The translations under genes were made by a program, and so were the position numbers. The notes under the pieces are model-generated. The model had not been told where the DNA came from. It did no database searches and saw nothing but the letters and a program-made list of their open reading frames with translations. A stretch of 64,000 nt of DNA from Pseudarthrobacter siccitolerans (lineage in GTDB: Bacteria; Actinomycetota; Actinomycetes; Actinomycetales; Micrococcaceae): assembly GCF_030823375.1 (NCBI RefSeq), contig NZ_JAUSXB010000001.1, positions 4,092,001 through 4,156,000 on the forward strand, in the 5' to 3' direction. This document shows positions 1 through 64,000 of the stretch, in pieces; positions within the stretch are counted from its first letter, which is position 1; every line of letters begins with the position of its first letter.

Positions 1-1
1 G

Positions 2-1108
2 CGCTGGAATGCGCTCTCACGCCAGCAACAGTGGGCCTTCCTGATCGTTGTTGTGGTGCTGGCCTACTTGTTGCCCTTGTTGAACCCGCCCATCATCACC
101 ACAGAGCCCGGCAATAACTTTGCCTTGGCTTGCTTTGACATGGCCCGCTTCGCGCTGGTGGCTGTTGGACTCAACGTGGTGGTTGGGTACGCGGGCCTGC
201 TGGACCTGGGTTATGTGGCCTTCTTTGCTGTGGGTTCCTACTGCGCGGCGATGCTCACCAGCCCTGACTCGCCTTTCCTGCACATTCCGTACCTGTGGAC
301 CATTCCGGTGGCCATGGCTGTGACAATGTTTTTCGGCGTGGTGCTCGGCGTGCCCACGCTTCGGCTGCGCGGCGACTACCTTGCCATCGTGACCCTCGGG
401 TTCGGCGAAATTGTGCGCATTCTTGCCACGATCATTCCTGCGATGAAGGGCCAGGTGGGTTTCCAGAACGTGGGCCACCCGCCAGGGACGGCAGCGGACG
501 GGGCTCCCATCTTTTCCAATTCCAACGGTGTGCCCTGGTACTGGTTGACCCTGACCATCATCATCATCATTACGCTCCTGGTGGGCAACCTCGAACGCAG
601 CCGGGTGGGGCGGGCTTGGATTGCCATCCGGGAGGACGAGGACGCGGCTGAAATAATGGGCGTGCCAACCTTCAAATACAAGGTCTGGGCCTTCGCCATC
701 GGCGCTGCGGTAGGCGGCCTTTCCGGCGCGCTGTTTGCCGGCCAGGTCGGGTTCGTCAACAACCAGAAATTCGATGTCACGACATCCATCCTCTTCCTGG
801 CTGCCGTTGTGCTGGGCGGAGCGGGCAACAAGGTGGGCGCCATCCTGGGCGGGGCCCTGGTGAGCTATATTCCCTTGAGGTTCACGGCCATCGCAGAGTA
901 CAAGTACCTGATCTTCGGTATCGCCCTGGTACTCATCATGATCTTCCGCTCGCAGGGGCTGCTCCCGGCCCGTCAGCGGCTGCTCGCCTACGGCCGGACC
1001 GCCTTTAACAAGGCTTCCGGCAGGGACGGCAAGGAGCCGACGGCGCCCGGTAGCGGGCCTTCCGCTACCGGGACACCCACGGGCGGCCAGAGAGGAGCGG
1101 AAGCATGA
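2..1108 (+). CDS. livM: Branched-chain amino-acid ABC transporter permease LivM (5' end cut by window)
   Basis: Integral membrane permease of a high-affinity leucine/isoleucine/valine uptake system; it pairs with LivH and is driven by LivG and LivF. The reading frame is open to the window edge (codons from base 2 encode RWNALSRQQQWAFL before the first GTG at 53), so the true start lies outside. Hydrophobic segments run through most of the protein. The LivM-type cytoplasmic loop with E-x-x-x-G features is visible as FGEIVR around residue 140 and VGRAWIAIREDEDAAEIMG near residue 215. The C-terminus is a polar glycine/proline-rich tail. The stop overlaps the livG start by 4 bp (ATGA), so the genes are translationally coupled. 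Family assignment is secure; substrate preference is inferred from the family. Confidence 0.93.
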   Translation, partial: RWNALSRQQQWAFLIVVVVLAYLLPLLNPPIITTEPGNNFALACFDMARFALVAVGLNVVVGYAGLLDLGYVAFFAVGSYCAAMLTSPDSPFLHIPYLWTIPVAMAVTMFFGVVLGVPTLRLRGDYLAIVTLGFGEIVRILATIIPAMKGQVGFQNVGHPPGTAADGAPIFSNSNGVPWYWLTLTIIIIITLLVGNLERSRVGRAWIAIREDEDAAEIMGVPTFKYKVWAFAIGAAVGGLSGALFAGQVGFVNNQKFDVTTSILFLAAVVLGGAGNKVGAILGGALVSYIPLRFTAIAEYKYLIFGIALVLIMIFRSQGLLPARQRLLAYGRTAFNKASGRDGKEPTAPGSGPSATGTPTGGQRGAEA

Positions 1109-2052
1109 GCGCGGAAAAGGCGGCCACCGGTTCCAGTGCAGTCCCGGAACCTGCTGACGTGGACCCGTCGGTTGCCGTAGCCCCAGGGATGGATATTGAG
1201 GCCCTGGCAGAGGCAGGGGTGGACCAGGACCTGGCGGAGAAGGTTGCCCCGGACCGCGACATCGCAGTGGAGGTGGGGGATAACATTGTTGAGGTTCAAA
1301 ACCTGACCATCAAGTTCGGTGGCCTGGTGGCGCTGGATAACATCAGCTTCAACATCAAACGAGGAGAGATCCTCGGACTCATCGGTCCGAATGGGGCCGG
1401 CAAGACCACCTGCTTCAATGCCATGACGGGTGTCTACAAGCCCACCAGCGGAAAGGTGCTGCTTGAAGGACAGGCCCTGAATGGCCTTAAGCAACACAGA
1501 ATCACACGGCTGGGCCTCTCACGGACCTTCCAGAACATCAGGCTGTTCGGTGAGATGACGGCGCTGGAAAACGTGGTGGTGGGCCTGGACGCCCGGCACC
1601 GGACCAGTGTTGGCGGAGCGTTGCTGCGCCTGCCAACCCACACCAGGGAGGAAAAGTCGGCCATCGAACGGGGGATGGCGCTCCTGGACTTCGTCGGCAT
1701 TGCCGACCACGCCCACTTCCTCTCCCGCCACCTGCCTTACGGTTACCAGCGCAGGCTCGAAATCGCGAGGGCGCTGGCCACGGATCCGAAGGTGTTGTGC
1801 CTGGACGAACCGGCAGCAGGGTTCAACCCGGCGGAAAAAGAAGAACTGATGGCGCTCATCCGGACCATCAGGGACGAGGGATATACAGTTCTCCTGATTG
1901 AACATGACATGAAGTTGGTCATGGGAGTGACGGACCGGATCGTTGTCCTGGAATTCGGCAAGAAAATCGCTGACGGATTGCCGCACGAAATCCGCGAAGA
2001 CCCGCGAGTGATTGCGGCTTACTTGGGAGAGCCTGAAGATGACCTTGCTTGA
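1105..2052 (+). CDS. livG: Branched-chain amino-acid ABC transporter ATPase LivG
   Basis: First of the two ATPase subunits of the Liv transporter. Walker [10 protein letters not shown], a signature region [17 protein letters not shown], Walker [14 protein letters not shown] and the family's C-terminal [11 protein letters not shown] are all visible. LivG proteins normally have about 255 residues; this one has 315 because of an acidic, Ala/Val-rich N-terminal extension of about 55 residues before [14 protein letters not shown]. The extension looks unstructured and could reflect a start chosen too far upstream. However, the ATGA overlap with livM (1105-1108) supports this start, and no strong ribosome-binding site was found next to the ATPase core. 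Co-transcribed with livM and livF. Confidence 0.92.
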
Positions 2053-2752
2053 AGTCGAAGGTGTTTCGGTCTACTACGGACGGATCCGGGCGATCCGGGA
2101 GATGTCCTTTACGGTCAATGAAGGCGAGGTGGTGGCACTCATTGGCGCCAACGGTGCCGGCAAGACCACCACCATGCGGACCATCTCCGGCCTGCTCAAC
2201 TGTGCCGGCGGGAAGATCAAATTCGCCGGTGAGGACATCACGAAAATGAAAGCCCACCTCCGGGTGGTGCAGGGAATCTCGCAGGCCCCCGAAGGGCGCG
2301 GCATCTTTCCCGGCATGACGGTCAGGGAGAACCTGGACATGGGAACGTTCGGCCGGAAGGACAGGAGCGGGGTCTCCAAGGACCTGGACCGCGTGTTTGA
2401 TCTGTTCCCCCGATTGAAAGAGCGGGAAAAGCAGCTCGGCGGCACCATGTCCGGCGGTGAGCAGCAGATGCTGGCCATCGGCAGGGCATTGATGTCCAGC
2501 CCCAAGCTACTGCTGCTGGATGAACCCTCCATGGGGCTGGCCCCGCAATTCATCCGCCAGATCTTCAAAATCATCAGGGAAATCAACAACCAGGGCACCA
2601 CTGTCCTGATGGTGGAGCAGAACGCAAACCAGGCCCTTGCCGGCGCGCATCGTGCATTCGTTTTGGAGACAGGGCAGATCACGCATAGCGGGACGGGCAA
2701 GGAGCTCCTGGCAAATCCTTCCGTCAAGGAGGCCTACCTGGGCGTCGGTTAG
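2039..2752 (+). CDS. livF: Branched-chain amino-acid ABC transporter ATPase LivF
   Basis: Second ATPase of the Liv transporter, 237 residues, the usual length. It shows Walker A GANGAGKTTT, the Liv-specific QAPEGRGIFPGMTVRENL, signature MSGGEQQMLAIGRAL and Walker B LLLLDEPSMGLAP, and ends with KEAYLGVG. The ATG at 2039 lies inside the last codons of livG (14-bp overlap) with GGAGAG just upstream, typical of translational coupling; the frame stays open slightly further upstream but without a ribosome-binding site. Last gene of the operon in this window. No convincing terminator follows; the next gene lies 137 bp downstream on the same strand. Confidence 0.94.
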   Translation: MTLLEVEGVSVYYGRIRAIREMSFTVNEGEVVALIGANGAGKTTTMRTISGLLNCAGGKIKFAGEDITKMKAHLRVVQGISQAPEGRGIFPGMTVRENLDMGTFGRKDRSGVSKDLDRVFDLFPRLKEREKQLGGTMSGGEQQMLAIGRALMSSPKLLLLDEPSMGLAPQFIRQIFKIIREINNQGTTVLMVEQNANQALAGAHRAFVLETGQITHSGTGKELLANPSVKEAYLGVG

Positions 2753-2841
2753 GGGGAGCAGCTGCCGCGCCGGTCACGGTTGGGTTGCACCAGAGCAGTA
2801 GCGGGAACTTTTAGCGGTGCCCCCACGTGAAAATTGGTAGC

Positions 2842-2859
2842 GTGAACCTAGGAGTTCAC
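2842..2859. promoter_or_regulatory. Inverted repeat upstream of the Bax-inhibitor-like gene
   Basis: GTGAAC-CTAGGA-GTTCAC is a perfect 6-bp inverted repeat with a 6-bp spacer, 30 bp before the start codon at 2890. TAGCGT at 2837-2842 directly abuts it and could be a -10 element. It may be an operator or a leader hairpin; there is no evidence for which factor, if any, binds. Confidence 0.3.
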
Positions 2860-2889
2860 AACTCACCCATCAAATGGAGGAATCCCGCA

Positions 2890-3801
2890 ATGGCACTTGG
2901 CGGCAACCCGATCTTTAACGGAAAGAGCTTCCGTGGAGCCACCCAGGCACCGCCTGTCCCGCAGGCGCCTTACGGCCGGGCTCCTTATGGCCAGGCTCCC
3001 TACGGCCAGGCGCCTTACGGGCAGCAGCCGTATGGCCAGGCTCCGTACGGCCAGCAGGGCTACGGGCAGCGGCCCATGACCGACGAACAGCTGCAGCAGA
3101 TGTACAACCAGCCTGCAGCAGGCCCGGCGGACACCGGCCGGATGACGTTCGACGACGTCATTGTCAAGACCGCACTCTGCCTCGGTGCCGTCATCGTAGG
3201 CGCGGCCGTCACGCTCACCGTCGGCCTGGGCCTCGCCTCGCTGCTGATGATTGTCGGTGCCCTGGGCGGCTTCGTTCTGGCCCTGGTCAACACGTTCAAG
3301 AAGCAGCCCTCACCGGCGCTCATCCTTGCCTACGCCGGACTGGAAGGCCTCTTCCTCGGCGGCCTGACCCGCATCCTGGACACCCAGTACCCGGGTGTCG
3401 GCCTGCAGGCAGTGGTAGGTACTCTCTCCGTGTTTGCAGTGACGCTGCTGCTGTTCAAGAGCGGCAAGGTCCGGGCCACGCCCAAGGCCATGCGCTTCTT
3501 TATGATCGCGATCGCGGGTTACGCCCTGTTCTCGCTGGTCAACCTGGTCATGATGCTTACCGGAGTAACCCAGGAGCCGTTCGGCCTGCGCAGCGGCATC
3601 GTTGGCGTCCTCATCGGCGTCTTCGCCATCGGCCTGGCCGCGTTCTCCCTGATCATGGACTTCACCAGCATCGAGGCCGGCGTCCGCAGCGGAGCCCCGC
3701 AGCGGTTCTCCTGGACGGCCGCCTTCGGCCTCACCGTCACCCTCGTCTGGCTGTACGTGGAAATCATCCGCCTGCTGGCCATCCTGCGCGGGGACGACTG
3801 A
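2890..3801 (+). CDS. Bax inhibitor-1/YccA family membrane protein
   Basis: Multi-pass membrane protein of the Bax inhibitor-1 (YccA/TMBIM) superfamily, 303 residues. The first ~90 residues are a hydrophilic Pro/Tyr/Gly/Gln-rich tail with tandem APYGQ-type repeats. About seven hydrophobic segments follow (from around residue 95), and the C-terminus contains a conserved acidic stretch (MDFTSIEAGV) typical of the family. The ATG at 2890 is chosen because GGAGG sits 9 bp upstream (2876-2880); a GTG at 2827 in the same frame lacks one. In bacteria these proteins have been linked to membrane-protease control or ion leak, but the function here is unknown. Convergent with galK across a strong bidirectional terminator. 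Confidence 0.85.
   Translation: MALGGNPIFNGKSFRGATQAPPVPQAPYGRAPYGQAPYGQAPYGQQPYGQAPYGQQGYGQRPMTDEQLQQMYNQPAAGPADTGRMTFDDVIVKTALCLGAVIVGAAVTLTVGLGLASLLMIVGALGGFVLALVNTFKKQPSPALILAYAGLEGLFLGGLTRILDTQYPGVGLQAVVGTLSVFAVTLLLFKSGKVRATPKAMRFFMIAIAGYALFSLVNLVMMLTGVTQEPFGLRSGIVGVLIGVFAIGLAAFSLIMDFTSIEAGVRSGAPQRFSWTAAFGLTVTLVWLYVEIIRLLAILRGDD
2965..3069 (+). repeat. In-frame tandem repeat encoding APYGQ-like pentapeptides
   Basis: Seven degenerate 15-bp units (gcg/gct ccn tay ggn cag/cgg) encode APYGR, APYGQ (several copies), QPYGQ and QGYGQ in the N-terminal cytoplasmic tail of the Bax-inhibitor-like protein. Codons vary between units, so the array is not a recent perfect expansion, but copy number may still vary between strains. 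Confidence 0.8.
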
Positions 3802-3848
3802 CCGCAGAACTGCATACCGCCGTCGCACGCCCTAACGGGCAACTGCGA

Positions 3849-3891
3849 AAACGACTGTGGGCCCCACCGCAAGGTGGGCCCACAGTCGTTT
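3849..3891. terminator. Bidirectional terminator between the convergent Bax-inhibitor-like gene and galK
   Basis: Near-perfect 19-bp inverted repeat (arms AAACGACTGTGGGCC(C)CACC and its complement, one bulged C, loop GCAA) flanked by A and T residues on both sides. It lies in the 96-bp gap between the two convergent stop codons. Confidence 0.88.
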
Positions 3892-3897
3892 AGCGAT

Positions 3898-5085
3898 CTA
3901 AGCGATACGCATGGCGCCGGCCGCCGGCGTCACGGTGAAGATGTCCGGTGCGGTGAAACCGGCGCCGGCAAAAGCTTTGACGACGGCGTCACGCACCTTT
4001 TGCTCGACGTTGACCGGCGTGAGGGCGATGGCGGCGCCACCGAAACCGCCACCGGTCATGCGGGCGCCGATGGCACCATTGGCGCGGGACGTGTCCACGG
4101 CAAGATCCAGTTCCGGGCAGGAAATTTCAAAGTCGTCGCGCATCGAGACGTGGCTTGCGTCCAACAGGGCGCCGATCGAGGCAGGCCCATCGGCCGCGAG
4201 GTATTCCACGGTCTGGAGGACCCGGTCGTTCTCTGTGACCACATGGCGGACCCGGCGGAACGTCACTTCGTCCAGGAGGCCGGCGGCCTCCTCAAGGTCA
4301 CCCACCTGGACGTCCCGCAGGGCCTTGACTCCGAGGACCTCGGCGCCCAGTTCACACGAGGCACGCCGGGACGCGTAACCGCCGTCGGCATGGGAGTGCG
4401 AGACCTTGGTGTCGATCACCAGCATCACCAGGTCCGCCGGTTCCGTTTCGAAGGGAACCAGGCTGACATCCTGGTTCCGGCAATCCAGGAATACGGCGTG
4501 GCCTTTTGAACCGCGCAACGATGCTGACTGGTCCATAATTCCGGTGGGGGCGCCCACGAAGTCGTTCTCAGCCAGCTGCGTAGCCAGGACCATTTCCTCC
4601 GCCTTCAGCCCGGCGCCCGTCAGATCGTTTAGTGCCGAGATGACCGCGCACTCGATGGCATGCGACGAGGAGAGCCCTGCCCCGAGTGGAACACTTGATT
4701 CCAGCAGCAGGTCGATGCCGGGAACGTCGATACCCCGCTGGCGCAGAGCCCACATGACTCCCAAGGGGTACTTAGTCCAGCCTTTGGCCGAGCCCGGCTC
4801 CAGGGAATCCAGCGAAGTGGTCACTACGCCCTGGTCCCCGTAGGTGGAAAGCAGCCGCACCGTGGAATCGCCCCGGACCCCTACGGCCACCCGGGCAGTC
4901 CGGTCAATGGCGAACGGCAGCACAAATCCCTCGTTGTAGTCGGTGTGCTCGCCGATCAGGTTGACCCGGCCCGGCGCCTGCCAGATCCCGGCAGGAACGC
5001 TGCCGAACTCCCGGCTGAACCGGGCGGCGAGATCCTCGGTACCGGCCGGTCCGGGGGTGGTAAAGGAATCGGGAACGGCGCTCAC
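3898..5085 (-). CDS. galK: Galactokinase
   Basis: Phosphorylates alpha-D-galactose with ATP to galactose-1-phosphate, the first committed Leloir step; cytoplasmic. 395 residues, a normal length. GHMP-kinase hallmarks are the galactokinase signature GRVNLIGEHTDYNEG (about residues 39-53), the phosphate loop PLGAGLSSSHAIE (133-145; His stands where Ala is usual in the GLSSSA motif), and a C-terminal RMTGGGFGG motif. The ATG overlaps the galT stop by 4 bp (5082-5085), so galT-galK form one operon read leftward. The operon ends at the terminator at 3849-3891. Confidence 0.96.
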   Translation of the reverse strand: MSAVPDSFTTPGPAGTEDLAARFSREFGSVPAGIWQAPGRVNLIGEHTDYNEGFVLPFAIDRTARVAVGVRGDSTVRLLSTYGDQGVVTTSLDSLEPGSAKGWTKYPLGVMWALRQRGIDVPGIDLLLESSVPLGAGLSSSHAIECAVISALNDLTGAGLKAEEMVLATQLAENDFVGAPTGIMDQSASLRGSKGHAVFLDCRNQDVSLVPFETEPADLVMLVIDTKVSHSHADGGYASRRASCELGAEVLGVKALRDVQVGDLEEAAGLLDEVTFRRVRHVVTENDRVLQTVEYLAADGPASIGALLDASHVSMRDDFEISCPELDLAVDTSRANGAIGARMTGGGFGGAAIALTPVNVEQKVRDAVVKAFAGAGFTAPDIFTVTPAAGAMRIA

Positions 5086-6242
5086 GCGGTGGCTCCTTCA
5101 GGAAGGGCTGCCTGAAGGGCAGCGGGGGATGGGGTGGAGGCCGGAACGGTGACGTTGCGCAGCCGCTCGGCCACACTTTCCGGGGTGGTGTCATTGATGA
5201 AGGCACCCATGGCGGCCTCCGACCCGGCGAGGAACTTCAGCTTGTCGGCAGCCCGGCGCGGCGAGGTCAGCTGCAGGTGCAGGTAGCTTGCGGGGCGCAG
5301 CAGTGGGTCCAGGGGTGCCTGGTGCCACGCCGAGATGTACGGCGTGGGGGTGGGGTAGAGGGCGTCTAGGCGTTTGAGCAGGTCCAGGTAGATGTGTGCC
5401 AGTTCGTCCTTTTCCTCCCCGCCGAGCGCCGCCAGGTCCGGGACCTGGCGGTGGGGAACCAGGTGGATTTCGAGGGGCCAGCGGGCAGCGAAAGGGACAT
5501 AGGCGCTGAAGTTCTCGCCCTCCAGGACCATCCGGCTGCCGTCCTCGCGTTCGGAGCGAAGCAGCGAGCCCGTAAGCGTTTCCCTGCCGTCCGCGGCATC
5601 GTAAAACTTGCGGGCCGCCGCACCGAGGACTCCGGCCCGCGGGGTCACATACGGGTACGCATAAATCTGGCCGTGCGGGTGGTGCAGTGTCACGCCGATA
5701 TCCGCGCCGCGGTTTTCAAAGGGAAACACCTGCTTGATGCCCGGCAGTGCGCTCAGGGCCTCGGTGCGCTGTGCCCATGCCTCGATGACAGTGCGGGAAC
5801 GGGCCTCTGTCAGCCCGCTGAAGGACCCGGTGTGGGCAGGCGTGAAGGCCACCACCTCACAGCGCCCATAAGCGGGCACCGTTGTCCCCCAGGCAGCTTC
5901 CGCCGGGACCGTCCCGAGGGCCGGGCCCAGCGACGGGAAGCGGTTCTCGAACACCACCACGTCGTAGTCGTCAGCGGGAATCTCCGAAGGGTTGCTGGCG
6001 GTGGTGGGGCAAATGGGGCACTGGTCCGCCGGCGGCAGGTGCGTGCGGCTCTGGCGGTGCGCAGCAACAGCAACCCACTCACCGGTCAGGGCATCAAAAC
6101 GGGCTTCTCCCGGTTCCCCCCGCGCCGGGAGGCCGCGGTGGTCCGTGGTGGTCTCCGCCGTGCGCGTCTTCGGGGCGTGGGCGTCGTCGAAGTAGATCAA
6201 TTCCCTACCGTCGGAGAGCCTGGTACTGGTGATTCCCGTCAT
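5082..6242 (-). CDS. galT: Galactose-1-phosphate uridylyltransferase
   Basis: Exchanges UMP between UDP-glucose and galactose-1-phosphate through a uridylyl-histidine intermediate. 386 residues. The catalytic H-P-H-G-Q is at residues 188-192 (H190 is the expected nucleophile) and a CPIC zinc pair is at 75-78. The ATG at 6242 has AAAGGA about 6 nt upstream. First gene of the galT-galK operon. galE, the third Leloir enzyme, is not in the window. A divergent aldose-epimerase gene begins 131 bp away. Confidence 0.96.
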   Translation of the reverse strand: MTGITSTRLSDGRELIYFDDAHAPKTRTAETTTDHRGLPARGEPGEARFDALTGEWVAVAAHRQSRTHLPPADQCPICPTTASNPSEIPADDYDVVVFENRFPSLGPALGTVPAEAAWGTTVPAYGRCEVVAFTPAHTGSFSGLTEARSRTVIEAWAQRTEALSALPGIKQVFPFENRGADIGVTLHHPHGQIYAYPYVTPRAGVLGAAARKFYDAADGRETLTGSLLRSEREDGSRMVLEGENFSAYVPFAARWPLEIHLVPHRQVPDLAALGGEEKDELAHIYLDLLKRLDALYPTPTPYISAWHQAPLDPLLRPASYLHLQLTSPRRAADKLKFLAGSEAAMGAFINDTTPESVAERLRNVTVPASTPSPAALQAALPEGATA

Positions 6243-6272
6243 GAATCCGTCCTTTGGTGGTGCAGCAACTTA

Positions 6273-6300
6273 ACAATATTCTGCCACACCCCGCTCAAAA
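6273..6300 (-). promoter_or_regulatory. Probable galTK promoter within an A/T-rich operator-like stretch
   Basis: Read leftward: TTTTGA (complement of 6295-6300), a 16-bp spacer and TATTGT (complement of 6273-6278), about 30 bp before the galT start. Immediately upstream, 6296-6324 is an A-rich tract on the + strand containing GAAACAAACAAAAAG, unlike the GC-rich surroundings. ACAAAC-type repeats resemble sites of DeoR-family sugar regulators; that assignment is an inference. Confidence 0.45.
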
Positions 6301-6373
6301 GAGAATAGAAACAAACAAAAAGTAACACCCGGCTGGAGTGCAGGGACAGGAGTGGGGCTGTACGGTATTGCTC

Positions 6374-7333
6374 ATGAGTTCCGATTCATCCCTTGAAACC
6401 AGCGTTTCTTCAGGCTACCGGGCGTATGCCACGGGCCGGCAGTATGAGCTCCGCCGCGGGGATGCCCTCGCTGTTGTCACCGAGCTGGCTGCCGGGCTCC
6501 GCCTGTACAGCAGGGGAGGAGTGCAGCTGACGGAGACCTACGGCGATGACCAGATTCCGCTTGGCGGCTGCGGCATAACCCTGGCTCCCTGGGCCAACAG
6601 GGTTGAAGACGGACAGTGGTTCCTGGACGGCAGGAAGCAGCAGCTGGACATTACCGAGGTGGCCCGGAACAACGCCAGCCACGGCCTCCTCCGGAACGCC
6701 TCCTATGCGCTGGTCGACGAGTCGCAGCACTCGGTCACGCTTGAGGCCACCATCTTTCCCCAGCACGGCTACCCTTTCCTGGCGCGCCACCGGGTGCAGT
6801 ACCTCCTCGCGGAAGACCTTGGGCTTGTTGTCCGCCAGACGCTCGTTAATGACGCGAAGTCCCCGGCGCCGTTTGTCCTCGGAGCCCACCCGTACCTCCG
6901 GCTTGGTGACACGCCTGTCGAAGATCTGGTGCTGACGGTTTCCGCTGACACTCAACTGCTCGCCGATGAGCGCCTGATCCCGCGCAGCGGTGCTCCGGTC
7001 CAGGGGGATACGGACTTCCGGGCCGGGCTGCACGTTGCGCCGCTGAGCGTGGACGTTGCCTTGACCGGCCTGCAGTTCGAAGGGGGCAAGGCGCGCCACA
7101 CCCTGGCAGCGCGTGACGGCCGTCAGGTCAGCCTCTGGCAGGACGAATCCTGCCAGTTCGTGCACGTCTACCTGAGTACGCAGTACCCCGGCCGGAACCG
7201 TGCGGTGGCAGTCGAACCCATGACGGGGCCGGCGAATGCCTTCAACTCCGGGCACGGCCTCCGCTGGCTGCCGCCCGGGGAATCCTTCACCATGTCGTGG
7301 GGAATCGACTACAGCCCGGGCGCCGCGGGGTAG
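6374..7333 (+). CDS. Aldose 1-epimerase family protein (galactose mutarotase-like)
   Basis: Probably interconverts the anomers of galactose or a related aldohexose and so feeds galactokinase; cytoplasmic. 319 residues from the ATG at 6374. Family landmarks are ASHGLLRN (catalytic His region, about residue 108), GAHPYLRLG (second His) and AVEPMTGPANAFNSG (catalytic Glu). The start is supported by TACGGT at 6361-6366 ending 7 nt before the ATG, a leaderless-type promoter; a GTG at 6338 in frame has neither this nor a ribosome-binding site. Divergent from galTK, which fits shared sugar-responsive control. Exact sugar specificity cannot be read from the sequence. Confidence 0.88.
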   Translation: MSSDSSLETSVSSGYRAYATGRQYELRRGDALAVVTELAAGLRLYSRGGVQLTETYGDDQIPLGGCGITLAPWANRVEDGQWFLDGRKQQLDITEVARNNASHGLLRNASYALVDESQHSVTLEATIFPQHGYPFLARHRVQYLLAEDLGLVVRQTLVNDAKSPAPFVLGAHPYLRLGDTPVEDLVLTVSADTQLLADERLIPRSGAPVQGDTDFRAGLHVAPLSVDVALTGLQFEGGKARHTLAARDGRQVSLWQDESCQFVHVYLSTQYPGRNRAVAVEPMTGPANAFNSGHGLRWLPPGESFTMSWGIDYSPGAAG

Positions 7334-7372
7334 CAGTTTCCCATTCGGCCACGGCTGCGGAAGTATAAGGCT

Positions 7373-8716
7373 ATGACGCCAGCCGAGGATCCCGTTACGC
7401 CCGACCCTCAACCGCCAGTACGGCAACCCGCCGCCCCACTGGCCCAGACAGGTCCGCCGCTGCGGGTCCTGACGGACCGTGAACTGGATAAGGACATTCC
7501 GTACGGGGTGCGCATCGCCGCGTCCTGGGCCTGGCGGCTCGGGCTCATCCTCCTGGTGGGCGGCGCGCTGGTCTGGCTGCTGCGCCAGGTAAGTTTCCTG
7601 ATCATCCCGGTGATGGTCGCCGCGCTCCTCGCCGGCCTCCTCAGCCCCGTGACCTCCTGGCTGCGGCGCCGGGGACTTCCCGGCGGCCTGGCCGTGGCCG
7701 TGACTGTCCTCGGGTTTATCGGACTTATTGCCGGAGCGCTGGCACTGGTGGGCAGGCAGCTCCTCATTGGATTCGGTGAGCTCTGGTCGCAGGCGCTGGA
7801 AGGCGTGAAGCAGGTCCAGGACTGGCTTTCGGCCGGGCCCCTCCACCTGACCGCCGCCCAGATTGACCAGTACGTCAAGGAAGCCACCGATGCCCTGCAG
7901 AACAACAGCAGCAGCATCCTCAGCGGGGCCCTGTCCTTTGGCAGCACCGCCGGCCACTTTGCCGCGGGAATGCTCCTGGCGCTGTTTATCCTGATTTTCT
8001 TCCTCCTCGAAGGCGACCGCATCTGGGCGTTCCTGGTCCGGCTACTGCCTCGAAAGGCCCGGGCCGCGGCGTTCGGCGCAGGCCGCAAGGGCTGGTCCTC
8101 GATGGTCAGTTACGCCCGCATTCAGATGTTCGTCGCAATGGTGGACGCCGTGGGCATTGGTGTTGGCGCCGCCATCATCGGCGTTCCCCTGGCGCTTCCG
8201 CTGGGTGTGCTGGTGTTCCTGGGTTCCTTTATCCCGGTAGTCGGTGCACTGCTGACCGGCATCATTGCTGTGCTGCTGGCTCTTGTTGCCAACGGCCCCG
8301 TCAACGCACTGATCATGCTGGCCATAGTGCTGCTGGTCCAGCAACTGGAAGGCCACATCCTCCAGCCGCTGGTCATGGGCAAAGCCGTTTCGCTCCACCC
8401 GGTGGCGGTGATCCTTTCCGTTGCGGCCGGCTCCTACCTGGCCGGGATCCCCGGCGCCCTGTTCTCGGTGCCCATCCTCGCCGTCTCAAACTCGGCCATT
8501 CGCTACATCGCCGCCAGAACGTGGGAACATGAACAGGTGCTGGCAGCGCCCGGCGGCTCCGTTGCGGCCGGCGTCGGCCCGGACAACACCATTACGCAAG
8601 TTGACCCGCCGGATGCCCTCAGGGACGGTAACGACGCCGCGGCCGGCACAAACGCAGAACATCCCGGCGTCCGTACCAACGACGCGGCGCCGGGGCCGAA
8701 ATCCAGAGGAGATTAG
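7373..8716 (+). CDS. AI-2E family transporter (PerM/UPF0118)
   Basis: 447-residue polytopic membrane protein of the AI-2E exporter/PerM family. A proline-rich cytoplasmic N-terminus (about 55 residues) precedes two closely spaced membrane helices, an amphipathic periplasmic-type domain (about residues 135-190), and then several more helices including the family-conserved LGSFIPVVGALLTG and LEGHILQPLVMGKAVSLHP motifs. A long hydrophilic C-terminal tail follows. Members export small molecules or act as cation/proton antiporters; substrate unknown here. Lies 39 bp after the epimerase gene and 3 bp before ilvA, so it may be co-transcribed with ilvA. Confidence 0.85.
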   Translation: MTPAEDPVTPDPQPPVRQPAAPLAQTGPPLRVLTDRELDKDIPYGVRIAASWAWRLGLILLVGGALVWLLRQVSFLIIPVMVAALLAGLLSPVTSWLRRRGLPGGLAVAVTVLGFIGLIAGALALVGRQLLIGFGELWSQALEGVKQVQDWLSAGPLHLTAAQIDQYVKEATDALQNNSSSILSGALSFGSTAGHFAAGMLLALFILIFFLLEGDRIWAFLVRLLPRKARAAAFGAGRKGWSSMVSYARIQMFVAMVDAVGIGVGAAIIGVPLALPLGVLVFLGSFIPVVGALLTGIIAVLLALVANGPVNALIMLAIVLLVQQLEGHILQPLVMGKAVSLHPVAVILSVAAGSYLAGIPGALFSVPILAVSNSAIRYIAARTWEHEQVLAAPGGSVAAGVGPDNTITQVDPPDALRDGNDAAAGTNAEHPGVRTNDAAPGPKSRGD

Positions 8717-8719
8717 TCC

Positions 8720-9958
8720 GTGAACATCCTTGAAACCCTTCCCGTCACGCTGGACGATGTCCTGGAGGCGCAGAAGCTGCTCGACGGGATTATTGCGCGG
8801 ACCCCCGTGGAATCATCACGTGCCCTGGGTAAGCTTGTGGGCGGAGACGTCTACTTCAAGTGCGAGAACCTGCAGCGCGCAGGCTCGTTCAAGGTCCGTG
8901 GCGCCTACGTCCGGATGGCCCGCCTGTCGCCGGAAGAAAAGAAGCGCGGCGTGGTGGCCGCTTCTGCAGGCAACCACGCCCAAGGCGTCGCAGTGGCCGC
9001 CAAGAGCCTGGGGATCAAAGCCCGCATCTACATGCCGCTCGGCGTGGCCCTGCCCAAGCTCGCCGCCACCCGCAGCCACGGTGCGGAGGTCATCCTGCAC
9101 GGACACAATGTGGACGAGGCGCTGGCCGAAGCCCAGCGCTACAGCAACGAGACCGGCACAGTCTTTGTCCACCCGTTCGACAACGTGGACGTCGTTGCCG
9201 GGCAGGGAACACTGGGACTGGAAATATTGGAACAGGTGCCCAACGTGGACACCGTCCTCATGGGCGTCGGCGGCGGGGGGCTCCTCGCCGGTGTCGCCGT
9301 CGCCATCAAAGCACGCGCCAAGGAACTGGGCCGGGAAATCCGCATCATCGGCGTGCAGGCGGAGAACGCCGCAGCCTACCCGCCCTCACTCGCTGCTGAT
9401 GCACTGGTGCCCCTGAAAAAGGTATCCACCATGGCCGACGGCATTGCCGTGGGCCGGCCCGGCCAGCTGCCCTTCAGCATCATCCGTGAGTTGGTGGACG
9501 ATGTGGTGACGGTCAGCGAGGACTCCCTGGCACGCGCCCTGATTTTCCTGCTCGAGCGGGCGAAGATGGTGGTTGAGCCGGCCGGTGCCGTAGGTGTGGC
9601 CGCCCTCATGGACGGCAAGATCGAAAATCCCGGAACCACCGCAGTGGTCCTCTCGGGCGGCAACATCGACCCCATGCTGATGCTGAAGGTCATCCAGCGC
9701 GGCCTCTCCGCCGCGGGCCGCTACATGACTGTCCGCATGATGCTCGACGACCGCCCGGGTTCGCTGGCCACCATCGCCAGGATCATCGCCGAGAACGACG
9801 CGAACGTCACCGGCCTGGACCACACACGCGTGGGCGGGTCAATCAGCATGGGGGATGTCTCCATCACCGTCAACCTGGAAACCAAGGGCCACGAGCACGG
9901 CGAGCAGGTGCTCAGCGCGCTCCGGGCCGAGGGTTTCCAGCCCATCGTGGTGCACTAG
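8720..9958 (+). CDS. ilvA: Threonine ammonia-lyase with C-terminal ACT domain
   Basis: PLP enzyme converting L-threonine to 2-oxobutanoate and ammonia. 412 residues: fold-type II catalytic domain with the PLP lysine in GSFKVRGAY (about residue 57), ASAGNHAQG, and the glycine-rich phosphate loop GVGGGGLLAG (about residue 186). A single ACT domain spans about residues 335-412, starting at MMLDDRPGSLATIA. One short ACT domain resembles the catabolic/short biosynthetic class rather than the long E. coli IlvA with two regulatory repeats. Start GTG at 8720 with AGAGGAG upstream. Followed after 8 bp by the rhomboid gene. Confidence 0.93.
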   Translation: MNILETLPVTLDDVLEAQKLLDGIIARTPVESSRALGKLVGGDVYFKCENLQRAGSFKVRGAYVRMARLSPEEKKRGVVAASAGNHAQGVAVAAKSLGIKARIYMPLGVALPKLAATRSHGAEVILHGHNVDEALAEAQRYSNETGTVFVHPFDNVDVVAGQGTLGLEILEQVPNVDTVLMGVGGGGLLAGVAVAIKARAKELGREIRIIGVQAENAAAYPPSLAADALVPLKKVSTMADGIAVGRPGQLPFSIIRELVDDVVTVSEDSLARALIFLLERAKMVVEPAGAVGVAALMDGKIENPGTTAVVLSGGNIDPMLMLKVIQRGLSAAGRYMTVRMMLDDRPGSLATIARIIAENDANVTGLDHTRVGGSISMGDVSITVNLETKGHEHGEQVLSALRAEGFQPIVVH

Positions 9959-9966
9959 GAGGCCTG

Positions 9967-10587
9967 ATGGCCGGACTGACGGACAACAGGGGTTTCGGAG
10001 ACCGGCGCACCATTGCCGCCCGGGCAAAAGGCGGGCTGCTGGTACTGGGCAGCTTTGTGGCGCTCCTCTTTGCCATCGAACTGTTCAATGCGCTGATGCT
10101 GCGCTCGCTCAACCGGACGTTCGGGCTGCGGCCCCGGAGCGCCGACGGGCTGCTGGACATCTTCACCTTCCCGCTCCTGCACGCCAACCTGAACCATCTG
10201 TTGTCCAACAGCCTGCCGCTGATAATTTTCGGCTTCCTGGTCTTCCTGTCCGGACTGCGGGTCTTCCTGACGGCCCTGGCCTTCAGCTGGCTCGGATCGG
10301 GACTGACAGTCTGGCTGATCGGAACCGCCGGAATCACGGTGGGTTCCTCGGGCCTCGTTTTCGGACTGTTCGCCTTCCTGCTGGTCCGCGGGTTTTTCAA
10401 CCGCAGCTGGCGCCAGATCCTCCTGGCCGTTGTGCTGTTCATGGGCTACGGGAGCATCCTGCTGGGTGTACTGCCGTTTGTTACCAACTACGTCTCCTGG
10501 CAGGCCCACCTCGGAGGTGCTGCCGGGGGAGTGGTGGCGGCGCTGCTCCTTCGCCCCCGCGGGGCCGGGGCGGGCAACGACTTCTGA
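9967..10587 (+). CDS. Rhomboid family intramembrane serine protease
   Basis: Cleaves transmembrane substrates within the bilayer. 206 residues and about six membrane segments. The catalytic dyad is visible: G-S-S-G with Ser128 (126-129) and His181 in WQAHLGGAAGG. The oxyanion-region motif HANLNHLLSN lies at 72-81. ATG at 9967 has AGGAGG 5 nt upstream. Closely follows ilvA and probably shares its transcript; ends before a strong terminator. Natural substrate unknown. Confidence 0.92.
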   Translation: MAGLTDNRGFGDRRTIAARAKGGLLVLGSFVALLFAIELFNALMLRSLNRTFGLRPRSADGLLDIFTFPLLHANLNHLLSNSLPLIIFGFLVFLSGLRVFLTALAFSWLGSGLTVWLIGTAGITVGSSGLVFGLFAFLLVRGFFNRSWRQILLAVVLFMGYGSILLGVLPFVTNYVSWQAHLGGAAGGVVAALLLRPRGAGAGNDF

Positions 10588-10625
10588 CCGCCGTCGATAT
10601 CCCCGGACAGTTCTGAACCCAAAGC

Positions 10626-10663
10626 AAAAGCGCCGGCCGCCCCTCGGGGCGGCCGGCGCTTTT
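10626..10663. terminator. Bidirectional terminator between rhomboid gene and greA
   Basis: Perfect 18-bp stem AAAAGCGCCGGCCGCCCC / GGGGCGGCCGGCGCTTTT with a 2-nt loop. It lies between convergent genes; A and T tracts on either side suit termination in both directions. Confidence 0.92.
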
Positions 10664-10677
10664 GTCTGTTCTTGCCG

Positions 10678-11172
10678 CTATCCGGCGTACGGCTTGGCGG
10701 AAAGGATCTCTACTTTGATGTCCTTGCCGTTGGGCGCCGTGTAGCTGAGCGTCTCGCCTTCCTTGTGGCCAAGGATGGCAGCGCCCAGCGGTGACTTTTC
10801 GCTGAAGACGTCGATATCGGAATCGCCGGCGATTTCACGGGAGCCGAGCAGGAAGGTTTCTTCGTCACCGGCGATCCTGGCAACCACGATCATGCCGGGC
10901 TCCACGATTCCGTCATCGGCCGGAGCCTCACCCACGTGGGCATCGCGGAGCAGCACCGTCAGCTGGCGGATACGGGCTTCGATCTTGCCCTGTTCCTCCT
11001 TGGCGGCGTGGTAGCCGCCGTTTTCCTTCAGGTCACCCTCCTGCCGGGCTGCTTCAATCTTCTGGACGATCTCTGCCCGGCCAGGGCCGGAAAGGTGGTC
11101 CAGCTCTGCCTTCAGGCGGTCAAAAGCTTCCTGGGTAAGCCAGGCTGCAGCTGCGCTGTTGGTGGTAGACAC
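10678..11172 (-). CDS. greA: Transcription elongation factor GreA
   Basis: Binds the RNA polymerase secondary channel and stimulates cleavage of backtracked transcripts. 164 residues. An N-terminal antiparallel coiled coil (about residues 10-80) carries the acidic tip region ENGGYHAAKEEQ, followed by the FKBP-like C-terminal domain (SPLGAAILGHKEGE). The GTG at 11172 is preferred because GAGGAG lies about 6 nt upstream; a longer frame to 11202 adds ten residues with no initiation signal. Convergent with the rhomboid gene. The greA-DUF4307-mca neighbourhood matches Mycobacterium tuberculosis Rv1080c-Rv1082. Confidence 0.95.
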   Translation of the reverse strand: MSTTNSAAAAWLTQEAFDRLKAELDHLSGPGRAEIVQKIEAARQEGDLKENGGYHAAKEEQGKIEARIRQLTVLLRDAHVGEAPADDGIVEPGMIVVARIAGDEETFLLGSREIAGDSDIDVFSEKSPLGAAILGHKEGETLSYTAPNGKDIKVEILSAKPYAG

Positions 11173-11323
11173 GGACTTCTCCTCTAATGGTCCTACATGC
11201 AAAAGACCCCGCCACGGTGGCCACTTGTGGAACAGTAACCAGCTCAGCGGGGTAAAGGTATTGCTCCATTGTAGTCAATCCCGTGGGTTTAACCGAACCT
11301 GGGAGCGGCACGGATCACATCTT

Positions 11324-11782
11324 TCAGCCCGGGTTGCCCGGAATCCAGCAGCTGTCCACCACGCCGGAGACGGAAAGGGACTCTGTACGGACCGGAACCC
11401 GTTGCGAAACCGTCCGGCCGCCGTCGGCTGTTTCCTCAGCCTCTGACGGCGGGATGTCCACGACTTTCCAGCCCACGACGGCGAACTTGGAGTCCAGCGC
11501 CTTAATGGCGCACTGGACGGCCGTTCCCGGCTCCCTTGTGACCTGGAAGTCCACCTCGGCCAGCGTGGCGTCAGCGGTGGCATAGCCGATGTCTTTGAAG
11601 CTCACGGTGGTGAGGGAGTTCGATGTGGAGACCCAGGCCATGAATCCGATCCCTGCGGCCAGTGCAGCACCACCGATGGCCCGCTTTGAAGCAGGGGAGA
11701 GCCTGCGCTTTTGGGCGCCATAACGATTGGCTAGGCTAGTGTTCGCGGGCTCGGATGGGGCCGGCTGGTCCGGGGAAGTCAC
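11324..11782 (-). CDS. DUF4307 family membrane-anchored protein
   Basis: 152-residue protein of unknown function. A proline-rich cytoplasmic N-terminus (about 30 residues) with SLANRYGA is followed by one membrane helix (about residues 36-55, GGAALAAGIGFMAWV) and an extracytoplasmic beta-rich domain (VDFQVTREPGTAVQCAIKAL). Start GTG at 11782 is supported by TAAACT (complement of 11789-11794) ending 6 nt upstream. Sits between greA and divergent mca as in other Actinobacteria. The context hints at a mycothiol/redox or envelope role, but nothing in the protein proves it. Confidence 0.82.
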   Translation of the reverse strand: MTSPDQPAPSEPANTSLANRYGAQKRRLSPASKRAIGGAALAAGIGFMAWVSTSNSLTTVSFKDIGYATADATLAEVDFQVTREPGTAVQCAIKALDSKFAVVGWKVVDIPPSEAEETADGGRTVSQRVPVRTESLSVSGVVDSCWIPGNPG

Positions 11783-11906
11783 CAGACCAGTTTAGTGCCC
11801 ATCCGCGGGGGCCTTCCCGTCCGGCGGAGCGCCGGTTTAGCGGCCCCGCTCAGCGATACGAACAGCAGCCACAAGCCGCAACTAAGAATAGAGGAGCAGT
11901 CCTTCG

Positions 11907-12824
11907 ATGACAGCGTCCAGCAACACCCCGAAGTGGGAGCACGGCCCGCTCCGGCTGCTCGCCGTCCACGCCCACCCGGACGACGAGTCCAGCAAGGGTG
12001 CCGCCACCATGGCGAAGTACGCTGCCTCAGGCGTGGAAGTCATGGTGGCCACCTGCACCGACGGGTCACGCGGGGACATCCAGAACCCGGCAGTGGAAGG
12101 CGAGCCGCACCCCAAGCGGGACATGGCCGGTGCGCGGCGCCTGGAAATGGAGCGGGCCGCCGCGATCCTGGGCATCAAGCAGCGGTGGCTGGGCTTTGTG
12201 GACTCGGGCCTGCCCGAGGGCGATCCGCTGCCGCCCTTGCCGGCGGGTTCTTTCGCCACGCTGCCGCTGCATCATGCTGCCGCTCCGCTGGTACGCCTGG
12301 TCCGGTCCTTCAAGCCGCACGTGATCCTCAGCTACGACGAAAACGGCGGCTACCCCCACCCGGACCACATCATGGCCCACCGCGTGGCCGTTGAAGCCTT
12401 CGATGCCGCGGGTGATCCGACGCGCTACCCGGAGGCGGGCGAACCGTGGGAGCCGGGGAAGCTGTACTACGACCGGGCCTTCAGCCCCGAGCGTTTCCGT
12501 GCCCTTCATTTCGCCCTGGAGGAGGCCGGCCTTCAATCGCCGTACGCGGAGCGGCTCGCCGCGTGGCTGGAGTCCGACGCCGAAGGCCACACTCCGCCGC
12601 CGGCCCCCCACCCCACCACCACCCAGGTGGACTGCGGCGACTTCTTTGAAGTGCGCGACGACGCCTTGCGGGCGCACAGGACACAGGTGGACCCGCTGGG
12701 GTTCTTCTTCGCTGTCTCCCCGGAGATGCAGCGCCGGGCGTGGCCGTGGGAGGACTATTCGCTGATCAGCTCCCGGGTGCAGTCTGAGCTGCCGGAAAAG
12801 GACCTGTTCGCGGGGCTAAGATAG
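11907..12824 (+). CDS. mca: Mycothiol S-conjugate amidase
   Basis: Zinc amidase that cleaves mycothiol S-conjugates to a mercapturic acid and glucosaminyl-inositol, detoxifying electrophiles; cytoplasmic. 305 residues. The LmbE/PIG-L zinc motif AHPDDE is at residues 22-27, DGSRGDIQNP follows, and the second zinc-ligand region GGYPHPDHIMAH lies near residue 150. Its length and the absence of MshB-specific context favour Mca over the paralogous deacetylase MshB. ATG at 11907 with AGAGGAG upstream. Divergent from DUF4307. Its presence indicates a mycothiol-producing actinobacterium. Confidence 0.92.
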   Translation: MTASSNTPKWEHGPLRLLAVHAHPDDESSKGAATMAKYAASGVEVMVATCTDGSRGDIQNPAVEGEPHPKRDMAGARRLEMERAAAILGIKQRWLGFVDSGLPEGDPLPPLPAGSFATLPLHHAAAPLVRLVRSFKPHVILSYDENGGYPHPDHIMAHRVAVEAFDAAGDPTRYPEAGEPWEPGKLYYDRAFSPERFRALHFALEEAGLQSPYAERLAAWLESDAEGHTPPPAPHPTTTQVDCGDFFEVRDDALRAHRTQVDPLGFFFAVSPEMQRRAWPWEDYSLISSRVQSELPEKDLFAGLR

Positions 12825-12922
12825 AACCGGCAGGCAATTTCTATGCCGCGTAGAAGAAGTGCCCGGACCAGGGCTGCTGTATCTGCTGCCTGCTGACACC
12901 CGTTCCATAGAAGGTATTCAAC

Positions 12923-13288
12923 GTGCAACGTCTGCTCCTCAGCCTGGCCACCACCCCCACGCCCCAGCCCACGCCGTCACTGCGCGAGGGAATTACGCAG
13001 GACCAGGTAACGCCAGGCCTCCTGGGCTTTATTATGACGGCATTTTTTGTGGTAGCCACGGCATTGCTCATTGTGGACATGGTCCGGCGGATCCGGCGCG
13101 TCCGTTACCGGGCGCAGGTGGAGGAAGAGCGCATTGCGGCTGCTTCGGCAGCTGACATCGAAGCGGCAGACGCTGCCGAGGCGGGATCTGCCGTGGCGGG
13201 GCCTGCGGCAGATCCAGAGGCCGGCGATTCCTTCCAGGGACCGGCCGACGGCGGCGCGGACGCGGGTCCCGGCAGCCGCCGCCAGTAA
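12923..13288 (+). CDS. Small conserved actinobacterial membrane protein
   Basis: 121 residues with one clear membrane helix (about residues 33-52, LLGFIMTAFFVVATALLIVD). A basic stop-transfer segment (RRIRRVRYR) and an Ala/Asp/Glu-rich C-terminal tail follow. GTG start with AGAAGG about 8 nt upstream. It occupies the position of the small Rv1083-type gene next to mca in mycobacteria and is probably its counterpart. Function unknown. The stop lies 4 bp from the stop of the convergent hemolysin III gene. Confidence 0.7.
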   Translation: MQRLLLSLATTPTPQPTPSLREGITQDQVTPGLLGFIMTAFFVVATALLIVDMVRRIRRVRYRAQVEEERIAAASAADIEAADAAEAGSAVAGPAADPEAGDSFQGPADGGADAGPGSRRQ

Positions 13289-13292
13289 CTGG

Positions 13293-14039
13293 CTAGCTGA
13301 GCACGGCCAGGGTTATTGCCGCGAAGTGCGCGGCGAAGGCAACCACGGTCAGCGCATGGAACAGTTCGTGGAAGCCAAAGTGGTGGTAGCTGAAGTTCGG
13401 CTTCTTCAGCGCGTAAAAGACCGCCCCGGTGATGTAGAGCGCCCCGCCCACGCAGATGAGGACGGCGGCAGGAATGTTCGCCTGGAAGAACTGCGGAAGA
13501 TAGAACAGCGATCCGCAACCCAGGGCGATGTAGATCGGAACATAGAGCCAGCGCGGCGCATCCGTCCACAGCAGCCGGAACAGCACGCCCAGGACGGCGC
13601 CGGACCAGATGACCCAGAGGAGCAGGACAGCCTGGGGCCGTTCCAGGAGGGTCCAGGCCAGCGGTGTGTAGGTCCCTGCGATCACCAGCATGATGTTGGT
13701 GTGGTCCAGCCGTTTGAGGACCATCTTCACCTTCGGGGACCAGTTGCCGCGATGGTAAATGGCGCTGATGCCGAACAGCAGCACCCCCGTGGCGGCAAAG
13801 ACTGATGAGGTGACCTTGCGGTCCATCGTCGGGGCCAGCGCCACGAGGACGATGCCCGCCACCAGGGCCAGCGGAGCGGTCATTGTATGGATCCAGCCGC
13901 GCCACTTGGGCTTGATCATCAGGAGCCCGGCCAACCGGACTGCGGCCTCGTCCGCAGCGTTCGTTGCGGGGCCGTTTCCGGCGCTTGTCTTGCCGTTCTG
14001 TTGCGGCGTCCGGGGAGCGTCCGGGGTGTCGCTGTTCAT
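13293..14039 (-). CDS. Hemolysin III family (PAQR/TrhA-type) membrane protein
   Basis: 248 residues. A hydrophilic 45-residue N-terminus is followed by seven predicted membrane helices of the PAQR/hemolysin III fold. Conserved polar residues of the putative metal site are in YHRGNW (about residue 95), DHTNIMLVIAGTYTP, and the C-terminal FHELFHALTV (His-rich). Despite the family name, a hemolytic role is not implied; YqfA/TrhA members affect membrane homeostasis. The ATG at 14039 has TATTCT (complement of 14046-14051) ending 6 nt upstream, a leaderless-type promoter. Confidence 0.86.
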   Translation of the reverse strand: MNSDTPDAPRTPQQNGKTSAGNGPATNAADEAAVRLAGLLMIKPKWRGWIHTMTAPLALVAGIVLVALAPTMDRKVTSSVFAATGVLLFGISAIYHRGNWSPKVKMVLKRLDHTNIMLVIAGTYTPLAWTLLERPQAVLLLWVIWSGAVLGVLFRLLWTDAPRWLYVPIYIALGCGSLFYLPQFFQANIPAAVLICVGGALYITGAVFYALKKPNFSYHHFGFHELFHALTVVAFAAHFAAITLAVLS

Positions 14040-14182
14040 TGCTCCAGAATAACTTACGCCTCAGTAAGTTACCCGCAAGTAGCAATGGAGGTGCATGCGA
14101 TTCCGGCCCGGCCAGCACCGCCGGTGCCGCTGCGGACGGTAGCCTAGGATGTGCAAAGCGGAACGTACAGCAAGGAAGTCAG

Positions 14183-14956
14183 GTGAGAGAGCGCGTGGAG
14201 TTGCCCGGGTTCCTCTACGGCTTTTATGAGCGCAGGCTGCTCAAGGACCTGTCCCGCGACCGTATTCCGCGCCACATCGGCGTGATGGTGGACGGCAACC
14301 GGCGCTGGGCCAAGCAGTTCAATGCCCCCACCAGCCAGGGCCACCAGGCGGGCGCGGACAAAATCCACGAGTTCCTTGGCTGGTGCCAGGAGCTCGGGAT
14401 CAAGGTGGTCACGCTGTACATGCTGTCCACGGACAACATGAACAGGTCCAGTGAAGAGCTTGACCTGCTGATGGGCATCATCGCCAACACCCTGGACCGG
14501 CTGGACGAGGACGCCAACATTTCCGTGCAGGCCATGGGTGCCCCTGAGCTGTTGCCGGACTACCTGGGCCAGCGGCTTAACAAGCTGACGTCGCGCACCC
14601 CGGTCCGGGAAAAAATCCACGTCAACGTGGCCGTGGGGTACGGCGGACGCCGGGAGATTGTCGATGCGGTACGCGAACTGCTGCACGACGCCGTGGCGCA
14701 GGGCAAGGACATCAGCAAGCTGGCAGACGAACTTTGCGTGGACGACATCTCCCGGTTCCTCTACACGCGCGGCCAGCCCGATCCGGACCTGGTGATCCGC
14801 ACCTCCGGCGAGCAGCGCCTCTCCGGGTTCCTGATGTGGCAGAGCGCCTACAGCGAGTTCTATTTCTGCGAGGCGTTGTGGCCCGCCTTCCGCAAGGTGG
14901 ATTTCCTGCGTGCCCTCCGTGATTACGCCGGCAGGCAGCGGCGCTTCGGAGCCTGA
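14183..14956 (+). CDS. Cis-isoprenyl diphosphate synthase (UppS family, short-chain Rv1086-like)
   Basis: Condenses isopentenyl diphosphate in cis onto an allylic diphosphate to make polyprenyl carriers for envelope synthesis. 257 residues. The catalytic motif [10 protein letters not shown] has Asp37. The C-terminal [20 protein letters not shown] and [12 protein letters not shown] match the family. The DGNRRWA form and the location beside hemolysin III and mca resemble M. tuberculosis Rv1086 (a Z-farnesyl diphosphate synthase) more than the long-chain decaprenyl enzyme; the chain length is inferred. Start GTG at 14183 with AAGGAAG 5 nt upstream; TAGGAT at 14145-14150 could be its -10 element. 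Confidence 0.88.
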
Positions 14957-15012
14957 CCCGCCCGGTTTACCGGGTGTTCACGCATCAGCAACAGGAATCG
15001 CCGCGTAATGGT

Positions 15013-15041
15013 TGCGGAAATTACTTCGGATGGATTTACGT
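15013..15041 (+). promoter_or_regulatory. Possible phoH leader promoter
   Basis: TTGCGG near 15013 and TACGTT about 19 bp downstream lie in an A/T-richer patch of the otherwise GC-rich gap before phoH. If used, the transcript would begin near 15050 and carry about 145 nt of leader including the 23-codon frame. Spacing is longer than ideal, so this is tentative. Confidence 0.3.
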
Positions 15042-15089
15042 TATATCCATCAGCAGGCAAAACCGCCGGCTGATCGGGGAGGCCAGTAC

Positions 15090-15161
15090 ATGGAGCGAGA
15101 CATCGCGCCGGTTGTATGGGAGGCCGGACCCGGCCTCATGGCCGAGCCGGCTCACCACTAA
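15090..15161 (+). CDS. Short 23-codon reading frame in the phoH leader (possible upstream ORF)
   Basis: ATG at 15090 is preceded by GGGGAGG 6 nt upstream, a better ribosome-binding site than that of phoH itself. The frame encodes 23 residues ([20 protein letters not shown] then AHH) and ends with TAA at 15159-15161, 34 bp before the phoH start. It has no recognised homologue by eye. It could be a leader peptide controlling phoH or simply chance. In mycobacteria phoH2 is preceded by a small antitoxin-like gene (phoAT); this frame is much shorter, so equivalence is not claimed. Confidence 0.35.
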
Positions 15162-15166
15162 CACAT

Positions 15167-15182
15167 CCGGGCTTGCGCCCGG
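15167..15182 (+). promoter_or_regulatory. Hairpin between the short frame and phoH
   Basis: Perfect 6-bp stem CCGGGC-TTGC-GCCCGG beginning 5 nt after the TAA of the upstream short frame and ending 4 nt before the GGAG of phoH. Its position would let ribosome stalling or release upstream change access to the phoH initiation region. Confidence 0.4.
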
Positions 15183-15195
15183 GGCTGGAGTCGAT

Positions 15196-16614
15196 GTGGC
15201 TACTTCTGAACAACTGCCCGCGGTCCTTTCAGACCAGGGAGAGAAAGCTACCTCTCGCGCCATGCGAGCCACCTTGGAAACCGGTGCAGCGGAAGACGCT
15301 GCGGCCGGTTTTGCTGTTTCTGGAAGGGAAGCCACCATCCACACCTTTGTGATCGACACCTCCGTCCTGCTCTCCGACCCCCGTGCGTTGCTCCGCTTTG
15401 CCGAACATGAGGTCATCGTGCCGGTTGTGGTCATCACCGAGCTTGAGGCCAAGCGGCACGATCCCGAACTGGGCTACTTCGCCCGGAAGGCACTGCGGCT
15501 CCTCGACGACCTGCGGATCAAACACGGCGGCCTGAACCGGCCCATTCCCATCGGTGACGACGGCGGCACCCTCGAGGTGGAACTGAACCACATTTCCTCA
15601 GAGGTGCTTCCGCTGGGTTTCCGCAGCGGAGACAACGACAGCCGCATCCTCGCCGTCGCGAAGAATCTAGCGAATGAAGGCCGGAACGTCACCGTTGTGT
15701 CCAAGGACCTGCCGATGCGCGTCAAAGCCTCGGCGATGGGCCTCACCGCCGACGAGTACCGCAACGAGCTGGTAAAGGACTCAGGCTGGACCGGGGTGGC
15801 CGAGGTCGAAGCCGGCGAACAGGAAATCAACACGCTCTACGGGCACGAGCCCGTCTTCATCCCGGCGGCCGCTGAACTGCCGGTCAACACCGGACTGGTG
15901 CTGCTGTCCAACCGGGGCTCGGCCCTCGGCCGTGTCGGCCCCGACAAGCAGGTCCGCCTGGTGAAAGGTGACCGCGACGTTTTCGGCCTGCACGGACGGT
16001 CCGCGGAACAGCGGCTGGCCATCGACATGCTGATGGATCCCGCCGTCGGGATCGTGTCCATCGGAGGCCGGGCCGGAACCGGCAAGTCGGCGCTTGCCCT
16101 GTGCGCCGGCCTGGAGGCGGTGCTGGAGCGCCGCGAGCACCGCAAGGTGATCGTGTTCCGGCCGCTCTACGCGGTGGGCGGACAGGAGCTCGGCTACCTC
16201 CCCGGTTCCGAGTCCGAAAAAATGAACCCTTGGGCGCAGGCTGTTTTTGACACCCTCGGCGCACTGGTGAGCCAGGAGGTGGTGGAGGAGGTCATGGACC
16301 GCGGCATGCTTGAGGTCATGCCCCTCACCCACATCCGCGGCCGCTCGCTCCACGATGCTTTTGTGATCGTGGACGAGGCCCAGTCGCTTGAAAAGAATGT
16401 CCTGCTCACGGTCATGAGCCGCATCGGCCAGAACTCGAAGATCGTCCTCACCCACGACGTCGCCCAGCGCGACAACCTCCGCGTCGGACGCCACGACGGA
16501 ATCGCCGCCGTCGTCGAAACCCTGAAAGGACACCCGCTCTTCGGCCACATCACCCTCACCCGCTCCGAGCGTTCCCCCATCGCAGCCCTGGTAACAGAAC
16601 TCCTCGAAGGCTAA
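15196..16614 (+). CDS. PhoH2-type protein (PIN domain fused to PhoH ATPase)
   Basis: 472 residues. The N-terminal PIN nuclease domain (from about residue 49, [14 protein letters not shown], with conserved acidic residues) is followed by a PhoH P-loop domain with Walker [10 protein letters not shown] at about 291-299 and Walker [13 protein letters not shown]. Mycobacterial PhoH2 is an ATP-dependent, sequence-selective RNA helicase/RNase linked to a toxin-antitoxin pair, so RNA cleavage is the likely activity. Start GTG at 15196 has GGAG 5 nt upstream; ATG at 15262 is an alternative that would give 450 residues and keep both domains. Single-gene transcript ending at the hairpin at 16625-16663. 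Confidence 0.85.
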
Positions 16615-16624
16615 GTCACCTGGG

Positions 16625-16663
16625 CAAGGGGCCGTGGCCAGGTTCGCCGGGCCACGGCCCTTG
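16625..16663 (+). terminator. phoH terminator
   Basis: CAAGG(G)GCCGTGGCC pairs with GGCCACGGCCCTTG (14 bp, one bulged G, 10-nt loop), starting 10 bp after the phoH stop codon. The right arm is also the first copy of the repeat that follows. Confidence 0.75.
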
Positions 16664-16785
16664 TGCGTGCCGTGTTTCGGTTCGTCCGGTCCCAGTCCTT
16701 CGCCGGGCCCCGGCCCTTTTGCGCGGGGCTACGGCCCTTTTGCGAGTGTCAGTGGTTGGGTTCGCGGGGCTACGGCCCTTCTCCG
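16643..16785. repeat. Four degenerate ~24-bp direct repeats downstream of phoH
   Basis: Copies at 16643-16667, 16699-16723, 16721-16744 and 16761-16785 share the form TTCGC(C)GGGCYACGGCCCTTTTGCG with few differences. Each holds a GGGCC/CGGCCC self-complementary core. They may be serially duplicated terminator half-sites or recognition sites. They do not encode a plausible protein. Confidence 0.7.
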
Positions 16786-17030
16786 TCGCTTAGACACACC
16801 GCATAGGGCCGCCTTCGGTCGCTGAGCGACCTCCGGCGGCCGATGCGTCGCGATGCGCTCCTACGAGAAGGACCGCAACCCCGCTCGAGCGTTTCTTCCT
16901 CCTGCAAGGCGAGTCTTGGCACACGTCCGGTCCGAGTGCTTCGCGTAGGAGCGCATCGCCGACCAGAGCGTTGCGCAGGTCGCCCAGCGACCGGAGCGAC
17001 GCGGCGGGAGGTGTCTAAGCGACGGCGAAG
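16778..17030. repeat. 253-bp imperfect palindrome with ~21-bp terminal inverted repeats
   Basis: The left end (16778-16800) CTTCTCCGTCGCTTAGACAC is repeated in inverse at the right end (17010-17030) with one mismatch and a 2-bp insertion. Internally GCGATGCGCTCCTACG (16850-16865) has a perfect 16-bp inverse copy at 16944-16959. Local hairpins GGTCGCTGAGCGACC and GGTCGCCCAGCGACC sit symmetrically. No transposase frame or clear target duplication was found. This resembles a non-autonomous repeat element or a strongly structured transcript end. The interval 16615-17067 has no convincing gene; open frames across it have unlikely composition. Confidence 0.65.
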
Positions 17031-17067
17031 TGCTGGGGGCGGACGAACCCAGACACGTCAAACTCGC

Positions 17068-17715
17068 TCAGGTAACCCTGAGGAAGTGGGCTACTGGTTC
17101 GTGGCCCTGAACCTCCAGGGTCCAGTCGGGGCGTTTGAATGTCTGCGGGGTGAGGCCGACGTGCTGGACTGTTTCTGCCTTGGTGCCCCAGGCTTTCCGG
17201 GTGGTGCCGTTGAGTTCGTAGCCGAGGGAGCGGGAGACGCCGAGGGAGGCTTCGTTCCAGGTGGCGGCCTCGGATTCTGCGACTTCGGCGCCCAGCCAGT
17301 CAAAGGCCCAGAGTGCGACGGCGCTGCGCATCTCCTTGCCGAAGCCGCGGCCCTGTACGGACTGCTTCAGCCACGATCCGGTGCTGACTGTCCTGAGGGC
17401 GGCGAAGTCCTTGGCCCCGACGTCCTGGCAGCCGATGAATCGGCCTTCGTGCCAGATGCCGAGGAGCAGTGTCCACGATTCCGGGGTGCATTCGGCGCGG
17501 CACCGCCAGTACCAGCGGGCCATCTTGGGGCCCAACTCCTCCTCCGGCAACTCTGTCCAGGGGGTGCTGAACGGGTTCCTGCCAGCGTCGTGGATCCCGC
17601 TGCGGGCGGCTTCCACTGCCGGCGCGATGTCCTCATCCAGGATGGGGCGCAGCTCCAGCCGCGGCGTGGTCAGCTTTAGCTCGAACAGCGGCCAGATGGA
17701 GCTTGGGGTAGTCAT
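17068..17715 (-). CDS. GNAT family N-acetyltransferase (RimJ/RimL-like)
   Basis: 215 residues. The N-terminal KLTTPRLELRPILDEDI is typical of RimJ-type GNATs. The acetyl-CoA binding loop is SVQGRGFGKEMRSAVALWAF (Q-G-R-G-F-G, about residues 119-124), followed by EAATWNEASLGVSRSLGYE, the usual motif B. It probably acetylates a small molecule or a protein N-terminus; substrate unknown. Start ATG at 17715 is fixed by TAGGCT (complement of 17722-17727) ending 6 nt upstream. It lies immediately beyond the palindromic repeat region, whose right end is 37 bp from its stop. Confidence 0.85.
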   Translation of the reverse strand: MTTPSSIWPLFELKLTTPRLELRPILDEDIAPAVEAARSGIHDAGRNPFSTPWTELPEEELGPKMARWYWRCRAECTPESWTLLLGIWHEGRFIGCQDVGAKDFAALRTVSTGSWLKQSVQGRGFGKEMRSAVALWAFDWLGAEVAESEAATWNEASLGVSRSLGYELNGTTRKAWGTKAETVQHVGLTPQTFKRPDWTLEVQGHEPVAHFLRVT

Positions 17716-17755
17716 CCGCGAAGCCTAGCGGATCGGCGACGACGGGTCTGTCGAC

Positions 17756-18547
17756 TCAGGCCGGGATGTCCCAACTGATATGCCGCCGGACATCGGTGAG
17801 GTTCATGGACTGGGCCAGGAAGAGATCGTCGAGCATGTACTCGTCGACGGCGATGATGCGCAGCCAATGCCCGTGTTCTTCCGCCCCGGGTTCCAACGAT
17901 TGGCTTGCCACGCACACACCTGTGCCCAGGTCCACCCTGATCCGTGACTTTCCCGGCAGGCACAACGGCGCCGCGGGATGCGCGGGATGGTAAGTGGGGG
18001 TGGGTGCCACCACTGCTTCCAGGACCGGACGGCCCTCATGCTCCCGCTGGCTGACCCCGTGCACTTCCACGGTATTGCTGCCGGGGAATTCGATGGGCAC
18101 CGGGGCGTTGCCGGCCAGTTCCACCGGGTCCAGGGCCGCGGAAAACCGTCCGTTTCCGAATCCCGGCTCACCGTAGGCTGCTTCCGGCCGGCGCCGCACG
18201 AGGCCCTGGCCGTCGTAGACGGGCGTGACCAGATGCGGCGGGAGGAGCCAGGACTTCCGGGTGGCACTGACGTATAAGCCGTCCTTGGAATCGTTGATTC
18301 CGGTGGTGCTGTGCAGGACAAGTCCGTCCCCGGTTTCGAGCCGGAGTGCGCCCGGGCGGCGCAGCCATGCCCGCACCAGGGGTGCTGCCGGGCTGGGTGC
18401 CTCGGCGAAGGGCTCGTCCCAGTATTCAAAGCGCAGGGACTGCCACTTCCAGGGGGAGGACCTGCAAAGATTCCGGAACATGGCCGGATCAGCGGCGGCT
18501 GAACTGCTGTCCGGAGTCGTCCGGTGACGGGAGTCCCAAGTCGCCAT
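17756..18547 (-). CDS. Conserved hypothetical protein, function unknown
   Basis: 263 residues, soluble, without a signal peptide or membrane helix. Features are an N-terminal WKWQSLRFEYW segment, a central beta-rich part, and a C-terminal LRIIAVDEYMLDDLFLAQ stretch. I do not recognise a family. The ATG at 18547 is preferred over the GTG two codons earlier because TAAACT (complement of 18554-18559) ends exactly 6 nt before it, matching the leaderless pattern of neighbouring genes. Divergent from the prepilin peptidase gene, whose leaderless start is 58 bp away. Confidence 0.65.
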   Translation of the reverse strand: MATWDSRHRTTPDSSSAAADPAMFRNLCRSSPWKWQSLRFEYWDEPFAEAPSPAAPLVRAWLRRPGALRLETGDGLVLHSTTGINDSKDGLYVSATRKSWLLPPHLVTPVYDGQGLVRRRPEAAYGEPGFGNGRFSAALDPVELAGNAPVPIEFPGSNTVEVHGVSQREHEGRPVLEAVVAPTPTYHPAHPAAPLCLPGKSRIRVDLGTGVCVASQSLEPGAEEHGHWLRIIAVDEYMLDDLFLAQSMNLTDVRRHISWDIPA

Positions 18548-18605
18548 ATCCACAGTTTACGCGCGGGCGCTGCAGGGGCCAGCGGAAATCCAGTAGCATC
18601 CGAGG

Positions 18606-19160
18606 GTGATCCAACGACTGGGCGAACTATGGCAGCACACCCCGCCGGCCTTTTGGCTGGTGCTTGCTGCTTGTGCCTACTTCCTGGTGATGGCTGTCAG
18701 GCTCACCGTTATCGACGTCCGGCATCACCTCCTGCCCAACCGCATCGTCTTCCCGTCTTACGCCGTGGCCGGTGCACTCCTGCTCGCGGCGGCAGTTTTT
18801 GCCGGGGCGGGAATCGGCGCGGTCCAAAGTACTGGTGGTTCGCTGGCCGGCCTGATGGCCGTGCCGGCCCTCCGGATCGTGGCCGGTGGGGCCATCCTGT
18901 GGCTTTTCTACTTCCTGCTCCGGTTTGTGTACCCGCCGGGGATGGGATTCGGCGACGTGAAACTGGCCGGAGTCCTGGGCATGTATCTTGGCTATCTTGG
19001 CTGGGGCCACCTGTTTGCAGGTACCTTCCTGGCGTTCCTGCTGGGCGGCCTGTGGTCCCTTGCCTTGCTCGCCGCGCGCAGGGGGACCCTGAAATCGTCC
19101 ATTCCGTTCGGGCCGTTTATGCTCGCCGGCGCCGCGGCGGCGATGCTGCTGCCCGCCTGA
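18606..19160 (+). CDS. A24-family prepilin peptidase (TadV/CpaA-like)
   Basis: 184-residue membrane aspartyl protease that would process type IV/Tad pilin-like precursors. The two catalytic aspartates are visible, in VIDVRHHLLPNRI (about residue 37) and in the hallmark GMGFGDVKLAG (about residue 119). About six membrane segments; the N-terminal methylase domain of long PilD enzymes is absent. GTG at 18606 lies 6 nt after TAGCAT (18594-18599), a leaderless signature. No pilin or Tad genes are nearby, so its substrates are encoded elsewhere. Confidence 0.88.
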   Translation: MIQRLGELWQHTPPAFWLVLAACAYFLVMAVRLTVIDVRHHLLPNRIVFPSYAVAGALLLAAAVFAGAGIGAVQSTGGSLAGLMAVPALRIVAGGAILWLFYFLLRFVYPPGMGFGDVKLAGVLGMYLGYLGWGHLFAGTFLAFLLGGLWSLALLAARRGTLKSSIPFGPFMLAGAAAAMLLPA

Positions 19161-19206
19161 AAGGCCGGACCAGCCTGGGGCGCAGGCAGTTCGGTAGGCT
19201 GGCTTA

Positions 19207-19512
19207 ATGCCTGCGCCTGACTACGTCCTGAAACTCCGCAAGAAAATCGGCAACGATCCCCTCTGGGTCCCCGGCGTCCGGGGCGTGGTGGTTGATGACG
19301 CCGGCCGCGTCCTGCTGGCCCGGCGGGCGGACAACAGGCAGTGGGCCCTGATCAGCGGAATGCTCGATCCGGGGGAGCAGCCGGCGAGCGGCCTGGTGCG
19401 GGAGATTTTCGAGGAGACGGCGGTGGTGGCCGAACCGGAGCGCGTTGTCTCCGTCGGCGCGGTGGGCCGAAGCTGCCCATTTCGAACCCTGACCGCAACC
19501 CGCCCGGCCTAG
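19207..19512 (+). pseudogene. NUDIX hydrolase, 3'-truncated
   Basis: The first ~85 residues are a clear NUDIX hydrolase: LWVPGVRGVVVDDAGRVLLA, then the Nudix box from GMLDPGEQ to REIFEETAV. The frame then leaves the family at VGAVG and ends after 14 unrelated residues, total 101 versus roughly 150-160 for intact relatives. No other frame downstream continues the domain. Within the box the canonical EExGU glycine is Ala (EETAV). Start ATG has TAGGCT at 19195-19200 ending 6 nt upstream, so it was a functional leaderless gene and may still be transcribed. Most likely a deletion remnant. Confidence 0.65.
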
Positions 19513-19558
19513 GGTCCGGGCGGAGAACAGGGTCGCCGCAACCCCCAATGTTGCGGCG
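19501..19558. terminator. Two adjacent hairpins between the NUDIX remnant and the efflux gene
   Basis: CGCCCGG-CCTAGGGT-CCGGGCG (19501-19522) and CGCCGCAAC-CCCCAAT-GTTGCGGCG (19534-19558). They separate convergent genes and can end transcription from either side. The first hairpin overlaps the last codons of the truncated NUDIX frame. Confidence 0.6.
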
Positions 19559-19589
19559 CCCCTCGCGGCGGTCCGGACGACGACGGCGG

Positions 19590-21940
<2,351 letters not shown>

Positions 21941-21951
21941 AAAGTAAAGTT

Positions 21952-21976
21952 TTGCACTATTTCTGGCTCAGTGCAA
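21952..21976. promoter_or_regulatory. Candidate TetR operator
   Basis: TTGCACT (21952-21958) and AGTGCAA (21970-21976) form a perfect 7-bp inverted repeat with an 11-bp spacer, 12 bp upstream of the tetR start. The octamer TGCACTAT occurs at 21953-21960 and again at 21926-21933 inside the first codons, giving a direct repeat 27 bp apart. The A/T-rich promoter-like TACTTT lies between (complement of 21941-21946). Confidence 0.5.
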
Positions 21977-22029
21977 GTTTCCTTCGGTCCCCGAACTTGC
22001 GGGGAGGAGGTGAGGGCAGGCAGCAGCAC

Positions 22030-22073
22030 GACGACGGCCGGCACCTTTCGTGTGAAAGGTACCGGCCGTCGTC
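22030..22073. terminator. fumC terminator
   Basis: 20-bp inverted repeat GACGACGGCCGGYACCTTTC with one mismatch and a GTGT loop, 25 bp beyond the fumC stop. No T tract follows, as is common in high-GC Actinobacteria. Confidence 0.75.
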
Positions 22074-22097
22074 GAACTTGGGCGGATAGTGCCGGGG

Positions 22098-23525
22098 CTA
22101 GGCCTTGTGGGCGGGGGCCGTCATCGTGGTGACATCAAGGGCCTTGTCGAGGTCGGCCTCGGAGACCTTGCCTTCGCCGTCGCCGACGAAGCCGAGCTTC
22201 TCGGTGGCCTGGCGGACAGTGAGGCCCTCGGCTACTGCGGTCTTGGCGATCTTGGCGGCGTTCTCGTAGCCGATGTACTTGTTCAGCGGCGTCACGATGG
22301 ACGGCGAGGCCTCGGCCAGGAAGCGGGCGCGCTCCACATTGGCCGTGATGCCGTCGATCATCTTGTCCGCCATGACGCGGCTGGTGTTGGCCAGCAGGCG
22401 GATGGACTCGAGCAGGTTGGAGGCCATGACGGGGATGCCAACGTTCAGTTCGAAGGCGCCGTTGGTGCCGGACCACGCGATGGCGGTGTCGTTGCCGATG
22501 ACCTGGGCGGCCACCATGATGGACGCCTCGCAGATGACCGGGTTGACCTTGCCGGGCATGATCGAGGAGCCGGGCTGCAGGTCCGGGATGGCGATCTCGC
22601 CCAGTCCCGTGTTGGGGCCCGAACCCATCCAGCGGAGATCGTTGTTGATCTTCATGAACGAGATGGCAATGTTGCGCAGCTGGCTGGAGGCTTCGATGAG
22701 GCCGTCGCGGTTGGCCTGGGCCTCGAAGTGGTCGCGCGCCTCGGTCAGCGGGAGGCCGGTGTCGGTGGCGAGCAGTTCGATCACGCGCTCCGGGAAGCCG
22801 GCCGGAGTGTTGATGCCGGTGCCCACGGCCGTGCCGCCGAGGGGAACTTCGGCAACCCGGGGGAGTGAGGCGTTGATGCGCTCGGTGCCGTAGCGGACCT
22901 GCGCGGCGTAGCCGCCGAACTCCTGGCCGAGCATTACCGGCGTGGCATCCATGAGGTGGGTGCGGCCGGACTTAACGACGTCCTTGAACTCCACGGCCTT
23001 GCGCTCCAGCGACTCGGCCAGGTAGTCGAGGGCCGGGATGAGGTCGTTGATCAGGGCCGACGTGGCAGCGACGTGCACCGACGTGGGGAAGACGTCGTTG
23101 GAGGACTGCGAGGCGTTGACATGGTCGTTCGGGTGGACAACCTTGTCGCTGCCCGCAGCCTTCAGGGCACGCGAGGCGAGCTCGGCGATGACCTCGTTGG
23201 TGTTCATATTCGAGGACGTGCCGGAGCCCGTCTGGAAGACGTCGATGGGGAAGTCGCGGTCGTACTTTCCGGCAGCCACCTCATCCGCTGCGTCTGCGAT
23301 GGCCTTGGCAAGCTCGCCATCGAGCACACCCAGTTCAGCGTTGGCCTGGGCGGCAGCTTTCTTGACCCGGGCCAGTGCTTCAATGTGCGCACGTTCCAGG
23401 GTCTTGCCGGAGATCGGGAAGTTCTCCACTGCCCGCTGCGTCTGCGCGCGGTACAGTGCGTTCACGGGGACGCGGACTTCGCCCATCGTGTCATGTTCAA
23501 TGCGGAACTCTTCAGTGGAAGTCAT
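22098..23525 (-). CDS. fumC: Fumarate hydratase, class II
   Basis: Iron-independent fumarase of the TCA cycle, interconverting fumarate and L-malate; homotetramer of the fumarase/aspartase superfamily. 475 residues. The superfamily signature [11 protein letters not shown] is at 319-329, with [13 protein letters not shown] (about 99-111), the catalytic-region [11 protein letters not shown] and [10 protein letters not shown]. Start ATG at 23525 with TAAGCT (complement of 23532-23537) ending 6 nt upstream. It heads leftward next to carbonic anhydrase and DUF4245, the neighbourhood also found with glpX in mycobacteria. Confidence 0.97.
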
Positions 23526-23578
23526 GGGGCTAGCTTAGGGCGATCCGGCATCCCATCGAAAACCGTGAAGAGCATGCT

Positions 23579-23598
23579 ACGGGCGGGTTTTTGCCCGT
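23579..23598. terminator. Weak hairpin after the carbonic anhydrase gene
   Basis: ACGGGC-GGGTTTTT-GCCCGT, a 6-bp stem with an 8-nt loop, 3 bp beyond the carbonic anhydrase stop and before the fumC promoter. Probably a modest terminator. Confidence 0.4.
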
Positions 23599-23601
23599 GC
23601 C

Positions 23602-24216
23602 CTAGAGCTCGCCGATCCCGGAAACCACGTTGGCGCGGCCCTCCGCGAGGCTGTACGAGAGGCCTATAACGGCGGTGCGTCCGCTTTCAATTGCGTCCGA
23701 AATCACACGGGAGCTGTCCACCAGCCGCTGGGACGTCTGCTTGACGTGCTCCACCACCATGTCATTGACCTCATGCTTTTCCTGGCGCATGGAGGTGAGG
23801 ACCGACGGCGTGATGCGCTCCACCAGGTCACGGATGAAGCCCGGCGGCATCTCGCCGGTGTCAACGGCGTCCTTGGTCGCGCTGACGGCCCCGCAGCTGT
23901 CATGGCCCAGGATGGCGATCAGCGGCACCCCAAGCACGCCCACGCTGTACTCCAGCGAGCCGAGGACGGCGTCGTCAATGACCTGTCCTGCCGTGCGCAC
24001 CACAAAGACGTCACCGAGGCCGACGTCGAAAATGATTTCCGCGGCGAGCCGTGAGTCCGAGCAGCCGAAAATCACGGCGAAGGGGTGCTGGTTCTCCACA
24101 AGCGAGGACCTGCGTGAGGAGTCCTGGTTCGGGTGGGAGGATTCACCGGCGACGAAGCGTTCGTTTCCTTCACGCATCCGGCGCCAGGCAAGGGCAGGAG
24201 TCAGGTAGGTAGTCAC
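23602..24216 (-). CDS. Beta-class carbonic anhydrase
   Basis: Zinc enzyme hydrating CO2 to bicarbonate, which supplies carboxylation reactions. 204 residues. Zinc ligands and catalytic dyad are Cys52-x-Asp54-x-Arg56 (CSDSR) and His105-x-x-Cys108 (HDSCG). The remaining fold matches the plant-type beta family. Start GTG at 24216 with TAAAGT (complement of 24224-24229) ending 7 nt upstream; the intervening AAGGAGG could alternatively act as a ribosome-binding site but would be too close. The DUF4245 gene ends 10 bp upstream. Confidence 0.94.
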   Translation of the reverse strand: MTTYLTPALAWRRMREGNERFVAGESSHPNQDSSRRSSLVENQHPFAVIFGCSDSRLAAEIIFDVGLGDVFVVRTAGQVIDDAVLGSLEYSVGVLGVPLIAILGHDSCGAVSATKDAVDTGEMPPGFIRDLVERITPSVLTSMRQEKHEVNDMVVEHVKQTSQRLVDSSRVISDAIESGRTAVIGLSYSLAEGRANVVSGIGEL

Positions 24217-24226
24217 CCTCCTTACT

Positions 24227-24907
24227 TTATGGGGCAGGAGTGGGCGAGGGTGAAACTGTGACGGCGGGATTGCTGTCCAGGGACTTCACGACGGCGTCTG
24301 CCAGGGTGGCGAATTCGTCCAGTGGGGCGGCTCCGGAGAGGATGACGGTGGTTCCGCGGTACTCGAGCACCATTGATTTTTCGCCCTTGCCCGTGTCGCG
24401 GAGTTCCCATTCCCGGCCGCCGGCGTTGCGGGTTCCGGTGACGGGTGCGTTCCGGGTCTGCTGGAGGAGCCAGGTGGGGTTTGCGGTGCGGGTCTGGACG
24501 AGTCCAATGAAGGACTCCTTGGGCGTGATGTAGCCGACCTCCCAGGCAGGCACCCCGCTTGCCGTGCCGGCTTCCCACCTGGCGTAGTTCGGCCGGAAGG
24601 TGTTGCCGGTGTCCGGCGCCACCGGTGTGAATCCGGCCACATCTGTTGCGTTCCGGGCTGCGGCGCTGACGTCGATGTCAGGCCGGTAGCCGTCGCTGTT
24701 GGGGGACGGGTTCATCAGGACAATGGGCAGGAACGCCGCGATGCTGACCGCAAGTGCAATGATCATGCCGATCACCGAGGCGTTGGCCCGCTTGGCCGCA
24801 GCAGCCGGAATTACAGGCTTAACCGGCGCCGGCCCGCCGGCTGCGGCGGTTCCGCTGTTGCTTCCGGATCCGGCTGGTTCGGGGGTGGGGCTGGTCTTTT
24901 CCTGCAT
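24227..24907 (-). CDS. DUF4245 family membrane-anchored protein
   Basis: 226 residues. A Pro/Gly/Ala-rich cytoplasmic N-terminus is followed by one membrane helix (about residues 45-65, SVIGMIIALAVSIAAFLPIV), then an extracytoplasmic domain with WEVGYITPKESFIGLVQT. Function unknown; the family is restricted to Actinobacteria and travels with glpX and fumC. ATG at 24907 is chosen for its GGAG (complement of 24919-24922); an upstream in-frame start to 25003 has a proline/arginine-rich composition and no signal. Confidence 0.8.
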   Translation of the reverse strand: MQEKTSPTPEPAGSGSNSGTAAAGGPAPVKPVIPAAAAKRANASVIGMIIALAVSIAAFLPIVLMNPSPNSDGYRPDIDVSAAARNATDVAGFTPVAPDTGNTFRPNYARWEAGTASGVPAWEVGYITPKESFIGLVQTRTANPTWLLQQTRNAPVTGTRNAGGREWELRDTGKGEKSMVLEYRGTTVILSGAAPLDEFATLADAVVKSLDSNPAVTVSPSPTPAP

Positions 24908-25046
24908 TTCGCTCACCCCTCCATAGTCCCTCATCCCGGTGCCCAACTCACACTCGCCAATGCGGCGGCGGACCGCCGCTTCCGGCAGGAGGGACGGGCA
25001 CATTGCGGCGCCGCGTCATGCCGCAGCCCGAAGGCGGTGCCGCGAC

Positions 25047-25052
25047 TATGAT
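25047..25052 (+). promoter_or_regulatory. Possible glpX -10 element
   Basis: TATGAT followed by the A/T-rich CGATATCAGAGG, 76 bp before the glpX start. No good -35 is visible, so this is tentative. The 220-bp gap between divergent DUF4245 and glpX holds no other evident feature. Confidence 0.35.
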
Positions 25053-25127
25053 CGATATCAGAGGAATCACCGCTCAGCTGTTCCGGCGGAGCGGGTTCAA
25101 TGATCGCCACTCGAAGAAGAGGTTCAC

Positions 25128-26165
25128 GTGTCACCAGCGTCCATGACCCAGAAATACTCCACGATCTCCCCGTCCCTGGCAGTGGGACATGACGAGCCGG
25201 ACCGCAACCTTGCCCTCGAGCTTGTCCGCGTCACCGAGGCAGCTGCCATCGCCGGCGGGCACTGGGTTGGCTTCGGCGACAAGAACACGGCCGACGGCGC
25301 CGCCGTCGACGCCATGCGCTCGTTCCTCCAGACCGTCCACTTCAACGGTGTAGTGGTCATCGGCGAAGGCGAAAAAGACGAAGCCCCGATGCTCTTCAAC
25401 GGCGAGCGGGTGGGTGACGGCACCGGTCCCGAGTGCGACGTCGCCGTCGACCCCATCGACGGAACCAGGTTGACCGCGCTCGGCATCAACAACGCCCTTG
25501 CCGTGCTGGCAGTGGCCGAACGCGGCTCCATGTTCGACCCCTCAGCGGTGTTCTACATGGAGAAACTCGTCACCGGCCCGGAAGCTGCGGACATGGTGGA
25601 CCTCCGCCTGCCCGTGAAGCAGAACCTGCACCTGATCGCCAAGGCCAAGGGCGTGAAGGTCAACCAGCTCAACGTGATGATCCTTGACCGCGACCGGCAC
25701 CGTCCGCTCGTGGAGGAAATCCGTGAAGCCGGCGCCCGCACCAAGTTCATTATGGACGGGGACGTTGCCGGGGCCATCGCCGCAGCACGTTCCGGCACCG
25801 GCGTTGACGCGCTGATGGGTATCGGCGGCACGCCCGAAGGCATCGTCGCGGCCTGCGCCATCAAGTCCCTGGGCGGCGTGATCCAGGGCCGCCTCTGGCC
25901 TACCAGCGACGAGGAAAAGCAGAAGGCGATCGACGCCGGCCACGACCTCGAGCGGGTCCTCTCCACGAACGACCTCGTCTCCAGCGACAACTGCTACTTT
26001 GCTGCAACCGGCATCACCGACGGCGACCTGCTCAAGGGCGTCCGGTACTCCAAGGACAAGGTCCTCACCCAGTCCATCGTGATGCGTTCCAAGTCCGGCA
26101 CCATCCGTTTTGTGGACGGCGAGCACCAGGCCAGCAAGTGGGAAGGGTACGCCCGCAAGAGCTGA
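25128..26165 (+). CDS. glpX: Fructose-1,6-bisphosphatase, class II (GlpX)
   Basis: Dephosphorylates fructose-1,6-bisphosphate to fructose-6-phosphate; normally the sole gluconeogenic FBPase in Actinobacteria. 345 residues, slightly longer than E. coli GlpX. Metal and substrate motifs include GEGEKDEAPMLFNGE (about residues 75-90), DPIDGTRLTALG, GIGGTPEGIVAA and DLVSSDNCYFAATGITDGD. Start GTG at 25128 with AAGAGG upstream; ATG five codons later is an alternative. Supports growth on non-sugar carbon sources. Confidence 0.95.
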   Translation: MSPASMTQKYSTISPSLAVGHDEPDRNLALELVRVTEAAAIAGGHWVGFGDKNTADGAAVDAMRSFLQTVHFNGVVVIGEGEKDEAPMLFNGERVGDGTGPECDVAVDPIDGTRLTALGINNALAVLAVAERGSMFDPSAVFYMEKLVTGPEAADMVDLRLPVKQNLHLIAKAKGVKVNQLNVMILDRDRHRPLVEEIREAGARTKFIMDGDVAGAIAAARSGTGVDALMGIGGTPEGIVAACAIKSLGGVIQGRLWPTSDEEKQKAIDAGHDLERVLSTNDLVSSDNCYFAATGITDGDLLKGVRYSKDKVLTQSIVMRSKSGTIRFVDGEHQASKWEGYARKS

Positions 26166-26251
26166 TCCCCTGCCTGCCTGACACCGATCCCCGCAGCGCC
26201 CAGCGTGCTCCGGGGATTTGGCGTTTCAGGCCTTGGTATAGGGTTGAAGCC

Positions 26252-27307
26252 ATGATTCCTGCTGTTGTGCCCTGTACTGACCGCGCCCTCTGGGACGAAT
26301 ACGTTGACCGGTTTCAGGGACATCCGCAGCAGCTGTGGGGCTGGGGCGAGACCAAAGCGATGCACGGCTGGTCCGTGGAACGGGTGCTGGTCAACGACGC
26401 CGGCAAGACCGTCGGTTGTGCCCAGTTGCTGGTCCGCCGGCTCCCGTTCCCCTTCCGCGCCCTGGTCTACATTCCCCGCGGCCCGATGTGTTCAGTGGAA
26501 GACGCCGCGGCCGTCCTGGCCGGCCTGGCGGACCATGCGGCCGTCCGCCACCGCGGAGTGGCGCTGAGCATCGAACCGGATTGGGACGCCGACTCCGCCT
26601 TCGCCGGTGCCGTGGCCGCCGCCGGTTTCCGGGCCACCACCAATACCGTGCTGATTCCGCGGACGCTGATCCTGGACCTCACCAGGACGGACGATGAACT
26701 GATGGCGGAAATGTCCAAGTCCACCCGGGCGAACATCCGCAAGGCCATGCGCAGCGACGTCGAGTTCCGCAAGGTCAAGAATGACGCCGAGCTCGACCAA
26801 GTGCTTGCGATCTATCACGAGACCGCCGAGCGTGCCGGCTTCGGCATCCATGAAGACCAGTACTACCGCGACATCTTCAAGAACATGGGGGACGGGTCAC
26901 CGATCATCGCCGCGTTCGACGGCGAACAGATGCTGGCCTTCGTCTGGCTGGCCAGGAGCGGGGCCACCGCCTTCGAACTCTATGGAGGCGTCTCGGCTGT
27001 TGGACAGAAGCAGCGGGTGAACTACGGCGTGAAATGGGCCGCCCTGCAGGCCATGCGCGAAGACGGATGCTCCCGCTACGACTTCAACGGCCTCCTCAAC
27101 GACGGCATCTCCGACTTCAAGAAGCAGTTCGCCAAGCACGAAAGCATGCTCCTTGGAACTTGGGAAAAACCGCTCTCGCCGTTCTACCCCGCGTACGCCC
27201 AGGCCATGCCCCTGGCCCGCCGCGGACTCCAGCAGGGGCGGCGGCTCCTGAAGACCGCGGCCGGCCGCCTTCGGCCAGTGATCCGGAAGCTGCGCCCGGG
27301 CAGCTAG
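26252..27307 (+). CDS. FemA/FemB/FemX-family peptidoglycan bridge aminoacyltransferase
   Basis: 351-residue member of the lipid II aminoacyltransferase family with duplicated GNAT folds. It transfers an amino acid from aminoacyl-tRNA to the lysine side chain of lipid II or the growing bridge at the cytoplasmic membrane face. Visible motifs are QLWGWGETKAMHGW, LVYIPRGPM, KSTRANIRKAMRSDVEFR, AFELYGGVS and the C-terminal YDFNGLLNDGISDFKKQFA. Start ATG at 26252 has TAGGGT at 26239-26244 ending 7 nt upstream; the frame is open further but unsupported. It probably helps build the Lys-Ala/Ser/Thr cross-bridge of Arthrobacter-type walls (inferred). Confidence 0.87.
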   Translation: MIPAVVPCTDRALWDEYVDRFQGHPQQLWGWGETKAMHGWSVERVLVNDAGKTVGCAQLLVRRLPFPFRALVYIPRGPMCSVEDAAAVLAGLADHAAVRHRGVALSIEPDWDADSAFAGAVAAAGFRATTNTVLIPRTLILDLTRTDDELMAEMSKSTRANIRKAMRSDVEFRKVKNDAELDQVLAIYHETAERAGFGIHEDQYYRDIFKNMGDGSPIIAAFDGEQMLAFVWLARSGATAFELYGGVSAVGQKQRVNYGVKWAALQAMREDGCSRYDFNGLLNDGISDFKKQFAKHESMLLGTWEKPLSPFYPAYAQAMPLARRGLQQGRRLLKTAAGRLRPVIRKLRPGS

Positions 27308-27317
27308 CCGCGTCAGG

Positions 27318-27364
27318 AAAAGGGCGACGACGGCACCCGCCCCGGGTGCCGTCGTCGCCCTTTT
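27318..27364. terminator. Bidirectional terminator between femX-like gene and manA
   Basis: Perfect 22-bp stem starting AAAAGGGCGACGACGGCACC with a CCC loop and a TTTT end. It sits between convergent genes and is the strongest hairpin in the window. Confidence 0.93.
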
Positions 27365-27368
27365 ACTG

Positions 27369-28640
27369 TTACTGGCCCCGCGCTGCAGCCTGGGGCAAAC
27401 CGGTGGTCACGGCGAACGCCAGCGCCGGCTCGGTGCTGCCCGCCACGGGATGAACGTTGACGGGTGCCTCGGCCGCCGCCAGGAAGGCGCTGCCGCCGCG
27501 TGAGAGTTTCAGGTCGCCCTTGGGGGAATCCAGGTAAATGTCCCCGGCCACCACAATCACCACTGCGGCGCCGGACTGTGCCAGCGGAACGGGGCCCCCG
27601 TCCGGGGCGAGCTCGATGCGCTGGAGCTGGAATTCCTCGAAGGGCGGCCGGAACAGCTCCTGGTCCATCACGGTCCGCTCGGCCGGAAGCATCGGCACGG
27701 CGACAGGCTGGAAGTCGATGGTCCGCAGCAGTTCCGGGACGTCCACGAATTTCGGCGTAAGCCCGCCGCGCAGCACGTTGTCAGAGGACGCCATGACCTC
27801 TACGCCGAGCCCGTGAAGGTAGGCATGAACGTTCCCCGCCGGCAGGTAGACCGACTCACCCGGCTCCAGCGAGATGCGGTTGAGCAGCAGTGAGATCAGC
27901 ACTCCGGGGTCACCCGGGTATTTCTCGTTGAGGCTGATCACCGTGGCCAGTTCAGTTTCGTAAGGTGCCAGCGGGGCTCCGGACAGCAGCGCGGCAACCA
28001 CCAGGGCAGTGTCGCCGGCCACTGACTTGCCGCCCGTGATCAGCCGCTCGAAGGCCGCCCGGAGGCCCGCGCTTTCATGGGCCGCCTCGAGATCCTCAAC
28101 CAGGGCACCAATCAGCGCGGGCGCCCCACCTTCCACCGCATCAAAAGCGGCCGCAACATGCTGCAGGATTTCCCGGGTTTGCGCTGCCGGGCGGAAACCG
28201 CACAGCGCCTCAAACGGCGTCAGGGCGAAAATCATCTCGGGTTTGTGGTTGTCATCCCGGTAATTCCGGTTGGGGGCGTGTGCGGCGAGGCCCTCGGCGT
28301 TCTCCCGGGCAAAGCCGGCCCTGGCCTGCTCAAGGCTCGGATGGACCTGCAGGGACAGCGGCTGGGCGGCAGCCAGGATCTTGGCCAGGAACGGCAGCCT
28401 GGGGCCAAAACGCGCCACCGACTCCGCCCCAAGGAAATGCTCGGGATCGCGCGAGATCAGAACGTCCAGAGCAGTGGCCGAGCCGTCCTCCGGAACGCGG
28501 GCCACCGAGGGGGAGTCTGGGTGCGCGCCGATCCACAGCTCCGCTTCGGGGCGGCCGGACTCGGCGCGTCCCAGCAGGGCGGCGATCGCCGTCGTCGATC
28601 CCCAGGCATAGTCCCGAAGGACGTTCTCAATCTCGTACAA
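27369..28640 (-). CDS. manA: Mannose-6-phosphate isomerase, class I
   Basis: Zinc enzyme interconverting fructose-6-phosphate and mannose-6-phosphate, the entry to GDP-mannose for glycans and O-mannosylation. 423 residues. Zinc-site motifs are QVHPSLEQA (about residue 98) and NHKPEMIFALTPFEALCGF, then VYLPAGNVHAYLHG with a C-terminal cupin. Start is TTG at 28640, the only start codon before an upstream in-frame TAG; AGGA lies 13 nt upstream. Last gene of the purK-purE-LCP-manA series. The protein O-mannosyltransferase at 49-51 kb is a plausible downstream consumer of mannose. Confidence 0.94.
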   Translation of the reverse strand: MYEIENVLRDYAWGSTTAIAALLGRAESGRPEAELWIGAHPDSPSVARVPEDGSATALDVLISRDPEHFLGAESVARFGPRLPFLAKILAAAQPLSLQVHPSLEQARAGFARENAEGLAAHAPNRNYRDDNHKPEMIFALTPFEALCGFRPAAQTREILQHVAAAFDAVEGGAPALIGALVEDLEAAHESAGLRAAFERLITGGKSVAGDTALVVAALLSGAPLAPYETELATVISLNEKYPGDPGVLISLLLNRISLEPGESVYLPAGNVHAYLHGLGVEVMASSDNVLRGGLTPKFVDVPELLRTIDFQPVAVPMLPAERTVMDQELFRPPFEEFQLQRIELAPDGGPVPLAQSGAAVVIVVAGDIYLDSPKGDLKLSRGGSAFLAAAEAPVNVHPVAGSTEPALAFAVTTGLPQAAARGQ

Positions 28641-28674
28641 GTCGATGTCCGTTTCCTAGGTCTGGAGGGTGTGC

Positions 28675-30324
28675 CTACAAAGGGGCGCACTGGCCGTTAG
28701 TGGCGACGAGCTGGCGGATGGCCTCTTCATCGCCCTCGAGCTTGAGCTGGGTCAGCATCTCTTCGGTGATGGGCTCACCGTCCGGGGTGGTGGTCACAGG
28801 AGTGAAGTCCGACGGCGCGGGAGACTGTTGCGCCGGGGTCCCGCCGGCGGGCGTCAATGCTGCGGGGGAGCGGAGCGCGGCAGCCTGCAGGTGTCCGCCG
28901 CCGGTCGGAGCCGCCACCAAGGCGTCATCCGGGAGCCCTGCGGACTGTGCGCCGGACGCAGAGGCCAGGAGCTGGTCCACCCGCTCATGGATAAGGTCGA
29001 AGTCAGGAACAGTGGAGAAGGAAGCATCAAAGTCCGGCGGCCCGATGGTGAGCCGCTTGACGTCCTGGCCGCGCGCCTTGATGGCGAGGTCCAGGAAGCT
29101 GCCCAGCTGGGCCGAGGAGATGTTGGAATCCACCACCTTGGTTCCGGCGTTTGCGATGTCCTCGAATTTGGACAGCAGGGTGGCGGGATCCAGCTGTTTC
29201 AGCATTGCCTGCTGCACGCACTGCTGGCGCTGGATGCGGGAGTAGTCATCCACGTACTCGCGGGACCGGCCGTACCAGAGCGCATGGTCGCCGTCGAGGG
29301 TCTGGTCTCCGGCCGGGATCCAACCGATAGGCATGCCGTGGGTCTTGGTGGCCTCATCGAAATAGCCGCTCATGGGCACCCAGCCGCCGGCTTTGATTTT
29401 GATTCCGCCCATGGCGTCGATGAGCTTGGAAAAGCCCTCCATGTCCACCAGGACGTAGGCCTGGACGGTAAGGCCCAGCGTTCCGGAGACGGCCTCAAGC
29501 GTGGCCTGGGCGCCGGGATCCGCCACTCCCGGGTAGAGGTCCGCGTGCTCGTTGGTCACTTCGGTGTTGATGGCGTTGATCAGGCACTCGTCGCCGCAGT
29601 TGTAGCCGTCAGGGTAGATGGCCCGCATAGGGGAGTCCGCACTGAACTGGGCGTTCTGGAAGTTCCGTGGGATGGAGATGATGGCTGTCTGGCCGGTCTT
29701 GGCGTCCACGCTCAAAACGGAAAGACTGTCGGGGCGCCGTCCGGTGCGGTCATCTCCGGCGTCTCCGCCCATCATCAGGAAGTTGTAGCGGCCTTCCACC
29801 GGTTCCATGGCGGGGCCCGCGGAAAAGATGCTGCCGATGGCATTCCGTCCCACGTTGAGCAGGTAGGCAGCGTAGCCGAGTGAGCCGCTGCCCAGGACCA
29901 TTGCCAGCACGAGGGAAATCACGACGGCGGGCCGGGCCGGCGGCGCCAGCAGCACCGGGCGGATGAGCCTCAGGGTGTTGATGAACAGGATTGCCCAGCC
30001 GGCCGCCAGTGCCACCATCACGATGATGATGGCGAGCGAGGCGAAGGGATTGGTGATGAGGTTGATGAGCAGGGGCCGGTTGGCCAGCAGCAGGATGACT
30101 GCCAGCGCCAGTGCTGCCCAGACGCAAAGCGTCACCCGCAGCGCGGCGCGGCCGAGTTTGCGGTCGCCCGCCACGAGCTGGGCGCTGCCGGGAACCAGAA
30201 GCGTCATGAGTACAAGCACAAAGCCGCGCTTGGTCCGGACCTGGGGAGAGGCGCTGACCGGGTAGCGCACGGGGTCGGTCAGCGCAGTGTCCGAAGCCGA
30301 CTGCTGGATCTTGCTGCTGGACAT
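28675..30324 (-). CDS. LytR-CpsA-Psr (LCP) family cell-wall glycopolymer ligase
   Basis: 549 residues. The N-terminal third holds four hydrophobic segments (about residues 35-165), unusual because classical LCP proteins have one. The extracytoplasmic LCP domain follows, with DDRTGRRPDSLSVLSVD, ISIPRN, VLVDMEGFSKLIDAMGG and YGRSREYVDDYSRIQRQQ, whose conserved Arg/Asp bind pyrophosphate. The C-terminal ~90 residues are low-complexity Pro/Ala/Thr. It probably transfers undecaprenyl-linked glycopolymers to peptidoglycan. ATG at 30324 with AGGAAGG; it lies 10 bp after purE. The open frame continues antisense-like through purE but has no start signal. Confidence 0.9.
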   Translation of the reverse strand: MSSSKIQQSASDTALTDPVRYPVSASPQVRTKRGFVLVLMTLLVPGSAQLVAGDRKLGRAALRVTLCVWAALALAVILLLANRPLLINLITNPFASLAIIIVMVALAAGWAILFINTLRLIRPVLLAPPARPAVVISLVLAMVLGSGSLGYAAYLLNVGRNAIGSIFSAGPAMEPVEGRYNFLMMGGDAGDDRTGRRPDSLSVLSVDAKTGQTAIISIPRNFQNAQFSADSPMRAIYPDGYNCGDECLINAINTEVTNEHADLYPGVADPGAQATLEAVSGTLGLTVQAYVLVDMEGFSKLIDAMGGIKIKAGGWVPMSGYFDEATKTHGMPIGWIPAGDQTLDGDHALWYGRSREYVDDYSRIQRQQCVQQAMLKQLDPATLLSKFEDIANAGTKVVDSNISSAQLGSFLDLAIKARGQDVKRLTIGPPDFDASFSTVPDFDLIHERVDQLLASASGAQSAGLPDDALVAAPTGGGHLQAAALRSPAALTPAGGTPAQQSPAPSDFTPVTTTPDGEPITEEMLTQLKLEGDEEAIRQLVATNGQCAPL

Positions 30325-30334
30325 GGCCGCCTTC

Positions 30335-30919
30335 CTAACGGCTGCCCCGGAGCGTGCCGTTGCCTTCGGCGAAGACCTCGCTGACCTTCTGCCGGAGGTT
30401 TGCCCCCTTGCGGGCGGCCACGGCATTGAGGTCTGCGGCGAACTCGATAAGGTCGGCCCGGAGCGAGGCAGCAAGCTCATCAGTGCCTGCTGCCAGCATC
30501 CTGACCGCGAGGAGTCCGGCGTTGCGGGCTCCCGCGATGGAAACCGTGGCCACGGGAACGCCCGCGGGCATCTGCACGATGGAAAGCAGGGAGTCCATCC
30601 CGTCGAGGGTCTTCAGCGGTACGGGTACCCCGATCACGGGAAGGGGCGTGACGCTGGCCAGCATTCCCGGCAGGTGGGCGGCGCCACCGGCACCTGCGAT
30701 GATGACCCTCAGCCCGCGCTCGTGCGCCGTCTGTCCGTAGCGGATCATCTCCGTGGGCATACGGTGGGCGGACACAACATCGGCTTCGAACGGGATGCCG
30801 AACTCTGCCAGGGCGTCCGCGGCTGCTTCCATCACGGGCCAGTCGGAGTCGGATCCCATCACCAGGCCCACCAGGGGGCTTGCTGCGGAACTCTTGGACG
30901 GGGTGGCTGCTGCGCTCAT
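30335..30919 (-). CDS. purE: 5-(carboxyamino)imidazole ribonucleotide mutase
   Basis: Converts N5-CAIR to CAIR in de novo purine synthesis. 194 residues. Class I PurE motifs are [13 protein letters not shown] (about residues 18-30), VVSAHRMP (His catalytic region), [12 protein letters not shown] and [19 protein letters not shown]. The ATG overlaps the purK stop by 4 bp (30916-30919), coupling the two steps of the PurK/PurE route. Cytoplasmic octamer by family. Confidence 0.96.
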
Positions 30920-32112
30920 GCGTTCTCCTCGAAAATTGCTGGCGGTTCTTCGGCCGGCACCCGCCCGTCGCGGATGATGCCCGCCACCACTGCGGCACGG
31001 CGTCGAACGGACTCAACGTCCGCCGTCGACGTCCCCGCCAGGTTCACGTGGCCGATCTTGCGGCCGGGGCGCACGGACTTGCCATAGCAGTGCACCTTGG
31101 CGGCCGGTTCGCTGGCAAGAGCCAGCGGGAAAGCGGAAAACAGGTCCTGGTTGTCGCCGCCCAGGAAGTTCTTCATCACCACAACCGGCGCCAGGGCATC
31201 CGTGGCGCCCAGGGGCAGATTCAGTACGGCCCGAAGATGCTGTTCAAACTGGCTCGTCACCGAGCCATCCTGCGTCCAGTGTCCGGTGTTGTGCGGCCGC
31301 ATCGCGAGTTCGTTGATCATAAAGCCGGCCCCTGTGCCGGGCGTCTCGAAGAGTTCCACGGCCAGGACGCCGGTGACCCCAAGTTCATTGGCGATCCGCA
31401 GGGCCGCGTCCTCTGCGGCCGCAGCAACCTCCACCGGGATATCGAGGGCGGGGGCGATGACTTCGTCGCAGACGCCGTCAACCTGGACAGTGTGGACTAC
31501 CGGCCACGCCCGGGCTTCGCCGTCGGGTGTCCGTGCGACCAGCGCGGACAGTTCGCGGGTGAATTCCACTTTGGCTTCAGCGAGGAGGGGGCTCATGGCC
31601 TCGAACCAGTCGCCAGTGCCGGCGGCTTCTTCCGGGGAGGAGATGATCCGCACACCTTTGCCGTCGTAGCCGCCGCGCGGCGTCTTCAGCACCACGGGCC
31701 AGCCGGTCTTCTCACCGAAGCTGACGAGTGCAGCGGCATCGGAAACGGAGGCCCAGGCGGGATTCGGCAGTTCCAGGCGGTCGATGGCAGCGCGCATCAC
31801 GAGTTTGTCCTGGGCATGGACGAGGGCGTCCGGCCCGGGCTGGACGTTGACCCCGGCTTCCTGCAGCGCCCGGAGGTGGGCAGTGGGAACGTGCTCGTGG
31901 TCGAACGTCATCACGTCCAGGCCCTTGGAGAATTCCAGCAGGGTCTGGAAGTCCTTGTAGTCGCCCACGGGCGAGGAGGGCACTGCCGTGACGGCCGAAA
32001 CGTCGTCACTTTCGGCAAGGACGCGGAGTTCGAAGCCGAGTGCTGTTGCGGCCGGGGCCATCATTCGCGCAAGCTGGCCGCCGCCAACCACACCTATTAC
32101 TGGAAAAGTCAC
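30916..32112 (-). CDS. purK: 5-(carboxyamino)imidazole ribonucleotide synthase
   Basis: ATP-grasp enzyme that carboxylates AIR with bicarbonate and ATP to N5-CAIR. 398 residues. N-terminal [15 protein letters not shown]-grasp central motif [24 protein letters not shown] and [17 protein letters not shown] start at 32112 with TAGGCT (complement of 32120-32125) ending 7 nt upstream. First gene of a leftward operon continuing into purE, LCP and manA. Divergent from gtrA, an arrangement also seen in M. tuberculosis (Rv3275c-Rv3277). Confidence 0.96.
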
Positions 32113-32286
32113 ATGTGCCAGCCTACCGAAAACCGCCCCGTATCCCGCCTTCGGGCCACGGCGGCGGCTTAGTTTTTTGGTGCGCGGGGCGTCAGGTGAA
32201 GCAAGTCAGGGGGCTGCCACCCAGCTTCGGGGGCTAAAATGAGCCTTTGGCCGTGTGGCCCATTGTTTCAACGGCCATGGAGGGTC

Positions 32287-32862
32287 ATGTTTAGCGCACT
32301 TGCAGATCGCATCCGGGGGCTCGCCTCGCTTTTCTGGCGCGAGGTGGCCAAGTTTGGTGCCGTGGGCGGTGTGGCATTCGTCATCGATAACGGCCTCACC
32401 TATTACCTCATGCACGGGCCGATGACGGACAGTGAGGCCAAAGCCCGTTTTGTGGGTGCCTCGGTAGCCACCATCTTTTCCTGGATTGCGAACCGGCTCT
32501 GGACCTTCCGGCACCGCCGGCAGGCCAACGTGCTGCGCGAGTTCCTGATGTTCATCCTCATTAACGGCATCGGCATCGGCATCTCCACCGGGTTCACCGC
32601 CCTTGCCAAGTACGGGCTCGGCGTGACGGACAAGAACCTGCTGTTCTCCGCCGGAGTTGTGGGCATCCTGGTAGCCACAGTGGTCCGGTTCTTCGCCTAC
32701 CGGTTCCTCGTGTTCAACCAGGAACTGGACCAGGAGCCCGCATTCTCGCATGACCACGAGCTCATCGAACTCCACCATGCCAAGGATTCCGGTACGGCCA
32801 CCGCTGTGACAGAGCCGGAGACGGAACCATTTGCCGGGGACACTGCGCAGCCGAAAAAATAG
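32287..32862 (+). CDS. GtrA family membrane protein
   Basis: 191 residues with four membrane helices, typical of GtrA proteins that move or chaperone polyprenyl-linked sugars for surface glycan synthesis. Family features are KFGAVGGVAFVIDNGLTYYL near the start, SWIANRLWTFRH (about residue 72) and a final FFAYRFLVF. A 40-residue acidic tail follows. ATG at 32287 has GGAGGG 4 nt upstream. Lies beside purK as in mycobacteria. No cognate glycosyltransferase is adjacent, but a large GT2 gene lies 1.7 kb downstream. Confidence 0.88.
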   Translation: MFSALADRIRGLASLFWREVAKFGAVGGVAFVIDNGLTYYLMHGPMTDSEAKARFVGASVATIFSWIANRLWTFRHRRQANVLREFLMFILINGIGIGISTGFTALAKYGLGVTDKNLLFSAGVVGILVATVVRFFAYRFLVFNQELDQEPAFSHDHELIELHHAKDSGTATAVTEPETEPFAGDTAQPKK

Positions 32863-32961
32863 GGGGGCGGCCGCCAAATAGGGCGGCAGCCCGAGCAAGA
32901 GCGGTAGTCCCGGACAGGGGCGGCAGCTTAAGCAGCAGGGCCGCCGCGTGGGAAGACCTTT

Positions 32962-33660
32962 TCAGCTCCCGTGGATGCGTTCTGCGGCGAGCAGCTTCCC
33001 GGCGTCCGCCACATCCGGGTGCGTGATCACCACCGAACCGCCGCCGCGCCAGGCGCCCAGTGCATCGGCCAGGGCCGCCTCGAGCCCGGCGCTGCCCGGG
33101 ACGTGCAGCCGGACGCCTTCTTCATGGGGCACTGCGAAACTGTCCAAAAGATCCCCGTGGAGGTGCCGGCGCCCGTCGGATGCGACGATGGCGCAAGCCG
33201 AAGGATCGGGGTCGGCGTGCTGCATAAAAACGTCCCCGTGGGAGCGCACTTCCGCAGCGTAATCGAGACAGCCGGCCGGAAGTACCCCGTCCCATCGCGT
33301 TGCGAGGGCCGGCAGCGCAACTGCAACCACGGCGTCGTACTTTCCTGCCACTGCATCCGGTGCGGCGGTGACCAGGTAATCGGCGCCCTCCCCGTTCAGG
33401 ACAGTCTCAAGGCCGAGTTGCCAGGCGGCCAGCGCCCAGACCAGCGACTTCCAATGCGGAGGAAGGTCCAGCGCCAGCTGCATGCCGGGCCCGGCGTCCA
33501 GTTCGTCCTGGAGGAGATTGCTGGTTTTGGCCACCCAGTTGTCCAGCACCTTTCCGGACAATTCCACCCTCTCCGCGTCAGGGCCGTACCAGGTGAGCCG
33601 CGGGGCAGTGGAGTTGCCGGAACGAAGGCTGGTCATCAGGTGGATTGCGGGGATTGTCAT
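32962..33660 (-). CDS. TIGR03089 family protein (acyl-CoA synthetase-like N-terminal fragment family)
   Basis: 232 residues resembling the N-terminal part of AMP-forming ligases (PRLTWYGPDAERVELSGKVLDNWVAKTSNLL, here cited by its parts TWYGPDAERVEL and NWVAKTSNLL) but lacking the ATP-binding TSGTTG core. This is the actinobacterial TIGR03089 family of unknown function. Start ATG at 33660 with AGGA about 8 nt upstream. Transcribed away from whiB across a 390-bp gap. Confidence 0.78.
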   Translation of the reverse strand: MTIPAIHLMTSLRSGNSTAPRLTWYGPDAERVELSGKVLDNWVAKTSNLLQDELDAGPGMQLALDLPPHWKSLVWALAAWQLGLETVLNGEGADYLVTAAPDAVAGKYDAVVAVALPALATRWDGVLPAGCLDYAAEVRSHGDVFMQHADPDPSACAIVASDGRRHLHGDLLDSFAVPHEEGVRLHVPGSAGLEAALADALGAWRGGGSVVITHPDVADAGKLLAAERIHGS

Positions 33661-33727
33661 GGCTCAATCCTGCCATCCGCTGATCCGCCGGTCATCCGTT
33701 GCTTCCCAGCGGCTCCCCGGCTCGCGG

Positions 33728-33753
33728 CCGGATGTGATACTTATCACTTCCGG
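33728..33753. promoter_or_regulatory. 26-bp interrupted palindrome in the whiB upstream region
   Basis: CCGGA-T-GTGATA-CT-TATCAC-T-TCCGG: two nested perfect inverted repeats (5 + 6 bp per arm). It lies 67 bp upstream of the TIGR03089 gene start and 13 bp before a possible -35 element. Likely a dimeric-regulator site; the regulator is unknown. Confidence 0.5.
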
Positions 33754-33765
33754 TACTAAGCGTGC

Positions 33766-33794
33766 TTGCTATTTAAGGGCGGAGCGGCTATTTT
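33766..33794 (+). promoter_or_regulatory. Possible distal whiB promoter
   Basis: TTGCTA (33766-33771), 17-bp spacer, TATTTT (33789-33794). It would give a leader of about 250 nt before whiB. Palindrome 33728-33753 lies just upstream, in activator position. Confidence 0.4.
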
Positions 33795-33934
33795 CCGCGC
33801 TGGCACGCGCCTTTTGGCGTTCCTGCCGCCGGATTTCGCTTCTGACGGGGCGACGCCGCGCCGGAGCCGGTGAGAAACGCGGGCGTGGCGTGCGAAACTT
33901 CGGAGGTTTTACTGATTATTATCCGGGCAGCGGC

Positions 33935-33963
33935 TTGACTCACCCTAGTTACACGCGTGTAAT
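33935..33963 (+). promoter_or_regulatory. Proximal whiB promoter overlapped by a 14-bp palindrome
   Basis: TTGACT (33935-33940), 17-bp spacer, TGTAAT (33958-33963): the best sigma-70-type match in the window. The perfect palindrome TTACACGCGTGTAA (33949-33962) fills the space up to and into the -10, a position expected for a repressor site. Transcription would start near 33970, about 80 nt before whiB. Confidence 0.6.
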
Positions 33964-34051
33964 TAGATAACTAAAGGCAACTGCGTAAATACCGGCACAC
34001 AACCGAGTGCCGACGTATCCAGGCAGTAGCTGCAACATCAGGAGGGTCGCC

Positions 34052-34585
34052 ATGGGGCAAGCAGAGCGTATCCAGGAAGATGCCGTCGTGGCCGGTCAGG
34101 CGTCGGTGCGATACCGTGCACGGGGGGTGCCGAGCGATTGGTATGTTGACCCGGCCGATCCTGATGCGGCAGAACGGTACAACAGCAACAACAAAGACTT
34201 TCTCCAGGACCAGGCAACGGCATTCCTCGCCGCCCACGAAGCCCTCCTGGACGGCGGCGAGGACCCGGAGGACGAGCTTGACCCGCCCATGGAACTGGCG
34301 GCTCCCGGAACATCCCAGCCGGTCTGGATCGGCCTGCCCTTCCAGCCGGACTTTGGCGACGAAGGCGAGCTTGGCTGGCAGACGGACGCCTTGTGTGCCC
34401 AAACGGACCCCGAGGCATTCTTCCCTGAGAAGGGCGGATCCACCCGCGATGCCAAAAAAGTGTGCGGTGCCTGCAACGTCCGGTCGCAATGCCTGGAGTA
34501 CGCCCTGGCGAACGACGAACGGTTCGGCATCTGGGGAGGCCTGTCCGAGCGTGAGCGCCGGCGGCTAAGGAAGCGAGCAATCTAA
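34052..34585 (+). CDS. WhiB family iron-sulfur transcriptional regulator (WhiB2/WhmD-like position)
   Basis: 177 residues. The 4Fe-4S cluster cysteines are Cys115, Cys138, Cys141 and Cys147 (C-x22-C-x2-C-x5-C), followed by the turn motif GIWGG (159-163) and a basic C-terminal DNA-binding tail RERRRLRKRA. The ~105-residue N-terminal extension before the Wbl core (TDALCAQTDPEAFFPEKGG) is longer than in most Wbl proteins. ATG at 34052 has AGGAGGG upstream. Neighbourhood (GT2, metallopeptidase-like, DUF3499) matches the whiB2 region of M. tuberculosis, where WhiB2 controls septation. That role here is an inference. Confidence 0.9.
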   Translation: MGQAERIQEDAVVAGQASVRYRARGVPSDWYVDPADPDAAERYNSNNKDFLQDQATAFLAAHEALLDGGEDPEDELDPPMELAAPGTSQPVWIGLPFQPDFGDEGELGWQTDALCAQTDPEAFFPEKGGSTRDAKKVCGACNVRSQCLEYALANDERFGIWGGLSERERRRLRKRAI

Positions 34586-34614
34586 TTCATCAGGAAGTCC
34601 ATGTCACTGCCGTT

Positions 34615-37600
34615 GTGGTTGCCCACAACGGCAGTGCCTATCTCCCCAGAACCCTGGCCGCACTGGCGGATCAGACCCGGCCGGCAGACTACGTCATCGG
34701 GGTCGACGCCGGTTCCCGCGACGATTCGGAGGTCCTCCTGCAGCGGGCCTTGGGTGTGGCGCACGTCGTCAGCCACCGCGGGAAGAGCGGCATGGGCGCG
34801 GCGGTAAACGCCGGCCTTGCCCAGCTCGCACCCTTGCGGGGCGACGCCGCCTCTGGCGGCTCGGAGTGGATCTGGCTGCTCCACGACGATGCAGCGCCCG
34901 CCCCCGAAGCCTTGGCTGAACTTCTCACCGCCGTTGAACGCGCGCCATCTGTCACCGTGGCAGGCTGCAAGCAGCTGGACTGGCACGCCGAACGCCAGTT
35001 GATCGACGTCGGTCTTTCAACGAGCCGTTGGGCCGAACGGCTGACCCTGATCGACGCCGATGAACTGGACCAGGGGCAATACGACGGCCGCACCGATACC
35101 TTTGCCGTGAATTCGGCAGGCATGCTGGTCCGCCGGGACATCTGGGAGCAGCTGGGCGGCTTTGACCCGGCGTTGCCGGGCAGCGGCGACGACGTTGACT
35201 TCTGCTGGCGCAACCGGCTGGCGGGACACCGCGTGGTGGTTGTCCCCGCGGCAAGGATGTTCCACGTGGCCCACCGGCCCCATGCGCTGGGGAATGCGGC
35301 TGCAGCGCGAAAGGCACAGGTCCATCTGCGCCTGAAGCATGCACCGCTGTGGATGGTGCCGGTCCACGCGGCGGCCGCCCTGCTGGGAAGCATCTTCAAG
35401 TTCGTGCTGAGTATTGCCGTCAAGGATCCCGGGCACGGCATTACCCAACTCGTTTCGACGTTCGCTGCGCTGGGCAGGCCCCGCGCGGTTACCAAGGCCA
35501 GGCGGACCGCCCGGAAGACGCGCAGGATCAGGCGTTCCGTCATCCGCAAGCTGCAGACACCGCGGCGGGAGGTCTGGAGCCACCGGCGTTCGCTGATGGA
35601 AGCCCTGGGCTCGGATACCAACTCGGTTGACGACCTCGAACACGACCCCCTGGCGCATCAGCCCAGCGGTGACGCTTCTGACGACTTTGCCGCGCTGGCC
35701 ACCAGTAAACGCGGCTGGATAGGTAACGGGGCGCTGGCCGCCGTCATCATCTCCTCCGTCACGTCGCTGCTGGGACTGACCGGAATCTTCGGAGCCCCAG
35801 CAGTATCCGGCGGCGCACTGATTCCGGTGGCCGCGGAGCTGGGTGACATCTGGCACCACGCGTCCAGCTGGTGGATCTCGTTGGGCGCCGGACTCCCGGG
35901 CCGCGGGGACCCCTTCGGCTACGTCCTCTGGATCCTGGGGGTGCTGGGCGGCGGCGACGCCAATGCGGCCATGGCCTGGCTGCTCCTGCTCAGCACGCCG
36001 CTGTCCGGCCTGACAGCCTGGTTTGCTTCCGGCGGACTGACTGTCCGCCGTCGGCTCCGCCTGGCGGCCGCGCTCTTCTGGGCCGCTGCCCCGGCCCTGC
36101 AGGTGGCCCTGAACCAGGGCCGGCCCGGGGCCCTCATCGCCCACATCATGATTCCCCTGCTGGCCCTTGCCCTGCTGCGGGCTACCGGCTCGGCGGTGGG
36201 CCAGGGCCGCTTCGAGGCGCCGGCGCAGGGCGACCGCCGCTTCACCGACAAGCCGCCGGTCAAGCCCGGGATCAACGGGATGCCGTCCTGGACAGCGGCT
36301 GCGGCGGCAGGCCTGGCGATGGCGGTAGTGACAGCTTCCGCGCCCTCCCTGCTGATTCCGGCCAGCGTGGTGATATTTCTCTGCGGGCTCCTCCTGCGGG
36401 GCCGCGGGCGCACTGTGTGGTGGGCGCTGCTGCCCACCGCCGCCCTGTTCATCCCCTTCGGACTATCCACCCTCGACAGGCCCCGGGCCGTGCTGGCCGA
36501 TCCCGGCGTGCCGCTGGCCTTCGACGCCGCTCCGTTGTGGCAGCAGCTCCTCGGCCAGCCGCTTGAGTTCGGCCAGGGAAGCGGCCTTTCCGGGCTTCCC
36601 TATTTCGCCGGCGGCACCCTGCCCTGGGCAGTGGTGCTTGCTTTCCTGGTAGCCGGCCCGGTCCTGCTCCTGGCCGTCGCTGGCATCTGGCTGCCAGGCC
36701 AGCGGACCGGAATTGCCAGGGGCCTGTGGATTGTTGCCACCATTGCTCTGGCCGGAGGCTGGACTGCCGGGCAGGTCGCCGCCGGCATCAACGCCAACAT
36801 CATGGTCACTCCCTTCCCCGGGCCGGCTGTTTCTGCAGCAGCCTTTGCCCTTCTTGGCGCCGGCCTGCTGGGGGCGGAGCAGCTCCTGCATCGTGCGGAC
36901 CGGGCGGCAGCAGGAGGCGCGAAGCACAAGCTCGCACTGCGGTCCGCCGCAGCATTGGGCATGGCGCTCCTCGTCGTTGGGCCCTTGGCCGGCATGGCGG
37001 CCTGGTCGGCGCAAAACCTCCTTCGTACCACCCCCGCAACAGCGCAGGTGCCTGCGGACCCTGGCCTGCCGTTGGGCACACCCCGCCTGGTGGAAGCCGC
37101 CGGCCAGCGCATCCTGCCGGCCACGGCCATCGACCGGGGGACCGGGCCTGAACAGACGCGCACGCTGTTGATCAGCACCCGCGATGACGGCACCTATGAC
37201 GCCTCGTTGATGCGTGGTGCGGGCACCACACTCGACAGCCTCTCCGCCATCGCCTCGGCGCGAAACATCCTGGGCACCCCGGGCTCCGAAACAGTCCGCG
37301 ACGACGACGCGGTCACCGCCGCGGTCCGCCGGGTAGTTGCCACCCTCGTTGCAGGCCAGGGCGTGGACCCCCGGACCGACCTGGAGCAGCTGGGCGCCGG
37401 CTTTGTGGTGCTGCGGGCGGCCGATACCGCGGCGCAGCTGACCGCCAGCAGGATGGACGCAGTGCCGGGCCTCATTGCTGTGGGGCAGACCGACGTCGGC
37501 TGGCTCTGGCGCATCACCCCACTGAACCAGCCGGCGCTGCAGCCGGCAGACATCACGCACCGGGTGCGGATTGTCGACGGCAGCGGCGCCGCGATCGGCC

Positions 37601-37944
37601 TGGTACCTTCGGGCTACGACGACGTCGATGCCGCAATTCCCGAGGGTCCGGAGGGCCGCCTCGTGGTGCTCGCGGAACGGGCGGACCCCGGCTGGACCGC
37701 GTGGCTGGACGGCCGGAAGCTGACCGCAACCACGTCCGGGTGGTCCCAGGCATTCACCCTTCCGCCCTCGGCGGGCCACCTGACGGTGCGGTACGAAAAC
37801 CCAGGCGCCCTGTGGGCCGGAATCGGCCAAGCGGCTGTCATCGGGCTCACCGTGATGCTGGCCATCCCCATGCCGGCCCGGCGCCAGCGAACCGGCCTTT
37901 CACGGGATGAAGGCTCCCTGCGTAAGGAACACCAGAATGCGTAA
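34615..37944 (+). CDS. Large membrane glycosyltransferase, GT2 family
   Basis: About 1,109 residues. The N-terminal GT-A domain (about residues 1-230) has VAHNGSAYLPRTL, WLLHDDAAPAPEAL (the DxD-like DD), and GFDPALPGSGDDVDFCWRN; a membrane-associated region follows. From about residue 375 come roughly ten hydrophobic segments and a C-terminal extracytoplasmic beta domain (DPGWTAWLDGRKL). It probably adds sugars to a lipid-linked envelope polymer. The start is doubtful: GTG 34615 cuts into the first beta strand, whereas codons back to 34555 (…EVHVTAVV) read like true protein; the only other candidate is ATT at 34585. It overlaps DUF5719 by 8 bp. Confidence 0.82.
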   Translation: MVAHNGSAYLPRTLAALADQTRPADYVIGVDAGSRDDSEVLLQRALGVAHVVSHRGKSGMGAAVNAGLAQLAPLRGDAASGGSEWIWLLHDDAAPAPEALAELLTAVERAPSVTVAGCKQLDWHAERQLIDVGLSTSRWAERLTLIDADELDQGQYDGRTDTFAVNSAGMLVRRDIWEQLGGFDPALPGSGDDVDFCWRNRLAGHRVVVVPAARMFHVAHRPHALGNAAAARKAQVHLRLKHAPLWMVPVHAAAALLGSIFKFVLSIAVKDPGHGITQLVSTFAALGRPRAVTKARRTARKTRRIRRSVIRKLQTPRREVWSHRRSLMEALGSDTNSVDDLEHDPLAHQPSGDASDDFAALATSKRGWIGNGALAAVIISSVTSLLGLTGIFGAPAVSGGALIPVAAELGDIWHHASSWWISLGAGLPGRGDPFGYVLWILGVLGGGDANAAMAWLLLLSTPLSGLTAWFASGGLTVRRRLRLAAALFWAAAPALQVALNQGRPGALIAHIMIPLLALALLRATGSAVGQGRFEAPAQGDRRFTDKPPVKPGINGMPSWTAAAAAGLAMAVVTASAPSLLIPASVVIFLCGLLLRGRGRTVWWALLPTAALFIPFGLSTLDRPRAVLADPGVPLAFDAAPLWQQLLGQPLEFGQGSGLSGLPYFAGGTLPWAVVLAFLVAGPVLLLAVAGIWLPGQRTGIARGLWIVATIALAGGWTAGQVAAGINANIMVTPFPGPAVSAAAFALLGAGLLGAEQLLHRADRAAAGGAKHKLALRSAAALGMALLVVGPLAGMAAWSAQNLLRTTPATAQVPADPGLPLGTPRLVEAAGQRILPATAIDRGTGPEQTRTLLISTRDDGTYDASLMRGAGTTLDSLSAIASARNILGTPGSETVRDDDAVTAAVRRVVATLVAGQGVDPRTDLEQLGAGFVVLRAADTAAQLTASRMDAVPGLIAVGQTDVGWLWRITPLNQPALQPADITHRVRIVDGSGAAIGLVPSGYDDVDAAIPEGPEGRLVVLAERADPGWTAWLDGRKLTATTSGWSQAFTLPPSAGHLTVRYENPGALWAGIGQAAVIGLTVMLAIPMPARRQRTGLSRDEGSLRKEHQNA

Positions 37945-39598
37945 CGACTCTGTCTCCCCGCCAGCATCGCAGGCCGTACCTGCAAGCGGGGAACAAACCC
38001 AGGAGAGCGCCGTCCCGGCAAAGCGCCTTGGGAACGGCCGGAAAGCCCTCGTGGCAGGCCTCGCGTCCGCGGCGGTCATTATGGCCGGCGCGGGAGCCGT
38101 GGTTGCGGCCGGGTCCCTCCTTCCGCAGGCCGAATCCAGCCGCAGCGTCCCTGCGGGGGTGTCCGCAGTTCCGGCCGGAAGCAGCGTGGGAGTCTGTCCC
38201 GGGCCCGCCCGCCTGCTGGAAGGCACGGAAGCAGGCACTGACCCGCAGTTCAGCCCGGAGTCAGAGACGGCCGCCAGTTCCCTCACAGGGGCCGTGCTCA
38301 GCGCCGGCGGCGTCTTGCCGGCAAGCCGCCTCACGGAACTCAACGGCAGGACTACCGTCGATATCGCCAAGGCGCCCGGCCAGCCTGCACCCACCGGTGC
38401 TCCCCAGGAACTCCTGGCAGGGGTGGTGGCGGGCCGGCCGGTGAATCAGGTGCGTGTGCTCAGCGCCGATGCCGCAGCCAACCAGAAGGCCTCCGCGGCG
38501 GCAGCGATGAAGTTCACAGCTACAGACGGTGACCTGCAGGGCACGGCGGCCGCCAGCTGCCAGCAGCCGTCCAACGACCAATGGCTTGCCGGTGCCAGTA
38601 CCACCGTGGGCCGCACGTCCGTGCTGATGCTCGCCAACGCTTCCACCACCCCGGCCACGGTGAGCCTGGAGCTGTTCGGCTCCGGTGGACAGATCCAGGC
38701 GCCGGGAAGCCGCGGCCTGCTTGTTGCCCCCGGTACTTCCCGGCCGGTGGTACTGGCCGGCCTCGCCCCGGGTGAATCACAACTAAGTGTGCACGTACGC
38801 AGCGCGGGTGGCCCCGTGGCAGCGGTCATCCAGCAAAGTGTCCTCCGGGGACTCACCCCGGGAGGCGTTGACTTCATTGCCCCCGGCGCCGCACCGGCCG
38901 TCCGCCAGGTGATGACCGGCGTCGACATCCAGGACGCCGGCCAGGTTGCGTCCCTGACGGTAAAGTCCGGATACCAGGACGCCGGGCCGGCCCTGCAGAT
39001 TACCGTGCCAGGCCCCTCCGACGCCGTGGTGGAGGTCAAGCTCTACGGGCGGGACGGCCAGAAGGCCCTGCCCTCCGGAGGCGTCATCACCGCAAAAGCG
39101 GGGGCGGTCACGGAGATTCCGCTGGCAGGGGTCCCGGCCGGCCACTACACAGTTGCGGCATCATCTGATGTCACCTTCGTGGCCGCCGCACGGGTGACCC
39201 GAGGCCTCCAGGAGAGCAGGGCGGTGGATGTGGCGTGGGCGGCATCCGGGGTGAGGCTGGGCAGCCAGCATGTGGTCCCGGTTCCGCCGGGTGGGCAGCG
39301 CACCCTGGTTTTTGGTGCGCTGGAGAACCGGGCCACCATCACCTATGCGGCCATCACCGCGGACGGCAAAGTCAAGGCGCCGGCCACGGCGGACATCGCC
39401 GGGGGAACGACGGCGTCCATCACCATTCCGGAAAAGGCTGACGGTTCCGACGTCGTCGGCTATGTGGTCTCGGCGTCGGGGGACGCTGCCTACGGTGCCC
39501 TGCTGCTCCAGCAGGACGGCAGGGACGACATCTCGTCGCTGGCTTTCCTGCCGGCAGCTGCCGGACAGGAAACAGTACCGGTGACGCTCAGCTACTGA
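37937..39598 (+). CDS. DUF5719 family secreted/membrane-anchored protein
   Basis: 553 residues. A polar N-terminus is followed by one membrane helix (about residues 36-60, ALVAGLASAAVIMAGAGAVVAA) and a large extracytoplasmic Ala/Gly/Thr-rich beta domain without Cys-rich or catalytic motifs. Function unknown; in Actinobacteria it regularly follows the large GT2 gene. ATG at 37937 overlaps that gene's stop by 8 bp, with AAGGA upstream, so the two are translationally coupled and probably work together at the envelope. It ends 2 bp from the convergent metallopeptidase-like gene. Confidence 0.8.
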   Translation: MRNDSVSPPASQAVPASGEQTQESAVPAKRLGNGRKALVAGLASAAVIMAGAGAVVAAGSLLPQAESSRSVPAGVSAVPAGSSVGVCPGPARLLEGTEAGTDPQFSPESETAASSLTGAVLSAGGVLPASRLTELNGRTTVDIAKAPGQPAPTGAPQELLAGVVAGRPVNQVRVLSADAAANQKASAAAAMKFTATDGDLQGTAAASCQQPSNDQWLAGASTTVGRTSVLMLANASTTPATVSLELFGSGGQIQAPGSRGLLVAPGTSRPVVLAGLAPGESQLSVHVRSAGGPVAAVIQQSVLRGLTPGGVDFIAPGAAPAVRQVMTGVDIQDAGQVASLTVKSGYQDAGPALQITVPGPSDAVVEVKLYGRDGQKALPSGGVITAKAGAVTEIPLAGVPAGHYTVAASSDVTFVAAARVTRGLQESRAVDVAWAASGVRLGSQHVVPVPPGGQRTLVFGALENRATITYAAITADGKVKAPATADIAGGTTASITIPEKADGSDVVGYVVSASGDAAYGALLLQQDGRDDISSLAFLPAAAGQETVPVTLSY

Positions 39599-39600
39599 CG

Positions 39601-40113
39601 TCAGTACCGGCGCCGGTAGACGGGATCAAGGGTTTCGGGGGCAACACCGAGCATTTCGGCGGTGTGCTCCACCACCACGTCATGGACCAGGTCCTGGAGG
39701 TCGTCGAGGCCTCCGCTGGCCTGCTCCACCACGCGCCGGTACACCGTAATCATCGGGCCGTCCCCGTCCGTGCCAGGAATGTAGGCGCCCATGGGGGCCG
39801 GGGTCGAATTCGCCGCGAGCTGTTCGAGGTCAGGAGGAATTTCATCCACGCCGAACCGGACGCCGTCGAGAGTCTTGCCCCAGATATCGTGAAGCCTTTG
39901 CGCGGAGTCCAGCACCATGTCATCGAACCGGTCCGAGCGCGTGCGGTAACCGGGATGGGTGGGCAGCATCATTTCGCCCCGGAGGCCGCGTCCGTGCCGG
40001 TTGCGGCGGCGGGCCATAAAGCCCTTGCCGGGCAACGCGGCGCCTTGGTCCTTGCGGGCATCCGGGTCAGCCAACCGGACCGTAAAACCTGATTCATGGT
40101 TCGATGACTGCAT
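39601..40113 (-). CDS. Metallopeptidase-family (zincin-like, DUF1025 type) protein with degenerate zinc motif
   Basis: 170 residues. The C-terminal ~110 residues match the minimal zincin family found beside whiB2 and DUF3499 (compare Rv3259): FDDMVLDSAQRLHDIWG, VDEIPPD, ITVYRRVVEQ and DLVHDVVVEHTAEMLG. Where active relatives have HExxH, this protein reads EHTAE, so zinc binding is probably lost. ATG at 40113 is supported by TACAGT (complement of 40120-40125) ending 6 nt upstream; an internal ATG at 40017 would give 138 residues, the length of the mycobacterial relative. Divergent from the DUF3499 gene. Confidence 0.78.
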   Translation of the reverse strand: MQSSNHESGFTVRLADPDARKDQGAALPGKGFMARRRNRHGRGLRGEMMLPTHPGYRTRSDRFDDMVLDSAQRLHDIWGKTLDGVRFGVDEIPPDLEQLAANSTPAPMGAYIPGTDGDGPMITVYRRVVEQASGGLDDLQDLVHDVVVEHTAEMLGVAPETLDPVYRRRY

Positions 40114-40232
40114 ACATCGACTGTAAACCCGGGCGAACAATTACGCGACACATTGCCGCCACCTTCACGGGCGCGTCGACCCGAAGCCGCAATGCGGGGT
40201 TTTGGGGTGGACAGCGAGTAGTCTGGGATGTC

Positions 40233-40622
40233 GTGGGAGCTATCCGTCAGTGTTCGAGATCTGCGTGCCGCCAGTCAGCGGTGGCTACCCTGACGTACGT
40301 CTATGCGGACTCCACCGCGGTCCTCGGTCCGCTGGCCACCTATGCCGAGCCCCATTGCTACGATCTGTGCGAGCAGCACGCCGGCTCCCTGACCGTCCCG
40401 CGGGGCTGGGAGGTCCTGCGCCTCGCCATGCCCACCACTCCGCAGCAGCCGGGCCCCGATGACCTGCTGGCCCTGGCCAATGCTGTGCGGGACGCCGCTG
40501 CATTGCCGGCCCAGCCGCAGCCGGCCACTGCCAAACGCGGGCCGCATTCAGCACTGGAAGCTCCGGCCGGAGCGGAAGGTACCCGAAGGGGCCACCTGCG
40601 CGTCCTGCGGGAACCGTCCTGA
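40233..40622 (+). CDS. DUF3499 family protein
   Basis: 129 residues. It begins with IRQCSRSACRQSAVATLTYVY and carries further cysteines/histidines (EPHCYDLCEQHAGSLTVP), suggesting a small zinc-ribbon-like fold; function unknown, Actinobacteria only. GTG at 40233 with TAGTCT at 40219-40224 ending 8 nt upstream. The C-terminal half is Pro/Ala-rich. Neighbours match Rv3258c-Rv3259, but the manB gene that follows in mycobacteria is missing here. Confidence 0.83.
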   Translation: MGAIRQCSRSACRQSAVATLTYVYADSTAVLGPLATYAEPHCYDLCEQHAGSLTVPRGWEVLRLAMPTTPQQPGPDDLLALANAVRDAAALPAQPQPATAKRGPHSALEAPAGAEGTRRGHLRVLREPS

Positions 40623-40699
40623 ACGGATCTGGCGGTACGCTGGAAGCTGCAATTCCGTCCGCTACCGGCGCCAGCGCGCCCGCCAGGGAGCATGTACCA

Positions 40700-40936
40700 A
40701 TGCCAAAGATCAGTCCTGAACTGCTGTCCGTCCTGCGTTGTCCCGTGACAGGTTCGCCCTTGGTACAGGAGGGCGAGGAACTTGTTGCCACCGCCGCGGA
40801 CGAGTCCGGAGTGAAGCCCCGCTACGCCATCGAGGACGGCATTCCGCTCTTGCTTCCGCCCGAACTGCTGGCAGCCGCCGCTTCCGCTGGTTCGGACCAG
40901 CACGATGCGTCCATGGCTGCGCCGCCCGCAGAGTAG
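40700..40936 (+). CDS. Trm112 family protein
   Basis: 78 residues. The short zinc-finger-like Trm112/YcaR fold begins MPKISPELLSVLRCPVTGSPL and continues YAIEDGIPLLLPPE; only the first Cys of the usual Cys pairs is retained, which is common in bacterial members. Eukaryotic Trm112 activates methyltransferases; a similar partner role is conceivable but unproven. ATG at 40700 with AGGGAG 9 nt upstream. Precedes ahcY by 111 bp; the methyl-cycle neighbour may be relevant. Confidence 0.8.
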   Translation: MPKISPELLSVLRCPVTGSPLVQEGEELVATAADESGVKPRYAIEDGIPLLLPPELLAAAASAGSDQHDASMAAPPAE

Positions 40937-40974
40937 CGCCCACGACGTCCCCCCGACCACAGGCTCCACCCGGC

Positions 40975-40990
40975 CACCGGCGCCCCGGTG
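40975..40990 (+). other. Small hairpin upstream of ahcY
   Basis: CACCGG-CGCC-CCGGTG, a 6-bp stem in a C/A-rich 111-bp gap between Trm112 and ahcY. It may be a weak terminator or leader hairpin. It does not match an S-adenosylhomocysteine riboswitch by eye. Confidence 0.3.
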
Positions 40991-41047
40991 CCGCAGTACC
41001 CGGACACAGCACCGGCCACACCGCCGGACCAAGTAAAGGATTTACCC

Positions 41048-42526
<1,479 letters not shown>

Positions 42527-42536
42527 GAAGTGAAGC

Positions 42537-42575
42537 GCCCGGGTGCCCACCGCACCCGGGCTGTTACTTTTTGCG
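42537..42575 (+). terminator. ahcY terminator
   Basis: 10-bp perfect stem GCCCGGGTGC-CCACC-GCACCCGGGC followed by TGTTACTTTTT, a textbook intrinsic terminator. The next gene's leaderless promoter begins immediately after it. Confidence 0.9.
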
Positions 42576-42589
42576 CCTAGGATCAAAAT

Positions 42590-43828
42590 ATGGAGCCTGA
42601 AATCAAGCCCCGCCGGACCGGCGGAGCCAAGAAGATTCTTGTGGTGGCGGCCGTATGCCTCCTCGCCGCCGTAGGCGGCGTGTTCGCCGCGGTAGCCCCG
42701 GGAGCCGCCGGCGGCGCGATCGAATCCGAGGCAGGCTCCGCCGTCAGGACATCTCCCGGGCTCGCCCTGCCGGTGGTCGCCCCCGTGAAACTGGAGGCCG
42801 CACCCGCCAACGGTGCCAAACAGGTTAATCCTGCTGCGCCGGTGTCGCTGAATGTGGCCAACGGCACCATTGAACGGGTCACCCTCACCAGCACCGGCGG
42901 CGAGACCGTGGAAGGCAGCATTGACGCCAAGGGCACCGGTTGGACCGCGGCTGGAGCGTTGAAGTTCAACACGGACTACAGCTACACCTACGTGGTCAAG
43001 GACAGTGCCGGACGCGAGACAAGCACCACGCAGACGTTCAGCACTGTCTCCAGTTCCCATGAAGCCGATGCCGCCATCTATCCCCTGGACGGCATGAAAG
43101 TGGGTGTGGGGCAGCCCCTGCAGGTCATCTTCAGTGAACCTGTCACCAACCGCGAGGCCGTGGAGAAGGCCATCACCATTTCCAGCAGCGCCGGCCAGGC
43201 GGGCGCTTTCCACTGGTACAGCGACACCATGGTCCGGTACCGGCCCGAAAACTTCTGGGCCGCGAATTCCACCATCACCATGGACATGAAGCTGTTCGGC
43301 GTGGACTTGGGGAACGGCCAGATCGCCAACTTCAACAAGAAGGTGAACGTCTCCATCGGCGACAAGAAGGTGGCGGTGGCTGACGCTACAGCCCATACCT
43401 TCACGCTGAGCGTCAACGACCAAGTGGTCAAGACGCTGCCCGTCAGCATGGGGGACCAGCGCTTCCCGTCTGCCCGGGGCTACGGCGTTCTGATGGAGAA
43501 GAAACGCTATGACCACTTCCGCGCCTCGAGCATTGGACTGAAGCCGGACGACCCCGCTTACTACGGCGACGTGGACGTCGAATACACCATCCGGCTTACC
43601 CTCAGCGGCGCGTATATCCACCAGGCCCTGCCGTCCGCCTTCCCGTTCATCGGCAACACAAACGTCTCCCATGGCTGCATCGGGTTCGCTCCCGACGGCG
43701 CTGCCTGGGTTTTCGACAACATGGGCACCGGCGACGTGGTCCAGATCGTCAACACCGAGGGTGACTTCGCGGCCCACACTGACGGCTTCGGTGACTGGAA
43801 CATCCCTTGGGGCGAATACGACAACTAG
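42590..43828 (+). CDS. L,D-transpeptidase (YkuD) with Ig-like domains
   Basis: 412 residues. N-terminal signal/anchor helix (about residues 15-36), then two bacterial Ig-like domains (about 60-250) and a C-terminal YkuD catalytic domain. Catalytic His/Ser/Cys motif is IHQ…NVSHGCIGF with the Cys nucleophile around residue 361. Forms 3-3 peptidoglycan cross-links or attaches proteins; periplasmic-face enzyme, the layout of mycobacterial LdtA/B-type enzymes. ATG at 42590 lies 6 nt after TAGGAT (42578-42583). Convergent with the RDD gene. Confidence 0.93.
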   Translation: MEPEIKPRRTGGAKKILVVAAVCLLAAVGGVFAAVAPGAAGGAIESEAGSAVRTSPGLALPVVAPVKLEAAPANGAKQVNPAAPVSLNVANGTIERVTLTSTGGETVEGSIDAKGTGWTAAGALKFNTDYSYTYVVKDSAGRETSTTQTFSTVSSSHEADAAIYPLDGMKVGVGQPLQVIFSEPVTNREAVEKAITISSSAGQAGAFHWYSDTMVRYRPENFWAANSTITMDMKLFGVDLGNGQIANFNKKVNVSIGDKKVAVADATAHTFTLSVNDQVVKTLPVSMGDQRFPSARGYGVLMEKKRYDHFRASSIGLKPDDPAYYGDVDVEYTIRLTLSGAYIHQALPSAFPFIGNTNVSHGCIGFAPDGAAWVFDNMGTGDVVQIVNTEGDFAAHTDGFGDWNIPWGEYDN

Positions 43829-43861
43829 CGCAACTGCCGGAACCGGCGCAGCTGCAGGGGC

Positions 43862-44662
43862 CTAACTGCTGAAAGGCAGCCGGTGCAGCCGCTCACCGGT
43901 CTCAGCATTCCGCCGTCGGGCCTTGCTCAGCCTGGCCAGCTCCCTGCTCCGCCGCTCAGCAACGACGGCGGCAAGGTAGTCGTCAGGGCTGGTTCCGGGA
44001 GGCGGGGGAGGAGCAACGCGGGCCGCCAGTTCGGTGGCGATTGACTCAGCCATTCCGGCCCTGGACAGGGGCGCCATGCGGCCGGCCTGCCGGATGAACT
44101 GGGATGCCCGCCGCGCCGTCGCGTCCGGAATCCTTCCGATGTCAGCTGCAGCCGCCCAGGCCTGGAGCCGGGGCGGAACGAACACGGGCGCGGATTGTTC
44201 CACCGGTACCCGCCTGCGGATGGCGTACGTCCCGGCCAGCAGGTCGCCCAGCCGGCGTGACCTCTCATTAAAGAGGGCCACGGCGATGGCAAGGCCGCCG
44301 AAGGTCAAGTAGATTTCCAGGAATCCGGTCAGGCCGCGGATGAGGGCATGGCGGAAGCGGATGGCGCCCCCGTCCTCCCGGACTACGCGGAGGCCCACCG
44401 CAAGCTTGCCCAGCGAGAGCCCGCGGCTCAGGGTCTCCACCGCCACCGGAACGATTACCAGGCAAAAGACCACACTGGCAAGGACCAACGCCCGCTGGGC
44501 GGCCCCGTCCAGGTCCCCGCCGGCGGCCGACAGCCCTATCAGGATCACCACCAGCAACACGATGCTCAACGCCATATCCAGGAGCAAGCCCAGGGCGCGC
44601 GCCGCGAAGGAGGCCGGACGCAATTCCAGAACGACTGCTTCCCCCGTGACGATCGAACTCAC
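43862..44662 (-). CDS. RDD family membrane protein
   Basis: 266 residues. The RDD domain has three to four membrane helices within the first ~150 residues: the Arg/Asp of helix 1 in FAARALGLLLDMALS, and LSLGKLAVGLRVVREDG. A long hydrophilic C-terminal half (about 110 residues, proline run near residue 225) follows. Function unknown; RDD proteins are suspected ion or solute transporters. GTG at 44662 with AGGAAC upstream. Divergent from the SpoIIM-like gene, a pairing common in Actinobacteria. Confidence 0.86.
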   Translation of the reverse strand: MSSIVTGEAVVLELRPASFAARALGLLLDMALSIVLLVVILIGLSAAGGDLDGAAQRALVLASVVFCLVIVPVAVETLSRGLSLGKLAVGLRVVREDGGAIRFRHALIRGLTGFLEIYLTFGGLAIAVALFNERSRRLGDLLAGTYAIRRRVPVEQSAPVFVPPRLQAWAAAADIGRIPDATARRASQFIRQAGRMAPLSRAGMAESIATELAARVAPPPPPGTSPDDYLAAVVAERRSRELARLSKARRRNAETGERLHRLPFSS

Positions 44663-44729
44663 ACTGGTTCCTGTTCCTAGCGGCTGATGTTGCAGACGCA
44701 AGTCTAGTGCCGGGCGCTAGGCTGATGCC

Positions 44730-45722
44730 GTGGATATGGACGCGTTCTCCGCCGTCAATGCGGACAAGTGGTCCCGGTTGCACCACTTGGCCTACAAGGC
44801 CAGGCTCACCGGGTCCGAAGCAGACGAACTGCTGGCCCTGTACCAGTCCACGTCCGCCCACCTGTCGCTCATCCGGTCCCTGGCTCCGGAAAGCGGCCTC
44901 TCCGCGTCCCTTTCGGCCACGCTGGCGCAGGCCCGGACCCGCTTCACCGGAGCGCGCTCCAATGTCATGGCGGACCTGGCGCGGTTCTTTGTGGTGGCCC
45001 TTCCTGCGGCGCTGTACCGGCTCACCTGGCTCACCCTGGCCTGTGGTGCCGCGTTTGTCATCATCGGGACGGTGTATGCGCTGTGGATAGCCGGGAGCCC
45101 TGAGGCCTTGCGGGCAGTGGCCTCCGAGGCGGCGGCCCGGCAGTACGTCGAAGAAGACTTCATCAACTATTACTCAGAAAACCCTGCCGCCTCCTTCGCC
45201 GGTGCCGTCTGGACCAACAACGCCTGGATCAGCGCACAAGCCGTGGCCCTGGGGATCACCGGCGTGTGGGTGCCCATGATCCTGTTCGCCAACGCCCAAG
45301 GGGTAGGCATTGCCGCAGGCATCTTCACCGCAGCCGGCAAGCCGGATGTTTTCTTCAGCTACATCCTGCCGCACGGCCTGATGGAACTCACGGCAGTGTT
45401 CATCGCCTGCGCCGCCGGCCTGCGGATCTTCTGGGCCATGGTTTCGCCCGGCCCGCGTACCCGGGGCAGGGCCGTGGCAGAGGAAGGGAGGTCTCTGATC
45501 ACCGTTGCCCTGGGGCTGGTCCTGGTGCTTTTCGCCTCCGGACTGGTGGAAGGTTTCGTGACACCCAGTGCGCTGCCGGTGTGGGCAAAGATCGGTATCG
45601 GAGCCTCAGTACTGGCAGGGTACTGGCTCTATGTTGTCGCGTGTGGCCGGCCTGCCTACCTGGCGGGGGAGCGCGGCGACCTGCGCCGCGAGGATGCCGG
45701 CTATTCCGGGATCGCTGCCTGA
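44730..45722 (+). CDS. Stage II sporulation protein M-like (SpoIIM/DUF95) membrane protein
   Basis: 330 residues. A helical N-terminal cytoplasmic part (about 85 residues, WSRLHHLAYKARLTGSEADEL) precedes five to six membrane helices with the SpoIIM core VWTNNAWISAQAVALGITG and LPHGLMELTAVFIACAAGLR. The organism type does not sporulate, so a Bacillus-like role is unlikely; the family may handle membrane solute flow with RDD partners. GTG at 44730 with TAGGCT (44718-44723) ending 6 nt upstream. Divergent from RDD. Confidence 0.87.
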   Translation: MDMDAFSAVNADKWSRLHHLAYKARLTGSEADELLALYQSTSAHLSLIRSLAPESGLSASLSATLAQARTRFTGARSNVMADLARFFVVALPAALYRLTWLTLACGAAFVIIGTVYALWIAGSPEALRAVASEAAARQYVEEDFINYYSENPAASFAGAVWTNNAWISAQAVALGITGVWVPMILFANAQGVGIAAGIFTAAGKPDVFFSYILPHGLMELTAVFIACAAGLRIFWAMVSPGPRTRGRAVAEEGRSLITVALGLVLVLFASGLVEGFVTPSALPVWAKIGIGASVLAGYWLYVVACGRPAYLAGERGDLRREDAGYSGIAA

Positions 45723-45837
45723 ATCGTTGTAAACCGTCCGGGGTGGTTCCTCGCCCAGCCGGAATCCCGGACGGTAGGCTCGTCAACAGAGAAAGCGCGC
45801 CGGTGGACCCGGAACCCGGCGTGAAGACCCAACGGAA

Positions 45838-47094
45838 GTGGACGCTGCTGTGAAAGACGAAACTCCTGCCCGCGCCCGGCGTGCCGAGCCAGAGCCGGAC
45901 CCGGTCCTGGACACATCAGAGGACTCCGACGAGCCGGCGTTCTCCTGGCTGACCGGGGGCGCCGAATCCGACAGTCCCGCCGCGGACGGCTCTCGTGAAC
46001 CGGACCGCACCGATTCAGCCGCCACCGGATCGCCCGGCACCGACCCCAGAACTGTCCGTGAGCCTGACAGCGACCGCGGACCGGTCGGGGATGAAGACGC
46101 CCCGACGCGGCTGAATGCAGGGAATGCGCGATCTGCAACTGCAGGAGCCACGGCCGCAACCGGCGCGGCTGCCCCACGTCAGGGCAACGTTGACCAGCCG
46201 GAAAGCCGGGCGGACCGCAAAGCCGCCGAGGCCGCCGTCGAAGAGCCGGGGCCGGCTGCAAGCCACGGAAGCTCCCCCGTTTTCCGGGAGCAGCTTCCCA
46301 CCTCGGCCCTGCAGGTCCGTCCGCCCCAGGAGGAGGTGGAGCGCCGCAATGCCCAGCGGGAGAGCGCGGCAAACGCCAAGCCCGTGGCCCCGCGGGTGAT
46401 GCAGGTCCTGCTCGCCATTTTCTTCCCGCTGGTTTTGCTGATCCTCGCCGTGCGGGCTGTGACCAGTCCTCTGTTCCTGTGGGTGGAATACAACCGTCCC
46501 GGGTTTCCCGGCGACGGCTACGGGTTCAGCACCGACGACAGAATGACCTACGGCTCCTACGCCGTGGACTACCTCAACAACTGGGCGGGGCCGCGCTACC
46601 TGGGGGACCTGGTATACCGCAGCGGCGGCAAGCTCTTCAAGGACGGCGAAGTCAGCCACATGGCGGACGTCAAGCTGGTGATCCTGTCCACCTTCAGCGC
46701 CGGCGTGCTGCTGGTCCTGGTGAGCCTCATCGCTATCCTTTACCTGCGCAGGCGCAGCTCCGGGGGCGTCAGGAGGGGCCTGTTCGCCGGCGCCATCATC
46801 ACGCTGGTGCTGATCCTCGGCCTGGGAACCCTGGCCGTGCTGGGCTGGCAGCAGTTCTTCACGGAATTCCACCGGATCTTCTTCGCCGAGGGCTCCTGGA
46901 CGTTCAGCATGGATGACACTCTGATCCGGCTGTTCCCCGGCCAGTTCTGGATTGACGCCGGAATGGTGATTGGCGGCCTGGTACTGGTGACCGCGCTGGT
47001 GACGCTGGTCCTCACCTGGCCAACACGCCGCCGGCGTGGCCTGCTGAAGGACGGAGCCGGCGCGGCAGGGGAGCAGCCCGCCGATCAGGCGTAA
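45838..47094 (+). CDS. TIGR01906 (DUF1461) family membrane protein
   Basis: 418 residues. The first ~175 are low-complexity, acidic and Ala/Pro-rich, then four membrane helices with an extracytoplasmic loop between the first two (ADVKLVILSTFSAG at the second helix; FFTEFHRIFFAEGSWTF before the last). The core matches the TIGR01906 integral membrane family, function unknown. Start GTG at 45838 is uncertain; GTG at 45850 is equally plausible and neither has a strong ribosome-binding site. Its 3' end overlaps the convergent acyl-CoA ligase gene by 10 bp. Confidence 0.72.
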   Translation: MDAAVKDETPARARRAEPEPDPVLDTSEDSDEPAFSWLTGGAESDSPAADGSREPDRTDSAATGSPGTDPRTVREPDSDRGPVGDEDAPTRLNAGNARSATAGATAATGAAAPRQGNVDQPESRADRKAAEAAVEEPGPAASHGSSPVFREQLPTSALQVRPPQEEVERRNAQRESAANAKPVAPRVMQVLLAIFFPLVLLILAVRAVTSPLFLWVEYNRPGFPGDGYGFSTDDRMTYGSYAVDYLNNWAGPRYLGDLVYRSGGKLFKDGEVSHMADVKLVILSTFSAGVLLVLVSLIAILYLRRRSSGGVRRGLFAGAIITLVLILGLGTLAVLGWQQFFTEFHRIFFAEGSWTFSMDDTLIRLFPGQFWIDAGMVIGGLVLVTALVTLVLTWPTRRRRGLLKDGAGAAGEQPADQA

Positions 47095-48914
47095 AGCTTG
47101 GCGATCTCGGCTTCGAAGTCGCGTACGACGGCGTGGCGCTTCACCTTGAGCGACGGCGTGAGATGACCTGATTCGACCGTGAGTTCAGCGTCCAGCAGGC
47201 TGAACTTGCGGATGGACTCCGCCTTGGACACGAGCTGGTTCGCCTGGTCCACCGCATCCTGGACAGCGGCCACCACCTGCAGATCGCTGGCCGCCTCGCG
47301 GATGGTCCGGGAAGGCAGGCTCCGCTCCGAGCACCAGTTCGCCAGGCCCTCGGGATCGAGGGTCACCAGGGCTGAGATAAACGGTTTGCCGTCACCCACC
47401 ACCACGGCGTGGCCCACGAGCTGGTGTGCGCGGATTTTTTCCTCGAGCGGCCCGGGCGCCACGTTTTTGCCGCCGGCCGTGACCAGCAGATCCTTTTTGC
47501 GCCCTGTAATGGTGAGGAAGCCCTGCGGGTCCAGTTCCCCGAGATCGCCGGTGCGGAAGAAACCGTCAACAAAAGCCTCGGCGTTCGCGGCCTGGTTGGC
47601 GTGGTAACCCCGGAAGACGCCGATCCCCTTCACCAGGATCTCCCCGTCTTCGGCCACCCGGACGGTAGTGCCCGGGATGGGGATACCCACTGATCCCACC
47701 CGGGTACGCGACGGGGTGTTCGCCGTGCACGGGGCCGTCGTTTCCGTCAGGCCGTACCCTTCCAGCACCGGGATCCCGGCGCCGCGGAAGAAGTGGGCGT
47801 CATCCAGGCCCAGCGGGCTGGCGCCGGAAACGGTGTACCCCACCTGGCCGCCCATGGCCTGGCGGAGCCGCGGGTAGAGCACCCGGTCAAAGATCCCGTG
47901 CCGGATCCGGCACAACAAGCCGGGGCCGTTGCCCTCACCGCGGCTTCGCCGGTCCTCCGCCTTGGAGTACTCAATGGCAGTGGCAGAGGCGGCACTGAAC
48001 AACCGGGCTTTGCCCCCTGCAGCTGCCTTGTGGGCCGCGGCGGCACGTACCTTTTCAAAGATCCGCGGAACCACCAGCAGGAAGGTGGGCCGGAATGAAC
48101 CCAGGTCCTCCAGGAGACCCGCCGCGCCCGGTGAGTGTCCCAGCGTGGCACCGGCGGTCAGGCAGACCACCTGCACTGCGCGGGCCAGCACATGGGCGAG
48201 CGGCAGGAACATCAACGTCCGGGCCTGATCCTGGAGCAGCAGCTCCGGAAGGAAGGCAACGATGTTCTTGGCTACCAGGGCGAAGTTGCCGTGCGTGATT
48301 TCGCACCCTTTGGGCTTGCCTGTGGTTCCGGAGGTGTAGACCAGGGAAGCGACGTCGTCCAGCACCGCCTTGCTCCGGTGCCGTTCCAGCTCGGCATCGG
48401 TGACACCCATGCCTGCAGCGGCAAGGCTCGCGAGATTGGGGGCATCGCCGTCGGAATCCATCCGGACCACGTTGACCAGGCGGTCCCGCAGCAGGGGCGA
48501 GCCCGCCAGGACAGCCGTTACAAGCCCCGCCTTGCCGCGGTCCTGCGCGAACACGCGCCGGACGCCGGCGTCGTGCAGGATCCACTCCACCTGGCTTGCG
48601 GAGGACGTTTCATAGATGGGAACGGTCACGCCGCCGGCAAACCAGATGGCGAAATCCACCAGCGTCCACTCATAGGAGGTAGCCGACATCACAGCTACGG
48701 TGTCACCGGGCTCGAGCCCGCCCGCGATGAGGCCCTTGGCAAGGGCGCTGACGTCCTGCAGGAATTTCTGCGCCGGCACATCCACCCAACCGTTGGGCCC
48801 CTTGCGCCGGTACAGGGCATGGGCAGGGTTGGCCGCCTGCCGCTCCAGTAACAGGTCCGTGACGTTGCTGGCAGCGTCAAGCTCAACCAGCAGTTCCGTG
48901 CTCGCTTCTCTCAC
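47085..48914 (-). CDS. AMP-dependent long-chain fatty-acid CoA ligase (FadD15-like)
   Basis: 609 residues. ANL-superfamily motifs are LVYTSGTTGKPKGCEITHGN (P-loop, about residue 175), GYGLTETTAP, RTGDLGELDPQGFLTITGRKKDL and a C-terminal lysine segment. It activates fatty acids with ATP and CoA for beta-oxidation or lipid synthesis. GTG at 48914 with GGAGA 6 nt upstream; the frame runs further upstream into the mannosyltransferase gene antiframe without a start signal. Lies 67 bp after the O-mannosyltransferase gene on the same strand and may be co-transcribed. Confidence 0.92.
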   Translation of the reverse strand: MREASTELLVELDAASNVTDLLLERQAANPAHALYRRKGPNGWVDVPAQKFLQDVSALAKGLIAGGLEPGDTVAVMSATSYEWTLVDFAIWFAGGVTVPIYETSSASQVEWILHDAGVRRVFAQDRGKAGLVTAVLAGSPLLRDRLVNVVRMDSDGDAPNLASLAAAGMGVTDAELERHRSKAVLDDVASLVYTSGTTGKPKGCEITHGNFALVAKNIVAFLPELLLQDQARTLMFLPLAHVLARAVQVVCLTAGATLGHSPGAAGLLEDLGSFRPTFLLVVPRIFEKVRAAAAHKAAAGGKARLFSAASATAIEYSKAEDRRSRGEGNGPGLLCRIRHGIFDRVLYPRLRQAMGGQVGYTVSGASPLGLDDAHFFRGAGIPVLEGYGLTETTAPCTANTPSRTRVGSVGIPIPGTTVRVAEDGEILVKGIGVFRGYHANQAANAEAFVDGFFRTGDLGELDPQGFLTITGRKKDLLVTAGGKNVAPGPLEEKIRAHQLVGHAVVVGDGKPFISALVTLDPEGLANWCSERSLPSRTIREAASDLQVVAAVQDAVDQANQLVSKAESIRKFSLLDAELTVESGHLTPSLKVKRHAVVRDFEAEIAKLYA

Positions 48915-48981
48915 AGCAGGTCTCCGTTCCGCTGCCACGCCGCGGGCAGCGGCTCCTTCGGGGGTCTTCTGACATCCTGCC

Positions 48982-50709
48982 CTAGATCCAGGACGGCATC
49001 CACATACGAAGCCTCCACTCCTGGTACTGGATGATCTCGGCGGCCCAGACCGGATAGAAGAAGGCGGAGAGCAGCATTGCCGCCGCGACAAACACCACCA
49101 ACACATACAGGCCGGACCGCCGGCGCCAGGGCGGATCCGTCGTTTTCCCCAGGACCAGCCCCAGGCAGTAGACCAGCGCCAACAGCAGGAACGGCTCGAA
49201 GGACACCGCGTAGAAGTAGAACATGGTCCGTTCGGGGTACATAAACCAGGGCAGGTATCCGGCGGCCATGCCCGCCAGCACGGCTCCGGCCCGCCAGTCA
49301 CGGCGTCCAGCCCACCAGAACAGGAGCACCACCAGCGAAATGGCGGCCGTCCACCAGATCAACGGATTCCCTACGGACAGGATGGCGGCCGTACACCGGT
49401 CAAAGTCGCAGCCGGGGGTACCGCGCTCGGGGGATTCGTAAAAGAACGACGTCGGCCGGCCCATCACCAGCCAGCTCCAGGCACTTGCCTCATAGGGGTG
49501 TTCCGAACCCAGGCCCTGATGGAACTTGTACGCCTCCAGGTGGTAGTGCGCGAGGGACCGGACCGAGTCCGGCAGCCATCCCCATTCCGCGGAAGGATTG
49601 CTTTGCGCCCAGCGGCGGAAGTAGGCGTCCTCCGACCGGAACCAGCCCGTCCAGCTCGCGGCGTAAACCACCGCGGCAACCGGAACCGTGCCCAGGAAGG
49701 CTGGAACGCCGTCCCTGATGATGCCGCCGCTGATCCAGCCGCGGATGCCAGCAACCCGGCGCGCGCTGAGGTCCCACAGCACGGTAAGGACGCCAAATCC
49801 GGCAAGGAAGAACAGCCCGGACCACTTGGTTCCCACGGCGAGCCCCAGGCAGACGCCTGCAGCGATCCGCCACCAGCGGATGCCCAGCCAGGGCCCGGAC
49901 AGGAGCTGCGCCGGAGTGGGACGTCCCCCGCTGGCGTCCGCTGCACGGGCAAGCCGGGCGGCCAGCCGCCGTCGTCCGTCATCCCGGTCGAGCAGCAGGG
50001 CACCGAACGCCGCAAGGACCCAAAACATCAGGAAGATGTCCAGCAGCGACGTCCGGGACATCACCAGGTGGTGGCCGTCCACGGCCAGCAGGAGGCCGGC
50101 GGCTCCCGCCAGCGGCAGGGACCCGAAGAGCTTCAGCGCGATGAGCGACAGGAGCAGGATGGACAGGGTGCCCGCCAGGGCCGCGGAGAAGCGCCAGCCA
50201 AAGGAATTGTCCGCGCCGAAGAGCCACATGCCAGCGGCTATCATCCACTTTCCCGCCGGGGGATGGACAACATATTCGGGGGTGTTCAGGAGCACGCCGG
50301 GGTTGCCGGCGTTGAAAGAATCATTGGCTTTGTCCGGCCACGCCCGTTCGTAGCCGCTCATAAGGAGCGAGTAGGCATCCTTGACGTAGTAGGTCTCGTC
50401 GAAGACGAGCTTGTGCGGGCTCTCCAGCCGGACGAACCGGAGAACCCCGCCTGCGACGGCCGTCAGGACCGGAACCAGCAGGAACCACAACCGCAGTGAC
50501 GGCGGGTAGTCCCGCCATTGGTGCGGACGGTCCAGCAGCCGGGCCCGCAGGGATTCAACGGTAAAAGCCTCGGCTGGCCGGGTGATCCACGAACGGACCG
50601 GGGCGTTTCCGGGCTGGCCGCCGGCTCCTGGCGGGCTTTTAGTGGACGCCGCAGGTGTGGCGTGTCCGGCCCCGGCTGGCCGCGTCGAGGTCTGCGTCAC
50701 GAGCCCCAT
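48982..50709 (-). CDS. Dolichyl-phosphate-mannose--protein mannosyltransferase (GT39)
   Basis: 575 residues with about ten membrane helices. It transfers mannose from polyprenyl-phosphate-mannose to Ser/Thr of secreted proteins during Sec export. The GT39 catalytic loop is DETYYVKDAYSLLMSGYE (Asp-Glu, about residue 85), followed by HPPAGKWMIAAGMW; the C-terminal WMPSWI is usual. The gene is divergent from rsmI, the same arrangement as Rv1002c/Rv1003 in M. tuberculosis. ATG at 50709 with AAAAGG upstream. A far longer open frame extends antisense through rsmI and is not credible. Confidence 0.92.
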   Translation of the reverse strand: MGLVTQTSTRPAGAGHATPAASTKSPPGAGGQPGNAPVRSWITRPAEAFTVESLRARLLDRPHQWRDYPPSLRLWFLLVPVLTAVAGGVLRFVRLESPHKLVFDETYYVKDAYSLLMSGYERAWPDKANDSFNAGNPGVLLNTPEYVVHPPAGKWMIAAGMWLFGADNSFGWRFSAALAGTLSILLLSLIALKLFGSLPLAGAAGLLLAVDGHHLVMSRTSLLDIFLMFWVLAAFGALLLDRDDGRRRLAARLARAADASGGRPTPAQLLSGPWLGIRWWRIAAGVCLGLAVGTKWSGLFFLAGFGVLTVLWDLSARRVAGIRGWISGGIIRDGVPAFLGTVPVAAVVYAASWTGWFRSEDAYFRRWAQSNPSAEWGWLPDSVRSLAHYHLEAYKFHQGLGSEHPYEASAWSWLVMGRPTSFFYESPERGTPGCDFDRCTAAILSVGNPLIWWTAAISLVVLLFWWAGRRDWRAGAVLAGMAAGYLPWFMYPERTMFYFYAVSFEPFLLLALVYCLGLVLGKTTDPPWRRRSGLYVLVVFVAAAMLLSAFFYPVWAAEIIQYQEWRLRMWMPSWI

Positions 50710-50754
50710 GCTACCTTTTGCGGCTGGCAGCGCCCGCAGCAGTAGGCTGGTGGC

Positions 50755-51693
50755 GTGGATCCTAACCCCAGCACCTTCCCTGATTCCGGCACTGCAACCC
50801 CCGGCCGGGCCGGTGGAGAGCCCGCAGGGGATACGGGAGCGGTCGTGGCACCAGGGCCGGGGGCCGGGCGGATCGTGCTCGCCGCCACACCGATCGGCAA
50901 CACCGGCGATGCCTCGGCCCGCCTGGTGGAACTGCTGGCGACGGCGGACATCGTTGCCGCCGAGGACACCCGACGGCTGCACCGCCTGGTCCAGAGCCTG
51001 GGGGTCACAGTGGCCGGCCGGGTCATCAGCTATCACGAGCACAACGAGGCAGCCAAGACTGCTGAGCTCCTCGACCAGGTCAGGGCGGGTAAGACACTCG
51101 TTATGGTCACCGACGCGGGAATGCCCGCAGTATCCGATCCTGGCTTCCGGTTGGTGGAAGGCGCCGTGGCCGCAGGCCTGGCCGTCACTGCCGTCCCTGG
51201 ACCATCGGCGGTCCTGACAGCCCTGGCGCTGTCCGGCCTGCCCACCGACCGCTTCTGTTTTGAAGGATTCCTGCCGCGGAAGGCCGGCGAAAGAGCCTCG
51301 CGCCTTGCGGACCTTGCCGGAGAGCGGCGGACCATGGTGTTCTTCGAGGCACCGCACCGGCTCGAAGCGATGCTGCGGGCCCTGCGGGAACGCTTCGGAC
51401 CCGACCGCCGCATCGCCGTATGCCGCGAACTGACCAAGACCTATGAAGAAGTGATCCGCGGGTCCCTGGGCGAACTCCTGCAATGGGTTGAGGGCACCGA
51501 GGTCCGCGGTGAGATCGCCGTTGTCCTGGCGGGGGCACCCGAGCAGGCCGCCGGATCGCCGGAGGACCACGTGGCCGCCGTCAATGAACTCGTGGCGCAG
51601 GGCATCCGGCTCAAGGAAGCCGTGGCTGCGGTGGCTGAGGATGTCCGGGTGAGCAAACGGGAGCTTTATTCGGCAGTGTTGGCTGCCCGCTGA
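50755..51693 (+). CDS. rsmI: 16S rRNA (cytidine(1402)-2'-O)-methyltransferase
   Basis: SAM-dependent 2'-O-methylation of C1402 in the ribosomal P site. 312 residues. The N-terminal ~40 are a Pro/Gly-rich extension, then the tetrapyrrole-methylase fold with LAATPIGNTGDASAR, VAAEDTRRL, ISYHEHNE, VTDAGMPAVSDPG and FCFEGFLPRK. GTG at 50755 follows TAGGCT (50743-50748) by 6 nt, so the mRNA is probably leaderless. Divergent from the mannosyltransferase. Confidence 0.95.
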   Translation: MDPNPSTFPDSGTATPGRAGGEPAGDTGAVVAPGPGAGRIVLAATPIGNTGDASARLVELLATADIVAAEDTRRLHRLVQSLGVTVAGRVISYHEHNEAAKTAELLDQVRAGKTLVMVTDAGMPAVSDPGFRLVEGAVAAGLAVTAVPGPSAVLTALALSGLPTDRFCFEGFLPRKAGERASRLADLAGERRTMVFFEAPHRLEAMLRALRERFGPDRRIAVCRELTKTYEEVIRGSLGELLQWVEGTEVRGEIAVVLAGAPEQAAGSPEDHVAAVNELVAQGIRLKEAVAAVAEDVRVSKRELYSAVLAAR

Positions 51694-51717
51694 GCACGCT
51701 GGCGCCGCCCTCAAGGC

Positions 51718-51735
51718 GCTGTGCAGGTGCACAGC
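51718..51735 (+). terminator. Probable rsmI terminator
   Basis: GCTGTGCA-GG-TGCACAGC, a perfect 8-bp stem 24 bp after the rsmI stop, followed by CCCTTCCTGTTTT. The rest of the 184-bp gap before the next gene shows no clear promoter. Confidence 0.6.
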
Positions 51736-51877
51736 CCCTTCCTGTTTTGGTAGTGCGTACAGGCGTAGACCGGTTGCGGGCACGGCAGTAGTCTGGCAAC
51801 TAATCAGCCCGTACCACCGCGGCCATCCCGGCCGCTTGCCGGCGGGCTGCAATAACCCTACTGACGAGGGAGTCATC

Positions 51878-53380
51878 GTGACTGTCACTGCACAGCCGGC
51901 CGTTTCCGCAGAACGCGAAAGCGCCCTTTTGGCCTCTGTTCCCACCGGCCTGCTTATCAACGGTGAGTGGCGGGATGCCGCCTCAGGCAAGACGTTCGAC
52001 GTCGAGGACCCTGCCACAGGCAAGGTGCTGTTGAGCATTGCCGACGCCGGCCCGGAGGATGGTGCCGCCGCCCTGGATGCCGCCGCGGCTGCGCAGGAGT
52101 CCTGGGCGAAGGTCCCGTCCCGCGAACGCGGCGAAATCCTGCGCCGCGCCTTCGACCTCGTCACCGAGCGGGCCGAGGACTTCGCCCTGCTGATGACCCT
52201 GGAAATGGGCAAGCCCCTGGCCGAAGCCCGGGGCGAAGTCACCTACGGCGCCGAGTTCCTGCGCTGGTTCTCCGAAGAGGCCGTCCGGGCCTTCGGCCGC
52301 TACTCCGTCTCTCCGGATGGCAAGTCCCGGTTGCTGGTGACCAAGAAGCCCGTGGGCCCCTGCCTGCTGATCACGCCGTGGAACTTCCCGCTGGCCATGG
52401 CCACCCGCAAGATCGCCCCCGCAGTTGCCGCTGGCTGCACCATGGTCCTGAAGTCCGCGAACCTCACGCCGCTGACCTCCCAGCTGTTCGCCGCCGTCAT
52501 GCTGGAGGCCGGCCTGCCCGCCGGCGTCCTGAACGTCATCCCCACGTCCACGGCCGGTGCCACCACCGGCCCGCTGATCAAGGATTCCCGGCTGCGCAAG
52601 CTCTCCTTCACGGGCTCCACCGAGGTGGGACGGCGCCTGCTCGCCGACGCCTCCGAAACCGTCCTGCGCACCTCCATGGAGCTCGGCGGCAACGCCCCGT
52701 TCGTCGTCTTCGAGGACGCTGACCTCGACGCCGCGGTCACGGGTGCCATGCTCGCCAAGCTGCGGAACATGGGCGAGGCCTGCACTGCGGCCAACCGTTT
52801 CATCGTGCACGAATCCGTCGCCGCCGAGTTCGCGGAGAAGTTCGCCGCGAAGATGAAGGAGATGACCACCGCCCGGGGCACGGAGCCGGAGTCCAAGGTG
52901 GGCCCGCTGATCGATGCCAAGAGCCGGGACAAGGTCCACGAACTGGTGTCCGACGCCGTTGCCTCCGGTGCCAAGGCCGTCCTGGGCGGGGGTCCGGTGG
53001 AGGGACCGGGCTACTTCTACCAGCCCACCATCCTCTCCGGCGTCACCGAAGGCACCCGGATCCTTTCCGAGGAGATCTTCGGTCCCGTAGCCCCGATCAC
53101 CACCTTCAGCAGCGAAGACGACGCGGTGCGGCTGGCCAACAACACTGAATACGGGCTGGTTGCCTACGTCTTCACCAAGGACCTCAACCGCGGCATCCGG
53201 ATGGGCGAACGGCTGGAGACCGGCATGCTGGGCCTGAATGCGGGCGTCATCTCCAACGCCGCTGCACCCTTCGGCGGTGTCAAACAGTCCGGCCTGGGCC
53301 GCGAAGGCGGCCTCGAGGGCATCGAGGAATACCTCTACACCCAGTACATCGGCATCGCCGACCCCTACGCCGGGCAGTAG
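51878..53380 (+). CDS. gabD: NAD(P)-dependent succinate-semialdehyde dehydrogenase
   Basis: Oxidises succinic semialdehyde to succinate, ending the GABA/polyamine route into the TCA cycle. 500 residues. Catalytic Glu268 (MELGGN) and Cys302 (GEACTAANRF) are in place, with the cofactor motifs PWNFPLAMATRKIAPA and FTGSTEVG. GabD-like ending GLGREGGLEGIEEYL. GTG at 51878 has GAGGGAG 8 nt upstream. No transaminase or transporter partner is adjacent, so substrate is assigned by family resemblance only. Confidence 0.86.
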   Translation: MTVTAQPAVSAERESALLASVPTGLLINGEWRDAASGKTFDVEDPATGKVLLSIADAGPEDGAAALDAAAAAQESWAKVPSRERGEILRRAFDLVTERAEDFALLMTLEMGKPLAEARGEVTYGAEFLRWFSEEAVRAFGRYSVSPDGKSRLLVTKKPVGPCLLITPWNFPLAMATRKIAPAVAAGCTMVLKSANLTPLTSQLFAAVMLEAGLPAGVLNVIPTSTAGATTGPLIKDSRLRKLSFTGSTEVGRRLLADASETVLRTSMELGGNAPFVVFEDADLDAAVTGAMLAKLRNMGEACTAANRFIVHESVAAEFAEKFAAKMKEMTTARGTEPESKVGPLIDAKSRDKVHELVSDAVASGAKAVLGGGPVEGPGYFYQPTILSGVTEGTRILSEEIFGPVAPITTFSSEDDAVRLANNTEYGLVAYVFTKDLNRGIRMGERLETGMLGLNAGVISNAAAPFGGVKQSGLGREGGLEGIEEYLYTQYIGIADPYAGQ

Positions 53381-53446
53381 CTTCGACTGCCGGCGAAAGC
53401 CGCCGCCTGCCCTGGTGCAGGAGCGCCTGGATCTGGAAGGCCTGTA

Positions 53447-55945
53447 TCAGGAATGTCCGGACCAGCGCGCTGACCAGGTGCGCGCGGCGGCTTTCGCGGC
53501 TTTGCCCGCGGCTGCCCCTGCGGCCTTGAACGTGATCCTGAACGGTGTGGCGAGCAGGCGTGCCAGCCGTCCAACGACCGACGGCGGCAGCCAGAGGGCG
53601 TGCAGCCGCCGCAGGGTGGAGGCGTTGGCCCGGAACGCTGTTTCAACCGCCGCTATGCGGCTGCCGGCCACCCCGTTGGCCAGGGAGGCATTCCGCCCGG
53701 TTCCGGCGTGACCCGCTTCAGGCACCCCGTCCACTATTGGCGGCCCGTACTTTTGGCGTTCGAATTCTGCAGTCAATGCCACCGCGGCGTGGTGCGCGGC
53801 CTCGTCCATTCCGCCCGGTTCCCCCAGCAAAGCTGAGCTGCGGAGCCGGGCCGAGTAGGCCCTCGGCGTCTCGCTCGGCTCTGGCGGCAGGCCATAGTCG
53901 GTCCCCAGGTCCACCATTTCGTTCCATGCCAGCGGCACGGCAGCGGCCGGATCAGCTGCCCTGAGCCGACGTGCCCGGATGCCAGTCCTGACGAGCCGGG
54001 GGGACGCGGCGAGGAGCGCGGCTCCCAGGAGCGCCCCGGTACCGAGCAGCCAGGGCAGGAGCTGGTTTCCGGTGTCAGCGGTTCCGCCCGCCCCCGGAAC
54101 AGGAAGCGGGGCGGCGCTCGGTGCTGGAGCGGGTGCAGGTGTGGCGTCCGGGGTCAGGTCGTCGCCGTTGTCCAGTGAGCCCGGGGACGAGGATGCGGAG
54201 CTTTCCGTGGCGTAGTCGGGCACCACACCACGGGACGGGGTCGGCTCGAACGGGACCCAGCCCAGGCCCTGGAAATAGAGTTCCGGCCAGGCGTGGGCAT
54301 CCCTCGCATCCACTTCATATTCGGGCAGTGCGCCCTGGCCGGCCACTGATACGGTTGCGCCGGTCAGTCTCCCCGGTGCGTATCCGACAGCGATCCGGCT
54401 GGGGATCCCTTCGAGCCTGGCCATCACGGCCATCGCGGAGGCGTAGTGGATGCAGTATCCGCTCTTCTGCTCCAGGAAGTCGGCAAGGACCGAGAGGCCG
54501 TTTCCGTCGTAACCGCCCTGGACCGGGGATTGCAGCGAGTAGGTGAATTGCGCGGACCGCAAGTACTTCTGGATGGCCATCGCCTTGTCGTACGGCGTGG
54601 AGCTTGGACCGGCCACGGTGTCGGCCGTAGTCCGGACGATGTCCGGAACGTTGCCCGGGATCCTGGTGAAGTCGTCCGCGATGCCCTGTACGGGCGCCGA
54701 AGACCTGGCCAGCAGTCCGGCCGTCAGCTTCGGAACGGTGGTGGTGACCAGGTACTCCTGCCGGCGGGAGGTGGTGTCCGTCCCCTTGATGCTCAAAGTG
54801 GCAGGATCCCAGGTCCACCGGCCTTCCAGCCCCCGCACGGATTCCGGCGCGTAAGGAACCGGCAGGTAAGGGCTGGTGAAGGTTCCGGTGTCTATTGCCG
54901 TGAGCAGTTGCTGCTCTTCGGCCACCGCATAACCGGGGTCGATCTCGTTGCCCAGCGGCCGCCGGGAGGCGTTGCGATCATCCGGGCCCCAGGAGTCGCC
55001 GTCGAAATTATCCACGGTGACAGAGCGCAGGTACAGCGGCGTAGGGGAGTTGGTGGCATAGCTGATGCGGCCGCTCCCGGCCGGGGTGCGCAGGCTGTTG
55101 CCCAGCGTGATCATGGGATTCAAACCGGTGGAATTGCCCCATGGATTAATACGGGAGCCTTGGGGAAAGGTGCCCTGGTCGAAGCCGGGGATGGCCAGCG
55201 GCAGCACCAGGGCGGCGGCCACGGCCACAGCCCCGGTCAGGACTGCCCTCCGCCCTTGGCCGGGGCTCCGCGCCGAATCCGCTGGTGTCCGCGGGTCCGG
55301 GACGTACCACTGGCTGCATGCCAGGATCATCAGGTACCCGGCAACAGCGGCAGCGAATCCCCAGAAGCCGACGCTTTGGGGTTTGATCATCGCCGGCACC
55401 ACCATGATGGCGAGCAGTCCCACGCCTGTGGCGGCGGGCATGCCGAGCGGTACGGCCAGCGCGTCCACCAGGATCACGGCCAGGCCCAGAACGGCACAGA
55501 TCACCATCACGATGCCGACATTGGGCGCCACCGGAGCGGTCTCGGAGAGCACTGTTTCGCTGGCGCGGCGGATCAGCCGGTCGAGCTCCGCCAAACTGCC
55601 TCCGGTGGGAATGATGCCCGCGAAGCTGGTGCCGCGGAAGAACGTCAACGTCAGGATGGCACCCAGGGAAAGGAACCCGCCGGCAGTCACCAGCAACGGC
55701 TGCGCCCGGACAGAACGCAAGGCAGCAAGGGTAAGGCTGACCACCAGCACGGTGGTGAAAACCGGCCAGTACCAGGCCCAGCCCCGCAACACACCGTTCA
55801 AGGACAAGGCGGCCCCGGCCACCGCCAGGGCAATGGAGCCCGCCATCACCCACGGGTAGGCGCCCACCCGGCTACGTCCCGCCGGGGGTCCTGCCGGCGG
55901 CTGTTGCCGGCCCGTTCCGGAGCTCCTGGCCGGTGCAATGGTCAA
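53447..55945 (-). CDS. Transglutaminase-like membrane protein (DUF3488/TgpA type)
   Basis: 832 residues. About seven N-terminal membrane helices (to about residue 235) precede an extracytoplasmic transglutaminase-like domain with triad regions KSGYCIHYASAMAVMA (Cys), DAHAWPELYF (His) and the following WVPFEPTP. One more helix and a C-terminal DUF4129-like cytoplasmic part (YGLPPEPSETPRAYSARL) complete it. It probably works with its operon partners MoxR and DUF58 in envelope protein maturation (inferred). Start TTG at 55945 overlaps the DUF58 stop (TTGA), a coupled start. Last gene of the operon. Confidence 0.86.
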   Translation of the reverse strand: MTIAPARSSGTGRQQPPAGPPAGRSRVGAYPWVMAGSIALAVAGAALSLNGVLRGWAWYWPVFTTVLVVSLTLAALRSVRAQPLLVTAGGFLSLGAILTLTFFRGTSFAGIIPTGGSLAELDRLIRRASETVLSETAPVAPNVGIVMVICAVLGLAVILVDALAVPLGMPAATGVGLLAIMVVPAMIKPQSVGFWGFAAAVAGYLMILACSQWYVPDPRTPADSARSPGQGRRAVLTGAVAVAAALVLPLAIPGFDQGTFPQGSRINPWGNSTGLNPMITLGNSLRTPAGSGRISYATNSPTPLYLRSVTVDNFDGDSWGPDDRNASRRPLGNEIDPGYAVAEEQQLLTAIDTGTFTSPYLPVPYAPESVRGLEGRWTWDPATLSIKGTDTTSRRQEYLVTTTVPKLTAGLLARSSAPVQGIADDFTRIPGNVPDIVRTTADTVAGPSSTPYDKAMAIQKYLRSAQFTYSLQSPVQGGYDGNGLSVLADFLEQKSGYCIHYASAMAVMARLEGIPSRIAVGYAPGRLTGATVSVAGQGALPEYEVDARDAHAWPELYFQGLGWVPFEPTPSRGVVPDYATESSASSSPGSLDNGDDLTPDATPAPAPAPSAAPLPVPGAGGTADTGNQLLPWLLGTGALLGAALLAASPRLVRTGIRARRLRAADPAAAVPLAWNEMVDLGTDYGLPPEPSETPRAYSARLRSSALLGEPGGMDEAAHHAAVALTAEFERQKYGPPIVDGVPEAGHAGTGRNASLANGVAGSRIAAVETAFRANASTLRRLHALWLPPSVVGRLARLLATPFRITFKAAGAAAGKAAKAAARTWSARWSGHS

Positions 55946-57378
55946 CGCGCCACCCCCGCTCCGCGCCGGACCTCCGTCGCCGGGAGTTCCGGCACGGCAA
56001 GGTCCTGGTCGAACTGGTTCCATGCGGCCGCGACGGAGACGCCGGGGGCCACTGCCGCCGCGCGCCAGCCGCCCTGCCGGAGCTTCTCCAGGGCGTCCTC
56101 GAACTCCGCCGGCCGTTCCGCCACGATGATGGCGAAGGCGTTGGTTCCGTAGCCTGCGGCGGGGGCAAGGGACAGCGCCTCCAGCGCTGAGATCCTGCCC
56201 AGGACGGCAATCACCGGTCCCCGCATCCGGTGCGCGGAGAGCTTGTCCATGAGGTTGTCGTCAAACGGCGGGGGCCCTGCCTCCTGGTGGCCGTGGGATT
56301 CCCCGGTACCGAAGAAGTCCCTGCTTCCGGCCTCGCCGCGCGCGTGGGGCCCTGTGAGCTGGATGGCGGCAAGGCTCTCCGCGATGGACTGGAGCCCGGA
56401 AGCCCCGCTGTACTCCTCCAGCTCGGGTTCCGGAGCCGAGGGCGAACGCAGGAATGCCGGTTCCCCGCGCGCGTCCAGGAGGCGCAGGGCGTAGTTGCGC
56501 TCGGCCAGGTGGGCGCTGATGGACATGGCCGCCACCACGGCCCACTCGAAGGTTTCGCTGCTGATCATCGTGTGGCCGTCCTGGGCCGCGTTTCCCGCCG
56601 GGGCGGCGCCCGAGCTGCCGGAAAACGCCCCGAACCGGTGGTCCAGGATAATGGTCGCCTCGGGCGTAGTGACGGATTCCTCCTGGCGGACCATCAGTTC
56701 ACCATGGCGCGCGGTGGCAGCCCAGTGCACGCGGCGCATCGGGTCCCCGTGCCGGTATTCGCGGGTCATCACGTCGTCGTCGCTGGGGTTCGCCCGGATC
56801 CTTGTGGCCGTGACGCCGTCGTTGCCGCGGGCGCCGGCCAGCCCCGTCAGAGGAAGGACGACGGCGGCGGGCGTCACGGTGAGCGTGTCGCCGTCGTCAA
56901 TTGCCTGCCTGTGCAGCGACAGGCCGAACGGGTCGGTGAACTCCGCCGTCACCGGTCCGATCAGGAACTGTCCGCGCTGGGCGGAGCGCACATGGTATTC
57001 GTACCTGCTGGTGCCGCCGGTGGCGGAGCGGGAAGGGAACCGGAAGGTGGGCGACTCGCCGAACCTCGGCGGCAGCCGTTCCTCCATGGTGGCGCGGCCG
57101 GTTCCTGCTCCGGTCCGTGCCACCGCAAGCCTGACAGTGGTGGGCGCGGACGTCTCCACGGGGGAGGGATTGAATTCGCGGTATACCTGGAAGCGGGGTT
57201 TGACCAGCCGGATCCCGGCGAGGGAAACCAGGGGGAGGACGAAGAGGAGCACTGCCAGGCTTAACAGGTCCCGGCGGCCCATAACGTGGGCGGCGGCAAG
57301 TGCTGCGGCCCCTGCTGCCAGCATGCCCCAGCCGCGCCGGGTGAAGAGGTGTCGGGGCAGTCGGTCCAGCAGCGCCAT
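55942..57378 (-). CDS. DUF58 domain-containing protein
   Basis: 478 residues. Two membrane helices at the N-terminus (about residues 15-60) precede a beta-rich domain, then the DUF58 signature DDVMTREYRHGDPMRRVHWA continuing to TARHGELMVRQEE, and a von Willebrand-A-like region. These proteins accompany MoxR ATPases and transglutaminase-like proteins, probably as a chaperone-assisted assembly module. Middle gene of the leftward MoxR-DUF58-TgpA operon; 10 bp after moxR and coupled to the next gene. Confidence 0.88.
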   Translation of the reverse strand: MALLDRLPRHLFTRRGWGMLAAGAAALAAAHVMGRRDLLSLAVLLFVLPLVSLAGIRLVKPRFQVYREFNPSPVETSAPTTVRLAVARTGAGTGRATMEERLPPRFGESPTFRFPSRSATGGTSRYEYHVRSAQRGQFLIGPVTAEFTDPFGLSLHRQAIDDGDTLTVTPAAVVLPLTGLAGARGNDGVTATRIRANPSDDDVMTREYRHGDPMRRVHWAATARHGELMVRQEESVTTPEATIILDHRFGAFSGSSGAAPAGNAAQDGHTMISSETFEWAVVAAMSISAHLAERNYALRLLDARGEPAFLRSPSAPEPELEEYSGASGLQSIAESLAAIQLTGPHARGEAGSRDFFGTGESHGHQEAGPPPFDDNLMDKLSAHRMRGPVIAVLGRISALEALSLAPAAGYGTNAFAIIVAERPAEFEDALEKLRQGGWRAAAVAPGVSVAAAWNQFDQDLAVPELPATEVRRGAGVAR

Positions 57379-57388
57379 GGCAGTCCGC

Positions 57389-58513
57389 CTAGTGGTTCCT
57401 GCTCAAGCCTGCCACGGGGGCGTTCCGGCCGGCACCGGCGGAGACCCTGGCCCCGGTATCGGACGGTTTCTGCGTGACAGGCAAGCGGGACAGGATGCCG
57501 CGCAGGACGCTCTGCGCGCTTTCCCCTGCGCCCGCCGCTTTCCGGTCCAGGATGATCCGGTGCGCCAGGACAGCTTCGGCAACGCCCACAACGTCGTCCG
57601 GCAGGACAAAGTCGCGGCCATCCAGGGCGGCGGTGGCCTTCGCAGCGCGCAGCAGCTGCAGCATGGACCGGGGGCTGGCACCGAGGCGAAGCAGTGGACT
57701 TTCCCGGGTGGCCCGGCCCACGGACACTGTATATTCCTTGACCGCCTGCGAGACGTAGACCTGCTGGACTGTGGCGATCATGGCGGCCACGTCAGCGGTG
57801 GTCACCACCGGGGTGACTTTGGCCAGCGGTGAGGCCGACTGGTGGGTTTCCAGCATTTCGATCTCGGACTCCTTGTCCGGATAGCCCATGGAGATCCGCG
57901 CCATGAAGCGGTCCCGCTGGGCTTCGGGCAAGGGATACGTTCCCTCCATCTCGATGGGATTCTGCGTTGCCACCACCATGAACGGCTCGTCCAGCCGGTA
58001 GGAATGGCCGTCCACCGTCACCTGGTGCTCCTCCATGCACTCCAGCAGCGCCGACTGGGTCTTCGCTGACGCCCGGTTGATCTCGTCCCCGATGACGATG
58101 TTCGCGAAAACCGCGCCGGGCCGGAACTCGAAAAGCCTGGAGGACTGGTTGTAGATGGACACTCCCGTGACGTCGGAGGGGAGCAGGTCCGGGGTGAACT
58201 GGATCCGGTTGACAGTACAGTCGATGGTCCGGGCGAGCGTCTTGGCCAGGAGCGTCTTGCCCACGCCCGGCACATCCTCGAGCAGCAGGTGGCCCTGGGC
58301 GAGCAGTACCGTCAATGCGAGCTTCGCGGCGTCCGATTTCCCGTCGATCACCGTGTTGACGGTTGTCAGGATCCGCTGGCTTGCCTCGTGGAAGGATGTG
58401 GCATCCATGGCAGCGGGCCGGTGGCCGTTCAGGTGGCTCACGGGCTCTGCGACTCCCGCAAGGTTGCGGTTCGCAGCGCTCACATCATCGGCAGTGCGTC
58501 GGTGGGATTCCAT
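57389..58513 (-). CDS. MoxR family AAA+ ATPase
   Basis: 374 residues. Walker A EDVPGVGKTLLAKTLA (about residues 94-109), Walker B with IGDEINRASAKTQSALLECM, sensor region ATQNPIEMEGTYPLPEAQ, and the C-terminal lid (LGASPRSMLQLLRAAKA). MoxR proteins act as chaperone-like ATPases that activate partner proteins of the same operon, here DUF58 and the transglutaminase-like protein. ATG at 58513 with AAAGG 6 nt upstream. Divergent from tatD. Confidence 0.93.
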   Translation of the reverse strand: MESHRRTADDVSAANRNLAGVAEPVSHLNGHRPAAMDATSFHEASQRILTTVNTVIDGKSDAAKLALTVLLAQGHLLLEDVPGVGKTLLAKTLARTIDCTVNRIQFTPDLLPSDVTGVSIYNQSSRLFEFRPGAVFANIVIGDEINRASAKTQSALLECMEEHQVTVDGHSYRLDEPFMVVATQNPIEMEGTYPLPEAQRDRFMARISMGYPDKESEIEMLETHQSASPLAKVTPVVTTADVAAMIATVQQVYVSQAVKEYTVSVGRATRESPLLRLGASPRSMLQLLRAAKATAALDGRDFVLPDDVVGVAEAVLAHRIILDRKAAGAGESAQSVLRGILSRLPVTQKPSDTGARVSAGAGRNAPVAGLSRNH

Positions 58514-58677
58514 CGGCAACCTTTCAGCCCGGGGTTCTCCTGGACGGGACAGCTGGCCCTGCCTTCGCCCCTCGGTGGGCGTCCGCATGTGTTCGTACCA
58601 GACTACTAACACAACTGCCGCAGCAGACAGAGAGTTCCAACAAATATGGGGCCACACTGTCGGTTTAGGCTTGATGG

Positions 58678-59583
58678 ATGTGCAATCCGATGATCCCCGC
58701 CGCTTACCGTGCTTCCGCTGCCGGCGGTACCTCGGAATCCGAAGGTTCCCGGCAGCGGGAGTTTCCCCCCGCTCCTGAGCCTTTGCCGGTGCCGGTCATG
58801 GACAACCACACCCACCTTGACTTTCCGGACGGGGAGGCGCCGGTGGGCATCAAGGAAGCGCTGGATGCGGCTGCGGCGGTAGGCGTCCAGGGTGCCGTGC
58901 AGGTGGGCACCGACCTGGAATCGTCCCGGTTTACAGTCCAGGCGGTGGACCTGGATGAGCGGCTGCTGGGGGCAGTGGCACTTCACCCCAACGATGCCCC
59001 CCGTTACGCCGCACGCGGCCAGCTGGAAGAGGCGCTGGCGGAAATCGAGCAGCTCGCTGCCCATCCCCGGATCCGTGCCATCGGCGAAACCGGCCTTGAT
59101 TTCTTCCGGACCGAGGGGGAGGGCCTGGCCCACCAGCGGTACTCCTTCCGCCGCCATATCGACATCGCGAAGCGGCTGGACCTGACGCTGCAGATTCACG
59201 ACCGTGACGCGCACAGCGACGTGGTGCAGGTACTGAAGGAAGAAGGGGCCCCGGAGCGGGTGGTTTTCCACTGCTTTTCCGGGGACGAGGAACTGGCGGC
59301 GACGTGCAACCGGGAAGGCTGGTGGATGTCCTTTGCCGGGACGTTGACGTTCAAGAACGCGGCCAACCTGCGGGCTGCACTCGCGGTCGCGGACCCGGAG
59401 CTCATCCTAGTGGAAACGGATGCCCCGTTCCTGACTCCGCATCCCCACCGGGGGCGGCCCAATGCCAGCTATATGGTTCCCTACACGGTGCGCGCCATGG
59501 CTGAATTGACAAACCGAGACCTGGCCTCGCTCTGTGCCGGCCTTAGCCAAAATACGGTGCGGGCCTACGGAAAATGGGATTAG
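58678..59583 (+). CDS. tatD: TatD family metal-dependent DNase
   Basis: 301 residues, TIM-barrel amidohydrolase-type nuclease. Metal-binding motifs are MDNHTHLDFPD (about residue 41), GETGLDFF, LQIHDRDAH, VFHCFSGD and the final ETDAPFLTP. ATG at 58678 follows TAGGCT (58666-58671) by 6 nt; the first ~38 residues before the barrel are a polar extension. It lies upstream of rpfB-rsmA-ispE as in M. tuberculosis (Rv1008-Rv1011), but metG, which precedes tatD there, is not present. Confidence 0.92.
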   Translation: MCNPMIPAAYRASAAGGTSESEGSRQREFPPAPEPLPVPVMDNHTHLDFPDGEAPVGIKEALDAAAAVGVQGAVQVGTDLESSRFTVQAVDLDERLLGAVALHPNDAPRYAARGQLEEALAEIEQLAAHPRIRAIGETGLDFFRTEGEGLAHQRYSFRRHIDIAKRLDLTLQIHDRDAHSDVVQVLKEEGAPERVVFHCFSGDEELAATCNREGWWMSFAGTLTFKNAANLRAALAVADPELILVETDAPFLTPHPHRGRPNASYMVPYTVRAMAELTNRDLASLCAGLSQNTVRAYGKWD

Positions 59584-59632
59584 GAACACACTGCCTGCAC
59601 CTGCCAAAACAAATACCTGGTATGCAAATTTC

Positions 59633-59662
59633 TTGGCGGCTTTATAACGCTACGGTTACAGT
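59633..59662 (+). promoter_or_regulatory. rpfB promoter
   Basis: TTGGCG (59633-59638), 18-bp spacer, TACAGT (59657-59662) in an A/T-richer segment after the tatD stop. The transcript would start near 59669, leaving about 195 nt of leader before the rpfB start. Confidence 0.6.
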
Positions 59663-59668
59663 GGAAAA

Positions 59669-59864
59669 CTATTAGCCGGGGTCGGGGAAGGCCACCGGAT
59701 AAGTTCACTCCACTTGCAGCTTGATATGCCGGCCTTGTTCCGGCCTGTCCTCTACTAGGAGTGTGGCGGCGCGACGGTGCCCGGACTACCCCTCCCTGGA
59801 GGCGTGCCCGGGCATTTTATTGCGCTCTCCCCGTGCCCGGACAGGACTAAAGTTACGGGCAATC
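59669..59864 (+). ncRNA. Structured rpfB 5' leader (candidate RNA switch)
   Basis: The leader contains GCCGG…CCGGC (59728-59744) enclosed by CACTCC (59706-59711) paired with GGAGTG (59758-59763), then a terminator-like hairpin and three copies of GTGCCCGG (59777-59784, 59804-59811, 59833-59840) that could pair in alternative ways. An RNA switch with an intrinsic terminator controls the rpfB-ksgA-ispE operon of M. tuberculosis; this leader has the same position and architecture but no sequence-level equivalence is claimed. It does not match the ydaO/c-di-AMP class. Confidence 0.55.
59778..59821 (+). terminator. Intrinsic-terminator-like hairpin in the rpfB leader (attenuator candidate)
   Basis: TGCCCGG (59778-59784) pairs with CCGGGCA (59808-59814), with a nested CCTCC-CT-GGAGG stem in the loop (59791-59802), and TTTTATT follows directly (59815-59821). 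It lies 43 bp before the rpfB start, so it would stop transcription before the coding sequence unless rearranged. Confidence 0.65.
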
Positions 59865-61034
59865 GTGGTCAAGTTCTTTACAACGGACGGCAAGTTCAGC
59901 TTTTTCAAGGTTGGAACCCAGCTTCTGGTGCTTTGTGCACTGGTGGTGGGTCTCGTAGCTTTCGTGGGCAATAACAAAACCATCACGCTGAACGTTGATG
60001 GCAAGGTGACTTCCGTTCAAACCTTCGGTGGCACAGTGGGGCAGGTCGTCAAAAGCGCCAACCTCGAACTGAAGCCGGCGGACCGCGTCTCCCCGGCCAT
60101 CGACGCCACCGTCCAGAACGGCACGGTCATCAACGTCAACCAGGCCAAGGAAGTCAAAGTCAGCCTTGACGGCTCCGAGAAAACGGTGAACACCACCGCC
60201 CAGGACGTTGAAGATCTGGTCACCGAGCTCGGTGTCGCAAGTGCATCGTCCGTCTCGGCCCCCAAGGACGCCCAGCTGGCAGTGGCAGGATCCTTCGTCT
60301 CCATCTCCACCCCCAAGGCCGTCAGCATCGTTGCCGACGGCAAGGTGCAGGCGGCTACCACCACCGCCGCCACCGTGGGCAAGGTCCTGGAAGATGCGAG
60401 CCTGACCCTCGGCGCCAACGACCGGTCCTCCCAGCCCGCCAATGCCCCCGTGGTCAACAACATGGTGATCAAGGTCTCCCGTGTGGATACCGGCCAGACC
60501 GCGGTGACCAGCGAGGAAATCGCCTTTAAGAGCGAAATGGTCGAAAGCGCCGAGCTTTTGAAGGGTGAAAAAGAAGTCACCCAGGCCGGTTCCGCCGGCA
60601 AGGTGGAGAAGACCTACAAGCTGGTCCTCGTGGACGGCCGCGAAGCGTCCCGCACGCTGGTCACCGAATCCGTCACCGCGCAGCCGGTCACCGAGAAGAT
60701 CACCGTAGGCACCAAGCCCAAGCCGGTGGCCCAGGCCGCCCCCGCAGCCAGTGCCGGTGCCAACACCGGTGCCGCCGCCCCGGCCATGATGAACGAAGCC
60801 ATGTGGGACAAGATCGCCCAGTGTGAATCAGGCGGAAACTGGTCCATCAACTCGGGCAACGGCTACTACGGCGGCCTCCAGTTCGACATCCGGACCTGGA
60901 TCGGATCAGGCGGCGGCGCGTACGCCCCGAACGCCAGCCTCGCCACCAAGGCCCAGCAGATCGACGTCGCCAACCGCGTCTACGCGCAGCGCGGCCTGCA
61001 GCCCTGGGGCTGCGGCTGGGCTGCAAGCAGCTGA
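59865..61034 (+). CDS. rpfB: Resuscitation-promoting factor RpfB-like
   Basis: Secreted or membrane-tethered lytic transglycosylase-like enzyme that cuts peptidoglycan and stimulates regrowth from dormancy. 389 residues. The N-terminal membrane anchor is at about residues 16-35. Then come three DUF348 repeats (first at ITLNVDGKVTSVQTFGGTVG), a G5 domain (about 205-285), a Pro/Ala linker and the C-terminal Rpf catalytic domain of about 75 residues beginning AMWDKIAQCESGGNW, with the catalytic Glu in CESGG. Start GTG at 59865; the frame is open upstream across the leader but without an initiation signal. Confidence 0.94.
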   Translation: MVKFFTTDGKFSFFKVGTQLLVLCALVVGLVAFVGNNKTITLNVDGKVTSVQTFGGTVGQVVKSANLELKPADRVSPAIDATVQNGTVINVNQAKEVKVSLDGSEKTVNTTAQDVEDLVTELGVASASSVSAPKDAQLAVAGSFVSISTPKAVSIVADGKVQAATTTAATVGKVLEDASLTLGANDRSSQPANAPVVNNMVIKVSRVDTGQTAVTSEEIAFKSEMVESAELLKGEKEVTQAGSAGKVEKTYKLVLVDGREASRTLVTESVTAQPVTEKITVGTKPKPVAQAAPAASAGANTGAAAPAMMNEAMWDKIAQCESGGNWSINSGNGYYGGLQFDIRTWIGSGGGAYAPNASLATKAQQIDVANRVYAQRGLQPWGCGWAASS

Positions 61035-61061
61035 CGCAAGGCGCGACTGCACTGCAATACA

Positions 61062-61098
61062 CAGCGGCCGGGCCCGGATCTTCCGGGCCCGGCCGCTG
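61062..61098 (+). terminator. Terminator between rpfB and rsmA
   Basis: Perfect 16-bp stem CAGCGGCCGGGCCCGG-ATCTT-CCGGGCCCGGCCGCTG followed by CATTTAAT. It separates rpfB from rsmA, which has its own leaderless-type promoter. Confidence 0.85.
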
Positions 61099-61156
61099 CA
61101 TTTAATCGCCCTATTGTCCGGCAGGGCGGGGCCGGCATGCGGGATAGGATACCTAG

Positions 61157-62029
61157 GTGACTGAACCCATCCCCGCCGCGCCCGCACCGCTGTTTGGTGC
61201 CTCCGACATACGCCGGCTGGCGGAAGAGATCGGTATCCGCCCCACCAAGACCCTGGGCCAGAACTTCGTGATCGACGGCAACACCATCCGCAGGATCGTG
61301 GCCGCGGCCGGTGTTGGACCGGACGAAACAGTGCTGGAAGTGGGCCCCGGCCTCGGGTCGCTGACCCTCGGCCTGCTGGACGCAGCCGCCGGCGTGGTGG
61401 CAGTGGAGATCGACCCCGTACTGGCCGCGAAGCTCCCGGAAACCGTCAAGGAATGGCGCCCCGCCGCCGTCGGAAGCTTCCATCTGGTCCAGGCGGACGC
61501 CATGAAGGTCACGGAACTCCCCGTGCGGCCCACCGCGTTGGTGGCCAACCTGCCCTACAACGTGGCCGTGCCCGTTGTACTGCACCTCCTGCAGCATTTC
61601 CCCAGCCTCCAACACGGACTGGTGATGGTCCAGGACGAGGTAGCTGACCGGCTCGCCGCACCTCCCGGATCCAAAACCTATGGCGTGCCCTCGGTGAAGG
61701 CGGCCTGGTACAGCAGGATGCGCAAAGCCGGCGTCATCGGCATGAACGTCTTCTGGCCGGCACCCAAGATCCACTCCGGGCTGGTGTCCTTCACCCGCCA
61801 TGAGCCGCCAGCCACCACCGCCACCCGCGAGCAGGTCTTCGCCGTGGTGGATGCCGCCTTCGCGCAGCGCCGCAAGACCCTGCGCGCAGCCCTTGCCGGC
61901 TGGGCAGGCAGCGCCCCGGAGGCGGAACGCTGCCTGGTGGCTGCCGGCGTGGACCCCACAGCCCGTGGCGAAGTGATCGACATTACGGCCTTCGCGAGGA
62001 TCGCCGAAGCCCGCGAGGCCCGCCCGTGA
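61157..62029 (+). CDS. rsmA: 16S rRNA (adenine(1518)-N6/adenine(1519)-N6)-dimethyltransferase
   Basis: KsgA: dimethylates A1518 and A1519 late in small-subunit assembly. 290 residues. SAM motif [15 protein letters not shown] (about residues 60-74), substrate motif [10 protein letters not shown], and [10 protein letters not shown] near the C-terminus. GTG at 61157 follows TAGGAT (61145-61150) by 6 nt, so it can be transcribed independently of rpfB. Coupled to ispE by a 4-bp GTGA overlap. Confidence 0.96.
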
Positions 62030-62988
62030 ACGCCCTCCCGGGACGGTTCGCCGCCAGGAGCGTCCGGGCAAAGGCGCCGGGAAAGATCAATGTTTCCCTG
62101 GACGTCGGGCCGCTGCGGCCTGATGGCTACCATTCGGTGGCCAGCGTGTACCTCGCCGTGTCCCTGTACGAGGAGGTGGCGGCCACCAGCACCGAAACAC
62201 CGGGGATCACCGTCAGCCTCAGCCCGGACAGCACCCTGGACCTGGACGCCGTCGATATCCCCTTGGACGAGGACAACCTGGCGTACAAGGCGGCAGCCAT
62301 CATGGCGGACGTCTCCGAGCGCACAACAGGCGTCCACCTGGAGATCACCAAACGCGTACCCGTGGCAGGCGGCATGGGTGGCGGCTCAGCGGACGCCGCG
62401 GCAACCCTGCTGGCCTGCGACGCACTCTGGAACAGCGGCCTCTCCCGCGAGGAGCTGGCCCACCTGGCTGCGGAGCTGGGCGCCGACGTCCCCTTCTCCC
62501 TGCTGGGCGGGACCGCCGTCGGCCTCGGGCTGGGCGACGAACTTTCCCCGGCCCTGGCCAAGGCGCAGACGGACTGGGTCCTGGTCACGGCCGACTACGG
62601 ACTCCCCACCCCCGAGGTGTACAGGACATTGGACAGGTTGCGGGCCGCGGAAGGCATCGAAGGTGCCGAGCCCACCGGCGTGGACCCGCAAATCCTCACC
62701 GCCCTCCGCGGCGGGGAGGCGGAAGCGCTGAGCCGCGTCCTGGTCAACGACCTCCAGCGGGCAGCCATCGAGCTGGCACCTTCATTGCGCGATACTCTGG
62801 GAATCGGTGAATCCCATGGTGCCGTTGCAGGGATCGTCTCAGGCTCCGGCCCCACTGTGGCACTGTTGGCCGATGATGCCGTTGCCGCAGAAGGCCTGGC
62901 GGAGAAGATGCGGCGCTACGGCTTGACGGCCCTCGCTGTGCACGGCCCCGTTCCCGGGGCACGCATCATCTCCGACACCCTCCTTTAG
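62026..62988 (+). CDS. ispE: 4-diphosphocytidyl-2-C-methyl-D-erythritol kinase
   Basis: GHMP kinase of the MEP isoprenoid pathway, phosphorylating the 2-hydroxyl of CDP-methylerythritol. 320 residues. Substrate motif [21 protein letters not shown] near the N-terminus (cite parts [12 protein letters not shown] and RPDGYH), ATP loop [17 protein letters not shown] (about residues 108-124) and C-terminal [13 protein letters not shown] at 62026 overlaps the rsmA stop. Its product feeds the prenyl diphosphates used by the cis-prenyltransferase at 14 kb. Confidence 0.96.
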
Positions 62989-63022
62989 ACGTATATTTCC
63001 CAGCAGCAGAAAGCAGTTCCCT

Positions 63023-64000
63023 TTGGCACACCTTCTTGGCGGCGAAAACCTCACCGTCTCCTACGCAACCCGCACCGTCCTGGACGGCATTACCCTCGGG
63101 CTTGAGGAGGGTGACCGGATTGGCATGGTGGGCCGGAACGGCGACGGTAAGTCCACGCTGATGCGCCTGCTGGCGCTGCGTTCCACCCCTGACTCCGGCA
63201 GGGTCACCAAGCGCGGCGACGTCAATGTCGGGTACCTGGACCAAAGCGACGTGCTCGACGGCGACCTGACAGTGGGTGCCGCGATCGTGGGGGACCAGGC
63301 GGATTACGAATGGGCGCGGAACCCGCAGATCCGCGAGATTATGGGCGGGCTCGTGTCCGACGTGGACTGGCACGCCAACGTGCACGCCCTGTCCGGCGGG
63401 CAGAAGCGGCGTGTGGCACTGGCCAAGCTCCTGATTGAGGACCACGACGTCATCATGCTGGACGAGCCCACCAACCACCTGGACGTGGAGGGCGTGGCCT
63501 GGCTGTCCCGGCACCTGAAAACCCGCTGGCGTGCCAACCAGGGCGCCTTCCTGGTGGTCACCCACGACCGCTGGTTCCTTGACGAAGTCTGCAACAAAAC
63601 CTGGGAAGTCCACGATGGAATCGTGGATCCCTTCGAAGGCGGTTACGCCGCCTACGTGCTGGCACGCGCTGAACGGGACCGGATGGCCTCGGTGGTTGAG
63701 GGCAAGCGCCAGCAGCTGGTCAAAAAGGAACTGGCCTGGCTGCGACGCGGCGCCCCCGCCCGGACCGCAAAGCCGAAGTTCCGGATTGAGGCAGCCAACG
63801 CCCTCATCGCCGACGTTCCCGAACCCCGGGATTCCATGGCGCTGAGCAAGATGGCCACGGCCCGCCAGGGCAAGGACGTACTGGACCTCGAGAACGTTTC
63901 CCTGGACTTCCAGGGCAGCGACGACGGCCGGAAGCTCTTCGACAACATCACCCTCCGCCTGGCCCCTGGCGAGCGGCTGGGGCTGGTGGGCGTCAACGGC
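63023..64000 (+). CDS. ABC-F family ATPase (3' end outside window)
   Basis: Soluble twin-ATPase of the ABC-F class, which acts on ribosomes rather than membranes. 326 residues visible. First ATP-binding domain: Walker A GRNGDGKST (about residue 36), signature LSGGQKRRVALAK, Walker B VIMLDEPTNHLD, H-loop VVTHDRWFLD; then the inter-domain linker (RMASVVEGKRQQLVKKELAW) and the start of the second domain (LGLVGVNG at the edge). Start TTG at 63023, 34 bp after ispE, with AGAAAG upstream. Subfamily (Uup/EttA-like housekeeping versus antibiotic resistance) cannot be set from this half. Confidence 0.88.
   Translation, partial: MAHLLGGENLTVSYATRTVLDGITLGLEEGDRIGMVGRNGDGKSTLMRLLALRSTPDSGRVTKRGDVNVGYLDQSDVLDGDLTVGAAIVGDQADYEWARNPQIREIMGGLVSDVDWHANVHALSGGQKRRVALAKLLIEDHDVIMLDEPTNHLDVEGVAWLSRHLKTRWRANQGAFLVVTHDRWFLDEVCNKTWEVHDGIVDPFEGGYAAYVLARAERDRMASVVEGKRQQLVKKELAWLRRGAPARTAKPKFRIEAANALIADVPEPRDSMALSKMATARQGKDVLDLENVSLDFQGSDDGRKLFDNITLRLAPGERLGLVGVNG

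Follow-up and report, generated by a model that had tools for sequence, protein, structure and literature searches.

RpfB is a resuscitation-promoting factor. In translational riboswitches and leaders built from mutually exclusive helices, one strand occupies a set position ahead of the start codon. The closest described system is the rpfB switch of Mycobacterium tuberculosis, which, in the parts of the report of Schwenk et al. 2018 (PMC6009663) that describe it, is limited to a subset of pathogenic mycobacteria and consists of a 130-nt leader having two alternative folds, an intrinsic terminator as output and an unknown ligand. A second relevant system is the c-di-AMP (ydaO) riboswitch RF00379, which is described in the pertinent sections of PMC9960051 as controlling actinobacterial cell-wall hydrolase genes including rpfA/rpf1 and may act on translation.

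The window analyzed here is a 64,000-nucleotide stretch of Pseudarthrobacter siccitolerans DNA in which the leader is flanked by a TatD-like DNase gene (stop 59583) and rpfB (GTG 59865), with ksgA and an ispE-like gene following. As in the published description of the M. tuberculosis switch, a leader with two (here predicted) alternative folds precedes rpfB-ksgA-ispE, an assignment made here by gene order and Pfam domains. Unlike the M. tuberculosis terminator, again as published, the features conserved here are a 5' element plus a start-proximal 3' element, and these are found in other actinobacteria. The genes and promoter features are:

59865 to 61034, + strand: rpfB (Pfam: three DUF348 domains, G5 and a transglycosylase-like domain)
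61157 to 62029, + strand: ksgA (Pfam: 16S rRNA adenine dimethylase family)
62026 to 62988, + strand: ispE-like GHMP kinase gene (Pfam GHMP kinase domains; the name ispE is by synteny)
59633 to 59662, + strand: promoter TTGGCG, 18-nt spacer, TACAGT (extended layout TTGNCN-N18-TACNNT; from the sequence and kept in relatives)
59644 to 59659, + strand: MtrA-like direct repeat ATAAC-N6-GTTAC in the promoter spacer (from the sequence; assigned to MtrA by likeness to published sites)

The preliminary description had proposed a promoter at 59633-59662. Its coordinates and sequence stand, with TTGGCG at 59633-59638 and TACAGT at 59657-59662, and relatives retain the TTG..N18..TACNNT layout, but a generic promoter scan found none and gave TTGGCG-N18-TACAGT no score. 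The direct repeat between the -35 and -10 boxes, which reads GTCAC-N6-GTTAC in many relatives, looks like a putative MtrA site because MtrA direct-repeat sites given in the relevant part of PMC5650626 are similar. The GTCAC/ATAAC-N6-GTTAC repeat is also found in leaders that lack the RNA element (L059, L062, L063, L065, L112, L115, L118 and L119).

By chance criteria alone the leader fold and its terminator-like site are unimpressive. The fold gave z = -1.05, with 29 of 200 shuffled sequences as good, and one terminator-like site was found versus 0.6 expected. The whole leader as query, however, matched 184 of the 395 genomes of the family and 14 of the 32 genera, with sharing widest at approximately 59644-59699. 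Sequence comparison indicates that the leader is real and conserved, and suggests that its conserved part is not the terminator. As had been reported previously, GTGCCCGG occurs three times in the leader (59777-59784, 59804-59811 and 59833-59840), and TTTTATT (59815-59821), 43 nt ahead of the rpfB GTG at 59865, comes directly after a hairpin (59778-59784/59808-59814). The third GTGCCCGG copy, nearest the start codon, is found again in other genera, and the 30 same-genus leaders retain the first. The RNA features considered below are:

59675 to 59698, + strand: 5' element GCCGGGGTCGGGGAAGGCCACCGG (conservation; permutation test of the local hairpin)
59676 to 59698, + strand: local hairpin (HP) within the 5' element, 59676-59683 paired with 59690-59693 and 59695-59698 (permutation test)
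59676 to 59688, + strand: 5' arm of the long-range helix (LR), 59676-59680 and 59683-59688 (cognate-partner test, RNAalifold and pair counts)
59828 to 59840, + strand: 3' element TCCCCGTGCCCGG, the 3' arm of LR, ending 24 nt before the start codon (conservation and cognate-partner test)
59708 to 59761, + strand: helix P2, 59708-59711 paired with 59758-59761 (RNAalifold, 30 same-genus leaders)
59769 to 59825, + strand: helix P3, 59769-59773 paired with 59821-59825, enclosing the hairpin 59778-59784/59808-59814 and TTTTATT 59815-59821 (RNAalifold)

The two elements were found by aligning leaders on the rpfB start. Both lie ahead of rpfB in at least 21 actinobacterial families, with numerous soil actinobacteria among the carriers, and the leader middle between them varies in sequence and length. 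When simple patterns were applied to 282 rpfB leaders, a count that includes near relatives and some loci twice, 200 had both elements, 50 had neither, 24 had only the 5' element and 8 only the 3' element. A fixed stricter rule detected both elements in 59 of 69 leaders from the family, 8 of 22 from the order and 43 of 79 from the class, and thus many class-level rpfB leaders are without the element. The same rule found both elements in 19 of 2020 shuffled stretches and in none of 47 coding stretches. A tight family-form pattern (at most one mismatch) matched 14 of 297 order genomes; the window's family accounted for 13, and the remaining genome matched with one mismatch.

A scan of named genomes with the 5' motif gave at least 117 matches. 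Among the matches listed, 95 were followed on the same strand by rpfB at a distance of 83-282 nt, these including Arthrobacter, Pseudarthrobacter, Specibacter, Kribbella, Jiangella, Phytoactinopolyspora and a Kineosporiaceae MAG. The other 22 listed matches were evenly divided between those with fewer than 600 bases downstream (11) and those with room but no rpfB (11); tatD was just upstream in seven of the 22, all within the short-downstream group. A record titled Acidobacteria bacterium isolate G2_11 (L296; cf. L037, from the window's family) carries the element and rpfB and is probably a misnamed MAG. The idea of a second copy in the genome was rejected, the search having returned one exact 18-mer and, allowing up to three mismatches, 50 matches in all versus 38 for the reversed control.

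Pairing was analyzed in representatives hand-picked among loci that carry the 5' element. Of the 50 chosen, three were dropped by rule (L041, L144 and L173, although L041 does carry TCCCCGTGCCCGG) to leave 47, and because all were chosen for the 5' element the sample measures pairing rather than prevalence. The 47 rows comprise 21 family labels plus Kribbella and the Kineosporiaceae MAG, each counted as a separate family, so that a label may occur twice. The starts of the 5' and 3' elements are 52-245 nt apart in these representatives, and the gap from the end of the 3' element to the start codon is 20-24 nt in 44 of the 47 and 12-14 nt in the other three. Note that the rpfB start was assigned to the first ATG or GTG that lay 12-45 nt further on and was preceded by a purine-rich triplet, which may blur some rows. 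A reading frame beginning at the GTG inside the 3' element was rejected, as the spacing from that GTG to the rpfB start is not consistently a multiple of three. Six loci from several genera (L044, L052, L054, L056, L058 and L061) have a further stretch resembling TTGGACGTTCCGTTCGTACGCCCAA between the elements that could form a hairpin; no such stretch is present in the window's genus. In family f45 (L298, L299 and L303) GAGGCCCGG replaces GTGCCCGG in the 3' element, and GGAGAATCGTG is found at the start.

In LR, CCGGG-GU-CGGGGA complements UCCCCG-UG-CCCGG with a 2x2 mismatch, and this R-U/U-G mismatch is nearly invariant. If LR is real, each 5' arm should suit its own 3' arm better than foreign arms. 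Across the 47 representatives own partners gave -20.7 kcal/mol versus -18.5 kcal/mol with the partners of other families, and none of 20,000 permutations did as well. The same result (0/20,000) was obtained with the distal half alone, the invariant CCGGG/CCCGG being omitted, and outside the window's family (29 rows) 3 of 20,000 permutations matched the distal half. With one row per family (23 rows) the largest p value was 0.007 when the full arm was used and 0.005 when only the distal half was. Own partners had already been better (32/20,000) under poorer rules for the 3' element, which placed wrong sites in several rows. Individual rows are instructive: the LR arms of L109 read CGAGAC/GUCUCG, and in L177, L308, L323 and L326 each arm is without its half of the C-G pair next to the mismatch.

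Pairs were also counted in the 29 distinct spliced rows among the 35 representatives of standard length, the 12 representatives of other lengths being left out. Five LR pairs had changed on both sides, a value reached in 4 of 500 shuffles; the covariation score was reached in 3 of 500 and the number of cells with a two-sided change in 11 of 500, while further pair types were not above shuffles (161/500). Cells of LR were paired in 86.2% of cases versus 23-59% in slid versions, although the version slid by -2 had a covariation score (0.112) nearly equal to that of LR (0.117). The proximal half (CCGGG/CCCGG) had wobbles and a few mismatches in these 29 rows but no two-sided changes, and hence a pseudoknot in which the hairpin loop pairs with the 3' element would suit many rows as well. 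Given no hint, RNAalifold drew LR, P2 and P3 for the 30 same-genus leaders. Since LR is invariant there, this set gives conservation and no covariation for LR; three of the four P2 pairs had a two-sided change in at least one sequence. HP also fits its own partners better than foreign ones, with 0 of 20,000 permutations as good and a largest p of 0.010 with one row per family. The preliminary description had looked to covarying pairs among relatives to define a class: such covariation exists and does define one, as found in a check run without R-scape, but in helices other than those it named. Together the comparative data leave the existence and structure of an rpfB leader element well supported.

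In 46 of 47 representatives the predicted HP and LR have 3 nt or more of the 5' arm in common. In 17 of the 47 the predicted LR also takes 2 nt or more of the HP 3' strand, in some cases through weak outer pairs. On these predictions HP and LR compete for the same 5'-arm nucleotides. When each state was forced the mean energies were -84.2 for LR and -83.9 for HP, with LR lower in 27 of 47, and in unforced folding the mean pair probability exceeded 0.5 for LR in 22 of 47 and for HP in 10 of 47. Note that the forced run imposes every predicted duplex pair, weak outer ones included, and so understates LR in some rows; the window, for example, gave -85.3 versus -89.7 in a separate window fold. There LR is the minimum (-89.7), and a representative LR pair has a probability of 0.92. 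HP costs 4 kcal/mol over LR in the window and has a probability of 0.008. As judged from the alignments and modeled folds, the leader would thus have the conserved alternative pairings tied to an expression platform that are asked of a small-molecule riboswitch.

That the output is rpfB translation is suggested by the near-fixed distance of the 3' element from the start codon despite the variable spacing of the two elements. Two exclusive pairings with one strand fixed ahead of the start codon are also what translational riboswitches have, although unlike them the conserved core here consists of two separate parts, a hairpin at the 5' end and a remote 3' strand, joined by a middle whose length varies. 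One further structure was predicted when HP was forced:

59834 to 59861, + strand: putative alternative hairpin between the 3' element and the pre-start region, 59834-59839 paired with 59856-59861 (HP-forced fold)

This hairpin between the 3' element and the ribosome site gave -6.7 kcal/mol versus -4.9 kcal/mol for shuffled letters and was better in 34 of 47 representatives, but no covariation of the pairing was found in the 47 (9148 of 20,000 permutations as good). The ribosome-site region was predicted to be slightly more open in LR (0.420 versus 0.373 in HP, p = 0.027), whereas predicted opening of the start codon did not differ significantly between the two states (p = 0.28) and that of 59856-59867 in the window was nearly equal (0.375 versus 0.344). 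Given such small differences in opening and a ribosome site that does not covary, the direction of control is a guess, leaning toward LR as the ON state.

The reading we favor, with moderate confidence, is that HP and LR exchange in a cis-acting leader RNA switch that controls rpfB translation. Judging from the -10 box, the rpfB mRNA would start a few nucleotides upstream of the 5' element, whose 5' arm would then pair either locally as HP or with the 3' element near the rpfB start as LR. Exchange of the two in the cell presumably takes place with rpfB translation as its output. We speculate that formation of HP would free the 3' element (UGCCC) to pair with the ribosome binding region and turn rpfB off, that formation of LR would release the ribosome binding region, and that the near-invariant R-U/U-G mismatch might be where a signal, either a small molecule or a protein, acts. 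An MtrA-type regulator at the promoter would add a second layer of control.

Control could also run with the opposite sign, LR being a stable repressing helix positioned on the upstream border of the ribosome footprint, with the site freed by HP. The place where the LR 3' arm ends, 20-24 nt ahead of the start in nearly all representatives, and the minimum-energy standing of LR in the window are consistent with this, but the ribosome site is not part of LR and its surroundings are slightly more open when LR forms, and we consider the reversed sign rather improbable. A static fold acting on mRNA stability or ribosome standby, with either HP or LR alone mattering in the cell, would agree with the preference of the window for LR; as both pairings pass their own-partner tests and their mean energies lie close together, we think such a fold unlikely. 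In transcription attenuation, as the preliminary description had it, the hairpin 59778-59814 with its TTTTATT would be an intrinsic terminator and the 5' arm would compete for its left arm. The hairpin and U-run are present, but the run reads TTTT in 21 of the 30 same-genus leaders and is broken in nine, the single site barely exceeds chance expectation, the hairpin forms in both predicted states (HP-forced and LR), and the other genera appear to conserve the 3' element, which tracks the start codon, and not the terminator. Some relatives have five U after P3, and thus local termination may occur. The earlier picture of a multi-helix leader with competing partners before rpfB-ksgA-ispE therefore keeps its competing pairings, while the terminator finds no support as their conserved output or as the switch itself, attenuation being a quite unlikely explanation.

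Two further explanations place the function of the 5' element elsewhere. The HP loop GGGGAA and the flanking UAGCCG resemble what we take to be the helix-45 region of 16S rRNA, and ksgA is the gene next after rpfB, so the 5' hairpin could be a mimic through which KsgA regulates its own synthesis. However, GGGGAA is not kept in several families outside that of the window, and among 14 ksgA loci from genomes chosen for having no full RpfB match none had both elements within 1.5 kb upstream (two had the 5' pattern alone and two had an RpfB-like gene in between). The helix-45 mimic was rejected on these grounds, KsgA autoregulation being most improbable, and the link to ribosome maturation drawn earlier is not borne out by those 14 genomes. 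The 5' element might instead be a DNA site for a regulator at the transcription start, since it begins 12 nt after the -10 box within the most widely common leader stretch. We give this very little credence, as changes in the 5' element go together with changes in its hairpin partner and in another element whose distance varies, which RNA pairing predicts.

The leader had also been taken for a diverged form of the M. tuberculosis switch. That switch, in the published account available, belongs to a subset of pathogenic mycobacteria, and four f22 loci presumed to be mycobacterial relatives (L156, L163, L165 and L178) were without the element, three of them (L156, L165 and L178) also by the pattern rule. 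Since these four loci lack the element and none of the 14 ksgA loci has both of its parts, the window element is probably distinct from the M. tuberculosis switch, being set apart from it by published description. The M. tuberculosis rpfB ribosome site GAGGTCGGGGA, as given in part of PMC6009663 (cf. L178), resembles GGTCGGGGA of the 5' element but adjoins the start codon, which looks like coincidence.

Nor does the leader match a family in Rfam 15. At the gathering score there was no match in the window and none in 20 relatives, and around the leader at E values up to 10 a weak YrlB match (E 3.5) stood alone. The c-di-AMP riboswitch RF00379 was considered and rejected, as it gave no match in the window (gathering), around the leader (E up to 10) or in the 20 relatives (gathering). 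The window's genome has four RF00379 matches elsewhere, above the Rfam cut-off (L355, L356, L357 and L358 on contig C1, two of them approximately 1 kb apart). The genes adjoining three of these loci (all but L357) encode an M23 peptidase, an SLT-like protein that falls short of the Pfam cut-off, and a LysM protein whose NlpC/P60 match is sub-threshold.

No description of this rpfB leader element was found in the literature outside subscription papers, preprints and supplements, insofar as its text was available. The terms "rpf", "resuscitation" and "ksgA" are absent from the main text of the motif-discovery papers PMC11109978, PMC8632094 and PMC2864571. In that same literature, as far as its text was available, rpfB control outside mycobacteria is hardly described. 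In the element two definite RNA strands recur through many actinobacterial families, and their natural covariation can guide both probing and the hunt for a signal. It appears to be separate from both the M. tuberculosis switch (by description) and the c-di-AMP riboswitch. As a tentative and doubtful proposal, the nearly invariant CCGGG-RU/UG-CCCGG mismatch in a long-range helix would mark a new riboswitch class of the Actinomycetes that adjusts rpfB translation on sensing a cell-wall or growth metabolite. If so, such a class would set resuscitation from dormancy, beside the c-di-AMP riboswitch serving other cell-wall hydrolase genes of the genome.
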